Assembly (NCBI RefSeq): GCF_029866485.1
Contig: NZ_CP092332.1
Coordinates: forward strand, 1 to 64,000
DNA length: 64,000 nucleotides
Direction of reading: 5' to 3'
Source of the DNA: Flavobacterium keumense
GTDB taxonomy: Bacteria > Bacteroidota > Bacteroidia > Flavobacteriales > Flavobacteriaceae
The notes beneath the pieces were generated by a model that saw only the letters and a program-made list of their open reading frames with translations, was not told the origin of the DNA and ran no database searches. This document shows, piece after piece, positions 1-64,000 of this stretch. Within the stretch, counting starts at the first letter, position 1. Each line of letters opens with the position of its first letter. The position numbers and the translations under genes were made by a program.

Positions 1-1428
1 ATGAACAAAACTGCTCAATCAGTATGGGAAAACTGTTTATCCTTCATAAAGGATAATATTCAAGATCAAGCTTATAAAACTTGGTTTGAACCTATTAAAT
101 CAGTTGAACTTACCGATAATGCATTATATATTCAAGTACCAAGTAAATTTTTCTACGAATGGTTAGAAGAACATTACGTTAAATTATTGAAAGTGGCACT
201 TACTAAAGAACTTGGAAAAAACGCAAAGTTACTCTATAAAATTAAAATGGAGAACACTTACGGTAATAAACAACCTTATACCGAACAATTACCAAGTGCT
301 AATAGAATACAAATGAAACCTCAGGATGTAGATGCTCCTTTAAAAAATCTTAATCCAGAACTTAAAAATCCATTTGTAATTCCTGGTATTCGCAATTTAA
401 AAATTGAATCACAACTTAACGCAAATTATAGCTTTGATAACTTCTTAGAAGGAGATTCAAACCGACTAGCGCGTTCTGCTGGTATGGCTGTGGCCAATAA
501 ACCAGGAGGAACTTCTTTCAACCCTCTTTTAATTTTTGGTGGAGTTGGTTTAGGAAAAACGCACTTAGCACATGCTATTGGTGTTGAAATTAAAGACAAG
601 TATCCCGAAAAAACAGTGTTATATATTTCAGCAGAAATTTTCACACAACAATACATTGATGCGGTAAGAAAAAATACAAGAAATGATTTTATTCATTTCT
701 ACCAATTGATTGATGTATTAATCATTGACGATGTTCAATTCCTTTCGGGAAAATCAGGAACTCAAGATGTATTTTTCCATATATTTAATTACTTACATCA
801 AAATGGAAAACAAGTTATTTTGACTTCAGACAAAGCCCCTGTTGACATGCAAGACATTGAACAACGCTTATTGTCTCGTTTCAAATGGGGACTATCTGCC
901 GAATTACATCAACCTGATTACGAAACTAGAGTATCCATCTTAAACAACATTTTATACCGTGATGGTGTTGAAATGCCAGAAGAAATTGTAGAGTATGTAG
1001 CGCGCAACATCAAAACAAATGTTAGAGAATTAGAAGGTGCTATTATTTCTTTGATTGCTCAATCTTCTTTCAATAAAAAAGAAGTAACTATTGAATTAGC
1101 CAAGAATATTGTAGAAAAATTCGTGAAAAATGTCAAACGCGAAATTTCTATCGACTACATTCAAAAAATTGTTTCCGATTATTTCCAATTGGACTTAGAA
1201 ACACTACAATCTAAAACTAGAAAAAGACACGTAGTACAAGCCAGACAATTAGCGATGTTTTTTGCAAAGAAATTTACCAAAGCTTCTTTGGCCAACATTG
1301 GTTCTCAAATTGGAGATCGTGATCATGCTACTGTATTACACGCTTGCAAAACGGTTGATAATTTAGTTTCTACTGACAAACAATTCAAAAAATTTGTTGA
1401 AGACATCAATAAAAAACTAACCTTATAG
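1..1428 (+). CDS. dnaA: Chromosomal replication initiator DnaA
   Basis: DnaA binds DnaA boxes at oriC and melts the origin as an ATP-dependent oligomer. The 475-residue protein has the family's usual length and full domain order. An N-terminal helicase-interaction domain covers about residues 1-85. A linker follows, then the AAA+ domain with Walker A GGVGLGKTH (180-188) and Walker B IIDDVQ (about 241-246). The C-terminal DNA-binding domain carries the signature DRDHATVLHAC (about 439-449). The ATG is base 1, so the record was probably rotated to dnaA; the promoter and any oriC upstream lie outside the window. The next gene starts 7 bases after the stop, so the two are probably cotranscribed. 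Confidence 0.98.
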   Translation: MNKTAQSVWENCLSFIKDNIQDQAYKTWFEPIKSVELTDNALYIQVPSKFFYEWLEEHYVKLLKVALTKELGKNAKLLYKIKMENTYGNKQPYTEQLPSANRIQMKPQDVDAPLKNLNPELKNPFVIPGIRNLKIESQLNANYSFDNFLEGDSNRLARSAGMAVANKPGGTSFNPLLIFGGVGLGKTHLAHAIGVEIKDKYPEKTVLYISAEIFTQQYIDAVRKNTRNDFIHFYQLIDVLIIDDVQFLSGKSGTQDVFFHIFNYLHQNGKQVILTSDKAPVDMQDIEQRLLSRFKWGLSAELHQPDYETRVSILNNILYRDGVEMPEEIVEYVARNIKTNVRELEGAIISLIAQSSFNKKEVTIELAKNIVEKFVKNVKREISIDYIQKIVSDYFQLDLETLQSKTRKRHVVQARQLAMFFAKKFTKASLANIGSQIGDRDHATVLHACKTVDNLVSTDKQFKKFVEDINKKLTL

Positions 1429-1435
1429 ACAGCCA

Positions 1436-1903
1436 ATGTCCGTAAAAATCGTAATGGTTTGTTTGGGAAATATTTGTAGGTCGCCATTGGCCGAAGGAAT
1501 ATTAGCCGCAAAACTACCCCAAGATAAATTCATCGTAGACTCTGCTGGAACTGGTTCTTGGCACATTGGTCAATCTCCTGACGAACGTTCTGTTGCCGTA
1601 GCTAAAAAAAACGGACTCGATATTTCAAATCAGAGAGGAAGACAATTCTGTAGTGCCGACTTTGATACTTTTGATTATATTTACGTAATGGATAATTCCA
1701 ATTACGAGAATGTTATCGCTTTGGCGGAGACCAAAGAACAAAAAGCAAAAGTAAAACTCATCATGAATGAGTTAACTCCTGAACAGAATAAAGACGTACC
1801 TGACCCCTATTTTGGAATGCACAATGGGTTTGATATTGTGTACGCCATGCTAGATGAAGTTTGTGACGTTATTGCTCAAAAATTGATTACCAAACATCAA
1901 TAA
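1436..1903 (+). CDS. Low-molecular-weight protein-tyrosine phosphatase
   Basis: Cytoplasmic phosphatase of the LMW-PTP family, 155 residues, which is normal length. The P-loop CLGNICRS sits at residues 9-16, with nucleophile Cys9 and phosphate-binding Arg15. The general-acid motif DPY is at 123-125. The substrate cannot be read from the sequence: relatives dephosphorylate tyrosine kinases of capsule or exopolysaccharide systems, but no such kinase is nearby. It starts 7 bases after dnaA and is probably translated from the same mRNA. Confidence 0.93.
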   Translation: MSVKIVMVCLGNICRSPLAEGILAAKLPQDKFIVDSAGTGSWHIGQSPDERSVAVAKKNGLDISNQRGRQFCSADFDTFDYIYVMDNSNYENVIALAETKEQKAKVKLIMNELTPEQNKDVPDPYFGMHNGFDIVYAMLDEVCDVIAQKLITKHQ

Positions 1904-1935
1904 ATACTGTTATCTCAAACTGAAAACACACTGTT

Positions 1936-2659
1936 ATGAATACTAAAACACCTATAGGAAAACTGTATTTAATTCCAACTACTATGGGAGAAAGTGACCC
2001 TATGGATGTATTGCCCCAAACTGTAAAACGAACTATCGAACTCATAGACTATTATATCGTAGAAAATGAAAAAAACAGCTCGTAAGTCTATTAAAGCCGT
2101 TCTTCCCGAAAAAAAACAATCGGAACTCATCCTTTTTGCATTGAATAAACATACCGATGCGAGAGAGCATCTTAGTTTTATCCAACCCTTATTAGAAGGT
2201 AAAAATGTAGGCTTAATGAGTGAAGCCGGGTGCCCAGGCGTTGCCGATCCGGGTGCCGTAATTGTAAAATTGGCACACGAAAAAGGAATTCAAGTCATTC
2301 CACTTGTTGGTCCTTCCTCTATTCTTTTAGCGATGATGGCTTCTGGAATGAATGGACAAAGTTTTACTTTTAATGGTTATTTACCCATTGATAAAAGTGA
2401 AAAAAAATCAGCCATAAAAAATTTAGAGAAATTGTCTTTTGACAAAAATCAATCGCAAATTTTTATTGAAACTCCTTATCGTAATAACAAACTGTTAGAA
2501 GATATTCTACAAACACTACATCCCAATACACACCTTTGTATTGCTGCGGATATTACCTTACCAACTGAATACATCAAAACATTAAGAGTAAGTGATTGGA
2601 AAAAAACAAAAGTAGATTTGCATAACCGCCCTACCATTTTTATCATTCATAAAATGTAA
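1936..2659 (+). pseudogene. SAM-dependent methyltransferase of the RsmI/tetrapyrrole methylase family, frameshifted
   Basis: Two reading frames together make one protein. Frame 1 starts at ATG 1936 (MNTKTPIGKLYLIPTT) and reads to IVENEKNSS followed by TAA at 2083-2085. The matching continuation, KTARKSIKAVLPEKKQSELI, lies in the +1 frame and runs to 2659. The join falls on a run of seven A at 2069-2075; six A would give one uninterrupted protein of about 240 residues. The downstream part has the family's SEAGCPGVADPG motif (compare SDAGTPLISDPG in RsmI) and a GPSS loop. The ATG at 2066 inside the run would give only a truncated protein. The family methylates rRNA or tetrapyrroles; the substrate of this paralogue is unknown. 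The cause may be a true mutation, a contingency tract or a sequencing error. Confidence 0.85.
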
Positions 2660-2685
2660 TGATCTCAAATCATTCTTTTTAATTC

Positions 2686-2709
2686 AATTATTATGTATGC
2701 ATAATAATT
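2686..2709. promoter_or_regulatory. Perfect 10-bp palindrome, candidate operator for the SDR gene
   Basis: AATTATTATG (2686-2695), spacer TATG, CATAATAATT (2700-2709). It lies 35 bases before the SDR start and just upstream of a weak -7-like TATATTTA (2716-2723). That placement suits a repressor site. The regulator is unknown, and chance is possible in AT-rich DNA. Confidence 0.4.
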
Positions 2710-2743
2710 TATTCCTATATTTATCTCTCAAAATAGCACATCT

Positions 2744-3625
2744 ATGAGTTTTACAGATAAAATGCTTCGCGATAACGCGCTGAAAGGAAAAGTAATTGTA
2801 GTTACAGGTGGCGGAAGTGGCTTAGGCAAAGCCATGACTAAATATTTTTTAGAATTAGGCGCTGAAGTCGCTATCACTTCGCGTGATTTAGAAAAACTAA
2901 AAAACACTGCTGCCGAATTAGAAACACAAACTGGTGGAACTTGTTTACCTCTACAATGCGATGTTCGTCATTACGAAGAAGTCGAAAAAATGCTTCAAGA
3001 GACACTAAAAGCCTTTGGCAAAGTCGATATATTATTGAACAACGCAGCGGGTAATTTTATTTCACCAACTGAACGTTTGTCGTCTAATGCCTTTGACACT
3101 ATCATTGATATTGTGCTAAAGGGAACTAAAAACTGTACACTCGCTTTTGGTAAACATTGGATTGACAGTAAACAACCTTCAGCTACCGTATTGAATATAG
3201 TAACTACTTATGCTTGGACAGGTTCTGCATATGTAGTACCAAGTGCAACTGCAAAAGCTGGCGTTTTGGCCATGACCAAAAGTTTAGCTGTAGAATGGGC
3301 CAAATACGGAATCCGTACCAACGCCATTGCTCCAGGACCTTTCCCTACCAAAGGTGCGTGGGACAGATTATTACCTGGTGATTTAGCCGAAAAATTTGAC
3401 ATGGCTAAAAAAGTTCCTTTAAAACGCGTGGGAGATCATCAAGAATTAGCCAATTTGGCAGCTTATTTGGTTTCTGATTTTTCAGCCTATATCAACGGAG
3501 AAGTAGTCGTTATTGATGGAGGCGAATGGTTAAAAGGCGCTGGCCAATTTAATCTATTAGAAGAGATTCCTGCCGAAATGTGGGATATGTTAGAAATGAT
3601 GATTAAAGCCAAAAAAAACAAATAA
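2744..3625 (+). CDS. SDR-family oxidoreductase, 2,4-dienoyl-CoA reductase-like
   Basis: Short-chain dehydrogenase/reductase of 293 residues. The NAD(P)-binding motif TGGGSGLG sits near residues 21-28, NNAAGNF near 98-104, and a C-terminal DGGEWL motif near 259-264. The N-terminus (MLRDNALKGKVIVVTGGGSG) and the sequence after the active site (RTNAIAPGPFPTKGAW) resemble the mitochondrial/peroxisomal type of 2,4-dienoyl-CoA reductase. That enzyme uses NADPH to reduce dienoyl-CoA intermediates in unsaturated fatty-acid breakdown. The classical Tyr-x-x-x-Lys site appears as SATAK, without the usual Tyr, as in the DECR subgroup. It stands alone with its own terminator. Other SDR substrates cannot be excluded. 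Confidence 0.85.
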   Translation: MSFTDKMLRDNALKGKVIVVTGGGSGLGKAMTKYFLELGAEVAITSRDLEKLKNTAAELETQTGGTCLPLQCDVRHYEEVEKMLQETLKAFGKVDILLNNAAGNFISPTERLSSNAFDTIIDIVLKGTKNCTLAFGKHWIDSKQPSATVLNIVTTYAWTGSAYVVPSATAKAGVLAMTKSLAVEWAKYGIRTNAIAPGPFPTKGAWDRLLPGDLAEKFDMAKKVPLKRVGDHQELANLAAYLVSDFSAYINGEVVVIDGGEWLKGAGQFNLLEEIPAEMWDMLEMMIKAKKNK

Positions 3626-3633
3626 ATTACTTC

Positions 3634-3668
3634 AAAAAGAGCGTACTAGAAATAGTCGCTCTTTTTTT
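3634..3668 (+). terminator. Rho-independent terminator after the SDR gene
   Basis: Arms AAAAAGAGCG (3634-3643) and CGCTCTTTTT (3657-3666) around a 13-base loop, followed by further T. Confidence 0.85.
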
Positions 3669-3776
3669 ATTCTTATCACTAAATAAATATATCAAATTAG
3701 CAAACATTTGAGAAAAAACGAATCCACTCTGAATTAAATCCCTATTTTTGTTAGGTAAATTATAGAATACAATTAT

Positions 3777-4385
3777 ATGCTCATTATTGGAATTGCAGGA
3801 GGAACAGGAAGTGGAAAAACTACTGTAGTAAATCAAATCATCAACGAATTACCTGAAGCTGAAGTAGGAATCATTTCACAAGATTCTTATTATAAAGAAA
3901 ATGTTGGAATGACTTATGAAGAAAGAGCTGCTATTAATTTTGACCATCCAAGATCTATTGATTTTGAATTATTGGTACAACACTTAAAAGAATTAAAAGC
4001 AGGAAACAACATCAATCAACCTGTATATTCTTTTGTAACACATAATAGAACTAGCGATACTGTTTTTACACATCCTAGAAAAGTGATGATTGTTGAAGGT
4101 ATTTTGATATTGACTTATCCTGAATTGAGAGACCTTTTTGACGTAAAAATATATGTTCAGGCAGATCCGGACGAACGTTTGATTCGACGACTAAAAAGAG
4201 ATATCGCCGATCGTGGCCGAGATATGGACGAAGTATTGAATCGTTATCAAACCACGCTAAAACCAATGCATTTGCAGTTTATCGAACCCACAAAAGCATT
4301 TGCCGATATCATTATACCTAACGACAAATACAATACGGTAGCAATAGACGTGGTACGAGCCGTAATCAATCAGAAAATTCAATAA
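3777..4385 (+). CDS. udk: Uridine kinase
   Basis: Phosphorylates uridine and cytidine to UMP and CMP in pyrimidine salvage. The 202-residue cytoplasmic protein has P-loop GGTGSGKTT at residues 8-16, a QDSYYK substrate-binding motif near 39-44, and FDHP followed by SIDFE, all typical of bacterial Udk. A TATTTTTG -7-like box lies at 3743-3750. The ATG at 3777 is the first plausible start. It precedes the divisome gene by 138 bases that hold a dispersed repeat. Confidence 0.95.
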   Translation: MLIIGIAGGTGSGKTTVVNQIINELPEAEVGIISQDSYYKENVGMTYEERAAINFDHPRSIDFELLVQHLKELKAGNNINQPVYSFVTHNRTSDTVFTHPRKVMIVEGILILTYPELRDLFDVKIYVQADPDERLIRRLKRDIADRGRDMDEVLNRYQTTLKPMHLQFIEPTKAFADIIIPNDKYNTVAIDVVRAVINQKIQ

Positions 4386-4440
4386 ATTAGTAAAAAATTA
4401 AAATATAAAATCCTGATTTAATTGCAATTAGATTATTTTT

Positions 4441-4515
4441 AGGAGCTATTTCCCGCTTTACGTTACAATCCATTCTAAAAAGAATGGTATTTTCACTGCA
4501 ATCGGGGCTAAAAAA
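4441..4515 (+). repeat. Dispersed intergenic element, copy 1
   Basis: Conserved left arm AGGAGCTATTTCCCGCTTTA and right arm ending ATCGGGGCTA enclose a variable hairpin, CCATTCT (4470-4476) / AGAATGG (4481-4487). Related copies on the other strand lie at 27153-27230 and 59606-59690. It sits between udk and the FtsB-like gene. Confidence 0.75.
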
Positions 4516-4523
4516 GAGTAACA

Positions 4524-4850
4524 ATGATAAATACGTTTAAAAACAAATCTTGGTTCAAATTATTGAGTAATAAATACATTTTAGTTTTGGTATTTTTTAC
4601 TGTATGGATGCTGTTTTTAGATAATTACTCGTATTTCGACCATAGATTCTTAGACAACCAAATTGAAGAATTAGAAGATAATAAAACCTATTATCAAGAA
4701 GAAATTAAAAAGGACAAAAAACACATCAAAGAACTACAAAACATCGGTCACGTTGAAAAATATGCCCGTGAAAAATATTACATGAAAAAAGATAGCGAGG
4801 ATATTTACATTATCGAATTTGAAGGAGATAGTGCTATTAAAACTAAATAA
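4524..4850 (+). CDS. FtsB/DivIC-like septum formation initiator
   Basis: Bitopic membrane protein of 108 residues. A short cytoplasmic N-terminus is followed by one transmembrane helix at about residues 19-36 (YILVLVFFTVWMLFL) and then a coiled coil at about 45-78 rich in E, K and L. The conserved YAREKYYMKK motif near 80-89 is the hallmark of FtsB/DivIC proteins. These bridge FtsQ and FtsL in the divisome and are needed for septal peptidoglycan synthesis. The gene lies 40 bases before the mutase genes, so it may share their transcript, with no obvious functional link. Confidence 0.88.
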   Translation: MINTFKNKSWFKLLSNKYILVLVFFTVWMLFLDNYSYFDHRFLDNQIEELEDNKTYYQEEIKKDKKHIKELQNIGHVEKYAREKYYMKKDSEDIYIIEFEGDSAIKTK

Positions 4851-4890
4851 TCGTAACTATTTTTTGAATTAAGAACAAAAACTACAGCAA

Positions 4891-6255
4891 ATGGAACCTC
4901 TTTTTAATGATTTCGCCCCTGTTTCTGCCAAAGAATGGAAACAAAAAATTCAGTTTGAACTGAAAGGAGCTGATTATAATGAAACCTTGATTTGGAATAC
5001 TCCAGAAAACATAAAGGTAAAACCATTTTACGATAAAGAAGATATAAAAGAAGTTATTTCAGTAGCTACGAAAGCTTCTGAATTTAAAATTTGCCAACCT
5101 ATTTTTGTCCATGATATTGACAAATCAATAGAACGTGCCTTAGACAGTTTGAGTAGAGGTGCAGAGAGTATTCGTTTCACCGTTGAAAACGAAACTATAG
5201 ATGTAGTAAAGTTGTTAGCAAAATTACCATTAGAGAACACCCCGATTTTCTTTCATTTTAGTTTTATTTCAATCGATTTCGTAAAAAAATTAGCAACAAT
5301 TGCTAAAGAAAGAAAAGCAACCATTTATTGTAACATTGATCCTATTGGGCAACTAGCCAAAGAAGGAAATTGGTTTACGACTTCTGAAAAAAACAATTTT
5401 GACACCTTAAATAATCTTACTAAAAACTACTCCTCTCTATCTTTAATTAGTGTAAACGGAGCTTTATATCAAAATGCCGGAGCCAATATTGTACAACAAA
5501 TTGCTTATACTTTGGCTCATGCCAATGAATATTTCAACCACATTGAGATAACTACAACTCAAACTATGGTATTAGAAATTGCGGTGGGAACCAATTACTT
5601 TTTTGAAATCGCTAAACTAAGAGCTATTCGGTTACTTTTTAATTTAATTGCGTCAGAATACAATCAAAATTGGACGTGCCATTTAGTAGTTACACCAACA
5701 AAGAGAAACAAAACATTGTACGATTACAACGTAAATATGCTTCGTTCCACAACCGAATGTATGAGTGCCATATTAGGGGGGGGTGACACAATTGTTAATC
5801 TACCTTACGACGCACTGTACCACAAAGACAATGAATTTGGAGACCGAATTGCGCGAAACCAATTGTTGATTTTAAAAAATGAAAGCTATTTTGATAAAGT
5901 CAATAATCCATCAGACGGAAGTTACTATATAGAAAGTTTGACACAACAACTAGCAGATAAAGCCTTGACATTATTCAAAGATATTGAAGCTAATGGCGGA
6001 TTTCTAAAACAATTGAACGACGGAATTATCAAAAGAAAAATTCAAGAAAGTGCTGACAAAGAACAAGATTTGTTTGATGCTGGAAAAGAAATTTTATTGG
6101 GAACAAACAAACATACCAACAAAAGCGATCGAATGAAACACGATTTGGAACTTTTTCCTTTTGTCAAAATAAAACCAAGAAAAACACTCATAACTCCAAT
6201 TATTGAGCGACGTCTCGCCGAGAAAATAGAACAAGAACGATTGGAAAATGAGTAA
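4891..6255 (+). CDS. mutA: Methylmalonyl-CoA mutase small subunit
   Basis: Non-catalytic partner of the heterodimeric methylmalonyl-CoA mutase, 454 residues. It has the mutase TIM-barrel fold ([13 protein letters not shown] near the N-terminus; [25 protein letters not shown] in the middle; [17 protein letters not shown] near residue 340) but no C-terminal B12-binding domain, as expected for the small subunit. The codons for AILGGGD contain a run of eight G (5776-5783). The frame stays open through it, so the gene is intact here. It ends 20 bases before the first possible start of the large subunit. Confidence 0.94.
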
Positions 6256-6302
6256 TTGTTTCGTATCCAAATACAATGTCAAATAGAAATTTGTCACCAA
6301 AA

Positions 6303-8429
6303 ATGAAAAGAAAAGACCTACAACATATTCAAATCAAATCTGTAGAGAATTCCAAAAGTGAAATCAAAGCAACGGCTGAATTTCAAACTGCTGAAGGAAT
6401 TGCTTTGAAACCAACCTACACCAAACAAGATATTCAACAATTAGAACATTTGGATTTTGGAGCCGGATTTGCGCCTAATTTACGTGGTCCATATGCAACC
6501 ATGTATGTACGTCGTCCTTGGACAGTGCGTCAATATGCAGGATTTTCAACCGCCGAAGAAAGTAATGCTTTTTACAGACGAAATTTAGCAGCAGGTCAAA
6601 AAGGCCTTTCTATTGCCTTTGATTTACCCACGCACCGCGGCTACGATTCAGATCACGAGCGTGTGGTAGGCGATGTTGGAAAAGCAGGTGTAGCCATTGA
6701 TTCTGTTGAGGATATGAAAGTCTTATTTGACCAAATTCCTCTAGACGAAATGTCGGTTTCCATGACCATGAATGGCGCCGTACTTCCCATTATGGCATTT
6801 TATATTGTAGCAGCTGAAGAACAAGGTGTAACCCCTGAAAAACTATCCGGCACTATCCAAAACGATATTTTGAAAGAGTTTATGGTGAGAAACACCTACA
6901 TCTATCCGCCTACTCCTTCAATGAAAATCATTGCTGATATTTTTGAGTTTACCAGTAAAAGTATGCCAAAATTCAACTCGATTTCTATCTCTGGTTATCA
7001 CATGCAAGAAGCTGGAGCTACTGCAGATATTGAATTGGCCTACACTTTAGCCGATGGTTTAGAATACATTAGAACAGGACTCTCTGCCGGAATGAAAATT
7101 GACGAATTTGCGCCGAGACTTTCTTTCTTTTGGGCTATTGGGATGAACCATTTTATGGAAATTGCCAAAATGCGTGCAGGACGAATGATTTGGGCAAAAT
7201 TGGTCAAACAATTCGAACCAAAAGATGACAAATCCTTAGCATTGCGCACCCATTGCCAAACATCGGGTTGGAGTTTAACTGAACAAGATCCGTTTAACAA
7301 CGTTGCACGAACTTGTATAGAAGCGGCGGCAGCAGCTTTTGGCGGAACACAATCGTTACATACTAATGCGTTAGACGAAGCCATCGCCTTACCTACAGAT
7401 TTTTCGGCTAGGATAGCTAGAAACACGCAACTCTATTTACAAGACGAAACCAAAATCACTAAAACTGTTGACCCGTGGGCAGGCAGTTACTATGTAGAAA
7501 ATTTGACCAATGAAATTGCGCAAAGTGCATGGAAACTGATCGAAGAAGTAGAAGAATTAGGAGGCATGACTAAGGCCATTGAATCTGGAATTCCTAAACT
7601 TCGAATTGAAGAAGCAGCGGCAAGAAAACAAGCTCGAATTGATAGTGGACAAGATATTATTGTAGGTGTCAACCAATACCGTTTAGAGAAAGAAGATCCA
7701 CTACAAATTTTGGACGTAGATAATCAAATGGTGCGCAAACAACAAATAGAACAATTGGAGCGCATTAAATCGACTCGAAATAATGAAAATGTTAAAAAAA
7801 GTCTAGATAAATTAATCCATTGTGCCAAAACAGGAGATGGTAATTTATTAGAAATTGCTGTTGAAGCAGCCAGAAACAGAGCTACTTTAGGAGAAATTAG
7901 TGATGCCCTTGAAACTGTTTTTGGAAGATATAAAGCACAAATTAAATCGTTTAGTGGTGTGTATAGTAAAGAAATAAAAAATGACGAAAGTTTTGAAAAA
8001 GCAAAACAATTAGCCAATGTATTTGCCGAAAAAGAAGGCAGAAGACCTCGAATTATGATTGCTAAAATGGGACAAGACGGTCACGATCGTGGTGCCAAAG
8101 TTGTCGCCACAGGTTATGCTGATGTGGGTTTTGATGTGGATATTGGTCCGCTTTTTCAAACGCCTGCTGAAGCAGCAAAGCAAGCCGTAGAAAATGATGT
8201 CCATATCCTTGGTGTATCTTCATTAGCTGCTGGTCACAAAACCTTAGTTCCGCAAGTAATTGAAGAACTGAAAAAATACGGAAGAGAAGACATCATGGTA
8301 GTTGTAGGAGGAGTAATTCCTGCTCAAGATTACCAATTCTTATTTGATGCCGGTGCTGTGGCGGTTTTTGGTCCCGGAACAAAAATTAGCGAAGCAGCAA
8401 TTAAAATACTAGAAATTTTAATTGATTAA
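6303..8429 (+). CDS. mutB: Methylmalonyl-CoA mutase large (catalytic) subunit
   Basis: Adenosylcobalamin-dependent interconversion of (R)-methylmalonyl-CoA and succinyl-CoA, linking propionate and odd-chain or branched-chain breakdown to the TCA cycle. The catalytic barrel carries [19 protein letters not shown] and [12 protein letters not shown]. The C-terminal B12 domain has the cobalt-ligand motif DGHDRG (D592, H594, G597) with the downstream GVSSLAAGH loop. I chose ATG 6303 ([10 protein letters not shown]), which matches the usual flavobacterial N-terminus as I remember it; ATG 6276 would add nine residues. The gene is in an operon with mutA and has a strong terminator. No mutase chaperone (MeaB/ArgK) is seen next to it. 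Confidence 0.96.
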
Positions 8430-8448
8430 CAACCTTATACTTAAGAAT

Positions 8449-8476
8449 AAAAAGACAGCTAATAAGCTGTCTTTTT
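8449..8476 (+). terminator. Terminator after the mutase operon
   Basis: AAAAAGACAGCT (8449-8460), loop AATA, AGCTGTCTTTTT (8465-8476): a perfect 12-bp stem. Confidence 0.9.
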
Positions 8477-8705
8477 ATTTTAAAACATTGATTATCAAAA
8501 AATTAATATATTTTTAACGCAATAATTCAATTACTATTTATATTTTTACTTGTATTAAATATCTAAAAAAAATACAGTAACTCCAAATCATCATATTTTC
8601 AGATTACCTATTGATGTGTCACTAAATAATTAACCAAAAGGGGAAGAAAACAAAAACCTTACAACATTATTTAATCAATTAAACACAATCAATATTAATT
8701 TAAAC

Positions 8706-9230
8706 ATGAAAATTATGAAATCAACTAGTATTATTTTACTTGTATTAGCACTTACTGCTAACTCTTATGCACAGGAGAAAGGTCAAATCAAAGCAATCGA
8801 ATTACCTGGTGTAGTAATCAAAAGAGTCGGAAAAGATTTTTCTATCTATCTACCAGACAACAATCCAGATCAAAGAGTAAGAGCTATTGAAGAAAAATTC
8901 ATAGCCTATGACCTTGGAAAAGAAAATGAGGGATATGAAGAATACCTTCTAGTTATGAAAGGCAATAAAGGACAACTTGCTGCAACCTATGATGAAAAAG
9001 GGAAATTAACTCGTGTAGTAGAAAATTATAAAAATGTCATTTTACCATCACAAGTGATTTATGCTATCTACAGGACTTACCCGAAATGGACTATTGTAAA
9101 TGATAAATTCTTATACACTCAAGAATCCGGTGATATAATTAAAAAGCAATACAATATCAAAATAAAAAAAGATAAAGAGGTAAAACACTTAACCGTAAAA
9201 GCTAATGGTGAAATCGTCAAAATTAGATAG
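8706..9230 (+). CDS. Small secreted protein, possibly PepSY-like
   Basis: A protein of 174 residues with a clear signal peptide (hydrophobic STSIILLVLALTANSYA, cleavage probably before QEKG), so periplasmic or secreted. The mature part is Lys-rich. It holds a segment (VILPSQVIYAIYRTYPKWTIVNDKFLYTQ) that resembles the helix-strand unit of PepSY-like beta-lactamase-inhibitor folds common in Bacteroidota. No catalytic motif is visible and the function is unknown. It stands alone, preceded by 276 AT-rich bases with only the mutB terminator recognised in them, and has its own terminator. Confidence 0.75.
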   Translation: MKIMKSTSIILLVLALTANSYAQEKGQIKAIELPGVVIKRVGKDFSIYLPDNNPDQRVRAIEEKFIAYDLGKENEGYEEYLLVMKGNKGQLAATYDEKGKLTRVVENYKNVILPSQVIYAIYRTYPKWTIVNDKFLYTQESGDIIKKQYNIKIKKDKEVKHLTVKANGEIVKIR

Positions 9231-9236
9231 AAACAA

Positions 9237-9270
9237 AAAAGAAAGCCAAATATATACTTGGCTTTCTTTT
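9237..9270 (+). terminator. Terminator after the secreted protein
   Basis: AAAAGAAAGCCAA (9237-9249) / TTGGCTTTCTTTT (9258-9270), a perfect 13-bp stem. It may also serve the convergent gene on the - strand. Confidence 0.88.
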
Positions 9271-9296
9271 AACCTTTAAACACTTTTTTCTTTAAC

Positions 9297-9938
9297 CTAA
9301 TTTTTTAAAACTGTAGCATCCGCATCTGGTTCAATAAACGAAGTATCGTAACCTCCAAACGCTTTCATATAACTTCGTATAGAGGTACCATACGCATCTC
9401 TAAAATAACGCTCTCCATTGGATCTAAAATATCTTTTCACCGAACGAACACCACCCAAATGAGCAGCGGCTAAGATCCCTGATTCTGTAATATGAATGCC
9501 ATTAATTACAGCGCCCTCATATTTTTCAATTTCATTACGCAACAACCATTTGTTTTTTGCCAATAATGCCAAAAAGGCTTTCTCTTGTAAATCTGGATTT
9601 CTCAAAAAAGAAGTAGTATTGTACACTCCAATAGTTCGTAAGGTTTCAGGTCCAAATTGGTATTTACCTAAATAACCTAACGAATTGATTTTTCTGTATT
9701 TTCCTTGCGATTCTTTGAAGGCAATTGCTTCTTTATAACCAATAAAGAAATTTCCAGTAAAAGGAATATTCAATTTTGCGTAATCTTCTTGTTTTTGAGA
9801 AGGAAATAAATAGTCGGATTCATCTGTTCCGTCAGTTAGAAACCAAGGATTGGAATCTAAATTAAAAGGCTTAAAACCTGAACTTAAAAAAGCAATAATT
9901 AGTAGTAAAGTGGAATAAAAATGCCATTTCTTTATCAT
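9297..9938 (-). CDS. Lysozyme-like (SLT-type) peptidoglycan hydrolase candidate
   Basis: A protein of 213 residues with an N-terminal signal peptide or anchor (FYSTLLLIIAFLSSGF). The central part has the transglycosylase-like core AIAFKESQGKYRKINSLGYLGKYQFGPETL. In SLT/lysozyme folds the Glu of KES would be the catalytic acid and GKYQFG the following conserved loop. A later AAAHLGG motif matches the third SLT motif. It probably acts on peptidoglycan in the periplasm. The gene is monocistronic and convergent with the secreted protein gene. Activity is inferred only from these motifs. Confidence 0.78.
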   Translation of the reverse strand: MIKKWHFYSTLLLIIAFLSSGFKPFNLDSNPWFLTDGTDESDYLFPSQKQEDYAKLNIPFTGNFFIGYKEAIAFKESQGKYRKINSLGYLGKYQFGPETLRTIGVYNTTSFLRNPDLQEKAFLALLAKNKWLLRNEIEKYEGAVINGIHITESGILAAAHLGGVRSVKRYFRSNGERYFRDAYGTSIRSYMKAFGGYDTSFIEPDADATVLKN

Positions 9939-10125
9939 AAATTGTTTTTCTTCTAAACACTGTCACTATTAGAAATTTCTACAATGCAAATATACAACAA
10001 AAAATACAATGCTTAAAATCAGCATGTTAAAGTTTTCTAAAAACAACTTTTTAACTTTTTAGAAATAGTGGCAAACCTAGTATTCAAACGTTAGCGCTGG
10101 ATTTTGATAATTCGAATAAAATCAT

Positions 10126-10148
10126 AAAAAAAGAGCTTAAAAAAGCTC
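10126..10148 (-). terminator. Second terminator downstream of mltG
   Basis: On the - strand GAGCTTTTTTAAGCTC is followed by TTTTTTTAT. It lies about 70 bases past the mltG stop, behind a first terminator. Confidence 0.65.
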
Positions 10149-10181
10149 ATTATTGACAATTGTTTGATCGATTTAGCGACT

Positions 10182-10211
10182 AAAAAAAGACGAAAACAAC
10201 TAATTTTCGCC
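10182..10211 (-). terminator. Terminator immediately after mltG
   Basis: On the - strand GGCGAAAA and TTTTCGTC pair (one G-U) around a 7-base loop, followed by seven T. It begins about 9 bases after the mltG stop. Confidence 0.7.
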
Positions 10212-10219
10212 CTTTTAAA

Positions 10220-11260
10220 CTATCTTTTTACACCTTGACTATTCATCCAATTGTAATATTTTTTAGCATTTTGCTCATGTTCTGCTTGTGTGACTGCAAA
10301 ATCGTGGTACCCAAAACGATCTACACTCGCGCAGAAATAAATATAATTATGTTTCTCCGGATTCAATACTGCTTCAATTGCAGTAATATCAGGCATCGCA
10401 ATTGGGCCCGGTGGAAGTCCTGCAACAGCATAAGTATTATAAGGAGAGTTAACTTGTAAATCTTTGTTTAAAACTCTTTTAATTACTTGAGTAAAATCAT
10501 TTGATTTCTTTTTTACGGCATAAATTACGGTTGGATCTGCTTGCAATAAAATACCTTTATGTAAACGATTTAAATATACCCCTGCAATTCTAGGTCTTTC
10601 ATCTTTTTTCACAGATTCTTTATGCACTATCGAAGCTAAAATTGTTGCCTCAATTGGTGTTAAACCTTGTGCTTTAGCTTTGGCAACTCGCTCTTCATTC
10701 CAAAAAATACGGTATTCTTTAATCATTTTATCACGAAACTTGATAGCTGTTGTATTCCAATACAATTCGTAGGTATTAGGAATAAACATCGTCAGCACAT
10801 TTTCTTCATCAAATCCATTTTCCTTTAAAAAAGTGGAATCTTTAATAGCCTTTAATAAGGAAATACTATCTGCTTCTATTTCAGAACCAATTCTTCCAGC
10901 AAAATCTTCTAATCGTTCTTGGTTGTTGAATGATAATTTTACTTCATTATTGATTCGTAAGGCGTTAATCAGTTCATTACTATTCATTCCTTTTTTGAAT
11001 AAGAATTTACCTGGCTTCACATTGTTAGGGTATTTCTTTTTATTCGCCACCGCATCAAATCGATCCATGTCTTCAACATACGGAGCTACTATTTTTTTAA
11101 CTGCTTCATAATCCGAACCTGTTGGAACGTAAACATATACCTCATTTTCTTCAAATTTAGTATTGTCCGAAAATATTTGACGCACTAATATAAGTCCGTA
11201 AATCATTAGGATTGAAATAACAACAATACTAACTGTAGTGATGATTTTTTTTATATTCAA
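10220..11260 (-). CDS. mltG: Endolytic transglycosylase MltG
   Basis: Membrane-anchored lytic transglycosylase that cuts nascent glycan strands and so sets glycan length. The 346-residue protein has one N-terminal transmembrane helix (VSIVVISILMIYGLILV, about 11-27). A LysM-like region follows, then the YceG/MltG catalytic core ATILASIVHKESVKKDERPRIAGVYLNRL, whose Glu in HKES is the expected catalytic residue. LQADPTVIYA and NSPYNTY are further family motifs. The start codon seems to be TTG at 11260; the first in-frame ATG would fall inside the transmembrane helix. It is the last gene of the dapF-GNAT-mltG operon, 12 bases after the previous stop. Confidence 0.94.
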   Translation of the reverse strand: MNIKKIITTVSIVVISILMIYGLILVRQIFSDNTKFEENEVYVYVPTGSDYEAVKKIVAPYVEDMDRFDAVANKKKYPNNVKPGKFLFKKGMNSNELINALRINNEVKLSFNNQERLEDFAGRIGSEIEADSISLLKAIKDSTFLKENGFDEENVLTMFIPNTYELYWNTTAIKFRDKMIKEYRIFWNEERVAKAKAQGLTPIEATILASIVHKESVKKDERPRIAGVYLNRLHKGILLQADPTVIYAVKKKSNDFTQVIKRVLNKDLQVNSPYNTYAVAGLPPGPIAMPDITAIEAVLNPEKHNYIYFCASVDRFGYHDFAVTQAEHEQNAKKYYNWMNSQGVKR

Positions 11261-11272
11261 AATTGTATTTTT

Positions 11273-11806
11273 TTAAAATGAATGATTAACTAATTGATAT
11301 AGAGCTTCGTCTTTAAAGATTCCGTTAACTAACGTCCAATCTTTTTTAACGCCTATTTTTTCAAATCCAAATTTAGTAAAAAGTGCTATACTGGCCGTAT
11401 TTTCTGTTGCAATATTTGCATACAATTGATGTAAATTCAAATTGTAAAAAGCATATTGAATTAGCAATTCTAATGCTTCTGAACCGATATTTTGTTTTCT
11501 ATTCTCGATGGATTGAATTACAATCCCAATTCCAGCTCTCCTATTTTGAGGATCGAAGTCAAACAAATCAATCAACCCCAAGGCAGGAAAATCTTCGTCT
11601 TGACAAATAGCCAATCGCAATTGTTTGGCCTCATAAATATCCTGATGGGCATTTTCCAAATACTGTTTCACTAAAAACCGACTGTAAGGCGTTTGTGTAT
11701 TACTCACTTCCCAAATATTTTGGTCATTTTCCATCGCATAGACAAACTCCAAATCATTGGGTTCCAATGCGCGCAGATAAATAGTTTTGCCTGTAAGGGT
11801 TATCAT
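11273..11806 (-). CDS. GNAT-family N-acetyltransferase (RimJ/RimL type)
   Basis: A protein of 177 residues with the acetyltransferase_3 pattern. The N-terminal strand TIYLRALEPNDLEFVYAMEND is followed by the acetyl-CoA pocket segment RRAGIGIVI, then ENRKQNIGSEALELLIQYAF and LYANIATENTASIALFTKFGFEKIG. The substrate is unknown; relatives acetylate ribosomal-protein N-termini, amino acids or antibiotics. It lies 9 bases after dapF and 12 before mltG, so it is clearly part of a cell-wall transcript, but a wall-related role is only a guess. Confidence 0.88.
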   Translation of the reverse strand: MITLTGKTIYLRALEPNDLEFVYAMENDQNIWEVSNTQTPYSRFLVKQYLENAHQDIYEAKQLRLAICQDEDFPALGLIDLFDFDPQNRRAGIGIVIQSIENRKQNIGSEALELLIQYAFYNLNLHQLYANIATENTASIALFTKFGFEKIGVKKDWTLVNGIFKDEALYQLVNHSF

Positions 11807-11815
11807 TTGCTAGAT

Positions 11816-12598
11816 TTATATCTCAATTGTTCCTTTAAAAACAAATTCGGCAGGCCCTTTCAAAAACACATTAGTGTATTTTCCATCTTTTTTATCAAAA
11901 GAAACGGCTAATTTTCCGCCTTCAACATTCAAATTAATAGCGTTCAAATCCGTTTGACCCGTAGCATTCATTGCAATCGCTACCGCAGTAGCACCTGTAC
12001 CACAAGCTAGAGTTTCATCCTCTACCCCTCTTTCATAAGTTCGTAAAGAAAAAGTAGTATCGTCTATTTTTTTTACAAAATTAATATTACTTCCTTGTTG
12101 TCCATACAAAGCGCCATAACGAATAGCAGCTCCGTTCTCTTTTACATTATAATGTTCTAAATCCTCAACTAATTGCACATGATGTGGGGAACCGGTATTC
12201 AAAAAAGAATATTCTGCTGTGTTTTTAATTTCAGTAACATCAATCATTTGCAAAGAAACAATACCATCAGCAGCCACTGTAGCATAATGCAAGCCATCAG
12301 TAGCAATAAAAGTAGTTTCGTCTTGGATAACATTTAATTTTTTGGCGAAAGCCACCAAACAACGTCCTCCGTTACCACACATCGAACTCAAATTACCATC
12401 CGAGTTGTAATACACCATTCTGAAATCAGTATCTGTATTGCTATCCAGTAAAATCAGTCCATCTGCTCCAATCCCAAAACGACGGTCGCATAAATGAGCT
12501 ACTAATTGCGTGTTTTCTTTAGGAAAAGTATTCGAACGATTATCAATCATTACAAAATCATTTCCAGTACCTTGGTATTTATAAAACTCTAGTTGCAT
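11816..12598 (-). CDS. dapF: Diaminopimelate epimerase
   Basis: Converts LL- to meso-diaminopimelate, the lysine precursor and peptidoglycan cross-linking residue. The 260-residue protein carries the two catalytic cysteines in their usual settings: Cys74 in MCGNGGRC and Cys199 in ACGTGA. YQGTGNDFV at the N-terminus and NTGSPH near residue 138 are also diagnostic. It is the first gene of the dapF-GNAT-mltG operon. A TACTTTTG box lies 20 bases upstream of the ATG. Confidence 0.96.
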   Translation of the reverse strand: MQLEFYKYQGTGNDFVMIDNRSNTFPKENTQLVAHLCDRRFGIGADGLILLDSNTDTDFRMVYYNSDGNLSSMCGNGGRCLVAFAKKLNVIQDETTFIATDGLHYATVAADGIVSLQMIDVTEIKNTAEYSFLNTGSPHHVQLVEDLEHYNVKENGAAIRYGALYGQQGSNINFVKKIDDTTFSLRTYERGVEDETLACGTGATAVAIAMNATGQTDLNAINLNVEGGKLAVSFDKKDGKYTNVFLKGPAEFVFKGTIEI

Positions 12599-12617
12599 TT
12601 TCAGTAATTGTAAAACA

Positions 12618-12625
12618 CAAAAGTA
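12618..12625 (-). promoter_or_regulatory. -7 box (TACTTTTG) for the dapF operon
   Basis: Matches the Bacteroidota -7 consensus TAnnTTTG on the - strand, 20 bases before the dapF ATG. No convincing -33 TTG is seen at standard spacing. Confidence 0.5.
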
Positions 12626-12733
12626 CGAACTATTAATGAAATGTTAATCATTGTTAAAGAGCGTTAAACTGTTTTTTGTAAAACAATTTCTATTTTAAAT
12701 TTACCATCAATAATTTAAAACCGAAAAAACATT

Positions 12734-14134
12734 ATGAATCGCTTTTCAAATTTATTTTTAGTTTCTTTATTAAGTGGAGCAGTAACGCTAGGGACTTACA
12801 AATTATTATTTGACCAAAATGGTTTTTTATCAAAAAACAATGATGGATTAGTCACTGTTGCTCCCGATTATTATGGTAAACGAACTGGTTTTTCTCCTGA
12901 AAATGTCGATTTTACAGAAGCCGCCGAAAAGACAATTCATACCGTAGTTCACGTAAAAAATGTTTCTCGAAGAACCATTTCAAATCCTATTCTTGAATTC
13001 TTTTATGGCTATGGAGGCAGTCAACAACAAGAACAAATCGGTACCGGGTCAGGGGTCATCATCTCCGAAGATGGTTATATTGTAACTAATAACCACGTGA
13101 TTAAAGACGCTACCGAAATCGAAATCACATTAAACAATAAAAAATCATACAAAGCCAAACTCATTGGTACCGATTCCAAAATGGATATAGCCTTACTAAA
13201 AATCAATGCCGATGAAAAATTACCCTATACAGCTTTTGCTAATTCTGATTCAGTAAAAATTGGGGAATGGGTTTTGGCAGTTGGAAATCCCTATAATTTA
13301 ACTTCAACGGTAACTGCTGGAATTGTATCTGCCAAAGCACGAAATCTAGACACCAGCGGTATTCAATCTTTTATTCAAACCGATGCTGCTGTCAATCCAG
13401 GAAATAGCGGTGGTGCCTTAGTGAATACTCGTGGAGAATTAATTGGTATTAACACCATGATTAGCTCTCCAACCGGAAGTTATACTGGTTATTCATTTGC
13501 AGTTCCTTCCAATATAGCTCGAAAAATAATTGAGGACATTATGGAATATGGTAATGTGCAACGTGGCATCCTTGGAGTGGAAGGAGGCGAATTAAATTCA
13601 AAATCGTCTAAAGAATTAGGCGTTTCTCAAACCGAAGGCTTCTACGTTAGTCGAGTAACCAAACGATCTGGGGCTGAAAAAGCAGGACTTCAAAAAGGAG
13701 ATATTATAATCAAACTCGATAATCAATCTGTTTCAACTTTTGCTGATTTATCTGGTTATATCAATACTAAACGACCTAATGATAAAGTAGTTGTAACTAT
13801 TATCCGAGATGGAAAAAATAAAGTTGTTCCTGTTACACTTAGCAAAAATGAATATTTCAATACAGAATTCAAAGGATTAGAATTAGAAAATATTGATGCT
13901 AATGACAAGAAGCGATTCCGTTTGAATTATGGTGTTAAAATCAAAGCAATTACTAACGAGAATTTGAAACAATACGAAACGGAGCTTTTAGGGAATATCA
14001 TTTTAAGTATTGACAATGTAAAAGCAACCGATATTGAAACTGTTTCTAAATTATTGAATAACAAAGAAGAAAATCAAAGTATTCGAATTGAAATGATCAA
14101 TCATAATGGAGAAATTTTTAGAATAATTATTTAA
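12734..14134 (+). CDS. DegP/HtrA-family periplasmic serine protease
   Basis: Periplasmic protease/chaperone for misfolded envelope proteins, 466 residues. The N-terminus is a signal sequence or anchor (LFLVSLLSGAVTLGTYKLL). The trypsin-like domain has the full triad: His121 (TNNHVIKD), Asp151 (MDIALLK) and Ser225 (NPGNSGGAL). A first PDZ domain covers about 275-370 (GFYVSRVTKRSGAEKAGLQKGDII) and a second, less regular one covers the C-terminal 80 residues. Two PDZ domains fit DegP/DegQ rather than DegS. It is divergent from dapF and convergent with the Lrp gene, with which it shares a terminator. Confidence 0.94.
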   Translation: MNRFSNLFLVSLLSGAVTLGTYKLLFDQNGFLSKNNDGLVTVAPDYYGKRTGFSPENVDFTEAAEKTIHTVVHVKNVSRRTISNPILEFFYGYGGSQQQEQIGTGSGVIISEDGYIVTNNHVIKDATEIEITLNNKKSYKAKLIGTDSKMDIALLKINADEKLPYTAFANSDSVKIGEWVLAVGNPYNLTSTVTAGIVSAKARNLDTSGIQSFIQTDAAVNPGNSGGALVNTRGELIGINTMISSPTGSYTGYSFAVPSNIARKIIEDIMEYGNVQRGILGVEGGELNSKSSKELGVSQTEGFYVSRVTKRSGAEKAGLQKGDIIIKLDNQSVSTFADLSGYINTKRPNDKVVVTIIRDGKNKVVPVTLSKNEYFNTEFKGLELENIDANDKKRFRLNYGVKIKAITNENLKQYETELLGNIILSIDNVKATDIETVSKLLNNKEENQSIRIEMINHNGEIFRIII

Positions 14135-14154
14135 TTCAACTCAATTTTAGAATG

Positions 14155-14183
14155 AAAGTCGTCTTGAATATCAAGACGACTTT
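14155..14183 (+). terminator. Shared terminator between the HtrA and Lrp genes
   Basis: AAAGTCGTCTTGA (14155-14167) / TCAAGACGACTTT (14171-14183), then T. Symmetrical, so it can serve both convergent genes. The AAAGTCGTCTTG arm reappears in the terminator after ald. Confidence 0.87.
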
Positions 14184-14184
14184 T

Positions 14185-14646
14185 TTATTTAATGGGCAAC
14201 ACAGTAGTGGTTTTCACCGCTGCAATACTAAAAAAACTATTTATCAACGAAACTTCAGGTAAAACGGATAATTTCTGTTGGTGAAAATGATGGTAACTAT
14301 CCATATCGGGTAATACTACTTTGAGTAAATAATCAAAATTTCCTGAAACAAAATTACACTCTACCACTTCGGGCATATTTAGAATCGAGGCATTAAATCC
14401 TTCAGACACATCATGCGTTTGCTTTACCAAAGTAACCTGACAATATACTGTAAGATGCATTCCTAGTTTCTTTTTATTTAAAATAGAAACATACTTTTCA
14501 ATAATTCCTTCTTTTTCCAAACGTTTTACTCTATCATGAACGGGTGTCAATGATAAATTAATCTTATTTGAAATATCTTTAAGCGTCAAATGAGCATCTT
14601 CTTGTAGTAAACGAAGAATTTTTTTATCAATAGCATCAATAGTCAT
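14185..14646 (-). CDS. Lrp/AsnC-family transcriptional regulator, probable regulator of ald
   Basis: A protein of 153 residues. The N-terminal winged helix-turn-helix opens MTIDAIDKKILRLLQEDAHLTLKDISNKINLSLTPVHDRVKRLE. A C-terminal RAM/AsnC ligand-binding domain follows (VVECNFVSGNFDYLLKVVLPDMDSYHHF), which in this family binds amino acids and mediates assembly. It is divergent from alanine dehydrogenase across 208 AT-rich bases. That arrangement, known from Lrp-type AldR/ald pairs, suggests alanine-responsive control. The actual ligand is inferred from the neighbour only. Confidence 0.92.
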   Translation of the reverse strand: MTIDAIDKKILRLLQEDAHLTLKDISNKINLSLTPVHDRVKRLEKEGIIEKYVSILNKKKLGMHLTVYCQVTLVKQTHDVSEGFNASILNMPEVVECNFVSGNFDYLLKVVLPDMDSYHHFHQQKLSVLPEVSLINSFFSIAAVKTTTVLPIK

Positions 14647-14809
14647 CGTAATAGTCGAAATTAATTAAATTAAAAATGAATTAAGCGATTATTTTTCTTT
14701 TACTCTTCAAAAAATGGAACCTGAAAAGAAATAAATAATTTAAAAATACAAAATAAAAGAAATAATTACTTAATTAAACATATTATTACAATAATTTTTT
14801 CTTTATACA

Positions 14810-14817
14810 TACATTTG
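14810..14817 (+). promoter_or_regulatory. -7 box (TACATTTG) for ald
   Basis: TAnnTTTG match 37 bases before the ald ATG, inside the lrp-ald divergent region. No -33 TTG is visible at the usual distance, which would fit an activator-dependent promoter. Confidence 0.5.
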
Positions 14818-14854
14818 TTACTGCATTTTAAATCTAACTTTAAAACTACAATTT

Positions 14855-15967
14855 ATGATAATAGGTGTTCCAAAAGAAATTAAAAATAACGAGAACCGAG
14901 TAGCCCTAACTCCTGCAGGAGTGGCTGAATTCAAGAAACACGGACACGTAATTTATATTCAAGCTAGTGCAGGAGAAAACAGCGGTTTTAGTGATAGCGC
15001 CTATGCCAATGCTGGAGCGGTAATTTTACCCACAATTGAAGCGGTTTACGAAATAGCCGAAATGATTATTAAAGTGAAAGAGCCTATTGCATCTGAATAT
15101 GCTTTGATTAGAAAAAACCAATTGGTATTTACCTATTTCCACTTCGCTTCTTCAGAAGCATTAACCAAAGCCATGATAGAACGCGATGCGATTTGTTTGG
15201 CATACGAAACTGTAGAAAAAATAGACCGCAGTCTGCCTTTACTAGTACCTATGTCGGAAGTAGCAGGAAGAATGTCGATCCAAGAAGGTGCTAAATATCT
15301 TGAAAAACCAATGCAAGGAAAAGGGATTTTATTGGGCGGTGTTCCAGGAGTTAACCCTGCTAAAGTGGTAGTTTTAGGCGGAGGAATTGTAGGAACACAA
15401 GCGGCAAAAATGGCAGCAGGTTTTGGTGCCAAGGTAACGATTATGGATGTAAGTTTAGCACGTTTGCGTTATTTATCTGATATTATGCCAGCAAATGTAA
15501 CTACCCTAATGTCTAATCATTACAACATTTGTGAAGCGATTGCTGATGCCGATTTAGTCATTGGAGCCGTTTTAATTCCAGGAGCTAAAGCACCTCATCT
15601 AATTACAAAAGAGATGCTACAGTTAATGAGTCCAGGAACAGTTGTAGTTGACGTAGCGGTAGATCAAGGTGGTTGCATTGAAACCTGTACACCAACTACA
15701 CACGAAAATCCAACTTTCATTATTGACGGAATTGTTCATTATTGCGTAGCCAATATGCCGGGAGCTGTGCCTTATACTTCTACTTTGGCTTTGACCAATG
15801 CTACTTTACCTTATGCGCTACAATTAGCTAACAAAGGTTGGAAAAAAGCTTGCAATGAAAACGAAGAATTGAAAAAAGGATTAAACATTGCCAATGGTAA
15901 GATTGTTTACAAAGGAGTTGCCGAAGCTTGGGGATTGCCTTTTGAAGAAGTAGCCTCAATTTTATAA
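14855..15967 (+). CDS. ald: Alanine dehydrogenase
   Basis: NAD-dependent interconversion of L-alanine and pyruvate plus ammonia. The 370-residue protein has normal length. The N-terminus MIIGVPKEIKNNENRVALTP, the pyruvate-binding Lys in IIKVKEP (about 73-77), the catalytic His in FTYFHFA (about 96), the nucleotide motif GGGIVGTQAA (about 174-183) and MPGAVPYTST near 300 are all typical. It is divergently paired with an Lrp-family regulator. An APC amino-acid permease is convergent on the other side, so the block may serve amino-acid use as carbon and nitrogen source. Confidence 0.96.
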   Translation: MIIGVPKEIKNNENRVALTPAGVAEFKKHGHVIYIQASAGENSGFSDSAYANAGAVILPTIEAVYEIAEMIIKVKEPIASEYALIRKNQLVFTYFHFASSEALTKAMIERDAICLAYETVEKIDRSLPLLVPMSEVAGRMSIQEGAKYLEKPMQGKGILLGGVPGVNPAKVVVLGGGIVGTQAAKMAAGFGAKVTIMDVSLARLRYLSDIMPANVTTLMSNHYNICEAIADADLVIGAVLIPGAKAPHLITKEMLQLMSPGTVVVDVAVDQGGCIETCTPTTHENPTFIIDGIVHYCVANMPGAVPYTSTLALTNATLPYALQLANKGWKKACNENEELKKGLNIANGKIVYKGVAEAWGLPFEEVASIL

Positions 15968-15990
15968 ATTTTATTTTCCCCACATCATAA

Positions 15991-16026
15991 AAAAGTCGTC
16001 TTGATAATAATACCAAGACGACTTTT
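15991..16026 (+). terminator. Terminator between ald and the APC permease
   Basis: AAAAGTCGTCTTG (15991-16003) / CAAGACGACTTTT (16014-16026). It can act for both convergent genes. Confidence 0.85.
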
Positions 16027-16042
16027 ACCTTTAATAACCTAA

Positions 16043-17452
16043 TTATTCTTGAGGTTTTGTCGCATAGTAAATCGGTATCCCTGTCAGCATAATTAAAACT
16101 CCCCAGCCACAGGTTGAAAATTTAGTGATTAATAAAGACACACATATAGCAGAAGCTATTATTATATATATCAACGGAAGAATTGGATAGCCAAAAGCTT
16201 TATAAGGTCTTTCTATTTCAGGCATTTTTTTACGCAGAATAAAAATTCCACAAATTGTTAGAATATAAAATATCAAAACAATAATCATTACAAAATCTAA
16301 CAAATCACCATATTTACCTGTCAAGCATAGAAGCGAAGCCCAAATACATTGTACCCATAGCGCCCATTCAGGTACACTTGCCGAATTCAAATTAGCGGCT
16401 TTTTTCAAGAACAAACCGTCTTTAGCCATGGTATAATATACCCTTGCTCCTGCCATAATCAATCCATTATTACAGGCAAATGTCGAAATCATAATCATTA
16501 CAGCAATAATGATTGTACCTATATCTCCAAAAGTATATTGAGAAGCCACTACGGCTACCCTATCCGATTTGGCGGTTGCAATTTCATCAAGTGGAATTAC
16601 CGCTAAGTACATTAAATTTGTTAATACATAAATAATTGTAACTATAAAAGTTCCCAGAAACAAACTCAAACCTACATTACGTTTTGGATTTTTAATTTCT
16701 CCAGCAATAAAAGTAACTCCAACCCAAGCATCGCTTGAGAACAACGATCCTACCATAGCCGCAGAAATCCCTGTCAGCAAAGCAGTTCCTCCAATAGGCA
16801 ACCACGAACTTGTGTCTGTATTAAACGAACGGGTATTCCATGTATCTGACCAATTGGCATTCCAAATCTCGGCTTTAGCAGCCAATAAAAACCCAAAAAT
16901 AATCAACCCAAATAACGATACAATCTTTATTATAGTCAAAACGGTTTGTAATATTTTACTATTCTTTACTCCTCGACTATTTATGTAAGTAAGTAATACA
17001 ATCGTGATAATTGAAACGATTTGAGCTGCGTTTAATTTAAAAGTGCCTAACTCATATAGAATATTTTCATCGCTTAGCGAAGGAATTAAATACGCAGCGA
17101 ATTTTGAAAAACCAACCCCTACAGCAGCAATTGTACCTGTTTGAATAACCGCAAAGAAACTCCAACCATACAAAAAGGCAATCAGTTTGTTATAAGCTTC
17201 TTTCAAATAGACATATTGCCCACCTGCATTTGGAAACATGGCGCTCAACTCTCCATAACTCACTGCGGCAATCATGGTGATTATTCCTGAGATTAACCAA
17301 ATCAAAGTCAACCATCCCGCTGACCCTACTTGTCTAGCAATATCAGCACTTACAATGAATATTCCAGAGCCAATCATAGATCCCACTACTAGCATTGTGC
17401 CGTCTAACAATCCTAATTCTCGTTTAAAATCTCCTGGTCGATTTTCTTCCAT
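16043..17452 (-). CDS. APC-superfamily amino-acid permease
   Basis: Inner-membrane amino-acid transporter of 469 residues with about 12 hydrophobic helices. The first helix contains the APC signature GTMLVVGSMIGSGIF. I start it at ATG 17452 (MEENRPGDFKREL). The frame stays open for 83 more codons upstream, but these run across a terminator hairpin and into the end of the LysM gene, and their translation looks random. It resembles LAT/serine-threonine exchanger-like members (AYNKLIAFLYGWSFF; SGVFF-type loops). The substrate cannot be told. It is convergent with ald. Confidence 0.9.
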   Translation of the reverse strand: MEENRPGDFKRELGLLDGTMLVVGSMIGSGIFIVSADIARQVGSAGWLTLIWLISGIITMIAAVSYGELSAMFPNAGGQYVYLKEAYNKLIAFLYGWSFFAVIQTGTIAAVGVGFSKFAAYLIPSLSDENILYELGTFKLNAAQIVSIITIVLLTYINSRGVKNSKILQTVLTIIKIVSLFGLIIFGFLLAAKAEIWNANWSDTWNTRSFNTDTSSWLPIGGTALLTGISAAMVGSLFSSDAWVGVTFIAGEIKNPKRNVGLSLFLGTFIVTIIYVLTNLMYLAVIPLDEIATAKSDRVAVVASQYTFGDIGTIIIAVMIMISTFACNNGLIMAGARVYYTMAKDGLFLKKAANLNSASVPEWALWVQCIWASLLCLTGKYGDLLDFVMIIVLIFYILTICGIFILRKKMPEIERPYKAFGYPILPLIYIIIASAICVSLLITKFSTCGWGVLIMLTGIPIYYATKPQE

Positions 17453-17548
17453 AATTATTGGTTTTAGTTTTTGGTTGGTTAAAGATATACTTTTTTTTAA
17501 AACCGAGTTTTTCAAAGTAAAAGAAATAAACAATACCCTATTTAAAAC

Positions 17549-17576
17549 AAAAAACTCCTCAAATGAGGAGTTTTTT
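17549..17576 (-). terminator. Terminator after the LysM-NlpC gene
   Basis: CTCCTC (17555-17560) AAAT GAGGAG (17565-17570), flanked by A6 and T6. It begins 7 bases after the - strand stop. Confidence 0.88.
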
Positions 17577-17582
17577 GTTTTC

Positions 17583-19040
17583 TTATTGTTGCAACACCCT
17601 ATTGATTTGGGTGAAATTTTTCTCGTAATATTTCTCTTTGGTAGAAGAAATAATAACACCACTTTGCGTTGAGGAATGAATAAATCGAATTTCTCCATCA
17701 CACACTTCCACCACCATTCCTACGTGATTAATCTGACTCCCTCCTCTTGTTTTGAAGAAAATTAAATCTCCTTTTTTAGCCTCTTTAGCCTCTACTTTGG
17801 TCCCAATTGCAGCCATTTCAACGGAGGATCTTGGTAATTTAATATCCAACGAACTAAATGTAGAATACATCAAACCTGAACAATCAAATCCATTCTTCGA
17901 TGTTCCACCTGCACGGTATCTCGAACCTAAATTATCGGATGCCATACGAATTAACTCGTCTGCTAATTCTTCATTGGTATTCCACTTTGCAATACTACTA
18001 GCTATCGTAAGATTTTCTTTTTTGGCAACCGCATCAGTGGTTTCTGTCGACACAAGTTGAGTTTCAACAATAGTATCTTCTTGAATGGTTTTGGCTCCAG
18101 AAATAGTCAATTTGGCACCTACGTACAAATTCTTAACAATCGTTGGATTTTGATTTTCTAATTCTGCTACCGAAATTCCGTACTTTTTAGCAATTCCGTA
18201 TTTCGTCTCTTTTGGAAGCACTTCATGAGTCACCGTTTCTTGCTTCTCTTCGACTAGTTCTTTTTTAACTACTACTGTTTCTTCTTTGACTTTTTCTTTT
18301 AGCTCTATCTTTTTAGATGGTACCACCTCCACTTGTTTTAGCACTGGTGCAACGGCTGTAATTCCTTCTTTTATTGGAATCACAATTTTTTGACCCGCCT
18401 TAAGTGCTTCTTTTTCTAATATCGGATTAGCTTTATCCAAATCAGCTACCGAAATCCCATACTGTTTCGCGATTCCGAATTTTGTTTCAGATGGTACTAC
18501 TTCATGGATTGTTGTTTCTGTTTGTGGAGTAACTGCTAATGGAATACCTTTTTCTTGTTTTTCTTTGAGAACTACTTCTTTTTTAGGTTCTAATTGTAGT
18601 GTTTCTTTCTTAGTAACTAAATTAGCATTAGCCTTGGTCGGAATCTTGATTTTTTGTCCTGCTTTCAAACCTGCTTCTGCTAATTCAGGATTTGCTGCAT
18701 TCAATTCTTCTAAAGAAATTTCATATTGTTTTGCAATACCAAACAGAGTTTCTTTGGGTTGTACTTCGTGTAAATTTTGAACTAAAGTTGGCTTTGATTC
18801 TATTTTTGCCTTACCACTTTTTGATGTTTGGCGCGGAATCAAAATAATCGATTCTAATTTTAACGTTCTAGTACAATCTGGATTAAGTTCATAAATAGCA
18901 CTTGGCTCAACTTTATATTTTTGGGCGATTGCAGTAATTGTTTCGCCTTTTTGTACGGTATGTTTTATCAGTTTTTCTTGAGAAAAAGCTGCTGATAAGT
19001 TAATAAACGATAAAATTAAAATTAGTTTGCAATACTTCAT
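17583..19040 (-). CDS. LysM-repeat NlpC/P60 cell-wall endopeptidase
   Basis: Exported protein of 485 residues with a signal peptide ending near SAAFSQ. Four LysM domains follow, at about residues 26-70 (HTVQKGETITAIAQKYKV), 92-135, 180-223 and 270-312. They share a HEVxPxETxxGIAKxYGIS pattern and are joined by Lys/Glu-rich linkers. The C-terminal NlpC/P60 domain (about 365-485) has catalytic Cys in GFDCSGL, His in NHVGMV and a third polar His in FIHSST. It should bind peptidoglycan through LysM and cut stem peptides (gamma-D-Glu-diamino acid bond). The regularity of LysM 2-4 points to internal duplication. Confidence 0.93.
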   Translation of the reverse strand: MKYCKLILILSFINLSAAFSQEKLIKHTVQKGETITAIAQKYKVEPSAIYELNPDCTRTLKLESIILIPRQTSKSGKAKIESKPTLVQNLHEVQPKETLFGIAKQYEISLEELNAANPELAEAGLKAGQKIKIPTKANANLVTKKETLQLEPKKEVVLKEKQEKGIPLAVTPQTETTIHEVVPSETKFGIAKQYGISVADLDKANPILEKEALKAGQKIVIPIKEGITAVAPVLKQVEVVPSKKIELKEKVKEETVVVKKELVEEKQETVTHEVLPKETKYGIAKKYGISVAELENQNPTIVKNLYVGAKLTISGAKTIQEDTIVETQLVSTETTDAVAKKENLTIASSIAKWNTNEELADELIRMASDNLGSRYRAGGTSKNGFDCSGLMYSTFSSLDIKLPRSSVEMAAIGTKVEAKEAKKGDLIFFKTRGGSQINHVGMVVEVCDGEIRFIHSSTQSGVIISSTKEKYYEKNFTQINRVLQQ

Positions 19041-19250
19041 TCTGTTTTTAATTTTCGACCCGGTTTAAAAATCGCAACTATTTTGAAACGCAAAAATGGA
19101 ATTATTGTCATTCCTTTATTAAAAAAACGGGAATATTTCAAGAATTACAAAGATAGTCTTTTTTAAATTTAAAAAAGTTAAAGCATTTATAAAATTAGCT
19201 CTATACCGGTACTAAAGAACCCGCAAGCTAAATCATACCGTGATTCTTAA

Positions 19251-19280
19251 AAAAAAGCCCCTCTGTACGAGGAGCTTTTT
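19251..19280 (-). terminator. Terminator after acnB
   Basis: On the - strand AAAAAGCTCCTC / GAGGGGCTTTTT with one G-U pair and a 5-base loop. Confidence 0.8.
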
Positions 19281-19303
19281 GAAATATAATCAAAGAAAAA
19301 ATC

Positions 19304-22093
19304 TTATCCTACTAACAACTTATGTGAAGGTGCAAACTTAGTCAAGTTAATCCCTTCCACCGCTTGTTTGTATTCTTCAATAGATGGTGTTCTACCTAAA
19401 ATTGTCGATAAAACCACTACTGGAGTTGAAGAAAGTAATGATTCTCCTTTTTTCTCAGCAGAATCTTCAACAACCCTACCTTGGAACAAACGTGTTGATG
19501 TTGCCATTACCGTATCTCCTTTTGAAGCCTTTTCTTGGTTACCCATACAAAGGTTACAACCTGGGCGCTCTAAATACAACATGTTTTCATATTCCGTACG
19601 TGCAGTCGATTTTGGCGCATTATCATCAAATTCAAAACCTGAATATTTTTGTAATACTTCCCAGTCACCCTCTGCTTTTAATTCATCAACAATATTGTAT
19701 GTTGGTGGCGCTACCACTAAAGGTGCTTTAAATTCCACTTTACCTTGTTGTTTTTCAATGTTTTTAAGCATTTGCGCTAAGATTTTCATATCGCCTTTGT
19801 GGACCATACAAGAACCAATGAATCCTAAATCTACCTTTTTTGTTCCTCCGTAGAATGACAATGGTCGGATAGTATCGTGTGTATAACGCTTAGAAACATC
19901 TTTATTGTTTACATCTGGGTCAGCAATCATTGGCTCATTAATTACGTCCAAATCAACTACTACTTCTGCATAATATTTTGCATTAGCATCTGGTCGTAAA
20001 GCTGGTTTTTCACCTGATCTAATTTCAGCAATTCTCTTATTTGCCTTATCAATTAATCCTTTAAGCACTTGACGGCTATTATCCATTCCTTTATCAATCA
20101 TGATTTGGATTCTGCCTTTTGCAATTTCCAAAGATTGAATCAAGGTTTCATCCTCTGAGATACAAATAGATGCTTTCGCTTTCATCTCAGCAGACCAGTC
20201 TGTAAAAGTAAAGGCTTGATCAGCTGTTAATGTTCCAATATGCACCTCGATAATTCGACCTTGGAACACATTTTCTCCTCCAAATTGATGTAACATTTGC
20301 GCTTGAGTAGCATGCACCACATCACGAAAATCCATATAATCAGGCATAGTTCCTTTGAAAGTAACTTTTACGGATTCAGGAATTGGCATAGAAGCCTCTC
20401 CTGTTGCCAAAGCTAAGGCTACCGTACCAGAATCGGCACCAAAAGCAACTCCTTTAGACATTCTCGTATGCGAATCTCCTCCGATAATAATTGCCCAATC
20501 ATCAACCGTAATATCATTCAAAACTTTATGAATCACATCTGTCATGGCATGATACACTCCTTTTGGATCACGAGCAGTAATCAAACCAAAATTATTCATG
20601 AATTGCATCAATTTTGGAATATTTGCTTGTGCTTTTTTATCCCAAACCGAAGCTGTATGACAACCTGATTGATACGCTCCATCAACGATTGGCGAAATCA
20701 CGGTAGCAGCCATCGACTCTAATTCTTGTGCCGTCATCAATCCTGTAGTATCTTGCGAACCCACAATATTTACTTCTACACGAACATCGGAACCCGCATG
20801 TAAAACTTTTCCTGGAGTTACTCCAACCGCATTTTTATTAAAAATTTTCTCTACTGCAGTAAGACCTTGACCTGGATTAGAAACTTCTTTTGAAGGAGCA
20901 AAAACTACTGGCGCTTGAATCCCTAATGTTTGCGCTGCAAAAGTTTGAATTTTTTTACCAAAAACGATGGCATAAGAACCACCTGCTTTGATAAATTCCA
21001 TTTTTTGTGGTGTGAATGATCTTGAAATATCAATCAATTCTTGAGCACCATTGTATAATTTTTTTGTTTTTGTATTGATCGTTAAGACAGTTCCTGTTGC
21101 AACAGAATATACTTGCTCTAAAATAGGTTCGCCATTGGCATCACGAACTAACTCACCATTCGCATCTGTTTTCTTAACCCAGTTTTTTAAATCAATTCCG
21201 ATACCTCCTGTTACATCAACAGTAGTCAAGAAAATAGGTGAAATTCCGTTTGTTCCACCCACAATTGGTGCTATGTTAACAAAAGGCACATACGGACTCG
21301 CTTGTTTTCCTGTCCAAAGCGCCACGTTGTTTACACCCGACATTCTTGAAGATCCTACTCCCATCGTTCCTTTTTCAGCAATTAACATCACACTTTTGTC
21401 TGGATGTTGCGCTTGAAGAGCTTGAATTTCTTCTTGTGCTTGAGGCGTAATCATACATTTTCCGTGTAATTCACGGTCTGAACGCGAGTGCGCTTGATTT
21501 CCTGGTGACAATAAATCCGTAGAAATATCTCCTTCACCAGCAATAAATGTCACCACTTTAATTTCTTCTTCAACTTCAGGTAATTTGGTAAAAAACTCAG
21601 CTTTTGCGTAGCTTTCTAATATGTCTTTTGCAACAGTATTTCCATTGGTATAAGCTTCTTTCAAACGCGCCATATCAGCATCATACAAATACACTTGGGT
21701 TTTAAGAACTGCTGCTGCGTCTTTCGCAATAGTTGCATCATTTCCTAATGCTAAATCCAATAAAACTTCAATGGATGGTCCACCTTTCATATGAGACAAT
21801 AACTCCAATGCAAATGCCGGAGTAATTTCACTTACTACTTCCTGTCCAAGGATGATTTCTTTTAGGAATTTTGCCTTTTGACCTGCCGCACTAGTAGTTC
21901 CTGGCAAGGTGTTGTAAATGAAGAAATGAAGACACTCTTTTCTGTTAGAATTTTTAGCATCTTTAATTTGCGCAATAATTTCGCTTAGTAATTCAGCACT
22001 ATCAATTGGTTTTGGGTGAAGCCCTTGACCTTTTCTTTCCTCTATTTCTTTAATGTATTCTTTATAAAGATTCATTTCGTTTTCAATAGCCAT
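19304..22093 (-). CDS. acnB: Aconitate hydratase B / 2-methylisocitrate dehydratase
   Basis: TCA-cycle aconitase of the AcnB type, 929 residues, which is slightly longer than the E. coli enzyme. It isomerises citrate to isocitrate and can hydrate 2-methyl-cis-aconitate. The N-terminal HEAT-like region is followed by swivel and catalytic domains. Fe-S ligands are visible in GSCMVHKGD and in the CNLCMGN motif near the C-terminus. RMSKGVAFGADSGTVALA is a typical active-site stretch. A TAAATTTG -7-like box lies 35 bases upstream (22128-22135, - strand). The gene is monocistronic. Confidence 0.97.
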   Translation of the reverse strand: MAIENEMNLYKEYIKEIEERKGQGLHPKPIDSAELLSEIIAQIKDAKNSNRKECLHFFIYNTLPGTTSAAGQKAKFLKEIILGQEVVSEITPAFALELLSHMKGGPSIEVLLDLALGNDATIAKDAAAVLKTQVYLYDADMARLKEAYTNGNTVAKDILESYAKAEFFTKLPEVEEEIKVVTFIAGEGDISTDLLSPGNQAHSRSDRELHGKCMITPQAQEEIQALQAQHPDKSVMLIAEKGTMGVGSSRMSGVNNVALWTGKQASPYVPFVNIAPIVGGTNGISPIFLTTVDVTGGIGIDLKNWVKKTDANGELVRDANGEPILEQVYSVATGTVLTINTKTKKLYNGAQELIDISRSFTPQKMEFIKAGGSYAIVFGKKIQTFAAQTLGIQAPVVFAPSKEVSNPGQGLTAVEKIFNKNAVGVTPGKVLHAGSDVRVEVNIVGSQDTTGLMTAQELESMAATVISPIVDGAYQSGCHTASVWDKKAQANIPKLMQFMNNFGLITARDPKGVYHAMTDVIHKVLNDITVDDWAIIIGGDSHTRMSKGVAFGADSGTVALALATGEASMPIPESVKVTFKGTMPDYMDFRDVVHATQAQMLHQFGGENVFQGRIIEVHIGTLTADQAFTFTDWSAEMKAKASICISEDETLIQSLEIAKGRIQIMIDKGMDNSRQVLKGLIDKANKRIAEIRSGEKPALRPDANAKYYAEVVVDLDVINEPMIADPDVNNKDVSKRYTHDTIRPLSFYGGTKKVDLGFIGSCMVHKGDMKILAQMLKNIEKQQGKVEFKAPLVVAPPTYNIVDELKAEGDWEVLQKYSGFEFDDNAPKSTARTEYENMLYLERPGCNLCMGNQEKASKGDTVMATSTRLFQGRVVEDSAEKKGESLLSSTPVVVLSTILGRTPSIEEYKQAVEGINLTKFAPSHKLLVG

Positions 22094-22327
22094 ACTATAT
22101 TGGGTATTATTTGTTTTTTATGTTTAGCAAATTTAGAAATTAAAGCCGAGATTTAAAAATAATTTAATAAATCTAGTCGTATTGCTGATTATTATTACAA
22201 AATATCAAATTAGATTTAATTTTATTATCAAAAAAATAATTTAACCTAATAGATATTAAACAATTAATAAAAAACTATCCCCTATTCAATTCAAATGAAG
22301 CGATTGAAATTAAAATAAGCTATGCAA

Positions 22328-23281
22328 TTAGAGTAGTTTAGTAATAATCATTTCTTCTGTAATTCCTTCGGCATCAGCCTTGTAGTTTTTAATAATTCGA
22401 TGACGCAAAATACCAATTGCAACCGCTTTAACATCCTCAATGTCTGGGGAGAATTTTCCGTTAAAAGCAGCATGCGCTTTGGCTGCCAAAACTAAATTTT
22501 GCGAGGCTCTTGGCCCTGCTCCCCAATCCAAATAGTTTTTTACAAAATCAGTAGTCAATGAATTGTCAGGTCGTGTTTTAGCCACCAACGCAACCGCATA
22601 TTCAATCACATTATCTGCTACTGGAATGCGGCGAATTAAGTGCTGAAAATCAATAATTTCTTGAGCAGAAAATAGTGGTTCAATAACACTTTTTACATCC
22701 GAAGTCGTTTGTTTCACTACCTGAACTTCTTCTTCAAAAGTGGGATATTCTAACTTGATAGCAAACATGAATCGGTCCAATTGCGCCTCTGGCAAAGGAT
22801 AGGTTCCTTCTTGCTCGATGGGATTTTGGGTTGCCAATACAAAATACGGCAAGCCCAATTGGTATTGATGTCCTGCAATGGTTACGGCACGCTCTTGCAT
22901 GGCTTCTAACAAAGCGGCTTGCGTCTTTGGCGGCGTTCTATTGATTTCATCAGCCAAGATGATGTTTGAAAAAACAGGCCCTTTTATAAATTTAAATTGT
23001 CTGTTTTCATCCAAAATTTCACTTCCCAAAATATCCGACGGCATTAAATCTGGCGTGAACTGAATGCGCTTGAAATCCAATCCTAAAGCTTGTGCCAACG
23101 TATTTACCATTAAGGTTTTTGCCAAGCCTGGCACACCTACCAACAAAGCATGTCCGCCTGAAAAAATAGCCAATACAATTTGATCAATCACAGCATCTTG
23201 CCCCACAATAATTTTAGCAATTTCTTTTTTTAGCGCAGTTCGTTTTTGAACTAAGTTATGTATAGCAGCTACATCAGACAT
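22328..23281 (-). CDS. MoxR-family AAA+ ATPase
   Basis: A protein of 317 residues, starting at ATG 23281 (MSDVAAIHNLVQKR); a TTG two codons earlier is less likely. Walker A GVPGLAKT is near residue 54, Walker B and sensor region LADEINRTPPKTQAALLEAMQE near 107, and sensor-1 LATQNPIEQEGTYPLPEAQLDRF follows. MoxR ATPases work as chaperones that mature metalloenzymes or envelope complexes. They usually sit beside DUF58 and VWA-domain (BatA/BatB) genes. None follows here: downstream lies acnB, so this copy is detached from the usual cluster. Confidence 0.92.
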   Translation of the reverse strand: MSDVAAIHNLVQKRTALKKEIAKIIVGQDAVIDQIVLAIFSGGHALLVGVPGLAKTLMVNTLAQALGLDFKRIQFTPDLMPSDILGSEILDENRQFKFIKGPVFSNIILADEINRTPPKTQAALLEAMQERAVTIAGHQYQLGLPYFVLATQNPIEQEGTYPLPEAQLDRFMFAIKLEYPTFEEEVQVVKQTTSDVKSVIEPLFSAQEIIDFQHLIRRIPVADNVIEYAVALVAKTRPDNSLTTDFVKNYLDWGAGPRASQNLVLAAKAHAAFNGKFSPDIEDVKAVAIGILRHRIIKNYKADAEGITEEMIITKLL

Positions 23282-23300
23282 TCTCAATATAGTTTAAATT

Positions 23301-23348
23301 AAAAAGAGTTAGCAACATGATTTTAGTGTCATAAAGCTAACTCTTTTT
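23301..23348 (-). terminator. Terminator between the SurA-like and MoxR genes
   Basis: AAAAAGAGTTAGC (23301-23313) / GCTAACTCTTTTT (23336-23348), a perfect 13-bp stem with a 22-base loop. It separates two same-strand genes, so MoxR probably has its own promoter. Confidence 0.8.
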
Positions 23349-23365
23349 GGATTTATTTTAATAAT

Positions 23366-24796
23366 TTATTTTTTTAACCAATTATTGGTAAACGTACAAT
23401 CCCTGTATTCACCTACAATTTTAATATAAGTATCTTTAATTTTTTCGTCAAACCATTTAGCAATCGCCTTGATTTGTTTTTCTTTCAAAGCCAACTCTTT
23501 GATTTTAGTATAGTCCTTTGCATAATCCGCGGTATGCTCATTGATTCTATTAGTTACTGTAACCAATTTGAATTGTTTTTTCCCTTCTTGCAACTCTTCG
23601 GGAATTGGCAATGAAATTTCATTTTCTTTCAAATTAGACACTTGCGCATACAAACTTGGATCCATTTTAGTCAACTCAAAACGAGTATCTTGTGTTTTCG
23701 GGTTGATTAAAGTTCCACCATTGGCTCTGGTTTCTTTTTCGTCAGACAAAGTTCTTGCTGCTTCTGCAAATGTGATTTCCTTGTCCACAATTCGTTTACG
23801 AATCAAAGCGATTTTTTCTTTTGCTTCTTGCAACGATTCCTCGGTCACTTTAGGAGCCAATAAAATATGACGCAACTCGATTTCTTGCCCTTTTATTTTC
23901 TCTACATAGATAATGTGATAGCCGTATTCTGTTTCAAAAGGTGCCGAGATTTCTCCTTCGGCTAAACTGAATGCTACGTCCTTAAATTCTTTTACAAAAG
24001 GTGTTTTACGATTCATTTTGTAATACCCACCACTCGCTCTTGATCCTGGGTCTTGCGAATACAACACCGCTTTGGTAGCAAAACTAGAACCTTCTTGAAT
24101 TTCTTTTTTGAAACCATTCAAACGGTCAATTACTTTTTGTTTATCAGCATCCGAAATTTTAGGTTTTACCACAATTTGCGCTACTTCCATTTCGGCACCA
24201 AAAACAGGCAATTCGTCTTTTGGAATTTTCTTAAAAAAGTTACGCACCTCCTCAGGTGTAATTTGCACATCGTCAACAATTTTCTTTTGCATTTCGGATG
24301 TTAGCTTGTTTTCTTTTAGAATATCAAAAAAATAGGTTCTGAATTCTTCTTCGTTGTTTTTCTTGTAGTAACTCACCACTTTATCCATTGAACCTAACTG
24401 CTCTGTCATGTAATTCAAACGCTCGTCCATCATAGCTTTCACCTCAGAATCAGTCACTTTAACACTATCTTGCACCGCTTGGTGTGCATATAATTTGTCT
24501 TCCATTAGCTTGCCTAACATCTGACATCTTGTAATGTCTTTTACAGAACCGCCTTGACTTGCAATCTCCAAATAAGCTTTGTCAATATCCGAATCCAAAA
24601 TAATGTAATCTCCAACGGTAGCGATAACACCATCTACTTTCATTTTTTTTGACGAGTCCGTTTTTGGTGCTTCTTTTGTGGGTTGGTCTTTAATCACCTC
24701 TTGGGCAGTTAAAGTCACTACAGAAAAAAGAACCAAGAATAAAGAAAGTGCTTTCTTAGTAACAAAAGAGGAAATCGATGGTAATTGAAATATCAT
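23366..24796 (-). CDS. SurA-like periplasmic peptidyl-prolyl isomerase
   Basis: A protein of 476 residues with a signal peptide (ALSLFLVLFSVVTLTAQ). A SurA N-terminal chaperone region follows (VDGVIATVGDYIILDSDIDKAY). Two parvulin (PpiC) domains are next: the first near residues 195-300 (KPKISDADKQKVIDRLNGF, GGYYKMNRKTPFVKEFKDVAFSL, GYHIIYVEK) and the second near 305-410 (IELRHILLAPKVTEES, GGTLINPKTQDTRFEL). It probably escorts outer-membrane proteins to the assembly machinery. Confidence 0.92.
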   Translation of the reverse strand: MIFQLPSISSFVTKKALSLFLVLFSVVTLTAQEVIKDQPTKEAPKTDSSKKMKVDGVIATVGDYIILDSDIDKAYLEIASQGGSVKDITRCQMLGKLMEDKLYAHQAVQDSVKVTDSEVKAMMDERLNYMTEQLGSMDKVVSYYKKNNEEEFRTYFFDILKENKLTSEMQKKIVDDVQITPEEVRNFFKKIPKDELPVFGAEMEVAQIVVKPKISDADKQKVIDRLNGFKKEIQEGSSFATKAVLYSQDPGSRASGGYYKMNRKTPFVKEFKDVAFSLAEGEISAPFETEYGYHIIYVEKIKGQEIELRHILLAPKVTEESLQEAKEKIALIRKRIVDKEITFAEAARTLSDEKETRANGGTLINPKTQDTRFELTKMDPSLYAQVSNLKENEISLPIPEELQEGKKQFKLVTVTNRINEHTADYAKDYTKIKELALKEKQIKAIAKWFDEKIKDTYIKIVGEYRDCTFTNNWLKK

Positions 24797-24925
24797 TGTT
24801 TAATTTTTATTTTTTAGTAATCTAATACTAACTATAGAAGCCGAAATGTATTATTGCCAACAAAAATAACAATTCAATTAGAGAATGCAAGTGAACTAAG
24901 TACTATTAACAAAAAATTAGTAGGG

Positions 24926-25128
24926 AACCCGTTGGATGAGATTATCAAAAACGTCAATTCGAGTGTTTTTTGCGCAATATAATGTAGCAAAAAATGTATC
25001 GAGAATCGTTTTTGATTTCAAATTTTCTTGCTCTGTCATCCTGAGCAAAGCCGAAGGACGATTTTCAGTCGAAAATCACTCGGACTGACGAAAATTTTTC
25101 ATCGAAAAACAATTTCACCCAACGGGTT
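24926..25128. repeat. 203-base element with exact 10-bp terminal inverted repeats
   Basis: AACCCGTTGG (24926-24935) and CCAACGGGTT (25119-25128) are exact inverted repeats. Inside are TTTTTTGC (24966-24973) / GCAAAAAA (24987-24994) and, at 25035-25089, a segment that begins GTCATCCTGAGCAAAGCCGA and ends CGGACTGAC. I recall that motif as a widely scattered intergenic repeat in Bacteroidota. There is no ORF, so it would be a non-autonomous MITE- or REP-like element. Confidence 0.6.
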
Positions 25129-25336
25129 AAGGGAAATATGAAAACTGTTTTAAAAATGGAGTTGAGAATCCTGAAAAAACTGTTATTATTTGTTTGACCT
25201 TGAGTTTAGAGCACTTCTTATGATGCTAGAAAACTTATTCAAGACAGAGCTCAAAGTCAGGAGACTTTGAGCAGCGGGGTTTTTCGGAAAGAAAAACTTG
25301 AATTTATTATAAATGCCGCCATTGCGCAAAACCGCT

Positions 25337-25346
25337 GTTAGTGGCA
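25337..25346. repeat. Left boundary repeat of the serine-hydrolase cassette
   Basis: GTTAGTGGCA, exact inverted partner of TGCCACTAAC at 26841-26850. It lies 7 bases beyond the hydrolase stop codon. Confidence 0.65.
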
Positions 25347-25353
25347 GTTTTTC

Positions 25354-26814
25354 TCACTTGTCTAGCTGTTTAATTAATCTGCTAACGAATGGATTGTCGG
25401 GGTTTATGGCTAAACTTTCTTTTAAATATTTTAATGCTAATTCATTCTTACCTGTTTCCATATAACCTTCCCCTAATCCTTGTAATGCCTTGGCTGATTT
25501 AGGATAAACAAACACATTCATTTCAAAGATTTGAACAGCAATTTCGGGTTTTCCATTGTCAATGTGCTTAAAACCTTCTTCTCTCATCAGAAATTCTAAA
25601 AGTTGTTCGGTGCTTTTCTTTTTAGCATATTCTTCTTTTGCTTTTTCTATACCAAACTCACTAATCGTTTTAATGATGTTATTGGAAAAATTACGGTTTT
25701 CTGCATTATCAGCAATAGGAATTTCAGGAATAAAATTAGGGTTGAAAACAATTCTTGCCATTTCAAAATTTAGGTTATTGAAATTAGGATGCGATTTATT
25801 AGATAGCATAATGAATGTAACCTTTTCATCTATAAAGCGAAGAAAGTCAGCATAAAAAATCCTATTTGTTCCATTATGCCAAACTTGTGTAGTGTTTCTA
25901 TTTGTCTTTGAAACATCCCAACCATAAGCATAGTATGAATTTTCGGTTTCTTCTGGTCTTAACTTAGGATGATACAATTTTTGTTTTGCGTCATTAGATA
26001 GTATCTTTTCTGACAATAAGCACTTGTGCCATTTATAAAGGTCTTCGGTAGTTGAAAGAATACCGCCATTGCCTTTTAAGTGCCAGTAAGGTGAAACTGT
26101 GTCCCATTCTTTTTCTGTTGGTTTTCCCCAAACTTTATTATCATTTTCATACCCAACTGCAATATAATTTTTGTCATATGAAGGTCGTGTGTAACCTGTC
26201 ATTTTCATTTGCGAAGGCTTCCACAAATTTTCATAGAGATAGGTTTCATAAGATTTATTAGATGTTTTTTCTATTATCATAGCCAATAAACTATATCCAA
26301 TGTTCGAGTAAGAAAAATTTGTCCCGACCGGGAATAGTAATTCTGAATTAAAAACATTTTCTAAAAATTCTTTTTCACTAATTTTTTCAAAATCTCTACC
26401 GACATTACTTATAAGTCCAGATTGATGACGAAGTAAATCGTGAATTGTAATCTGCTGTTTATCTGATGGAATTTTGTCAAAGAACTTTGAAATTTTGTCA
26501 TTAGTTGAAAGTTTGCCTTGCATTTCTAATTTTAGAATTGCTGCCGCAGTAAATTGTTTTGTAATAGAACCAATGTCGAAAATAGTTTTCGGTGAATTTG
26601 TGATTTGTGTTTCAGCATCACAAAAACCATATCCTTTTGCAATAACTTTTTTACCATTTATTTCTACCAATACCGATCCAGAAAAACCAACACTCTCTAA
26701 TGCTGAAAGGTAGCGGTCAATCTTTTTGTTGGCTTCATTCTCTTTATTTGTCTGCCCGTAGCAAGTGCTTATATGTATAATAAGTGCTAATATTACCGTA
26801 AATATATATTTCAT
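25354..26814 (-). CDS. Serine hydrolase (beta-lactamase/CubicO fold) with C-terminal TPR
   Basis: Exported protein of 486 residues with a signal peptide (FTVILALIIHISTCYG, possible cleavage before QTNK). The penicillin-binding/beta-lactamase class C fold has SxxK at Ser83-Lys86 (GSITK), the Tyr169-Ser-Asn171 motif (SYSNIG) and an HNG motif at 313-315 in place of KTG. It is therefore more likely a D-aminopeptidase- or esterase-like hydrolase than a drug beta-lactamase. The last 75 or so residues form about two TPR helices (AKALQGLGEGYMETGKNELALKYLKESL). It stands alone between repeat-rich flanks, bounded by exact inverted 10-mers, which suggests arrival as a cassette. Confidence 0.9.
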   Translation of the reverse strand: MKYIFTVILALIIHISTCYGQTNKENEANKKIDRYLSALESVGFSGSVLVEINGKKVIAKGYGFCDAETQITNSPKTIFDIGSITKQFTAAAILKLEMQGKLSTNDKISKFFDKIPSDKQQITIHDLLRHQSGLISNVGRDFEKISEKEFLENVFNSELLFPVGTNFSYSNIGYSLLAMIIEKTSNKSYETYLYENLWKPSQMKMTGYTRPSYDKNYIAVGYENDNKVWGKPTEKEWDTVSPYWHLKGNGGILSTTEDLYKWHKCLLSEKILSNDAKQKLYHPKLRPEETENSYYAYGWDVSKTNRNTTQVWHNGTNRIFYADFLRFIDEKVTFIMLSNKSHPNFNNLNFEMARIVFNPNFIPEIPIADNAENRNFSNNIIKTISEFGIEKAKEEYAKKKSTEQLLEFLMREEGFKHIDNGKPEIAVQIFEMNVFVYPKSAKALQGLGEGYMETGKNELALKYLKESLAINPDNPFVSRLIKQLDK

Positions 26815-26840
26815 TTTTTTCGTGATGTTGTTGTTAAAAT

Positions 26841-26850
26841 TGCCACTAAC
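26841..26850. repeat. Right boundary repeat of the serine-hydrolase cassette
   Basis: TGCCACTAAC, exact inverted partner of 25337-25346, lying 26 bases upstream of the hydrolase ATG. Confidence 0.65.
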
Positions 26851-27152
26851 TCGTTTATATGCTCAGTTTTTTTTGCTTTATTGTTGAGCAAAGCAAGCTG
26901 TTTTGGTTAGCAATGCTCAACTAATGTTGTGTATTATTTTTTTTATAAATCATCAAACGGATTTATTATTTTTTGCCTATTTTGAGTATTCACTAGCGTA
27001 TTCATTCCAGTCGTTTTAGTTGGAATTAAAGACAGAGATGATTGTAGTGTACAGGAAATGGGTAACAAGGTTAGGTTCATTTTGTAAGATTTGGTTTTGT
27101 AAATATATTTATTTTTTTTGAAGTAAACAAAATAGATTTTGAAAATGAAACC

Positions 27153-27230
27153 CTAGCCCTGATGGGAGCGGCATCCTGTGGCGGCAGGGTTTGCCGACAC
27201 AGATAGAGCGTACAGCGGGAAATAGCTTCT
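27153..27230 (-). repeat. Dispersed intergenic element, copy 2
   Basis: Read on the - strand it starts AGAAGCTATTTCCCGCTGTA and ends CCCATCAGGGCTAG, with the same arms as copies 1 and 3. The central hairpin is CTGTGGCGGCA / TGCCGACACAG (one mismatch), quite different in sequence from the other copies. It lies just upstream of prfC. Confidence 0.75.
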
Positions 27231-27270
27231 AGAAAAACTTTTGGAATTAGTTATTTAGTGAAGTAAATAG

Positions 27271-27278
27271 TATTTTTG
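27271..27278 (+). promoter_or_regulatory. -7 box (TATTTTTG) of prfC
   Basis: TAnnTTTG match 18 bases before ATG 27297. It implies a very short leader and argues against any start upstream of 27297. Confidence 0.55.
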
Positions 27279-27296
27279 CACTCCATTATAGCAATT

Positions 27297-28886
27297 ATGA
27301 GTTTTTTAGAAGAAATACAACGCAGGAGAACATTTGGAATTATTTCGCATCCCGATGCAGGAAAGACGACACTAACCGAGAAATTACTTCTTTTTGGAGG
27401 GGCGATTCAGGAAGCGGGTGCGGTAAAAAATAATAAAATCAAGAAGGGCGCTACGTCTGACTTTATGGAAATTGAGCGTCAAAGAGGGATTTCGGTTTCG
27501 ACTTCGGTTTTGGCATTCAATTACAAAGAGAAAAAAATCAATATTCTGGACACACCCGGTCACAAGGATTTTGCCGAGGATACGTTTCGAACTTTAACCG
27601 CCGTGGATAGCGTAATTGTAGTGATTGACGTTGCCAAAGGGGTGGAGGAACAAACCGAAAAATTAGTTTCGGTATGCAGAATGCGTAACATTCCGATTAT
27701 TGTTTTCATCAATAAATTAGACCGTGAGGGAAAAGACGCTTTTGACTTGATGGACGAAGTGGAGCAAAAATTGGGCTTGACGGTTACGCCTTTGAGTTTT
27801 CCAATTGGAATGGGGTATGACTTCCAAGGAATTTATAATTTATGGGAACAAAACATCAACTTGTTTAGCGGAGATAGCCGTAAAAACATTGAAGAAACAA
27901 TTGCTTTTTCGGACGTCCAAAGTCCTGAATTAGAACAAATAATTGGTCAAAAACCAGCCGATAAATTGCGTGAAGAATTGGAATTAATTGACGAGGTCTA
28001 TCCGAAATTCAACCAACAAGACTATTTGGACGGAAAATTACAACCTGTGTTTTTTGGTTCGGCTTTGAATAATTTTGGGGTACGCGAATTGTTGGATTGC
28101 TTTGTAGCCATTGCACCTTCGCCTCGACCTAAAGATTCAGAAACGCGTTTGGTGGATCCAAAAGAAGAAAAAATGTCGGGCTTTGTGTTCAAAATTCACG
28201 CGAATATGGATCCCAAACACCGCGACCGTTTGGCGTTTATCAAAATTGTTTCGGGAACTTTTGAACGCAACAAACCCTATTTCCACGTTCGCCAAAAAAA
28301 GAATTTAAAATTCTCTAGTCCGAATGCCTTTTTTGCTGAGAAGAAAGAGATTGTGGATGTTTCGTATCCAGGTGACATTGTAGGATTGCACGATACGGGT
28401 AACTTCAAAATTGGGGATACCTTGACCGAAGGCGAAGTGATGAGCTTTAAAGGAATTCCGAGTTTCTCGCCAGAGCATTTCCGTTACATCAATAATGCCG
28501 ACCCATTAAAAGCAAAACAGCTTGACAAAGGTATCGATCAATTAATGGACGAAGGGGTAGCGCAGTTGTTTACCTTAGAAATGAACAATAGAAAAGTCAT
28601 TGGAACGGTTGGAGCGCTTCAATACGAGGTAATTCAGTACCGATTGGAACATGAATACGGCGCAAAATGTTCGTATGAAAATTTCCCTGTTCACAAAGCC
28701 TGTTGGGTAAAACCAGACGATGCTAAAAGCGAAGAGTTCAAAGAATTCAAACGCATCAAACAAAAGTTTTTGGCACACGACAAATACGGACAATTGGTTT
28801 TCTTAGCCGATTCTGATTTTACCATTCAAATGACGCAAAGTAAATTCCCAACCGTGAAGTTGTTTTTCACTTCGGAGTTTGATTAA
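27297..28886 (+). CDS. prfC: Peptide chain release factor 3
   Basis: GTPase that recycles RF1 and RF2 from the ribosome after termination, 529 residues. The start ATG 27297 gives the usual MSFLEEIQRRRTFGIISHPDAGKTTLTEKLL, with the P-loop in HPDAGKTT. The switch motif DTPGHKDF and the NKLD specificity motif FINKLDREGKD are intact, and the domain II/III sequences match RF3. The frame extends seven codons upstream, but those overlap the -7 box. It is monocistronic and convergent with histidine decarboxylase, with almost no gap. Confidence 0.97.
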   Translation: MSFLEEIQRRRTFGIISHPDAGKTTLTEKLLLFGGAIQEAGAVKNNKIKKGATSDFMEIERQRGISVSTSVLAFNYKEKKINILDTPGHKDFAEDTFRTLTAVDSVIVVIDVAKGVEEQTEKLVSVCRMRNIPIIVFINKLDREGKDAFDLMDEVEQKLGLTVTPLSFPIGMGYDFQGIYNLWEQNINLFSGDSRKNIEETIAFSDVQSPELEQIIGQKPADKLREELELIDEVYPKFNQQDYLDGKLQPVFFGSALNNFGVRELLDCFVAIAPSPRPKDSETRLVDPKEEKMSGFVFKIHANMDPKHRDRLAFIKIVSGTFERNKPYFHVRQKKNLKFSSPNAFFAEKKEIVDVSYPGDIVGLHDTGNFKIGDTLTEGEVMSFKGIPSFSPEHFRYINNADPLKAKQLDKGIDQLMDEGVAQLFTLEMNNRKVIGTVGALQYEVIQYRLEHEYGAKCSYENFPVHKACWVKPDDAKSEEFKEFKRIKQKFLAHDKYGQLVFLADSDFTIQMTQSKFPTVKLFFTSEFD

Positions 28887-30047
28887 TTAGAAATTAAATT
28901 CGTACTCGTTTTCCATGACTTCAACACAATTTTGAAGGTCTAGAATCAGATTGTCAATTTGCTCTTTGGTTACATTAGGCATACAAATAATATGAGAAAT
29001 TGTTTCTTGTGTGGCCAATTGCCATTTGGAAATTATGGAATCGTGTACTTTTGGAAATACTACCGTAATCGCATTGGGATTTCTCCAAGCTGGAATCCCA
29101 ATTGCATTCAATCGCTTTTCACAATAAGCAGCCACTTCAAGACTATTCTGGAATCGTTGTCTCAATCCTTCCACTCCCATTCGTTTCAAAGCATACCATA
29201 AAAACAACGGACTGTGACCGTTTCTTGAACCAGTTATGGTCGTATCCAACGAACCGATATACGAAACTCCTTTGGCAATTCTGTCTCGATTTGATTTTTT
29301 AGTAATAATTACCCCAGTAGGTATTGGCGAACCAATAAACTTGTGTCCGCTAATCGCTACGCTATCGGCTCCGTCTTTAAAATCAAAAGGTACTCTAGGT
29401 TCTACAAAGGCACCGTAACTTCCTGCAAGGGCGGCATCGCAATGAATATAACTATCTTGAATGGCTAAACTTTTTAGAATGGATTTGATTCTAGCCACAT
29501 CATCTTTGGCTTCTTTCATCGTAGTACCATAATTAGCCAACACAATGGCGGGTTTATCCCGATTGATTCGCAAAGTGTTTTCTAAATCGGCATAATCAAT
29601 TTCCCCATTTTCTTGCGAACGAATCACAATACTTGGAATGTTTAACAAATGAATGTTCTTACGAATACTGTAATGTGTCGATTCTGAATAATACACCATT
29701 CCTTTAGGATACAGCTCTCTAGCCAAATACAAACCGTACAAATTACTTTCAGAACCACCATTAGTAACATAGCCCCAATAATCATTAGGGTCAGCTCTAA
29801 ACAACTTAGCAAAGAATCCAACTACTTCTCGCTCGAGTTCGTGGGTTTTTACTTTATTAATGGAATTTTCAAAGGGGTCACCCACGTTATTAATGGGGTA
29901 TTTCAAAAACGGCATCATCTCTGAAAAATCAAAATCTTTAGAAACAGGATACCCTATAGAATTTTCATTGGAAAGATTAATAAACTGTTCTAACTCCGCT
30001 AAGCGTTGTTTATCAATTTCGGTAAGAAAGGTTGAATGTAATTCCAT
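28887..30047 (-). CDS. hdc: PLP-dependent histidine decarboxylase
   Basis: Decarboxylates L-histidine to histamine. A protein of 386 residues from ATG 30047 (MELHSTFL), of group II decarboxylase type and about the length of the Morganella/Klebsiella enzymes. Shared motifs: NSIGYPVSKDFDF (29-41), WGYVTNGGSESN (91-102), the PLP-contact pair H202/D204 in IHCDAA, the Schiff-base Lys236 in SGHKFIGSPIP, and the TITGSRNGH loop. A related amino acid cannot be excluded, but the similarity is to histidine decarboxylases rather than glutamate or tyrosine decarboxylases. It is divergent from an Lrp-family regulator, a likely controller. No histidine/histamine antiporter is adjacent. Confidence 0.87.
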   Translation of the reverse strand: MELHSTFLTEIDKQRLAELEQFINLSNENSIGYPVSKDFDFSEMMPFLKYPINNVGDPFENSINKVKTHELEREVVGFFAKLFRADPNDYWGYVTNGGSESNLYGLYLARELYPKGMVYYSESTHYSIRKNIHLLNIPSIVIRSQENGEIDYADLENTLRINRDKPAIVLANYGTTMKEAKDDVARIKSILKSLAIQDSYIHCDAALAGSYGAFVEPRVPFDFKDGADSVAISGHKFIGSPIPTGVIITKKSNRDRIAKGVSYIGSLDTTITGSRNGHSPLFLWYALKRMGVEGLRQRFQNSLEVAAYCEKRLNAIGIPAWRNPNAITVVFPKVHDSIISKWQLATQETISHIICMPNVTKEQIDNLILDLQNCVEVMENEYEFNF

Positions 30048-30195
30048 TGTTTTTTTTTGTAAATGTAGATTTATTTTCAAAATTTTCTAAATAATAAAAA
30101 TAATCAATAGTATAATTCTAAAAATAGATATATTAGCAGAACTTTTATACTGAAACAAGAATTACAAATTATCAAAACAATAAAAATATTTTAAA

Positions 30196-30651
30196 ATGGA
30201 CGCCATTGACAAACGAATTCTGATGGTTTTACAAGAGGATGCCAAAGCCAACATCAAAATGATTGCTGAAAAATCAGGCTTATCGGTCTCACCTACCTTT
30301 GCAAGAATTAAGAAATTAGAACAATTGGGGTACATCAAAAAATATGTTGCTCTTTTGGACGAAGTAAAAATTGGAAAATCAATTCAGGTCTTTTGCCAAG
30401 TCACCTTATCGATTCATTCCAAGGAAGTAATTGACAATTTCAAAAAGCAAATTGCAAAATTACATGATGTTATGGGGTGTTACCATGTTTCTGGAAACTA
30501 TGATTTTTTATTGAAAATTGCCGTAAAAGACATGAATGAATACCAACAATTTGCAGTAGAAAAATTGTCCGTCATTGAGGGGATTTCCAATGTACAAAGC
30601 ACCTTCGTTTTAGAGGAAATCAAAAACGAAGTAGTCCACAAACTTCAATAA
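30196..30651 (+). CDS. Lrp/AsnC-family regulator, probable regulator of hdc
   Basis: A protein of 151 residues with N-terminal winged HTH (MDAIDKRILMVLQEDAKANIKMIAEKSGLSVSPTFARIKKLE) and C-terminal AsnC/RAM domain (VMGCYHVSGNYDFLLKIAVKDMNEYQQF). It closely resembles the Lrp-type protein at 14185-14646, with the same length, domain layout and VSGN-DFLLK core. Both are divergent from an amino-acid enzyme, so they look like paralogues with local targets. The 148-base hdc-lrp gap is very AT-rich; no clear operator was picked out. Confidence 0.92.
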   Translation: MDAIDKRILMVLQEDAKANIKMIAEKSGLSVSPTFARIKKLEQLGYIKKYVALLDEVKIGKSIQVFCQVTLSIHSKEVIDNFKKQIAKLHDVMGCYHVSGNYDFLLKIAVKDMNEYQQFAVEKLSVIEGISNVQSTFVLEEIKNEVVHKLQ

Positions 30652-30654
30652 AAC

Positions 30655-30683
30655 AAAAAAGGCTCCATTTCTGGAGCCTTTTT
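30655..30683 (+). terminator. Terminator shared by the Lrp and DUF3467 genes
   Basis: AAAAAAGGCTCCA (30655-30667), loop TTTC, TGGAGCCTTTTT (30672-30683). Symmetrical, between convergent genes. Confidence 0.9.
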
Positions 30684-30688
30684 AATAT

Positions 30689-30991
30689 TTAAGCTTGTCC
30701 CGCAGGACCAAAATTCAATGGAATTGGAGCTTGTTCAGTGTCTTTGATTTCGCCATGAGCGACTTCAAAACGATGAATATTTTCTCCAATGGCTTTCAAC
30801 AATCTTTTAGCATGTTGTGGAGTCAACACAATTCTAGATTTTACTTTAGCTTTTGGAATTCCTGGCATAATGCTCACAAAATCCAATACAAATTCGGAAG
30901 AAGAATGATTGATAATCGCTAGATTGGAATAAATTCCTTCGGCTGTTTGCTCATCCAACTCAATATTGATTTGTTCTTGTTGCTCTGTCAT
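30689..30991 (-). CDS. DUF3467-domain protein
   Basis: A protein of 100 residues that is almost all one DUF3467 domain (INIELDEQTAEGIYSNLAIINHSSSEFVLDFVSIMPG; KVKSRIVLTPQHAKRLLKAIGENI). No signal peptide or membrane segment is present, so it is cytoplasmic. The function is unknown. It lies 72 bases after rpoC on the same strand and is probably cotranscribed with it. Confidence 0.88.
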   Translation of the reverse strand: MTEQQEQINIELDEQTAEGIYSNLAIINHSSSEFVLDFVSIMPGIPKAKVKSRIVLTPQHAKRLLKAIGENIHRFEVAHGEIKDTEQAPIPLNFGPAGQA

Positions 30992-31063
30992 ATCAAAAAG
31001 ATTAAAAAAGTAAAGAATTCAAAGAGTGTAGTGTTACACCCTTTGAATCTTTATTTTTTTGAA

Positions 31064-34000
31064 TTAATATATATACTCTTCTTTGTTAGCCATCATTTCA
31101 TTGTAGTCTTCTTTAGATCCTACAATCGTGTGATCGTATTCTCTCATACCTGTACCTGCAGGGATTCTGTGACCTACAATTACATTTTCTTTCAATCCTT
31201 CTAAATTATCTACTTTACCTGCAACAGCAGCTTCGTTTAATACTTTAGTAGTCTCTTGGAAAGAGGCTGCAGAAATGAATGATTTTGTTTGAAGAGAAGC
31301 TCTTGTGATACCTTGTAACACTGGAGTTGCAGTTGCTGTAATTACATCACGAGCAACAACTAAGTTCTTATCGGTACGTTTCAACAATGAATTTTCATCA
31401 CGTAATTGACGTGGCGTAATGATTTGTCCTGGTTTCAACACCTCTGAATCTCCAGCATCTTCAACTACTTTCATACCATATAACTTATCATTTTCTAAGA
31501 TAAAATCTTTAGTATGAATCAATTGATCTTCTAAGAATAAAGTATCTCCTGGATCTTGAACTTGAACTTTACGCATCATTTGACGAATTACTACCTCAAA
31601 GTGTTTGTCGTTAATTTTAACCCCTTGTAAACGGTATACTTCTTGAATTTCGTTCACCAAGTACTGTTGAACAGCCGCTGGACCTTGAATTCTTAAAATA
31701 TCATCTGGCGTAATGGCACCATCTGAAAGTGGAGCTCCAGCACGTACAAAGTCGTTTTCTTGAACTAAAATTTGACTTGATAATTTTACCAAGTACTTCT
31801 TCACTTCACCAAATTTAGACTCAATGATGATTTCACGATTACCACGTTTGATTTTTCCGAAAGAAACAACTCCGTCGATTTCTGAAACTACAGCTGGGTT
31901 TGAAGGATTACGAGCTTCTAACAACTCTGTAATTCTTGGTAAACCTCCTGTGATATCTCCTGATTTAGAAGAACGACGAGGAATTTTCACCAATACTTTA
32001 CCTGCTTTAATTTTCTCACCATCGTCAACCATCAAGTGGGCTCCTACTGGTAAGTTATACGAACGAATTAATTCATTGTCTTTACCATATACTAATAAAG
32101 TAGGAATTAATTTTTTGTTTCTTGCTTCAGAAATAACTTTTTCTTGGAAACCAGTTTGTTCGTCGATTTCAACCATATAAGTTTGACCTTGTTCTAAATC
32201 TTCGTAAGCAATTTTACCAGTAAACTCAGAAACAATAACTCCATTATATGGATCCCATTTACAGATTACCTCTCCTTTTGCAACAGACTGACCGTCTTTT
32301 ACAAAAATACTTGAACCGTAAGGGATATTATTTGTACTTAATAAAATACCTGTTTTTTCATCGACTAATTTCAATTCAGTAGAACGAGAAACAACAATAT
32401 CCACTGCGTTTCCTTCATTATCTTCTCCTTTAACTGTTTTTAAATCTTCGATTTCTAGTTTTCCTGGGAAACGAGCAACAATGCTTGATTCTTCAGAAAT
32501 ACCTCCTGCTACCCCTCCAACGTGGAAGGTACGAAGTGTTAACTGTGTACCAGGCTCTCCAATAGATTGTGCAGCAATAACTCCTACTGCTTCACCTCTT
32601 TGAGTCATTTTTCCAGTAGCTAAGTTTCTACCATAACATTTAGCACAAATTCCTTTTAATGCCTCACAAGTTAATGGAGAACGAACCTCTACTTTTTCAA
32701 TCGGAGAAGCTTCAATTGCTTTTACAATTGTTTCTGTTATTTCTTGTCCTGCAGCAACTAGAATTTCATTATCTAATGGATTTACAACATCTTGTAATGC
32801 TACACGTCCAAGGATTCTTTCTCCTAAAGTTTCTACTATTTCTTCGTTTTTCTTTAAAGCCGAAACTTCAACACCTCTCAATGTTCCACAATCATCAAGA
32901 TTAACAATAACATCCTGAGAAACATCATGTAATCTTCTTGTTAAATACCCTGCATCCGCAGTTTTAAGAGCCGTATCTGCAAGACCTTTACGAGCACCGT
33001 GAGTAGAAATAAAATACTCAAGGATAGAAAGACCTTCTTTAAAGTTAGACAAAATCGGGTTTTCAATAATCTCACCACCACCAGCAGTCGATTTTTTAGG
33101 CTTAGCCATCAAACCACGCATACCAGTTAACTGACGGATTTGTTCTTTAGATCCCCTTGCTCCAGAATCAAGCATCATGTACACTGAGTTAAAACCTTGT
33201 TGGTCTTCTCTAATGTTTTTCATTGCTGCCTCTGTTAATTGAGCATTAGTAGATGTCCACACATCAATAACTTGGTTATAACGTTCGTTATTGGTGATAA
33301 GACCCATGTTATAGTTAGCAGAAATACCTTCAACTTGCTCTCTAGCATCTGCAATTAATTTAGTTTTTTGCTCTGGAATTCTAATATCACCTAATGAGAA
33401 TGACAAACCACCTTTGAAGGCAAATTTGTATCCCATATCTTTCATATTATCTAAGAAAGCAGCTGTTGTAGGCACATCAGTAACACTTAAAATGTGACCA
33501 ATAATATCTCTTAAGTTTTTCTTAGTTAATACATCATTGATATATCCAGCAGCTTCAGGAACTACTTCATTAAACAATACACGACCTGCAGTAGTTTGGA
33601 TTATTTTGTAAACCAACTCTCCATTTTCATTAAAATCTTTTGCTCTAATTTTTACACGAGCATTCAATTCTAATCGTCCTTCGTTTAATGCAATGTTTAC
33701 CTCTTCAGCAGAATAGAAAGTCAAATCTTGACCTAAAATTTTATGCTCAGGAGTTGATAAACGCTCTTTGGTCATATAATATAGACCCAAAACCATGTCT
33801 TGAGAAGGTACCGTGATAGGCGCTCCATTAGCAGGGTTCAAAATATTGTGAGAAGCCAACATTAATAATTGTGCTTCCAAAATTGCCTCTGGTCCTAATG
33901 GCAAGTGAACCGCCATCTGGTCACCATCAAAATCCGCGTTGAATGCCGTACACACTAAAGGGTGTAATTGGATTGCTTTTCCTTCAATTAATTTTGGTTG

Positions 34001-35371
34001 GAACGCTTGGATACCTAAACGGTGCAAAGTAGGAGCACGGTTCAGTAATACTGGGTGTCCTTTAATTACGTTTTCAAGGATGTCCCAAACTACTGGCTCT
34101 TTTTTGTCAATTATTTTTTTAGCAGATTTAACCGTTTTTACAATTCCTCTTTCAATCAATTTACGGATTACAAAAGGTTTGTATAATTCAGATGCCATAT
34201 CTTTTGGGATACCACATTCGAATAATTTCAACTCAGGTCCAACAACAATTACTGAACGAGCAGAATAATCTACACGTTTTCCAAGTAAGTTTTGACGGAA
34301 ACGTCCTTGTTTACCTTTTAATGAATCCGATAATGATTTTAATGGTCTGTTTGATTCTGTTTTAACCGCAGAAGCTTTACGAGTATTATCGAAAAGTGAA
34401 TCTACAGATTCTTGTAACATACGTTTTTCGTTTCTCAAGATTACTTCAGGAGCTTTGATCTCCATCAATCTTTTCAAACGGTTGTTACGTATAATTACAC
34501 GACGGTATAAATCATTCAAATCAGAAGTTGCAAAACGACCTCCATCTAGTGGCACAAGCGGACGTAATTCTGGTGGAATAACAGGAACTACTTTCATAAT
34601 CATCCACTCAGGACGATTCTCGCGGTTCAAGTTAGACTCACGGAAAGACTCTACTACTTGTAATCTTTTTAAAGCTTCTGTTTTACGTTGTTTAGAGGTT
34701 TCATTATTCGCACTATGACGTAAACTGTATGATAATTCATCTAAGTCGATACGTGCTAATAAATCCATAATACACTCTGCTCCCATTTTGGCAACAAATT
34801 TATTTGGATCAAAATCGTCTAAATATTGATTGTCAGCTGGAAGTGTATCTAAAATATTCAAATACTCTTCTTCTGTCAAGAAATCTAATCTTTGTAATGG
34901 TTCTCCTTCAGCATTTTTAGCAATACCTGCTTGGATTACTACGTATCTTTCGTAGTAAATAATCATATCTAATTTCTTAGATGGCAATCCAAGGATGTAT
35001 CCAATTTTGTTTGGAAGAGAACGGAAATACCAAATATGAGCAATTGGCACCACAAGGTTGATGTGTCCTACTCTATCTCTACGTACTTTTTTCTCGGTAA
35101 CTTCTACACCACAACGGTCACAAATAATTCCTTTGTAACGAATTCTTTTGTATTTTCCACAAGCACATTCAAAATCCTTAACAGGACCGAAAATTCTTTC
35201 GCAGAAAAGACCGTCACGCTCTGGTTTGTGCGTTCTGTAGTTGATAGTTTCAGGCTTTAATACTTCACCTCTTGATTCTTTTAAAATAGATTCAGGAGAA
35301 GCAAGTCCTATCGAAATCTTGTCAAACCTTTTAACTTGGTTTTTGTCTTTGTTATTTCTATTATTCATCAT
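31064..35371 (-). CDS. rpoC: RNA polymerase subunit beta'
   Basis: Catalytic subunit of RNA polymerase, 1435 residues. The N-terminal zinc ribbon is [20 protein letters not shown] (about 70-90). The Mg-binding NADFDGDQM motif lies near residues 475-483. The bridge-helix/trigger-loop region ([28 protein letters not shown]) and the second zinc site ([14 protein letters not shown]) are present, so the protein is complete. Two ATG codons open the frame. It follows rpoB after 288 bases that hold a hairpin, unusually far for this pair. Confidence 0.99.
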
Positions 35372-35606
35372 AGTTTTTACTATTGATTTATTTGCAATTA
35401 AAAAATTGATTTTAGATTTATGATTTACTTTTATTTTGCAATTGTATTACTCCATAAACAATAAACCATTCAGCTAATACCTCGAATTACTTCTCTAAAC
35501 TTCAAACGCAATTTTTGAAGTGCTAGTTATAAAAGCCTAAAGCTTCAATAAAAAATCGGAACGGTTTACGGGTATAAATCTTTAAAAACTTATTAATAAC
35601 TTGTTT

Positions 35607-35653
35607 CAAGTTTAAAGTTTCAGGTTTACAACTTGAAACCTGAAACTTGAAAC
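35607..35653. repeat. GTTTCAAG-type hairpin repeat between rpoB and rpoC, copy 1
   Basis: AAGTTTCAGGTTT (35615-35627) / AAACCTGAAACTT (35636-35648) is a perfect 13-bp stem with loop ACAACTTG, embedded in further GTTTCAAG units. It begins just after the rpoB stop. There is no T tract in the direction of transcription, so it is not a standard terminator. A second copy lies between two tRNA genes at 44169-44205. Confidence 0.65.
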
Positions 35654-35659
35654 AAAAAA

Positions 35660-38600
35660 CTATTCTTCTAATCTGATATCTAAACCAAGACCTTTCAATT
35701 CATGCATTAATACATTGAATGATTCTGGCAATCCTGGTTCTGGCATAGACTCACCTTTAACGATTGCTTCGTAAGATTTAGCTCTACCAATAACATCATC
35801 AGATTTAACAGTCAAGATTTCTCTAAGTGTACTTGATGCTCCATAAGCTTCAAGAGCCCAAACCTCCATCTCTCCAAAACGTTGACCTCCAAATTGAGCT
35901 TTACCACCCAATGGTTGTTGTGTAATCAACGAGTATGGTCCGATAGAACGTGCGTGCATTTTATCATCTACCATGTGTCCTAATTTCAACATATAGATAA
36001 CACCCACTGTTGCAGCTTGGTGGAAACGTTCTCCAGTACCTCCATCATAAAGATAAGTATGTCCAAAACGTGGTACACCTGCTTCATCAGTCAAAGCATT
36101 GATTTCGTCTAAAGAAGCACCATCAAAAATTGGAGTAGCAAATTTTCTACCCAAATTCATTCCAGCCCATCCTAAAACGGTTTCATAGATCTGACCAATG
36201 TTCATACGAGAAGGTACCCCAAGTGGATTCAATACGATATCAACTGGTGTTCCGTCTTCCAAGAAAGGCATATCTTCATGACGAACGATACGAGCAACAA
36301 TACCTTTGTTACCGTGACGACCCGCCATTTTATCCCCAACTTTCAACTTACGTTTTTTAGCAATATATACTTTCGCTAATTTCAAGATTCCTGATGGCAA
36401 TTCATCTCCAACAGTAATAGTGAATTTCTCTCTACGTAATGCACCTTGTAAATCGTTCAATTTAATTTTATAGTTATGAATCAAATCATTAACCATTTTA
36501 TTAGTAGCCTCATCAGCTACCCATTGACCTTTACTTAAGTGAGCAAAATCTTCAACAGCATATAACATTTTTTGAGTGTATTTTTTACCTTTTGGTAAAA
36601 CTTCTTCACCCAAATCATTCATTACACCTTGAGATGTTTTTCCATTAACAATCAAGAATAATTTTTCAACTAATTTGTCTTTTAACTCAACAAATTTAGT
36701 TTCAAATTCTAACTCAAGTTTGTCTAAAGCGTCTTTATCTTGTGTTCTCTTACGTTTGTCTTTTACCGCTCTTGCGAATAATTTTTTATCCAAAACAACA
36801 CCGTGTAACGAAGGAGATGCTTTCAATGACGCATCTTTAACATCACCTGCTTTATCTCCGAAGATTGCACGAAGCAATTTCTCTTCTGGAGTAGGATCTG
36901 ATTCCCCTTTAGGTGTAATTTTTCCGATAAGAATATCACCAGGTTTTACCTCGGCTCCAATTCTAATCATACCGTTTTCATCCAAATCTTTAGTAGCTTC
37001 TTCAGAAACGTTAGGAATATCATTCGTTAATTCTTCGTTACCTAATTTAGTATCTCTCACTTCCAATGAATAATCATCAACGTGAATAGAGGTAAAGATA
37101 TCGTCACGAACTACTTTCTCAGAAATTACAATCGCATCCTCAAAGTTGTACCCTTTCCAAGGCATGAAGGCTACTTTCAGGTTTCTACCTAAAGCTAACT
37201 CTCCGTTTTGAGTGGCATATCCTTCAGATAAAACTTGACCTGGAACTACTCGATCTCCTTTTCTTACGATAGGCTTCAAGTTAATGCTTGTTCCTTGGTT
37301 AGTTTTTCTAAATTTAATTAAATTATATGTTTTCTCATCAGCATCAAAACTTACCATTCTTTCTTCTTCAGAACGATCGTATTTGATAGTTATGATGTTA
37401 GCATCAACATATTCTACTGTTCCGTGTCCTTCAGCATTAATTAATACTCTAGAATCTGAAGCTACTTGACGCTCTAAACCAGTTCCAACAATTGGAGCTT
37501 CTGGACGAATCAATGGTACTGCTTGACGCATCATGTTAGATCCCATCAAGGCACGGTTCGCATCATCATGTTCCAAGAAAGGAATCAATGAAGCCGAAAT
37601 CGATGCAATTTGGTTAGGAGCAACGTCAGTATAATGTACATTAGATGGTTCAATAACAGGGAAATCACCTTCTTGACGTGCAATTACGTTATCAGCAGTA
37701 ATTTTTCCTGAATTTTCCATTTGAATGTTTGCTTGTGCAATCATCATACCTTCTTCTTCTTCAGCGCTTAAGTAAACAGGAGCTGATTCTAAATCAACAA
37801 CTCCATTCGTTACTTTACGGTAAGGAGTCTCAATGAATCCCATACCATTCACTTTTGCATAAACACCAAGAGATGAAATCAAACCAATGTTTGGTCCCTC
37901 TGGAGTTTCAATAGGACATAAACGTCCATAGTGTGTATAGTGAACGTCACGAACCTCGAAACCAGCTCTTTCTCTTGAAAGTCCACCAGGTCCAAGTGCA
38001 GATAATCTTCTTTTGTGTGTAATCTCAGCCAATGGATTCGTTTGATCCATAAATTGAGACAATTGGTTCGTTCCAAAGAAAGAGTTGATTACTGATGATA
38101 ATGTTTTTGCATTAATCAAATCAATAGGTGTAAACACCTCGTTATCTCTAACGTTCATTCTCTCTCTAATAGTTCTAGCCATACGAGCTAAACCAACACC
38201 GAATTGTTGAGACAATTGTTCACCAACTGTTCTAACACGACGGTTTGATAAGTGATCTATATCATCAATCTCTGCTTTAGAGTTGATTAATTCAATCAAA
38301 TATTTAACAATGGTAATGATATCTTCTTTGGTAAGCACTTGCTTTTCCATAGGAATATCCAAACCAAGTTTTTTGTTCATTCTGTAACGACCTACTTCAC
38401 CTAAGTTGTAACGTTGGTCAGAGAAGAACAATTTATCGATAATACCTCGAGCAGTTTCTTCATCAGGCGGTTCTGCATTACGCAATTGTCTGTAGATATG
38501 CTCAACAGCTTCTTTTTCAGAGTTTGTTGGGTCTTTTTGTAAGGTGTTATGAATGATAGCGTAATCTCCTTGATTAGCATCTTCTTTATGTAACAAAATA

Positions 38601-39472
38601 GATTTAACGTTAGAATCGATAATCTCTTCCACATTATCTTTGTCGATAATAGTATCTCTATCAAGGATAATTTCGTTACGTTCGATAGAAACTACCTCAC
38701 CTGTATCCTCATCCACGAAATCTTCGTGCCAAGTATTTAATACACGTGCTGCTAATTTTCTACCAATATATTTTTTAAGCCCCGTTTTAGAAACTTTAAT
38801 TTCTTCAGCAAGGTCAAAAATTTCAAGGATATCTTTATCTCTTTCAAAACCAATAGCTCTAAATAAAGTAGTTACTGGTAATTTTTTCTTTCTATCGATA
38901 TAAGCATACATTACGCTATTGATATCAGTAGAAAATTCTATCCAAGAACCTTTAAAAGGAATTACTCTGGCAGAATATAATTTAGTCCCATTAGCATGGA
39001 ATGATTGTCCAAAGAATACACCAGGTGATCTATGTAATTGAGAAACAACTACACGTTCAGCACCATTGATAACAAAAGTACCACTTGGCGTCATGTAAGG
39101 AATTGTTCCAAGATAAACATCTTGTACAATAGTTTCAAAATCTTCGTGTTCTGGATCTGTACAATACAATTTTAGCCTTGCTTTTAAAGGCACACTATAG
39201 GTAAGACCTCTTTCTATACATTCTTGAATTGTATAACGTGGTGGATCAACAAAATAATCGAGGAATTCCAATACAAAGTTATTCCTTGTATCTGTGATTG
39301 GAAAGTTTTCCATGAAGGTGTTATATAAACCTTCGTTGCCTCTTTCATCAGATTTAGTTTCCAATTGGAAAAAATCTTTAAATGATTTCACCTGAACATC
39401 AAGAAAATCTGGATATGCAGGAATATTTTTTGTAGAGGCAAAATTCAATCTTTCAGTCTGATTTGTTATCAT
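35660..39472 (-). CDS. rpoB: RNA polymerase subunit beta
   Basis: RNA polymerase beta subunit of 1270 residues, starting at ATG 39472 ([14 protein letters not shown]). A 33-codon upstream extension of the frame has no typical sequence. The rifampicin pocket ([34 protein letters not shown], about 460-495) looks wild-type at the usual resistance positions. The catalytic [10 protein letters not shown] region and the C-terminal [18 protein letters not shown] motif are intact. It follows rplL after 266 bases containing a hairpin. Confidence 0.99.
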
Positions 39473-39677
39473 CGATGGACAAAATTTTGATTTAAAAAAA
39501 GTAATTTTTTGTGCAAAAACACTGTTTAATTTATACTTTCTTTTTTGTAACCAACACATCTTTAAAAACAAACTAAACGAATTAGTCGGTTTTTTTTCTT
39601 CGTATTGATCAAAAACTTTTTCGTATTTTAAACTTAATTTATAATAAAATTGGCTATAATTTTATTATACGAAAAAT

Positions 39678-39716
39678 GGTTTAGGTCATCGAGTGTTACT
39701 ACTCAAGACCTAAACC
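39678..39716 (-). terminator. Hairpin between rplL and rpoB, candidate attenuator
   Basis: GGTTTAGGTC (39678-39687) and GACCTAAACC (39707-39716) are exact arms. Inside is a second stem GAGT / ACTC. On the - strand it is followed by ATTTTTCG, a weak T tract. A partial terminator at this place controls the rplL:rpoB ratio in E. coli; a similar role here is inference. Confidence 0.6.
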
Positions 39717-39738
39717 TTGTTCTAAAACTATGTAAAAG

Positions 39739-40113
39739 TTATTTTAACTCAACAACAGCTCCAGCTTCTTCTAAAGATTTTTTAAGACCTTCAGCCTCTT
39801 CTTTAGAAACACCTTCTTTAACGTTGCTTGGAGCACCGTCAACTACATCTTTAGCTTCTTTCAAACCTAAACCTGTAAGTTCTTTTACTAACTTAACAAC
39901 TGCTAATTTAGAAGCACCAGCATCTTTCAATACTACTGTGAATTCTGATTGCTCAGAAGCACCACCAGCTTCACCAGCACCACCAGCAGCAACTACTACA
40001 GCTGCAGCAGCAGGCTCAATACCATACTCATCTTTTAATATTGTTGCTAATTCGTTAACTTCTTTTACTGTTAAATTAACTAATTGTTCTGCGAATTGTT
40101 TCAAATCTGCCAT
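39739..40113 (-). CDS. rplL: Ribosomal protein bL12 (L7/L12)
   Basis: Stalk protein that recruits translation GTPases, 124 residues from ATG 40113 ([12 protein letters not shown]). The 25 extra upstream codons are discarded because they would prepend a basic non-family sequence. The N-terminal dimerisation domain is followed by an Ala/Gly-rich hinge (about 40-55) and the globular C-terminal domain ([36 protein letters not shown]). It is 81 bases after rplJ. Confidence 0.98.
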
Positions 40114-40194
40114 TTTTTCTATCGTTTTAAAATGATTTGTAAAATATAATTTATATTGTGCGCGTTTTCTACACTTAATTAAAGCCAAGCTTAA

Positions 40195-40689
40195 TTAAGC
40201 AACCTCTTCGTCTTTGAAGTGGTTTTGAAGAGCAGAAATAACTCGTTGTGCTGGTGATTGAAGTAATCCAATGATTTCGCCAATAAGTTCTTCTTTCGAT
40301 TTGATAGTTGCCAAAGCATCTAACTGATCGTCTCCAATGTAAACTTCAGAATTAATATAAGCTCCTTTTAATACAGGCTTATCTGATTTTTTTCTGAAAT
40401 CTTTAATAATTTTTCCAGGTGCATTTGCTATATCTGCAATAAAAATAGCGCTATTACCAGTTAAAACTGATGGTAAATCACCATAATCATTATCAGAAGC
40501 TTCCATTGCTTTTGCAAGCAATGTATTTTTTACAACCTCTAATTTAATACCTGCTTTAAAACAAGCTCTTCTTAAGTCTGAAGTAGTCTCTGCATTTAAT
40601 CCAGAAATATCAGATACATAAATAACATTTGTACCAGCTAACTGTGCAGTTAAATCTTCAATCGCGATTGATTTTTCTTCTCTAGTCAT
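40195..40689 (-). CDS. rplJ: Ribosomal protein uL10
   Basis: Base of the L10-L12 stalk, 164 residues. It has the family N-terminus MTREEKSIAIEDLTAQLAG, the rRNA-binding SDISGLNAETTSDLRRACFKAGIKLEVVKNTL, and a C-terminal helix that binds bL12 dimers (QSPAQRVISALQNHF). It is 22 bases after rplA, leaving no room for a long separate leader. Confidence 0.97.
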   Translation of the reverse strand: MTREEKSIAIEDLTAQLAGTNVIYVSDISGLNAETTSDLRRACFKAGIKLEVVKNTLLAKAMEASDNDYGDLPSVLTGNSAIFIADIANAPGKIIKDFRKKSDKPVLKGAYINSEVYIGDDQLDALATIKSKEELIGEIIGLLQSPAQRVISALQNHFKDEEVA

Positions 40690-40711
40690 ACTAAAAATTA
40701 TTAACTACCAA

Positions 40712-41401
40712 TTATACTGCTTTTGGATCCAATGCAATTGCAGGACTCATTGTGCTTGTAAGGTGAATACCTTTAATATAGGTACCTTTTGCAGCAGTTG
40801 GTTTAAGTTTGATTAATGTTTGAATAATTTCGTGTGCATTGTCATAGATTTTATCAGCATCAAAAGATACTTTACCTATACCTGCATGTACAATACCAGT
40901 TTTATCAACTTTAAAATCGATTTTACCAGCTTTAACTTCTTGAACTGCTTTTGCAACATCCATAGTTACCGTACCTGTCTTTGGATTTGGCATTAAACCT
41001 CTAGGTCCTAAAACACGACCTAATGGACCCAATTTACCCATAACAGCAGGCATAGTGATGATTACATCAATATCAGTCCAACCATCTTTTATTTTTTGAA
41101 GATAGTCATCTAAACCAACGTGGTCTGCACCAGCTGCTTTAGCTTCAGCTTCTTTATCAGGTGTTACAAGAGCTAATACTCGTACATCTTTTCCTGTTCC
41201 ATGAGGTAATGTTACAACACCTCTAACCATTTGATTCGCTTTTCTAGGATCAACACCTAAACGTACTGCGATATCAACAGACTCATCAAATTTTGCAGAA
41301 GCTACAACTTTAATCAACGCCGCAGCATCTCTCAAAGTATATAGTTTGTTCTTTTCAATTTTTGAAGCAGCCTCTTTTTGCTTTTTTGTCAATTTTGCCA
41401 T
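40712..41401 (-). CDS. rplA: Ribosomal protein uL1
   Basis: L1-stalk protein that helps tRNA exit, and a classical translational repressor of its own operon. The 229-residue protein has typical motifs [48 protein letters not shown] and [14 protein letters not shown]. It is 13 bases after rplK. Confidence 0.98.
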
Positions 41402-41414
41402 GTCTTTCTTTTAA

Positions 41415-41852
41415 TTAAAAAGGAGCTTCTCCTGATACAGTTATACCCATAGATCTAGCTGTTCCAGCAACCATACTCATAGCAGATTCAATAGTGAATG
41501 CGTTTAAGTCTGGCATTTTGTCTTCAGCAATAGTTCTAATTTGTTCCCAAGTAACGCTAGCTACTTTTCTACGATTAGGCTCACCAGAACCAGATTTAAG
41601 CTTTGCAGCTTCCATTAACTGAACGGCCGCTGGAGGAGTCTTAACGACAAAATCAAATGATTTGTCTTTATACACAGTGATTACCACTGGGCATACTTTG
41701 CCAGGTTTATCTTGAGTTCTAGCATTAAACTGCTTACAAAACTCCATGATGTTTACCCCAGCAGCTCCTAAAGCAGGTCCAACCGGTGGCGACGGGTTCG
41801 CAGCACCTCCCTTAACTTGTAGTTTAACTACTTTACCAATTTCTTTAGCCAT
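41415..41852 (-). CDS. rplK: Ribosomal protein uL11
   Basis: Part of the GTPase-associated centre, 145 residues from ATG 41852 ([29 protein letters not shown]). The frame runs 12 codons further up, but these fall in a leader hairpin. The C-terminal rRNA-binding domain ([30 protein letters not shown]) is intact. Confidence 0.98.
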
Positions 41853-41867
41853 TTTTAAAAAATTTAA

Positions 41868-41896
41868 CATTACAATTATTGGAAGCAATTGTAATG
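41868..41896 (-). promoter_or_regulatory. Leader hairpin before rplK
   Basis: CATTACAATT (41868-41877) / AATTGTAATG (41887-41896) with loop ATTGGAAGC, an exact 10-bp stem in the 67-base nusG-rplK gap. Its place fits the site where L1 represses rplK-rplA in other bacteria, but the L1 target motif itself was not recognised. Confidence 0.45.
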
Positions 41897-41919
41897 GTTA
41901 TTATAGATGTAACAAAAAA

Positions 41920-42471
41920 TTATACTTTTTCAACTTGCATAAAACTTAACTCTAAAGGTGTTTTTCTTCCGAAAATTTTCACCATTACTTCAAGTTTACG
42001 CTTTTCTTCATTTATTTTTTCAACTGTACCATTGAAACCATTGAAAGGCCCGTCAATAACCTTCACTGTTTCTCCTAAGCTGAACGGTATTGCTTGAGTA
42101 TCTGTTGAAACAGCTAACTCGTCTACTTTACCTAACATTCTATTTACTTCTGCTACTCGTAAAGGAACTGGCTCCCCGTTTTTAGTTTCTCCTAAAAACC
42201 CAATAACACTAGTAATAGACTTTATTATATGTGGAATCTCTCCAACTAAATTAGCTTCAATCATAACATAACCAGGAAAATACACTTTATCCTTGGCTAT
42301 TTTTTTACCATCTTTAACAGTTACAATCTTCTCTGTTGGGACTAATACTTGAGAAACATAATCTCCCATTCCCAAACGAGCGATTTCAGTCTCAATATAA
42401 GTTTTCACCTTATTCTCTTGACCGCTTACCGCGCGAACAACATACCATTTTTTGATATTATTATCTGTCAT
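41920..42471 (-). CDS. nusG: Transcription termination/antitermination factor NusG
   Basis: A protein of 183 residues with an NGN domain (KKWYVVRAVSGQENKVKTYIETEI; VYFPGYVMIEANL) and a C-terminal KOW domain (GETVKVIDGPFNGFNGTVEKINEEKRKLEVMVKIFGRKTPLELSF). It couples RNA polymerase to Rho or to the ribosome. It lies 11 bases after secE. Confidence 0.97.
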   Translation of the reverse strand: MTDNNIKKWYVVRAVSGQENKVKTYIETEIARLGMGDYVSQVLVPTEKIVTVKDGKKIAKDKVYFPGYVMIEANLVGEIPHIIKSITSVIGFLGETKNGEPVPLRVAEVNRMLGKVDELAVSTDTQAIPFSLGETVKVIDGPFNGFNGTVEKINEEKRKLEVMVKIFGRKTPLELSFMQVEKV

Positions 42472-42482
42472 CGCAAAAAGAA

Positions 42483-42680
42483 TTAAGCTTTTATCCAGTT
42501 AAAAAATCCAGCTAATGCTTTAGCAAAAAATTCATCTACCCCCCAAGTTGCCAAGGCAAATACAACTGAAAAAACAGCAACAATAATTGTCAAACGCTGA
42601 ACTTCTGACCAAGATGGCCAAGTTACATTAGACTTTAACTCTTCGAATGCTTCCGATATGTAATTAACAACTTTTGTCAT
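42483..42680 (-). CDS. secE: Protein translocase subunit SecE
   Basis: A protein of 65 residues, the short single-helix form. An amphipathic segment (VVNYISEAFEELKSNVTWPSWSEVQ) with the conserved TWPSW motif precedes one transmembrane helix (LTIIVAVFSVVFALATWGVDEFF). It clamps SecY in the translocon. It sits between trnW and nusG, as is usual in Bacteroidota. Confidence 0.95.
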   Translation of the reverse strand: MTKVVNYISEAFEELKSNVTWPSWSEVQRLTIIVAVFSVVFALATWGVDEFFAKALAGFFNWIKA

Positions 42681-42696
42681 TATGATATATATTTTG

Positions 42697-42767
42697 CACG
42701 GGCGGAGGGATTCGAACCCCCATCAACGGTTTTGGAGACCGCTATTCTACCCTTGAACTACGCCCGT
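42697..42767 (-). tRNA. tRNA-Trp (anticodon CCA)
   Basis: On the - strand the acceptor stem ACGGGCG / CGCCCGT, anticodon stem GCGGT / ACCGT with loop CTCCAAA, and T-loop GTTCGAATC are complete. The 3' CCA is not encoded (GCA follows the acceptor). It lies between tuf and secE. Confidence 0.96.
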
Positions 42768-42775
42768 TTGTTAAT

Positions 42776-42808
42776 AAAAGCCAGTAATGAGAAACATTAC
42801 TGGCTTTT
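42776..42808 (-). terminator. Terminator after tuf
   Basis: AAAAGCCAGTAATG (42776-42789) / CATTACTGGCTTTT (42795-42808), a perfect 14-bp stem directly after the tuf stop and before tRNA-Trp. Readthrough or a separate promoter would be needed for trnW-secE. Confidence 0.82.
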
Positions 42809-42829
42809 GAATTTTATACTTTAAAAGTA

Positions 42830-44014
42830 TTATAGAATTTCAGTTACTTGACCAGCACCTACAGTTCTACCTCCTTCACGGATAGCAAAACGTAATCCTA
42901 CGTTCAATGCAATTTCACTCAATAAGTTAACTTCAATAGTTAAGTTATCTCCTGGCATTACCATTTCTACACCAGCAGGCAATGTAATTACACCTGTTAC
43001 GTCTGTTGTACGAACATAGAATTGAGGACGATAGTTATTGTGGAATGGTGTGTGACGACCACCTTCTTCTTTTTTCAAGATATACACCTCAGCTTTAAAT
43101 TTAGCATGTGGTTTAACTGAACCTGGTTTACAGATTACCATACCTCTTTTGATATCAGCTTTATCGATACCTCTCAATAACAACCCTACGTTATCTCCAG
43201 CCTCACCTCTATCAAGGATTTTACGGAACATCTCAACTCCTGTAATTGTAGAAGTTAATTTATCAGCACCCATACCGATGATTTCAACAGGATCTCCAGT
43301 ATTAGCAACTCCAGTTTCGATACGACCTGTAGCAACAGTTCCACGACCTGTAATTGTAAATACGTCCTCAACTGGCATCAAGAATGGTTTAGCGTTATCA
43401 CGAACTGGCTCTTCAATCCAAGCATCAACAGCTTCCATTAATTCAATAATTTTAGGTACCCAGTTTGGATCATTATTTAATCCTCCTAAAGCAGAACCTT
43501 GAACAACAGGACCATTATCTCCATCATACTCATAGAAAGACAATAAATCTCTGATTTCCATTTCAACTAATTCTAACAATTCTGGATCATCAACCATATC
43601 CACTTTGTTCATGAATACAACGATTCTAGGAATACCTACTTGACGTCCTAATAAAATGTGCTCACGAGTTTGTGGCATAGGACCATCAGTTGCAGCTACA
43701 ACAAGGATAGCACCGTCCATTTGAGCAGCACCAGTAACCATGTTTTTAACGTAATCCGCGTGACCTGGACAGTCAACGTGTGCGTAGTGACGGTTAGCTG
43801 TTTCATACTCTACGTGAGATGTATTAATAGTAATACCTCTTTCTTTCTCTTCTGGAGCGTTATCAATTTGATCAAATGATTTTGCTTGACAGTAACCAGC
43901 ATCAGATAATACTTTCGTGATTGCAGCAGTTAAAGTAGTTTTTCCATGATCTACGTGTCCAATTGTACCGATATTCAAGTGCGGTTTGGAACGATTAAAA
44001 TTTTCTTTTGCCAT
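42830..44014 (-). CDS. tuf: Elongation factor Tu
   Basis: Delivers aminoacyl-tRNA to the ribosome; 394 residues, standard length. P-loop GHVDHGKT is at 19-26. DCPGHADYV and NKVDMVDD are the other G motifs. The domain II/III boundary and the C-terminus ([21 protein letters not shown]) are intact. It lies in a tRNA-tuf transcript unit just downstream of tRNA-Thr(GGU). Confidence 0.99.
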
Positions 44015-44071
44015 TTTACTTAATTTTTAATCTTAGTTATATATTTATTAGTGTTCAAATATTCTATTTTG

Positions 44072-44143
44072 AGCCAATGACGGGATTTGAACCCGTGACC
44101 TCTTCCTTACCAAGGAAGCACTCTACCCCTGAGCTACACCGGC
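44072..44143 (-). tRNA. tRNA-Thr (anticodon GGT)
   Basis: On the - strand GCCGGTG / CATTGGC acceptor (two G-U), anticodon stem CTTCC / GGAAG with loop TTGGTAA, and T-arm GGGTTCAAATCCC. First tRNA upstream of tuf. Confidence 0.95.
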
Positions 44144-44168
44144 GGTAAAGTTTTTTGTTTCAGGTTTA

Positions 44169-44205
44169 AAGTTTCATGTTTTATACAACTTGAAACTTGA
44201 AACTT
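44169..44205. repeat. GTTTCAAG-type hairpin repeat between tRNA genes, copy 2
   Basis: AAGTTTCATGTTT (44169-44181) / AAACTTGAAACTT (44193-44205) with one mismatch, preceded by GTTTCAGGTTT. It shares the CAACTTGAAAC core with the copy after rpoB. It occupies the slot between tRNA-Tyr and tRNA-Thr(GGU). Confidence 0.65.
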
Positions 44206-44221
44206 AATCAACTTTTGTTTG

Positions 44222-44302
44222 TGGGGAGAGCAGGATTCGAACCTGCGAAGTTTTCACAGCAGATTTACAGTCTGCCCTCGTTGGCCGCTTGAGTATCTCC
44301 CC
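44222..44302 (-). tRNA. tRNA-Tyr (anticodon GTA)
   Basis: Class II tRNA of 81 bases with a long variable arm. Acceptor GGGGAGA / TCTCCCC, anticodon loop CTGTAAA, T-arm GCAGGTTCGAATCCTGC. Confidence 0.96.
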
Positions 44303-44333
44303 GAACCATTAAATTATCAATATATCAAATTTG

Positions 44334-44407
44334 AGCCGATAGAGGGACTCGAACCCACGACCTGCTGATTACAAATCAGCTGCTCTAGCCAACTGAGCTA
44401 TACCGGC
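44334..44407 (-). tRNA. tRNA-Thr (anticodon TGT)
   Basis: Acceptor GCCGGTA / TATCGGC, anticodon stem CTGAT / ATCAG with loop TTTGTAA, T-arm GTGGGTTCGAGTCCC. It is the first gene of the tRNA-tuf transcript, about 41 bases after a strong promoter. Confidence 0.96.
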
Positions 44408-44416
44408 ATTTACCAA

Positions 44417-44446
44417 TAAAAAAAAGTCCGCTATTTCTAACGGACT
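44417..44446 (-). terminator. hpf terminator overlapping the tRNA-operon start
   Basis: On the - strand AGTCCG, a 10-base loop, CGGACT, then eight T. It ends hpf transcripts. It begins right after the -7 box of the tRNA operon. Confidence 0.75.
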
Positions 44447-44447
44447 G

Positions 44448-44478
44448 CAAATGTATAGATTTTATCTCTCTTTCAAAA
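44448..44478 (-). promoter_or_regulatory. Promoter of the tRNA-Thr/Tyr/Thr-tuf operon
   Basis: On the - strand TTTTG (44478-44474), 18 bases, TACATTTG (44455-44448): an excellent match to the Bacteroidota TTTG-N(17-23)-TAnnTTTG promoter. Confidence 0.75.
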
Positions 44479-44501
44479 CATTTTTTGAAAAAAAATTAAT
44501 T

Positions 44502-44804
44502 TTAAACCGATGTTCTTATTTTTTCTTTTCTTTTTACCAACAAACGTTCTAATGATTCTGTTGCTAAATCAACTGCTTCTTCAAATGTTTTACACTGTTT
44601 CTTAACCACAAAATCATCCCCAGGCACATTTATTTTTATTTCAACGAATTTATTTTCCTTATCACTAGCCTTTTCTACCTTAAGAAAAACATCTGAAGCA
44701 ACCACTTTATCATAATATTTTTCTAATTTATTCATTTTTTCCTGAATAAAATCAACCAATTTTCTATCAACATTAAAATTGACAGCATGAATACTTACCT
44801 TCAT
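44502..44804 (-). CDS. hpf: Ribosome hibernation-promoting factor / RaiA family
   Basis: A protein of 100 residues, the short form: one S30AE domain (MKVSIHAVNFNVDRKLVDFIQEKMNKLEKYYDKV; TFEEAVDLATESLERLLVKRKEK) without the C-terminal dimerisation domain of long HPF. It binds the 30S decoding site in stationary phase. It is 36 bases after xerC and followed by a terminator. Confidence 0.93.
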   Translation of the reverse strand: MKVSIHAVNFNVDRKLVDFIQEKMNKLEKYYDKVVASDVFLKVEKASDKENKFVEIKINVPGDDFVVKKQCKTFEEAVDLATESLERLLVKRKEKIRTSV

Positions 44805-44840
44805 AATCTAAAATTAATTAAACAATTAAACATTATAGAA

Positions 44841-45737
44841 TTATTTTTGGTTTCTTGGATGCGCTTCTTTATACACTTTTTTAAGTTCGGACAAACTATT
44901 ATGAGTATATACTTGCGTCGAGGCTAAACTAGAATGACCTAATAATTCTTTGACTGAATTTAAATCGGCTCCGTGATTCAACAAATGAGTTGCAAATGTA
45001 TGACGCAAAATGTGCGGACTCTTTTTTGTTTTTTCGGAAACAATACTAAAGTACGAATTTATTAATCGGTACACAAAAGAATCATTAATTTTTAACCCTT
45101 TTTTTGTAAGAAAAAAATATTCTGAGTCGATTATATTTTCCAATCTAGACCTTTCCGAAAGATAACTCTCAAACTGACAATTGATTACCGGAAGAATTGG
45201 AATGATTCTTTCCTTATTTCTTTTTCCTAAAACTTTAATTGTACTGGCGGCAAAATTAACATTTGCAATCTTTAAATGAACCAACTCAGTTCTTCGCATA
45301 CCTGTAGCATAAAACAAGTCAATAATTAATTTATCTCGGATAGCTTCAAAACCAGAAGGATTTTGTAAATGCAGCAAAACAGCATCAACTTCATTTTCGG
45401 AAAAAGGAATTTGGATTTTTTTAGGAGTCTTTAATGCTTTGTGTTTCAAAAGCGGATTCACTTCTATTTGTTTGGTTTTAAGAAGAAATTTATAATACGC
45501 CTTAAGCGAAGCAATTTTTCGATTAATAGAAACATTGGAGAGATCATCATCAACCAAAGAAACAATCCAACTTCTAATTTGAGTATAATTAACCTGGTCT
45601 ATGGTTGGTTGTTCAAATTGAACCAGATTAAACGATTCAAAAGAGACAATATCATTCCAATAGGCCTGCACAGTATGTGGGGAATATTTTTTCTCCAACT
45701 GCAAATAATCTCGAAATGCTTCTTTATTTTCTTTCAT
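44841..45737 (-). CDS. xerC: Xer-type tyrosine recombinase
   Basis: A protein of 298 residues with N-terminal SAM-like DNA-binding domain (YLQLEKKYSPHTVQAYWNDIVSF) and a C-terminal catalytic domain. The residues R148, K172, H242-x-x-R245, H268 and nucleophile Y277 are all present. Length and motifs (HILRHTFATHLL, LLGHSSLASTQVYTH) fit XerC/XerD, which resolve chromosome dimers at dif. XerC versus XerD cannot be settled from sequence alone. The conserved rpsU-xerC-hpf-tuf setting argues for a housekeeping recombinase, not a phage integrase. Its ATG directly abuts the T tract of an upstream hairpin. Confidence 0.92.
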   Translation of the reverse strand: MKENKEAFRDYLQLEKKYSPHTVQAYWNDIVSFESFNLVQFEQPTIDQVNYTQIRSWIVSLVDDDLSNVSINRKIASLKAYYKFLLKTKQIEVNPLLKHKALKTPKKIQIPFSENEVDAVLLHLQNPSGFEAIRDKLIIDLFYATGMRRTELVHLKIANVNFAASTIKVLGKRNKERIIPILPVINCQFESYLSERSRLENIIDSEYFFLTKKGLKINDSFVYRLINSYFSIVSEKTKKSPHILRHTFATHLLNHGADLNSVKELLGHSSLASTQVYTHNSLSELKKVYKEAHPRNQK

Positions 45738-45742
45738 AAAAA

Positions 45743-45785
45743 AACCGTTAGCATCAAAATTATATAATTTTAATGACTAACGGTT
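45743..45785 (-). terminator. Long hairpin between rpsU and xerC (terminator or attenuator)
   Basis: AACCGTTAG (45743-45751) / CTAACGGTT (45777-45785), with an inner AAAATT / AATTTT stem. On the - strand it is followed by seven T that run straight into the xerC ATG, so only read-through transcripts can encode XerC. Confidence 0.75.
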
Positions 45786-45807
45786 AGTATTTCAATAAAT
45801 TTAGAAA

Positions 45808-46002
45808 TTAACTTTCTAAACTATCTTTCAAATTTTGGATATAAGCCGCCTTTTGGAATTTCATTCTATTCGTTACAGATGGCTTAATGAAAGCTTGACG
45901 TGCACGCAACTGACGAACAGTTCCTGTTTTATCAAATTTTCTTTTATAGCGCTTTAATGCTCTATCGATATTTTCTCCGTCTTTAATTGGTATAATTAAC
46001 AT
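45808..46002 (-). CDS. rpsU: Ribosomal protein bS21
   Basis: Small basic 30S protein of 64 residues (MLIIPIKDGENIDRALKRYKRKFDKTGTVRQLRARQAFIKP). In Flavobacterium ribosomes bS21, with bS18 and bS6, holds the 3' end of 16S rRNA so that the anti-Shine-Dalgarno is masked. Unlike nearly all genes in the window it has a perfect Shine-Dalgarno at ideal spacing, consistent with published autoregulation by ribosomes lacking bS21. First gene of the rpsU-xerC-hpf group. Confidence 0.96.
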   Translation of the reverse strand: MLIIPIKDGENIDRALKRYKRKFDKTGTVRQLRARQAFIKPSVTNRMKFQKAAYIQNLKDSLES

Positions 46003-46010
46003 AATATAGA

Positions 46011-46018
46011 CACCTCCT
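46011..46018 (-). promoter_or_regulatory. rpsU: Perfect Shine-Dalgarno of rpsU
   Basis: AGGAGGTG on the - strand, 8 bases before the ATG at 46002. No comparable site was seen before the other genes inspected here. Confidence 0.85.
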
Positions 46019-46113
46019 CTCGTTAAGGCTGCAAAACTATAAATAAAATATGAATTATGAATTATAAATTATAAATTATTTATAAAATTCCCATCCCCTC
46101 AACTCAATCTGCT

Positions 46114-47253
46114 TTATTTTAGAATATTTCTAGAAATCACTACTTTTTGAATTTCGGTAGTTCCTTCTCCAATAGTACATAATTTAGCATCCCTGTAAAA
46201 CTTCTCTACCGGATAGTCTTTAGTATACCCATATCCTCCATGAATTTGAATAGCATCGGTAGCCACTTTCACACACATTTCAGAAGCATACATCTTACCC
46301 ATAGCGCCAAGTGTGGTGACTGGTCTATTATTTTCTTTTAAGAAAGCAGCCTTATGTAACAACAACTCAGCAGCTTCAATTTCGGTAGCCATGTCAGCTA
46401 GTTTAAACGAAACACCTTGAAAGTCCGATATTGGTTTTCCAAACTGATGTCTTTCTTTGGAATATTTTAAAGAGGCCTCATATGCCCCTTTAGCAATCCC
46501 CAAAGCCAAAGCACCTATAGAAATTCTCCCACCATCTAAGACTTTCATTGCCTGAATAAATCCCTGCCCTACTTCTCCTAAACGATTCGCATCTGGAATT
46601 CGACAATTATCAAAAATCAATTCTGCCGTCTCGCTCGCTCGCATTCCTAATTTATTTTCTTTTTTTCCTGAGCTAAAACCTGGCATCCCTTTTTCAACTA
46701 CAAAAGCAGTCATTCCTTTAGAATCTCCTTTTTCACCAGTTCTAACTACAACTACAGCTATTTGACCCGAAATAGCGTGTGTAATAAAATTTTTAGCTCC
46801 ATTGATAATCCAATCATTTCCATCTCTAACCGCAGTAGTACTCATTCCACCCGCATCTGAACCTGTGTTATGCTCCGTTAAGCCCCAAGCACCAATATGC
46901 TCTCCAGAAGCCAACTTTGGAATCCATTTTTTCTTTTGCTCTTCATTTCCAAAAGCTAAAATATGATTGGTACACAGTGAATTATGTGCCGCAACAGACA
47001 GTCCTATTGAAGGGTCTACTTTAGACAACTCTTCAACAATTGTTATGTACTCGTGATAACCTAAACCAGAACCACCTAATTCTTCAGGAACTAAAATTCC
47101 CATAAATCCCATTTCTCCTAATTTTTTAAACAAGGGAACTGGAAAAATTTGCGCTTCATCCCACTCCATTATATTTGGTCGAATGTTTTGTTCTGCAAAA
47201 TCTCGTATCGACTGCGCAATGAGTAATTGTGTTTCGTTATAATCGAAATTCAT
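46114..47253 (-). CDS. Acyl-CoA dehydrogenase
   Basis: FAD-dependent alpha,beta-dehydrogenation of acyl-CoA, 379 residues. Typical motifs: WGLTEHNTGSDAGGMSTTA (FAD/substrate loop), FGKPISDFQGVSFKLADM, and the C-terminal region QIHGGYGYTKDYPVEKFYRDAKLCTIGEGTTEIQK. There the Glu in IGEGTTE stands at the position of the catalytic base of short-chain/butyryl-type enzymes. It feeds electrons to ETF. The chain length preferred is not clear. It is 15 bases after the HhH gene, so probably cotranscribed. Confidence 0.94.
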   Translation of the reverse strand: MNFDYNETQLLIAQSIRDFAEQNIRPNIMEWDEAQIFPVPLFKKLGEMGFMGILVPEELGGSGLGYHEYITIVEELSKVDPSIGLSVAAHNSLCTNHILAFGNEEQKKKWIPKLASGEHIGAWGLTEHNTGSDAGGMSTTAVRDGNDWIINGAKNFITHAISGQIAVVVVRTGEKGDSKGMTAFVVEKGMPGFSSGKKENKLGMRASETAELIFDNCRIPDANRLGEVGQGFIQAMKVLDGGRISIGALALGIAKGAYEASLKYSKERHQFGKPISDFQGVSFKLADMATEIEAAELLLHKAAFLKENNRPVTTLGAMGKMYASEMCVKVATDAIQIHGGYGYTKDYPVEKFYRDAKLCTIGEGTTEIQKVVISRNILK

Positions 47254-47268
47254 AATTTATGGTTCTGA

Positions 47269-48153
47269 TTAAAAGTCCAAATATAAACTAATTATTTTTG
47301 CTTTATCAACAGGAAAATTTTTAATTTTTATTAAATCATCAACAGAATTGATAGTACCATTCATACTCCGATAAATTACTATTTGTTTTGCTACTGCATA
47401 TTTAAAGTAAGGAAATTGTGCTAATTCTTTTATCGAAGCATTATTAACATCTACTTTTTTTATTCCGGTCATAGATTTTACTTTAAATTGTTTATTTAGA
47501 TTAGTCAATACTTCAGGTGACAAACCCCAAACTTCATTAAGTTGCTCCATATCGACAAAGGCACCCAAACTTTCTTTGTAACTTACTATTCGCTGAGCAA
47601 TTACTTCTCCGACACCATATACTTTAACCAGCTCTTGGGTAGTAGCCATATTAATATCAATCACTATTGGCTTTCCTTTATTTATAAAAACGGGGTAATT
47701 TGGATTATTATATGTTTTCCATTTTGTTTTGTGGTTCACCCAGTCCGGAAATTTAAAATAAGGTGCAATTACCCTTAATAAAGAATCTGAAACTTGAGTC
47801 ACTTTTTGAAATTCTTCAGCTGAATTCACAAATTTATTTTGTTTTCGAAAAGACAACAATCTTTCTATTTCTTTTACATTCATTCCTAATTTATAGCCTT
47901 TATAATCTGAAATAAAATTGGGATTAAAAGGATATAATTTAGATTCTTTTATCGTCATAGTCGATTTTAAAGAGTCTATTTCTATTTGTACTGCAAGCCA
48001 TTTTTCTTTTTCAGAATTTTGTTTGATTGGCCAACTAAAATCAACAAAAAAATAGATTGTTTGTAAAACTACAATCAAAACTAACAAAGCTAAAAGACCA
48101 GATCGTTGTGATTTAGAAAAATTAAAATACGTGAAGCACTTTTTGAAATTCAT
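47269..48153 (-). CDS. Membrane-anchored helix-hairpin-helix protein (ComEA-like)
   Basis: A protein of 294 residues from ATG 48153 (MNFKKCFTYFNFSKSQRSGLLALL); an in-frame TTG four codons earlier is less likely. One N-terminal transmembrane helix (LLALLVLIVVLQTIYFFVDF) is followed by at least three HhH repeats: VKEIERLLSFRKQNKFVNSAEEF, DINMATTQELVKVYGVGEVIAQRIVSYKESLG, and DVNNASIKELAQFPYFKYAVAKQIVIYRSMNG. HhH repeats bind DNA non-specifically, as in the competence protein ComEA. A DNA-uptake role is possible but unproven; no com genes are nearby. Confidence 0.87.
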   Translation of the reverse strand: MNFKKCFTYFNFSKSQRSGLLALLVLIVVLQTIYFFVDFSWPIKQNSEKEKWLAVQIEIDSLKSTMTIKESKLYPFNPNFISDYKGYKLGMNVKEIERLLSFRKQNKFVNSAEEFQKVTQVSDSLLRVIAPYFKFPDWVNHKTKWKTYNNPNYPVFINKGKPIVIDINMATTQELVKVYGVGEVIAQRIVSYKESLGAFVDMEQLNEVWGLSPEVLTNLNKQFKVKSMTGIKKVDVNNASIKELAQFPYFKYAVAKQIVIYRSMNGTINSVDDLIKIKNFPVDKAKIISLYLDF

Positions 48154-48290
48154 AGATTGGGACAATTTAAAATTTGGGATATTTAAAAATAAGAAAAAAA
48201 TGAATTAAAAGAAAAAACATAGATAAATTTCCCTCATTAAACAATCAACCTCTATGTATAATTCACTTTTTATAACTTTAAAAGCAATTA

Positions 48291-48324
48291 TTGTTTTTAT
48301 TTTTTACAAAAAACTATACATTTG
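48291..48324 (+). promoter_or_regulatory. Promoter of the second APC permease
   Basis: TTG (48291-48293), 23 bases, TACATTTG (48317-48324), 29 bases before the ATG. Spacing is at the long end for Bacteroidota. Confidence 0.5.
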
Positions 48325-48353
48325 GAAATTAATAACTAAAACAAAAAACAACC

Positions 48354-49814
48354 ATGTCAATTTGGAGAATTAAACCTATTTCAGCTTTTGAAGCTGATAT
48401 GAAAAAAAGCGACCTAAAAAGAGTTCTAGGAAAATGGAGCTTAACAGCTATTGGTGTCGGAGCTATTATTGGAGGAGGTATTTTTGTTCTAACAGGAACA
48501 GGAGCCTATTACCATGCTGGCCCAGCACTCGCTATTTCATTTATTATTGCAGGTATTGCATGTGTTTTCGCAGCACTATGTTATTCAGAATTTGCGTCAA
48601 TATTACCTGTTGAAGGCTCTGCTTATGCCTATGCCTATGGGACGATTGGAGAAATATTTGCGTGGATAATTGGATGGGGGCTAATATTGGAATACGCTAT
48701 GGGATCAATGACTGTTGCTGTTTCTTGGTCGGGCTATTTCAATAAATTACTCAAAATCTTTCATATCCAACTCCCAGAATGGCTTACTACCGATCCTGCG
48801 AGTTATACTGGCGAAGGTTTTTCCATGAACTTACCTGCTTTCTTAATTGTATTATTTGTTATATCTATTTTGATTAAAGGAACTCAAAATGCTGCAAAGG
48901 CTAATAACATGATTGTTCTTTTAAAAGTTTCTGCAGTAGTATTTGTAATCATTGCTGGCGCTTTCTTTATCAATATTGACAATTGGTCTCCTTTTATTCC
49001 AGAAGCAACTCAAATTATTGAAAAAGAATCTACTCATAGTGCCTACGGAATAACTGGAATAATATCCGGTGCTGCTGCCATCTTTTTTGCTTATGTAGGA
49101 TTTGATGCTGTTTCAACACAAGCGGGAGAAGCGATCAATCCAAAAAAAGATGTTCCTTTTGCTATTATTGCCTCTTTATTAATTTGTACCATTTTGTACA
49201 TCTTAGTTTCACTAGTTTTAACCGGAATGATGAACTATCAAGACTTCAATCCGCTAGGAAAATATCCAGATGCAATTAAAGCTCCTGTTGCTTATGCATT
49301 TGATATAGCTGGGCAAGGTTGGGCTGGTTTAATCATTACTGTAGCAGCTACAATTGGTTTAATTTCTGTGTTAATGGTTATGATAATGGGACAGTCAAGA
49401 ATATTTTTAGGCATGTCCAAAGATGGATTAATTCCACAAGTATTCTCAAAAGTCAATCAAGCATCAGGGACTCCAAAAACTAATTTAATGATTTTAGGTG
49501 CTGTTATATCAATTGTAGCTGCTTTTACTCCAATTAACGAATTAGCAGACATGACTAGCTTTGGAACACTTTTTGCCTTTACTATGGTATGTATCGCAGT
49601 ATGGATGTTGCGAATTAAACAACCTAACCTAACAAGGACGTTTAAGGTTCCTGCGTTACCTGTAATAGCTGTATGTGGTATTTTAATTAATAGTTATCTC
49701 ATTATCAATTTGAGTGCTAAAGCACAACTATTCTCTGGGTGCTGGTTATTAATTGGTATTGTAATATATTTTAGCTATAGCAAAAGTCGCTCTAGGTTAA
49801 ATAATCAGAATTAA
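48354..49814 (+). CDS. APC-superfamily amino-acid permease (cationic amino-acid type)
   Basis: Inner-membrane transporter of 486 residues with 12 to 13 hydrophobic helices. The first helix has GVGAIIGGGIFVLTGTGAYYHAGPALAISF, the CAT/YfnA-type APC signature. FFAYVGFDAVSTQAGEAINPKKDVP in helix 6-7 and the IFLGMSKDGLIPQVFSKVN loop fit the CAT subfamily of cationic amino-acid transporters. It is distinct from the permease at 16043-17452. The gene is monocistronic with its own terminator. Confidence 0.92.
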   Translation: MSIWRIKPISAFEADMKKSDLKRVLGKWSLTAIGVGAIIGGGIFVLTGTGAYYHAGPALAISFIIAGIACVFAALCYSEFASILPVEGSAYAYAYGTIGEIFAWIIGWGLILEYAMGSMTVAVSWSGYFNKLLKIFHIQLPEWLTTDPASYTGEGFSMNLPAFLIVLFVISILIKGTQNAAKANNMIVLLKVSAVVFVIIAGAFFINIDNWSPFIPEATQIIEKESTHSAYGITGIISGAAAIFFAYVGFDAVSTQAGEAINPKKDVPFAIIASLLICTILYILVSLVLTGMMNYQDFNPLGKYPDAIKAPVAYAFDIAGQGWAGLIITVAATIGLISVLMVMIMGQSRIFLGMSKDGLIPQVFSKVNQASGTPKTNLMILGAVISIVAAFTPINELADMTSFGTLFAFTMVCIAVWMLRIKQPNLTRTFKVPALPVIAVCGILINSYLIINLSAKAQLFSGCWLLIGIVIYFSYSKSRSRLNNQN

Positions 49815-49827
49815 ACATAAACCATTC

Positions 49828-49864
49828 AAAAAGAAGAGCTCCCAAATAGGAGCTCTTCTTTTTT
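49828..49864 (+). terminator. Terminator between the APC permease and the PspC gene
   Basis: AAAAAGAAGAGCTCC (49828-49842) / GGAGCTCTTCTTTTT (49849-49863), a perfect 15-bp stem, symmetrical between convergent genes. Confidence 0.9.
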
Positions 49865-50102
49865 ATAAATCAAAAACTGAGCTTCGTTTAGCTCTAATCA
49901 AATCCTTTAATCGGATCCAAAAAGCTAATACTAAATAGACCGCAAACCACAACCCGACTGTTACAAAAGACAAATAGATAAAAAACAATCGCACACTGCT
50001 GGCACGCATCCCTAAAGCATCCGCTAATCGAGACGACACATGAAATCCATGTTTTTCTAGAAAAAATTTTAATTGATTCAAAGTAATCGAATTTAATTCC
50101 AA
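49863..50102 (-). CDS. Small PspC-domain membrane protein
   Basis: A protein of 79 residues. The middle (SSRLADALGMRASSVRLFFIYLSFVTVGLWFAVYLVLAFWI) is a PspC domain: a short amphipathic start, then one to two hydrophobic helices, followed by a basic tail. PspC proteins take part in envelope-stress sensing, but in Bacteroidota such short versions are of unknown role. Its stop overlaps the terminator shared with the permease. It is 25 bases after the DUF2851 gene. Confidence 0.8.
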   Translation of the reverse strand: MELNSITLNQLKFFLEKHGFHVSSRLADALGMRASSVRLFFIYLSFVTVGLWFAVYLVLAFWIRLKDLIRAKRSSVFDL

Positions 50103-50127
50103 AATTACATAAATTTCAATTAACGGA

Positions 50128-51396
50128 TTAATTTTTGATCGATTCTATCCCAATAGCACAATTCATACATTTTCCATAATTACAATATTCATTTTTTAAC
50201 TGTAATAAAGATTGTGTTTCAAATGCATTAGTAGCATTTATCCCAAAAAATTTAAATTTATCGACCACGGCATTTTTTTCAGGGGCAATCTCATGTAATA
50301 ATTGAATCAAATAGTCGCTATTCTCTTTTCCTTGACTTTGTGCATAAGCAAACTGAAAAGGAACAATGGTGTTTATTATGAGTAAATCAACAAATGATTT
50401 TGACAACATTTTTCTTTTATTTGGACTTACTTTGTCAAATTGATAATGATCTAGCCAGTATGACGTAGTTGACACTTCAAAAAGCGCATAGATTGATTCA
50501 ACAGAATTTGACGATATTATTTTTGAAAATAAATTATAGTGATGGTGGTACAAATTAGCTAATTGAGACAATCTAATTGTTGGAAAATTATCTGGTCGAT
50601 GTCTAAAAAACTGTACTGGAGGGAGAATTGGCTTATTTAATTGATACTTCTGAAGTAAATAATAATATCGAAAATGTAACTCTTTATAATACTCATCTTG
50701 TTTTTCTGAATCGAGTAAACCTGCATTTCCAAAAAACAAAGCTTCTATATTAATTTGTTCTGAAGATTCTTTTCTAATTATTGAAAATGGAATTGATTTA
50801 GCTAATTCAAAAAACTGCTCTCCATTAGTATTCAAACCAAAATTTCTAGCTAGTAAAACAAATAATACTTCCTCCCAATCTGAATTAGATTGAGTGAGTA
50901 AGTTTGAAATAGACTTTGATTTTCTTTCTAACCGTTCAAAAAACAAACGCTCTTGCCAATTCCTTAAAAGAAATTCATCAAAATTAGCCAATCGATTTTC
51001 ACAAAACAGCCACGATTTTGTAACACGCAATGACTGATAATTATCTATCGTTTTTGAACTAACATAATTATTTAATTCCAAAACTGGAATTACCGAATTA
51101 TCCTTCCTAAATACATCAATATCATGTTCCCAAACTACGTGAAGAATTACATTATCATAGGCTGAATCTTGCTCATGATGATGTACATACCAATCGGATG
51201 ATTTCAAATGCATTTCCACACTACCAGCCCATTTTTGAGTGCCTATTATAATTTGGGCATTGAAAAAATCAGGACCTGCTTGTTTTAAATGAAATCCAAC
51301 GTGAATAATTGTAACAACTTCTCCTTTGGTAGTTTTAAGATTTAATGTGTCGAAATTTTTAAATTTCCAGAGGTAGTGTAAAAAATCTTCTTTCAT
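50128..51396 (-). CDS. DUF2851-family protein
   Basis: A protein of 422 residues without signal peptide. The N-terminal half has the family pattern IHVGFHLKQAGPDFFNAQIIIGTQKWAGSVEMHLKSSDWYVHHHEQDSAYDNVILHVVWEHD, rich in His, Asp and Glu, which looks like a nuclease- or metal-binding-type fold. The C-terminus ends in a cysteine cluster (CNYGKCMNCAIG). The function is unknown. It is followed by the PspC gene and probably cotranscribed with it. Confidence 0.83.
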   Translation of the reverse strand: MKEDFLHYLWKFKNFDTLNLKTTKGEVVTIIHVGFHLKQAGPDFFNAQIIIGTQKWAGSVEMHLKSSDWYVHHHEQDSAYDNVILHVVWEHDIDVFRKDNSVIPVLELNNYVSSKTIDNYQSLRVTKSWLFCENRLANFDEFLLRNWQERLFFERLERKSKSISNLLTQSNSDWEEVLFVLLARNFGLNTNGEQFFELAKSIPFSIIRKESSEQINIEALFFGNAGLLDSEKQDEYYKELHFRYYYLLQKYQLNKPILPPVQFFRHRPDNFPTIRLSQLANLYHHHYNLFSKIISSNSVESIYALFEVSTTSYWLDHYQFDKVSPNKRKMLSKSFVDLLIINTIVPFQFAYAQSQGKENSDYLIQLLHEIAPEKNAVVDKFKFFGINATNAFETQSLLQLKNEYCNYGKCMNCAIGIESIKN

Positions 51397-51472
51397 TCAG
51401 GGGGCTATTAAATGAAAAACTAATGTACTAAAATAATACTCGATTTAAGTCACTTTGTTAAAAAAAATCATT

Positions 51473-53428
51473 TTAATCAAAGAAATTCCATATTAAGCCA
51501 AATCGAATGGTAAAATCACGATAAGGATTATTTGGAGAAGCAAAATAATTATTACCCGTTAATAAAGAATTAAAATGTTCCGCTTTAAAATAAATACGTG
51601 TTCTTTGAATTTTAGCATTCACAAAAAAATCAAGATTAGGAAAATCACCTATCTGTTTTTCTCTTTGTACAAAAAACTCTCCAACCACAGGATTATATTC
51701 GTTAGCATAGTATTTTGTAAAATAATTAAAAATTAAACCGGCTTGAAGATATAATGCTTTTTTGAAAAAATAATCTGTGAAATAAATTGTGTTTCTTGTG
51801 ACCAATTCTGGCACATTTAACACCACTTCATCTTGTCCTACTCTCTGGTATAACACAGTATTATCTAAGGCAAATTTACCCGATCTAAATTCCTTACTTA
51901 GTTTCAAAGACATATAATTGATTGTTCCTCCATATTGTGCTGGAGCAATGATTTGAGTATGTGTCAATTTTTGAGATACTGAAGAAACATCATTAAAATA
52001 CAAATGGTCCTTTAAAACTGAAAACTGAAAAGAGGCATTCAACCACGGATTAGTAGCGGTTGCAGCTAATGAATTGATTTTTTCATTTTTAAAATCATTT
52101 GACCAATTATAAGCGATATAACTACTTTGGTACAAATTGTAGTTATTATTTGGCAATTTATTGATGTTTTGATATTGAAATGTAAATTGATTTTCCTCAT
52201 CTAGATCAAATTGCATTTTGGCATCTAAATTAGATAATGACTGATTAGTAATAGATCTAGAATACAAAAACTTTCCATTCCATTTATTTTTACGATATTC
52301 ATATTCGCTCCCTAGATTATTAATTTTTTGAGACAAAATATTAACTACTGTCCTATTATCAAAAATCAAAATTTGATTGTAATAATAATTTGACCTAAAG
52401 TCATCTGCAAAAAAACGAAACTTTCCAATAGAACTATTTTCATACGTTAGGCCAAACTTATTATACATTTTATTATAATGTGTTTGATCATTTATTCCGC
52501 TTGTTTTGAATGAATCTCCAAATCGATATACAATAGTTCCACTTAAAGTTGAAGGAACGGTTGCTTGATTGTACTCAAAAAACTTATTTTCGTAATTAAA
52601 TTGGTGATTTACATACAAATTATTACTTTTTGAAAGTGTGCTTATTCTAAAAACATGATCTAAAAACACCCTCTTACCTTTAAGAAAAGACTTAGCATCA
52701 GTCAGAAAAACTTCTAATCGTTGTCTGTTCTTATAATCTACATCACCGCTTTCAAAATCACTAACAGTAGTAATCCCTCCATTTTCTTCGTTGAGAATAT
52801 CCTGTTGTACATAATGAAAATTGGCTCTATACTGTTGATTACTTGTATTATAACTAGTGGTAAACCTAAAATTACCTGTACTTGCCAATTGATTCATATA
52901 TTTTCCTTCCGATCGTAATCCTCTATAGGCAATTGAAAAATTGAGATTTGGAGAAGTATTCAAAGTAAAAAAAGAATCTACTGATTGCCCTTTCAATTGT
53001 GTAGTTTTAAAATACAACTCCGTTACAGGAGTAGCTACTGAAGCATAACGAATTTGATCAGCTTCTAAAAAATTAAAATGTTTTGCTTTAAACCCAAATT
53101 CAGGGTAAAGAGAAAATCCCGTCAAACTGTATTGAAGTGTATTATACGTTTGCCCATCATTAGGAAATGGTAACAACCCAAAATTATCTTTTCTTAAATA
53201 ATTATGGCTGTATTCTTTTTGGATCGTCAAAGAGGTGTCTATATAAGTAGTATCTCTATCTAAAGTAATTACGCGATACCTATCTATAGTAGCTGTCTTT
53301 TTCTTAATAGATTTAGTACTATCTGACATATTCTGGTATGAAGAATTAAAATCAGTTGCACCTTTTTTATTTTGAGAAAAAGCAACAATAGAAATAAATA
53401 AAAAAAGTAATTTAAGATAAATTCTCAT
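51473..53428 (-). CDS. Putative porin (outer-membrane beta-barrel)
   Basis: A protein of 651 residues from ATG 53428 (MRIYLKLLFLFISIVAFSQ, a signal peptide); a TTG two codons upstream is ignored. The rest shows alternating aromatic/polar strands with many Tyr, Asn and Phe and ends in a strand closing with F (IRFGLIWNFFD), as in barrel proteins. It belongs to the 'putative porin' group common in Flavobacteriaceae. No plug domain or TonB box is present. Substrate unknown. Confidence 0.82.
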   Translation of the reverse strand: MRIYLKLLFLFISIVAFSQNKKGATDFNSSYQNMSDSTKSIKKKTATIDRYRVITLDRDTTYIDTSLTIQKEYSHNYLRKDNFGLLPFPNDGQTYNTLQYSLTGFSLYPEFGFKAKHFNFLEADQIRYASVATPVTELYFKTTQLKGQSVDSFFTLNTSPNLNFSIAYRGLRSEGKYMNQLASTGNFRFTTSYNTSNQQYRANFHYVQQDILNEENGGITTVSDFESGDVDYKNRQRLEVFLTDAKSFLKGKRVFLDHVFRISTLSKSNNLYVNHQFNYENKFFEYNQATVPSTLSGTIVYRFGDSFKTSGINDQTHYNKMYNKFGLTYENSSIGKFRFFADDFRSNYYYNQILIFDNRTVVNILSQKINNLGSEYEYRKNKWNGKFLYSRSITNQSLSNLDAKMQFDLDEENQFTFQYQNINKLPNNNYNLYQSSYIAYNWSNDFKNEKINSLAATATNPWLNASFQFSVLKDHLYFNDVSSVSQKLTHTQIIAPAQYGGTINYMSLKLSKEFRSGKFALDNTVLYQRVGQDEVVLNVPELVTRNTIYFTDYFFKKALYLQAGLIFNYFTKYYANEYNPVVGEFFVQREKQIGDFPNLDFFVNAKIQRTRIYFKAEHFNSLLTGNNYFASPNNPYRDFTIRFGLIWNFFD

Positions 53429-53491
53429 TTGCAAATAAAATAGGATCTCTCCAATTAGCTTCGCAAAGGTAATTGATATAAAGGGATAAAA

Positions 53492-53525
53492 AAAACAGCA
53501 GTAAACAATTGCTTACTGCTGTTTT
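53492..53525 (-). terminator. Terminator after the SusD-like gene
   Basis: AAAACAGCAGTAA (53492-53504) / TTACTGCTGTTTT (53513-53525), a perfect 13-bp stem. It separates susD from the porin gene. Confidence 0.87.
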
Positions 53526-53547
53526 GGAATAATTAATATTATAATAA

Positions 53548-54915
53548 TTAATAATTATAATTTTGTTTCATATTAGGATTACCATTTATCTCCGACTGAG
53601 GAATTGGGAAAGCTAATCTGTAGTCTCCATATGCAAAAGCAGCAGTAGCCTTGGGACTAGTAGGTGTACCTAAACCATTTCTTATTCTGTCATCAAACCT
53701 AAACCCTTCAAAAGCCAATTCTTTTCTTCTTTCAAGCAATATATTGGCTTTAGTTGCTGTAGTATATGCAGTAGCTCCTCTTTGTGCTGTTATCCTATTA
53801 ATTTGTGTTAAAGCTCCTGCAGCATCCCCAGTCTCAAAAAGTGCTTCAGCATAATTCAATACAATTTCTTCATAACGAATTACTTTTGTATTTGTAGCTA
53901 ATTTAGTGTACTTACCTATATTTCTAACATAGCCAGAGATAGTTCCTATCATAAATGCAGAGTTTCTAACGTCTGTAGATTCATATATAGATTGAAAGTT
54001 TTGAGTTGTGTTAATTACTACATCACCATAATTTGTAGCTCCATAAATCTGGTACAGCCCATTAATCCCATTATTATCATTTGATAACTGAACTAATTCA
54101 AATACCGAGTTAACTTGTTTCCCATCAGCAGAAAATGAGGACACAAATCCTGACTGAGGAACAATTGTGGCGGTTCCTAATCCTAAAGCAGTAGCCGCAG
54201 CATCTTTTGCAATTGCCCAATCACCAAAATAAACACCTACTCTTGATTTAATGGCATAGGCCGATTGCTTATTAATTTTTGTATAATCCAATGTAGAACC
54301 AAACAAAGGTAAAGCAGCATCTAAATCTTGATAAATGAATTGTTTTACTTCAGAAACTTTATTACGAGCCGGAGACAATTGAGTTAAATCTCTATATGTT
54401 TTTACATAAGGAACACCCAGTGCATCCATTCCTCCCTGTCCAGCTACATGATGTTGACCATACAATTTTAATAAATCAAAATGAGCTAAAGCTCTTGCTA
54501 CTAAAGCTTGGGCTTTTAAATCATTTGCAGCACTCCCTTCAATAGAAGAATTGATAATTAAATTAGCATTCGCAATCACCCTATATATTTGAGTCCATGT
54601 ATCGGTAGGATAAGCAGCAGAGGCTGTTAAAGTCCCTGTGCCAACATTTAGAAATCTACCTGAAGCGTTGTTTGAATATGCATTATCTGTTCTACATTCA
54701 TTATAAATAATGTAATCTCTACCATAATAAGGAACAGCAACCATTCTTTTATACATTCCATTCGCCAATAGTGACAAGTCTTGAACAGTACTTGGTGGGT
54801 TCAAATTAAAGTCTCTATTTTGAACCAAGCTAGGCTCTAGAGAATCTGATGAGCATGATACCATCGTTGCAGAAAAAACCACAACCGATAAAATTTTTAT
54901 AAATATTCTTTTCAT
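53548..54915 (-). CDS. SusD/RagB-family surface lipoprotein
   Basis: A protein of 455 residues. The lipoprotein signal is SVVVFSATMVSCSSDS, with lipidated Cys in the VSC lipobox. The SusD N-terminal region follows (NPPSTVQDLSLLANGMYKRM) and the C-terminal RagB part has LLERRKELAFEGFRFDDRIR and the ending AFPIPQSEINGNPNMKQN. SusD proteins sit on the cell surface as the lid of a SusC transporter and bind the nutrient. The gene follows susC by 5 bases. No glycosidase, peptidase or regulator lies next to the pair, so the substrate is open. Confidence 0.94.
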   Translation of the reverse strand: MKRIFIKILSVVVFSATMVSCSSDSLEPSLVQNRDFNLNPPSTVQDLSLLANGMYKRMVAVPYYGRDYIIYNECRTDNAYSNNASGRFLNVGTGTLTASAAYPTDTWTQIYRVIANANLIINSSIEGSAANDLKAQALVARALAHFDLLKLYGQHHVAGQGGMDALGVPYVKTYRDLTQLSPARNKVSEVKQFIYQDLDAALPLFGSTLDYTKINKQSAYAIKSRVGVYFGDWAIAKDAAATALGLGTATIVPQSGFVSSFSADGKQVNSVFELVQLSNDNNGINGLYQIYGATNYGDVVINTTQNFQSIYESTDVRNSAFMIGTISGYVRNIGKYTKLATNTKVIRYEEIVLNYAEALFETGDAAGALTQINRITAQRGATAYTTATKANILLERRKELAFEGFRFDDRIRNGLGTPTSPKATAAFAYGDYRLAFPIPQSEINGNPNMKQNYNY

Positions 54916-54920
54916 AATTC

Positions 54921-57900
54921 TTAGAATTTAACATTGATTGAAAATACAACTGACTTTACAGGTGGAGAAGATAGTCTTGTAAAACCATCTGCACGAACTT
55001 CTGGATCATATTTTAAATCTTTATCTTTAACCCAAGTCAATAAATTTGTTCCTCTTAAAGAGAAAGACAAACCATCTAATTTAATTTGAGATAAAAAATC
55101 TGATTTAAAATTATAACCTACTGTCACATCTCTTAATCTCATAAAATCACCATCATGTAAAAATCTAGTAGATGTACTTGTAGCTTGAGCATTTCCTGCA
55201 GTAGCAACATACTCTACTTTAGGAACATTTGTAATATCTCCAGCTTTTTGCCATCTTGCTAATAACGGCTCAGAACCGTTATAAGAAACTAAAGTAGTTG
55301 TTCCTTGTCCTTGTGTGTATGCGGCCCAATCTTCATACACTTTGTGACCTCCAGCAACATACAAAGTAGCGTCTAAATAAAAATTATTCAAATCAATATG
55401 AGTATTAAATCCGCCAGAATATGTTGGTAATGCACTTTTACCTTGCCATGTTTGTGCAGCCGTATTGTAATTCGTAGTAGTAGCCCCATCAACTCCATTA
55501 ACATACCATAAAGCATTCCCGTTAGCTGGATCAACACCTGCATACTTTCTCATATACCATCCTGCAACAGGATGTCCGATTTCAGTTCTAGTTGTTCCAC
55601 CGGTAATAGTAATTCTTGTACCATTAACTATTGGCATATCTGTTACTTCATTCTTAACTGTAGAATAATTACCACCAATACTCCAATTAAAATTTTCTGA
55701 TCGAATTAAATCAAGGTCTAATTCAAATTCAAAACCTTTATTATTTAACTTACCTAAATTTTTTGTTTGTGAAGTATGACCCGTCGTCAATGACATCGGT
55801 AGGCTTAATAACAAATCGTTTGAATTATTGTTATAATATGCAACCGAACCTGTAATTCTGTTATCAAATAATCCAAATTCTATACCTGCATCCAGCTTTT
55901 TTTGAATTTCCCATGTAAGACCAGTTGTACCGAATTGAGAAGGAAACATCCCTCCTTGATTATTATAGCTACTTGTTCCTAATAAAGTCTGAAATTCATT
56001 TAACCCAATAGAATTATTTCCTGTTGTTCCATAAGAAGCTCTCAAGCGAAACAAATCAACAAAAGATAACTTTTTCATAAAGTTCTCTTTATCAACATTC
56101 CAAGCTCCTCCTACGGAGAAGAAACTTCCCCATCTTGTTGCTTCACTAAATCTAGAAGAACCTTCTCTTCTTGCTGTTAGATCTAACAAGAAACGATCTT
56201 GAAATTTATAATTCGCTATACCTAAGTAACTCAAATTAGACCAATCATCAAAACTTGAACTAGCATCTTTATTTGCCGCAGCATTAGCAACATTTGTAAA
56301 ACCTAGAGGCAACACTTCTCCATAGGCACTAATAAAATTTAGTTTATTTTTTTGGAATTCGATCAATCCTTTGAAATCTAATTTGTGATTTTCTCCTAAA
56401 GCTAAACGATAATCTACAGAGTTTTGAGCTACATAATTAAAGTTTCTAGATACTGAAGCTGAAGAAGTACCACCATAAGCTACACCATCTCCATGTATTG
56501 CATCATTAAATCCTTTATAAGAATTCATGGTATAATCAAATGAAATTCCTCCATTATAAGTTAAATTTTTAGAAATCTTATATGAAACTGAATTATTAGA
56601 CATTAAACGAGTTAACTCATTAGCTCTGATATTGTTTTTTGCAGTATACAAAGAGTTATGCAAGCCTGTTGCTGGCAAAAAATAAGTCCCATCAGCATTA
56701 TATGGAGCATTCCAAGGACTCATGAAATATCTAGTCAAATTAGGATTTGAGAAGAAAGCCCCTTGTTCTAAAACACCTGCCTGTTTAACATCCGAAACAT
56801 TAATACTTGTTTTTAAATCCCACTTATCTGTTAATTTCCTAGTATAGTTCAAATTTGCACTTATACGTTTAAAATCGGAACCAATAACAGTTGCTTCTGT
56901 TTTGTTATAACCAACAGAAGCATACAAAGTAGACTTATCATCCCCTGCAGATACAGAGAAATCCAAATTATTAATTAATGCATCCTCGTTTTTCATCAAT
57001 TTAGTCCAATCATATTCTTTAGAACCAGCAGCAATCCATGCTCTCATTGCGCTTGTTCCAGAAGCTAAATTTGTTGTTGCCCAAGCTAAGGCTCCATCCT
57101 CTGTGAAATTATAGGTAGTACCATAAGTATTGTAAATTGCCTCAAGTAACAACTCTTTTTTCTCTGCACCAGTAAAAGGTCTAAGACCTGCAACAGCATT
57201 ATTTTGAAACCCTACACTAGAACTCAAACTAAATTTAGCATCTCCTTTTTTACCTTTTTTAGTTGTTATTAAAATTACACCATTAGCTCCTCTAGCTCCA
57301 TATACAGAAGTTGCTCCAGCATCTTTTAAAACTGTCATAGATTCAATATTATCTGCAGCAATTGAAGACAATGTTGATAATGAACTAATATTTGAAGATC
57401 CAGAAAAGTTACTGTTAATCATTGGAATTCCATCAATTACAAATAATGGATCATTCCCTGCGTTAATCGAGTTTCTACCACGAATACGAATATCCTGAGT
57501 AGAACCTGGTGTACCTGAAGTAGTGGCCATTTGTAATCCAGCAACATTACCTTGTAAGGCCTGATCTACAGAAACCATAGGAGCCGCCTTAATTTTATCA
57601 GCGTTCACAGTAGTAACGTTTCCTGTCACTTCATTTCTTTTCTTAATTTGGCCATACCCAACAACAACTACTTCATCAAGGGTGTTACCTTGCTGAAGCT
57701 TGAAGTTTATAGTATTAGAAGCACCTACTTTTGCAGAAACATCTTGCATCCCCACAAAAGAAACTACCAATACATCACCTACTTTAGCTTTGATAGCAAA
57801 CTTACCATCAAAATCAGTTTGTACTCCATTTTTTGTTCCTTTAACGACTACATTAGCGCCAGGAACGGGACCAGATGCATCTGAAACAACCCCAGAAACT

Positions 57901-57977
57901 GTTTTCTCTTGAGCAAAAGAAAACTGCATAGACAACGCTAGTAAAAGCGTATAAATCCACTTGAATTTTAATTTCAT
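54921..57977 (-). CDS. SusC/RagA-family TonB-linked outer-membrane transporter
   Basis: A protein of 1018 residues from ATG 57977 (MKLKFKWIYTLLLALSMQFSFAQ, a signal peptide); ten upstream codons are ignored. A carboxypeptidase-D-like beta-sandwich (VSGVVSDASGPVPGANVVVKGTKNGVQTDFDGKFAIKA) is followed by the TonB-box region DEVVVVGYG, a plug domain (MVSVDQALQGNVAGLQM; DPLFVIDGIPM; VLKDAGATSVYGARGANGVILITTKKG) and a 22-stranded barrel. It imports large ligands together with SusD. A TTA/ATT microsatellite lies in its AT-rich upstream region (about 58038-58057). Confidence 0.95.
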   Translation of the reverse strand: MKLKFKWIYTLLLALSMQFSFAQEKTVSGVVSDASGPVPGANVVVKGTKNGVQTDFDGKFAIKAKVGDVLVVSFVGMQDVSAKVGASNTINFKLQQGNTLDEVVVVGYGQIKKRNEVTGNVTTVNADKIKAAPMVSVDQALQGNVAGLQMATTSGTPGSTQDIRIRGRNSINAGNDPLFVIDGIPMINSNFSGSSNISSLSTLSSIAADNIESMTVLKDAGATSVYGARGANGVILITTKKGKKGDAKFSLSSSVGFQNNAVAGLRPFTGAEKKELLLEAIYNTYGTTYNFTEDGALAWATTNLASGTSAMRAWIAAGSKEYDWTKLMKNEDALINNLDFSVSAGDDKSTLYASVGYNKTEATVIGSDFKRISANLNYTRKLTDKWDLKTSINVSDVKQAGVLEQGAFFSNPNLTRYFMSPWNAPYNADGTYFLPATGLHNSLYTAKNNIRANELTRLMSNNSVSYKISKNLTYNGGISFDYTMNSYKGFNDAIHGDGVAYGGTSSASVSRNFNYVAQNSVDYRLALGENHKLDFKGLIEFQKNKLNFISAYGEVLPLGFTNVANAAANKDASSSFDDWSNLSYLGIANYKFQDRFLLDLTARREGSSRFSEATRWGSFFSVGGAWNVDKENFMKKLSFVDLFRLRASYGTTGNNSIGLNEFQTLLGTSSYNNQGGMFPSQFGTTGLTWEIQKKLDAGIEFGLFDNRITGSVAYYNNNSNDLLLSLPMSLTTGHTSQTKNLGKLNNKGFEFELDLDLIRSENFNWSIGGNYSTVKNEVTDMPIVNGTRITITGGTTRTEIGHPVAGWYMRKYAGVDPANGNALWYVNGVDGATTTNYNTAAQTWQGKSALPTYSGGFNTHIDLNNFYLDATLYVAGGHKVYEDWAAYTQGQGTTTLVSYNGSEPLLARWQKAGDITNVPKVEYVATAGNAQATSTSTRFLHDGDFMRLRDVTVGYNFKSDFLSQIKLDGLSFSLRGTNLLTWVKDKDLKYDPEVRADGFTRLSSPPVKSVVFSINVKF

Positions 57978-58171
57978 GTTAAAAAATTTTGAATTAGTTA
58001 AAGACAAAACTCTTAATAAATTCTTAATTAAACAAATCTTTATTATTATTATTATTTATATATGTTATAAAATCTTTCTATTAATCACATTTTCGTAAAA
58101 AATATTCATTAAATTATGTGATTTACTAAAATATATTCTAAAAAAAATAATTTTGTAAAAAATTACGATTT

Positions 58172-58771
58172 ATGTTGTGTAAATTTTATTTAACAGAAAA
58201 TTTAGAATCAGGAACTGACGAAGCTGGCCGTGGTTGTCTTGCAGGACCCGTAACAGCTGCAGCGGTAATTTTGCCTGCTAATTTTGAAAATAAAATTTTG
58301 AACGATAGCAAAACGTTATCTGAAAAAACTAGAGAACAATTACGCCCAATTATAGAAGAGCAAGCCGTTTCGTTTGCTGTAACTCATTTAGAACCATTAG
58401 TTATTGACAAAATAAACATTCTAAACGCTTCTATCAAAGCCATGCAAGAAAGCATTTTAAAACTCAATCCAAAACCGGAGTATATCATTGTGGACGGTAA
58501 TCGGTTCAAGCCTGTGTTAGATATTCCGCACAGTTGTATCGTGAAAGGAGATGCTAAATATATGAGTATTGCTGCTGCTTCTATTTTGGCTAAAACGTAC
58601 CGAGATGAATATATGAATCGGATTCATGAAGAATTCCCGATGTACAATTGGAAACAAAACAAGGGCTACCCAACACAAGAACACCGAGAAGCCATCAAAA
58701 AATATGGAGTAACCAAATACCACCGTATGAGTTTTAGATTATTGCCAGAGCAATTAAAACTAGAAATTTAA
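58172..58771 (+). CDS. rnhB: Ribonuclease HII
   Basis: Removes RNA from RNA-DNA hybrids and misincorporated ribonucleotides. The 199-residue protein has the active-site motif [21 protein letters not shown] near residues 14-34, with Asp16 and Glu17 the metal ligands. IIVDGNRF supplies the third Asp and [21 protein letters not shown] is diagnostic. A TAATTTTG -7-like box lies at 58148-58155. It is divergent from susC and convergent with lipB. Confidence 0.96.
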
Positions 58772-58801
58772 ATCTTTGATTTCAAGAAGAATCTAAGGAT
58801 T

Positions 58802-59515
58802 CTAAAAATCTAATGGTCTAATGATCGAACATTCAAACAATTGACTAAAATGATGTAGAATTTTAACTTTCACTTCTTCTTCATCTACTCTTTCAACTCC
58901 TAATTCTACATTCAAAGAAGTCACTGCTTTTCCACGAATTCCACACGGGATGATGTTATCAAAATACCCCAAATCCACATTGACATTTAAAGCAAATCCG
59001 TGCATGGTGACCCAACGAGAGGCACGAACACCCATGGCGCAAATTTTTCGCGCAAAAGGCGTTCCAACCCCCAACCAAACACCTGTTTCTCCTTCACTTC
59101 TACCACAAACCAAACCATATTCGGCTAATGTTAATATGATGGCTTCTTCTAGCAATCGTAAATATTGATGAATATCAGTAAAGAAATTTTCCAAATCCAA
59201 GATAGGATATCCTACAATTTGACCCGGACCATGATAGGTTATGTCTCCTCCCCGATTTATTTTGTAGAACGTAGCTCCTTTAGCTTCCAATTGTTTTCCG
59301 GAAAGTAATAAATTACTCAAATCGCCACTTTTACCCAAAGTATATACATGCGGATGCTCTACAAAAAGAAAATAATTAGGTGTAGGCAAAGTAGTTTCGT
59401 CTTTTCTATTTTGGATTTTTAGATCAACAATGCCTTTGAACAATTCCTCTTGGTATTCCCAAGTCGCTTTGTAATCTTTGTTGCCTAAATCGTATAATTG
59501 GATTTGTTTGTTCAT
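58802..59515 (-). CDS. lipB: Lipoyl(octanoyl) transferase
   Basis: Moves octanoyl groups from acyl carrier protein to lipoyl domains, the first step of lipoate synthesis. The 237-residue protein has the RGGDITYHGPGQIVGYPI motif near 88-105, the catalytic Lys in ARKICAMGVRAS and the catalytic Cys in IIPCGIRGKAVTS. The ATG at 59515 gives a normal length. LipA is not nearby. Upstream lies dispersed-element copy 3. Confidence 0.96.
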   Translation of the reverse strand: MNKQIQLYDLGNKDYKATWEYQEELFKGIVDLKIQNRKDETTLPTPNYFLFVEHPHVYTLGKSGDLSNLLLSGKQLEAKGATFYKINRGGDITYHGPGQIVGYPILDLENFFTDIHQYLRLLEEAIILTLAEYGLVCGRSEGETGVWLGVGTPFARKICAMGVRASRWVTMHGFALNVNVDLGYFDNIIPCGIRGKAVTSLNVELGVERVDEEEVKVKILHHFSQLFECSIIRPLDF

Positions 59516-59605
59516 TTGTAATTACGAGGAATGAAGCAATTTGCACCCGTTCTTTTTTTATTTGTTTGACAAAGGTACAAAGTTTTGAAAACAAAATCGT
59601 CTTTT

Positions 59606-59690
59606 CTAGCCCTGATAGCAGCGGCATCCTTTTAAGGCTTCCGGCCTTTGAAAGGCTGGAAGCCTTAAAAGATAGAGCGAACAGCAGGAC
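59606..59690 (-). repeat. Dispersed intergenic element, copy 3
   Basis: The + strand reads CTAGCCCTGATAGCAGCGGC at one end and GATAGAGCGAACAGCAGGAC at the other, the same arms as copy 2. The central hairpin runs 59629-59649 against 59651-59671: 21 bp, one mismatch, one-base loop, centred on GGCTTCC/GGAAGCC. It lies between lipB and lysS, upstream of both. Confidence 0.75.
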
Positions 59691-59756
59691 AAAACGGGAT
59701 AAAAAAACGAAAATGCCTGCTCCTAAAAAAACTATAATCATTTTCAAATTTTGAAA

Positions 59757-59787
59757 TTGCCACATTTTTTAAATTTAACTATCTTTG
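59757..59787 (+). promoter_or_regulatory. lysS: Promoter of lysS
   Basis: TTG (59757-59759), 20 bases, TATCTTTG (59780-59787), 21 bases before the ATG: a textbook Bacteroidota promoter. Confidence 0.78.
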
Positions 59788-59808
59788 CGCTCTTAAAATC
59801 AGAATCTA

Positions 59809-61518
59809 ATGGCATTATCCGAACAAGAAATTTTACGTAGAGAAGCACTTACCGAATTACGCAATTTAGGTATTGAGCCGTATCCAGCAGCCGAGTTTAC
59901 CACCACCGCCTATTCGAGCGAAATCCTTGCTAACTTCGAGAAATACGAAGGAAAGGAAGTGATTTTAGCCGGACGATTGATGGGAAAACGCATCATGGGA
60001 AAGGCCTCTTTTGCAGAATTGAAAGATGCCGAAGGACGTATTCAAGTGTATGTTTCAAGAGATGATATTTCGGATGATGAAGAAAAAACAATGTACAATG
60101 TGGTTTTCAAAAAACTGTTGGATATTGGTGATTTTATTGGAGTTCGCGGAACCGTTTTTAAAACACAAGTAGGCGAAATCTCGGTTCATGTATATGGTTT
60201 AACGGTTTTGGCGAAAGCCTTGAAACCGCTTCCAGTGGTTAAAATAGATGCCGATGGAAAAATCCACGATGCCTTTGCTGACCCTGAACAAAGATACCGT
60301 CGTCGTTATGTGGATTTAACGGTAAACGACCACGTAAAAGATACGTTCATTAAAAGAACTAAATTGTTCAATGCGATGCGTTCGTTTTTTAATGACAAAG
60401 GATATCTTGAAGTTGAAACACCTGTATTGCAACCAATCCCTGGTGGAGCTGCAGCGCGTCCTTTTATCACGCACCACAACTCGCTTGACATTCCGTTATA
60501 CATGCGTATTGCCAATGAATTGTATTTGAAAAGATTGATTGTTGGTGGATTTGAAGGGGTGTATGAGTTCTCTAAAAACTTCCGTAACGAAGGGATGGAC
60601 AGAACACACAACCCAGAATTTACCGCAATGGAAATATATGTAGCCTACAAAGACTACAACTGGATGATGAACTTTACCGAAAACCTGCTAGAGCATTGCG
60701 CTATTGGGGTTAACGGAACAAGTGAAGTGACTTTTGGCGAACACAAAATCAATTTCAAAGCACCGTATGCTCGTGTTACAATGACTGATGCTATCAAACA
60801 GTTTACAGGTTTTGATATTTCTGGTAAATCAGAAGCCGAATTGTTTGTTGCTGCCAAAGGCATGGGGATTGACGTGGACGAAACTATGGGTAAAGGGAAA
60901 TTGATTGACGAAATTTTTGGCGCTAAATGCGAAGGAAATTATATTCAACCTACTTTCATCACGGATTATCCAAAAGAAATGAGTCCGCTTTGTAAAAGAC
61001 ACCGCGACAATCCAGAACTAACTGAACGTTTTGAATTGATGGTGTGCGGAAAAGAAGTAGCCAATGCCTACTCTGAATTGAATGACCCAATTGACCAAAG
61101 AGAACGTTTTGAAGATCAAATGCGTTTGGCTGAAAAAGGTGACGATGAAGCGAATGGTGTTATTGACGAAGATTTCTTGCGTGCTTTAGAATACGGTATG
61201 CCGCCAACTTCTGGATTAGGAATTGGAATGGACCGATTGATGATGTTCTTGACGAACAATTCGTCCATTCAAGAAGTATTGTTCTTCCCGCAAATGCGAC
61301 CAGAGAAAAAGCAAGTTCAAATTGAATTAACCGCTGAAGAGAAATTAATTGTTGACTTGTTGAAAGCTAACAACAACCAAATGGATTTAGGCGAATTGAA
61401 AGCCAAATCAGAATTGAGCGGTAAAAAATGGGATGCTGCTACTAAAGGCTTATCACAACACAAATTGATCAAAGTGAGTGTTACTGGCGAAAGTAAAATA
61501 ATGGAATTGATTGGGTAA
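59809..61518 (+). CDS. lysS: Lysyl-tRNA synthetase, class II
   Basis: A protein of 569 residues. An N-terminal OB fold for the anticodon (KEVILAGRLMGKRIMGKASFAELKDAEGRIQVYV) precedes the class II core: motif 2 FRNEGMDRTHNPEFTAMEIYVAY and motif 3 GLGIGMDRLMMFL. Compared with the roughly 500-residue E. coli enzyme it has an extra C-terminal domain (about 505-569, LTAEEKLIVDLLKANNNQMDLGELKAKSELSGKKWDAATKGL) that looks like a small winged-helix module. I recall this extension in other flavobacterial LysS proteins. Own promoter and terminator. Confidence 0.97.
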   Translation: MALSEQEILRREALTELRNLGIEPYPAAEFTTTAYSSEILANFEKYEGKEVILAGRLMGKRIMGKASFAELKDAEGRIQVYVSRDDISDDEEKTMYNVVFKKLLDIGDFIGVRGTVFKTQVGEISVHVYGLTVLAKALKPLPVVKIDADGKIHDAFADPEQRYRRRYVDLTVNDHVKDTFIKRTKLFNAMRSFFNDKGYLEVETPVLQPIPGGAAARPFITHHNSLDIPLYMRIANELYLKRLIVGGFEGVYEFSKNFRNEGMDRTHNPEFTAMEIYVAYKDYNWMMNFTENLLEHCAIGVNGTSEVTFGEHKINFKAPYARVTMTDAIKQFTGFDISGKSEAELFVAAKGMGIDVDETMGKGKLIDEIFGAKCEGNYIQPTFITDYPKEMSPLCKRHRDNPELTERFELMVCGKEVANAYSELNDPIDQRERFEDQMRLAEKGDDEANGVIDEDFLRALEYGMPPTSGLGIGMDRLMMFLTNNSSIQEVLFFPQMRPEKKQVQIELTAEEKLIVDLLKANNNQMDLGELKAKSELSGKKWDAATKGLSQHKLIKVSVTGESKIMELIG

Positions 61519-61535
61519 ATTAATTCTATAATGAT

Positions 61536-61568
61536 AAAAAAAGGAGCTTCAATTGAAGCTCCTTTTTT
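61536..61568 (+). terminator. Terminator after lysS
   Basis: AAAAAAGGAGCTTC (61537-61550), loop AATT, GAAGCTCCTTTTTT (61555-61568). Also placed to serve the convergent gene. Confidence 0.9.
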
Positions 61569-61572
61569 AGTT

Positions 61573-62526
61573 TTACAACGAATAATTCAAATTGACACTC
61601 CAGCGGTAATTCGCCTCGACATTGCCTCCTGTTAAATTTTGTTTGATAGGCAACATTGCATTGACACCCAAAGAAAAAGCATTGCGACCCACTTCAAAAC
61701 CTAGTTTTCCAAACAAAGCGTTTCCGGCAGTTTTGTTTAACTTTTGTCCGTATTGATAATTGCTTTCGTAATTTTCTCCAGCCAGACCTATTTGTGGAGC
61801 AAAAGAAAAAGCGTCTTTTTCATATAAGTAGAAAAACGTTGTCGCATAATTCAATTGGTTCCCAAAACGATAACTTTTTTGATTTTCGGTTTTGATAATA
61901 TAATTCAATAGGGTATTCAAACCAAATTGCTTTCTTCTAACAATATATTCGGTTGCCAAAAGATAATCCCAACTACCCGTTCCTAGCTGAAAACTTGGGT
62001 TAATCGCTCCTGAATTGGTTTCGTTAAATTTTCCTGTAGGTAGTTTCAATCCACCGTCCATTTGCCAAGTGTGAACCAAATAAGTGCTGTCTTTGTGGGT
62101 TTGATACAAACGGTACATCGCTAAAAGTGTAACATCCCCTAATCCACTAATAGCCTGATTTCCTGTTGCTGTTACTCTATTGTGTGAATGATACGGAAGT
62201 AAAACCGACACTTGAAGATTCTCCCTCACAGGAATTCTTGCCCAGACTTGAGTGGTATTAAAGTTTTCGGTATACCAAAGCGAATTACTATACAAACCAT
62301 CCGTTGATTTATAGTTCTGATTGAAATAGCGGATTCCAATAAAATTAGAATTTAACATTGAAGCAAAACCCATACTGCCCCCACTTGCAGAACACCCACA
62401 AGCATCACAATCGTCTTCCAGAAAATCATGAAATTTTGCAAACGGGCTTCTAAACTGTAAACTATCTTTTTCGGTGGCGTTTGCCAATTGAAAAAGCAAG
62501 ATAAAAAAGAGTATTATTTTTTTCAT
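61573..62526 (-). CDS. Outer-membrane barrel protein with Cys-rich N-terminus, linked to MbnP/MbnH-like genes
   Basis: A protein of 317 residues with signal peptide (IILFFILLFQLANA). Just inside the mature protein is a cluster DDCDACGCSASGGS with three Cys plus acidic residues, able to bind metal. The remainder shows beta-barrel strands (VQVSVLLPYHSHNRV-type; DGGLKLPTGKFNETN; NAMLPIKQNLTGG) like the phenol-degradation MetA-type 'transporter' family. It lies 10 bases after the di-heme peroxidase gene and so in the same operon. A role in metal, probably copper, passage is inferred from the neighbours only. Confidence 0.8.
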   Translation of the reverse strand: MKKIILFFILLFQLANATEKDSLQFRSPFAKFHDFLEDDCDACGCSASGGSMGFASMLNSNFIGIRYFNQNYKSTDGLYSNSLWYTENFNTTQVWARIPVRENLQVSVLLPYHSHNRVTATGNQAISGLGDVTLLAMYRLYQTHKDSTYLVHTWQMDGGLKLPTGKFNETNSGAINPSFQLGTGSWDYLLATEYIVRRKQFGLNTLLNYIIKTENQKSYRFGNQLNYATTFFYLYEKDAFSFAPQIGLAGENYESNYQYGQKLNKTAGNALFGKLGFEVGRNAFSLGVNAMLPIKQNLTGGNVEANYRWSVNLNYSL

Positions 62527-62536
62527 TTACATAAAA

Positions 62537-63577
62537 TTAATATTCAGAAAAACGTTTATCTGTCAAATACTGAGTATCCGTTAACGTTTTCAAAAAGGCA
62601 ATCAATTGTGTTTTTTCAACAGCAGTTAATGCAATTCCTAATCGGCCATTTCTGTTGAGAATTGGGTCAAGTGTCGCCGAATTTTCAACGCCTGAATCAT
62701 AATGATCCAAAACCGCTTCCAAAGTATATAATCGACCGTCATGCATATAAGGTGCTGTTTTTTCAACATTGCGCAAACTTGGCACTTTAAATTTATGCAA
62801 ATCTTGCGGCAATTCAGTAACTCTAAATCGACCTACATCATTTAATGCAGGATTTACTGGCAATCCATTATTTCGAAAGGAATTATCCGTAAACAAATCC
62901 GTAGCGTGACAGCTTGCACATTTTTGGTTAAAAATAGCATACCCATCTAGCTCTTGTTGGGATAGAGTACCTCCTGCTTCATTGCGTCGGTATTTATCAA
63001 AACGAGAATTGGACGAAGTTACCATTACCATAAATTGTCCTAATGCTTTAAGCATGTTTTCTGAATTGATTTGCCCATCGGAAAAAGCCAATTGAAATAA
63101 TTTTCTATACTCAGCATCTCCTTTCATCATAGCAATAGCTTTACTAAAATCGCCATTCATTTCTACCGGATTTGTAAAAGGTAAAATCGCTTGCAAATCC
63201 AAATGAGTCACTGCACCATCCCACATAAATGCGGTTTGATAGCCTAAATTCTGAATTGACGGTGTGTTTCTTGTGCCAACTAAATTATCAACTCCATGAC
63301 TAAAAGTGTGTCCATGATGCGTAAAAGCATCTTCTTGTAAATGACAAAACCCACAGGAAACGATTCCATCTGAAGCCAAACGTCCTTCATAAAATAGTTT
63401 TTTGCCCAATTCAAATCCTTTTTGAGTAGGAGGGTTATTGGCAAGATTATACACCAGTGGAGGAAAATTGGATGGTACTTTGAACTCTAACGGAATATTT
63501 TGATACACATCGTCTTGATCATTAGAACAATTCCAAAATAATGGTAAAATGAGTAACAACAGTATTTTTGTTTTCAT
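62537..63577 (-). CDS. Di-heme cytochrome c peroxidase / MauG-MbnH family lipoprotein
   Basis: A protein of 346 residues with a lipoprotein signal (LLLLILPLFWNCSNDQ, lipidated Cys in NCS). Two c-type heme sites are visible: CGFCH near residue 75 and CASCH near residue 215. PYMHDGRLYTLEAVLDHYDSG is the conserved C-terminal MauG/CcP region. Such enzymes either reduce peroxide or, as MauG and MbnH, oxidise Trp residues in a partner protein. The adjoining MbnP-like gene favours the MbnH role. It is followed after 10 bases by the barrel protein. Confidence 0.9.
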   Translation of the reverse strand: MKTKILLLLILPLFWNCSNDQDDVYQNIPLEFKVPSNFPPLVYNLANNPPTQKGFELGKKLFYEGRLASDGIVSCGFCHLQEDAFTHHGHTFSHGVDNLVGTRNTPSIQNLGYQTAFMWDGAVTHLDLQAILPFTNPVEMNGDFSKAIAMMKGDAEYRKLFQLAFSDGQINSENMLKALGQFMVMVTSSNSRFDKYRRNEAGGTLSQQELDGYAIFNQKCASCHATDLFTDNSFRNNGLPVNPALNDVGRFRVTELPQDLHKFKVPSLRNVEKTAPYMHDGRLYTLEAVLDHYDSGVENSATLDPILNRNGRLGIALTAVEKTQLIAFLKTLTDTQYLTDKRFSEY

Positions 63578-63634
63578 TTTTAAAAAAATTTAAAAAAGCG
63601 GCTAGTGGCTAGACCAACCGCTTTTTAATTGAAT

Positions 63635-64000
63635 TTAGTCGTTATGAACGTGATCAATAGTAAACATTGAAGCCAGATTAGCTGTAACTAAAGCTAAGCG
63701 TGCCCCCCCATTATATCGGCTGTTGTTCCTTCAGAAAGTACAATTTTGTTGGTCCCATCTATTACTTTTTTAGCATCAGCCAAAATATGAACTTGTGGGG
63801 TTATTGTTGTTCTAACCTTTGCAATACTTGGAAAAGTAATAGCTATTTCGGCGTAATTATAATTTTCTACATTATTTACCATTGTCTTCCCAGTATGAAC
63901 TCTATAATTTCTAGCAGTTGTAACCGTAGGAGAAGTAAATGAACCTTCGAAATTAACAAATTTATATCCACCTGTCCAGTTCCACATCATTGACGCAGTT
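63635..64000 (-). CDS. MbnP-like copper-binding protein, 5' end outside window, frameshifted near its C-terminus
   Basis: The frame is open to the window edge, so the N-terminus is missing. The visible part, MMWNWTGGYKFVNFEGSFTSP, has the Trp-rich core expected of MbnP proteins, which bind copper after a partner di-heme enzyme converts a Trp to kynurenine. The frame ends early at 63694 (DIMGGHA) just past a run of seven G on the - strand (63703-63709). In the shifted frame the family-like tail LASMFTIDHVHND continues to TAA at 63635-63637. One extra G would restore DIMGGARLALVTANLASMFTI and the rest. The gene lies upstream of the di-heme gene in the same direction. Confidence 0.75.

Follow-up and report, generated by a model that had tools for sequence, protein, structure and literature searches.

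In Flavobacterium johnsoniae, the rpsU gene, which encodes ribosomal protein bS21, is autoregulated by ribosomes that lack bS21 (PMC9976891). According to the available text of that paper, rpsU is transcribed alone and has a native leader of 25 nt. The 70S complexes of wild-type ribosomes on rpsU mRNA are very stable; an rpsU reporter is translated poorly by wild-type ribosomes and 3- to 5-fold better by those of bS21 mutants. The helix between the Shine-Dalgarno (SD) sequence of rpsU and the anti-SD (ASD) of 16S rRNA ranges from -14 to -21 kcal/mol over 9-13 bp, and rpsU autoregulation has been predicted for about 80% of Flavobacteriales (PMC9976891). In Chryseobacterium and related genera, an alternative ASD, UCUCA, is accompanied by a matching rpsU SD (Jha et al. 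2021, as cited in PMC9976891 and PMC8710568). No further study of bS21 autoregulation was found among the newer papers listed on F. johnsoniae ribosomes.

How does rpsU of Flavobacterium keumense compare? The gene lies in a 64,000-nucleotide stretch of contig NZ_CP092332.1 that was analysed as a whole (the window). Like F. johnsoniae, this genome has an extended rpsU SD, a canonical 16S tail, a bS21 with Tyr54, and near-identical bS18 and bS6; the rpsU site is the lone strong SD, here within the starts that were sampled. Unlike the F. johnsoniae system, it belongs to another genome and is known here from sequence alone. The rpsU site is very probably the published switch, and to that extent it is already explained and not new. 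The two genes that follow rpsU are presumably xerC and hpf (Table 1), and the hairpin that separates them from rpsU raises a question of its own.

Table 1. Features of the rpsU-xerC-hpf region, in positions of the window
Feature	Position	Strand	Details
Terminator-like hairpin 3' of hpf	44425..44446	minus	
hpf-like, hibernation promoting factor	44502..44804	minus	100 aa; Pfam Ribosomal_S30AE 1.8e-19
xerC, tyrosine recombinase	44841..45737	minus	298 aa; Pfam Phage_integrase 8.5e-37, Phage_int_SAM_1 5.7e-18
Probable rpsU terminator	45738..45785	minus	hairpin 45785-45743 plus T7 45744-45738; touches xerC ATG
TAATTTTG, probable xerC-hpf -7 box inside hairpin	45755..45762	minus	predicted start 45750, 13-nt leader
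rpsU, bS21	45808..46002	minus	64 aa with Tyr54; Pfam Ribosomal_S21 9.5e-17; 57/64 identical to F. johnsoniae chain 7jil_z
Extended Shine-Dalgarno GAGAGGAGGTGT	46010..46021	minus	12 contiguous 16S-tail pairs; 7 nt between its end and rpsU ATG
Predicted sigma-A -7 box of rpsU TAGTTTTG	46032..46039	minus	placed at -12..-5 (PMC9723704)

The rpsU leader and its ribosomal partners

Read directly on the minus strand, the rpsU leader is GCCTTAACGAGAGGAGGTGTCTATATT-ATG. A sequence-only reading of this DNA had placed an SD, AGGAGGTG, 8 bases before the bS21 ATG; the distance is exactly 8 bases, with the ATG at 46002, and the complementarity is longer than had been stated. In all, GAGAGGAGGUGU (46021-46010) forms 12 contiguous pairs, one of them G-U, with ACACCUCCUUUC of the 16S rRNA, at -20.9 kcal/mol. 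This helix lies inside the range published for rpsU (PMC9976891) and below the -13 kcal/mol taken as the mark of an F. johnsoniae-type circuit. The energies come from ViennaRNA duplexfold with positions 1532-1544 of the 16S rRNA (ACACCUCCUUUCU) as the tail, the same choice of tail as in PMC9976891, where free_scan was used.

Three 16S genes were found in the genome with a covariance model, and each ends in GGCTGGAACACCTCCTTTCTA. The canonical CCUCC ASD, ACACCTCCTTTCT, whose retention the sequence-only reading had proposed to check, is thus intact in all three copies. The other partners are conserved as well: bS18 is identical to its F. johnsoniae counterpart at 91 of 98 positions (7jil_w) and bS6 at 108 of 113 (7jil_k), figures that describe overall identity and not single contact residues. 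Eight Protein Data Bank entries contain the bS18 and bS6 sequences of F. johnsoniae and five contain its bS21; some newer ones (9oyv, 9ozz, and 9p0e) may represent particles without bS21.

The leader can also be delimited from its predicted promoter. Flavobacterial sigma-A promoters carry TAnnTTTG at -12 to -5 of the mapped start (PMC9723704). The box assigned to rpsU on this pattern predicts a transcript start at 46027, which would give a leader of 25 nt, the length stated for F. johnsoniae (PMC9976891). Its TA..TTTG is invariant in all 19 aligned leaders of the genus, the present one included. The leader RNA itself showed no special structure on folding (z 0.76). Upstream of the promoter, at 46040-46080 of the window, there are A/T-rich repeats of the TAATTCA/TAATTTA type, which are also found in many relatives of the same genus.

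Gene starts, relatives, and phages

How exceptional is such a site within the genome? Pairing energies were ranked for 365 ORF starts, drawn from the window and from 20 further stretches of 20 kb (464 kb, 18% of the genome), taking ORFs of at least 90 aa, with rpsU (64 aa) as the exception, and their first ATG as the start; the genome outside this sample was assessed by sequence patterns only. In this ranking rpsU comes first, and it is the sole start below -13 kcal/mol, followed by starts at -12.6 and -11.0. The second-ranked start (window 16043-17698) was set aside: its upstream mock window gives -11.8, and its first ATG is doubtful. When all 22-mers containing GG on both strands of the window were scored, 12 reached -17 kcal/mol or lower, all within 46000-46032. 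The starts of tuf, nusG, secE, hpf, xerC, rpsF, rpsR, and rplI range from -0.4 to -4.9 kcal/mol; the ribosomal protein genes among them stand at -1.0 (rpsF), -0.7 (rpsR), and -4.9 (rplI).

The claim that this genome hardly uses SD sequences is borne out by the sampled starts, with one control pointing the other way. Pairing of -6 kcal/mol is reached by 11 of the 365 starts in the SD window versus 35 in the upstream mock window, and -8 by 3 versus 14; at -12 the counts are 2 and 1. Genome-wide, AGGAGG N3-13 ATG occurs 154 times against 192 in the reversed control, and RRGGRGGTG N4-11 ATG 7 times against 11. By contrast, GGAGGTG N4-12 ATG occurs 40 times against 24 in the control, opposite to SD depletion. 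Thirty of these 40 places were inspected; in 29 the site falls within a stretch of 200 codons or more that is free of stops on one of the two strands, the exception being rpsU. The longer pattern GRRRGGRGGTG has four matches in the genome, one at rpsU and one opposite the 3' end of each 16S gene, on the antisense strand; the reversed control also has four. Many equally strong sites would have told against a special role for rpsU, but none was found among the 365 sampled starts, and this pattern is unique apart from the rRNA tails. One further candidate for an rpsU-type site, AGGAGGTGTATAACTTAATG at 115628, was rejected, its ATG opening six codons and the site lying antisense in an 812-codon stop-free stretch; the same sequence is present, as a pattern match only, at 2226364.

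Among the 31 genomes searched (F. keumense and 30 relatives), bS21 was found in 30. The extended SD is present in all 18 relatives of the same genus, at -19.2 to -21.3 kcal/mol, and the 16S tail was identical in the nine of them for which it was recovered. A/G swaps occur within the site, as in GAGAGGAGG and GAAAGGGGG, and the pairing survives them because A and G both pair with U. Outside the family the picture is more varied. Of 11 loci from other families, six of which come without a recovered 16S tail, L105 falls below -13 kcal/mol when scored with the Flavobacterium tail, as does L103 when scored with its own. The latter is a case of covariation between the SD and an altered ASD, as published. 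Covariation of the Chryseobacterium type is seen in relative G022, where the tail is ACATCTCATTTTA and the rpsU leader contains AAAATGAGATGT, with a pairing of -14.6 kcal/mol with its own tail versus -4.5 with the Flavobacterium tail; F. keumense instead keeps the canonical CCUCC. In three others of these 11 loci, from genomes outside the genus (G020, G025, and G029), no rpsU SD was found, the values with their own tails being -0.9, -1.2, and -0.3.

A wider set of named genomes comprised the best 80 of at least 590 confirmed loci, all scored with the Flavobacterium tail. The rpsU SD reaches -17.0 kcal/mol or lower in 78 of these best 80, and no SD was found with that tail in the other two (L231 and L242). 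The top 37 loci among the best 80 (L180-L216) include 29 named Flavobacterium. Since the SD is absent from the three genomes above and from two of the best 80 named loci, the circuit appears to be dispensable in the order.

Do phage copies of bS21 carry the same signal? Phage-encoded bS21 (PMC9723584) belongs to the same protein family, and no test of a phage bS21 SD was found in the available text of that paper. The viral set read here consisted of 37 of 39 loci (L142-L164 and L166-L179, with 18 distinct leaders): L165 was dropped because its start was unreadable, and L141 because it is a bacterial rpsU-xerC-hpf cluster. Five of eight matches in phage records (L260-L264) were added. None of the 37 viral loci and none of the five phage records reaches -13 kcal/mol with the Flavobacterium tail, which may not be that of the hosts. 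With the same tail, the best phage pairing is -12.1 (L262), and 11 of the 37 viral loci have AGGAGA immediately 5' of the ATG, at -7.3 or -9.1. Most of the bacterial rpsU loci examined, unlike these phage genes, carry an extended SD. If bS21 genes of Bacteroidota phages are truly without one, the phage copies would escape the feedback loop of the host. The contig of L141 is listed as viral; its bacterial rpsU has the same leader as G022, fitting a UCUCA-type tail, and it probably lies beside an integrated element.

The hairpin between rpsU and xerC

The sequence-only reading had noted a hairpin downstream of rpsU that runs into the xerC ATG. It is present, at -21.2 kcal/mol (z -5.95), with none of 200 shuffles equally stable, and its outer two pairs use two T of the T7 run. 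A stable stem behind a gene, with a U-run directly after it, is what an intrinsic terminator would look like, and this is the probable identity of the hairpin. A simple terminator scanner did not list it, probably because the stem has a bulge and an inner part rich in A+T. As a control within the genome, 213 terminator-like sites in the 464 kb were compared: a -7 box lies 34-12 nt upstream of where the T-run ends in two, rpsU being one of them, and the ATG of a 60-codon ORF lies within 8 nt in two, with the rpsU-xerC site alone touching it.

The stem is also maintained in relatives. An alignment was made from 34 loci with a called 39-nt stem-loop and a box, leaving out L221 (39 nt, no box). 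Over its 27 distinct rows, pairing holds in 94.8% of cells, and five pairs have changed on both sides. None of 500 shuffles reaches the covariation score, although relatedness is not accounted for in them; for further pair types, the count does not exceed that of shuffles (351/500). TTTG is invariant on the 3' strand of the hairpin because the rows were selected for the box. A hairpin was called in 93 linked loci; the box lies inside it in 58, the T-run touches the xerC ATG in 46, and both hold in 38; an hpf homologue is present in 90 of the 93. Loci of Gillisia, Aquimarina, and Salegentibacter show the arrangement of hairpin, box, and ATG too, in part with other stem sequences.

Is the box inside the hairpin a promoter element of xerC? 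Of the 110 loci examined, 100 have the xerC start no more than 260 nt from the rpsU stop. TAnnTTTG occurs between the two genes in 78 of these 100 and is missing in 22. In 34 loci it starts 25-26 nt upstream of the xerC ATG, and in 13 the distance is 12 nt; the expected background is about 0.09 per position on the assumption, not valid here, of independent loci. The 13 loci with the box at -12 (L227, L232, L238, L241, L243, L248, L251, L252, L254, L255, and L257-L259) belong to Maribacter, Flagellimonas, and their kin, and this position predicts a leaderless xerC mRNA in them. No clear -33 element could be recognised before xerC, and a sigma-70-type promoter scan is uninformative for this phylum.

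Could the hairpin be mainly an element of the xerC start, such as an operator or a translational control, and not a terminator? It does stay beside the xerC ATG as the gap between the genes widens in Gillisia and Aquimarina, and in G020 a hairpin-T8-ATG arrangement with a box precedes xerC while rpsU is about 0.9 kb away. Against this stand the T-run directly after the stem and the box-less hairpin called behind rpsU in 12 of the 13 loci with the box at -12, which would be expected if terminator and promoter functions were separable. This alternative is considered unlikely.

A different proposal, made in the sequence-only reading, was that the hairpin lies inside a single rpsU-xerC-hpf mRNA, so that XerC and HPF levels would depend on the rpsU transcript. 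The two genes are adjacent and co-oriented, mostly at the short distances given above, and some readthrough is possible. This coupling is nevertheless not supported, and a shared mRNA is very improbable given the terminator features of the hairpin, the xerC-proximal box at fixed distances, and the published transcription of rpsU alone in F. johnsoniae (PMC9976891). In G016, moreover, where xerC is not beside rpsU, the rpsU hairpin is short and box-less (L102), while xerC retains a box at -24 relative to its ATG with no strong hairpin (L265). Because the hairpin would both end the rpsU transcript and hold the -7 box of xerC-hpf, the two are predicted to be separate transcription units.

A more specific idea is that one element serves as both rpsU terminator and xerC promoter, with occlusion or hand-over by RNA polymerase, and that in readthrough transcripts the hairpin blocks the xerC AUG, leaving XerC and HPF insulated from rpsU or inversely coupled to it. 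This is tentative and, on present evidence, more doubtful than not. The main text of PMC9976891 contains no match for xerC. Among the open-licence papers listed, no report was found of such a junction of terminator, promoter, and start, nor anything joining rpsU, xerC, and Flavobacterium.

Probable autoregulation of bS21 and the predicted fate of its transcript

The masking of the 16S tail, the slow and fast states of rpsU translation, and the feedback between them would be expected here from what has been published on a close relative. The tail would be held by bS21, bS18, and bS6 in complete ribosomes, so that the rpsU SD would be little used and rpsU translation would be slow. In ribosomes lacking bS21 the tail would be free to pair over 12 bp with the 25-nt leader, and such ribosomes would make bS21 until it is restored. 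The downstream hairpin would then end the rpsU transcript, and the -7 box within it would start a separate xerC-hpf mRNA. The autoregulatory loop suggested by the sequence-only reading is backed by homology, through the SD, the 16S tail, the near-identical bS21, bS18, and bS6, and the predicted 25-nt leader.

Constant high translation from a strong SD, with no feedback, might be favoured by the aid that so long an SD could give to initiation and by the stable wild-type 70S complexes on F. johnsoniae rpsU mRNA, but there is little likelihood of it in view of the reporter results from the same species (PMC9976891) and of strong pairing being rarer at gene starts here than in the mock window. There is high confidence in the joint reading, in which the rpsU SD is the bS21 switch of F. 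johnsoniae and rpsU and xerC-hpf are separate units.

What does this mean for the organism and its family? The junction of terminator, promoter, and start at xerC is a modest new observation, a prediction from sequence that applies to many loci of the family. The analysis also corrects the notion that recombinase and hibernation factor are made from the rpsU mRNA. This genome very probably provides another instance of the specialised bacterial ribosomes already published, and the sequence-level parts that were testable are present in it.
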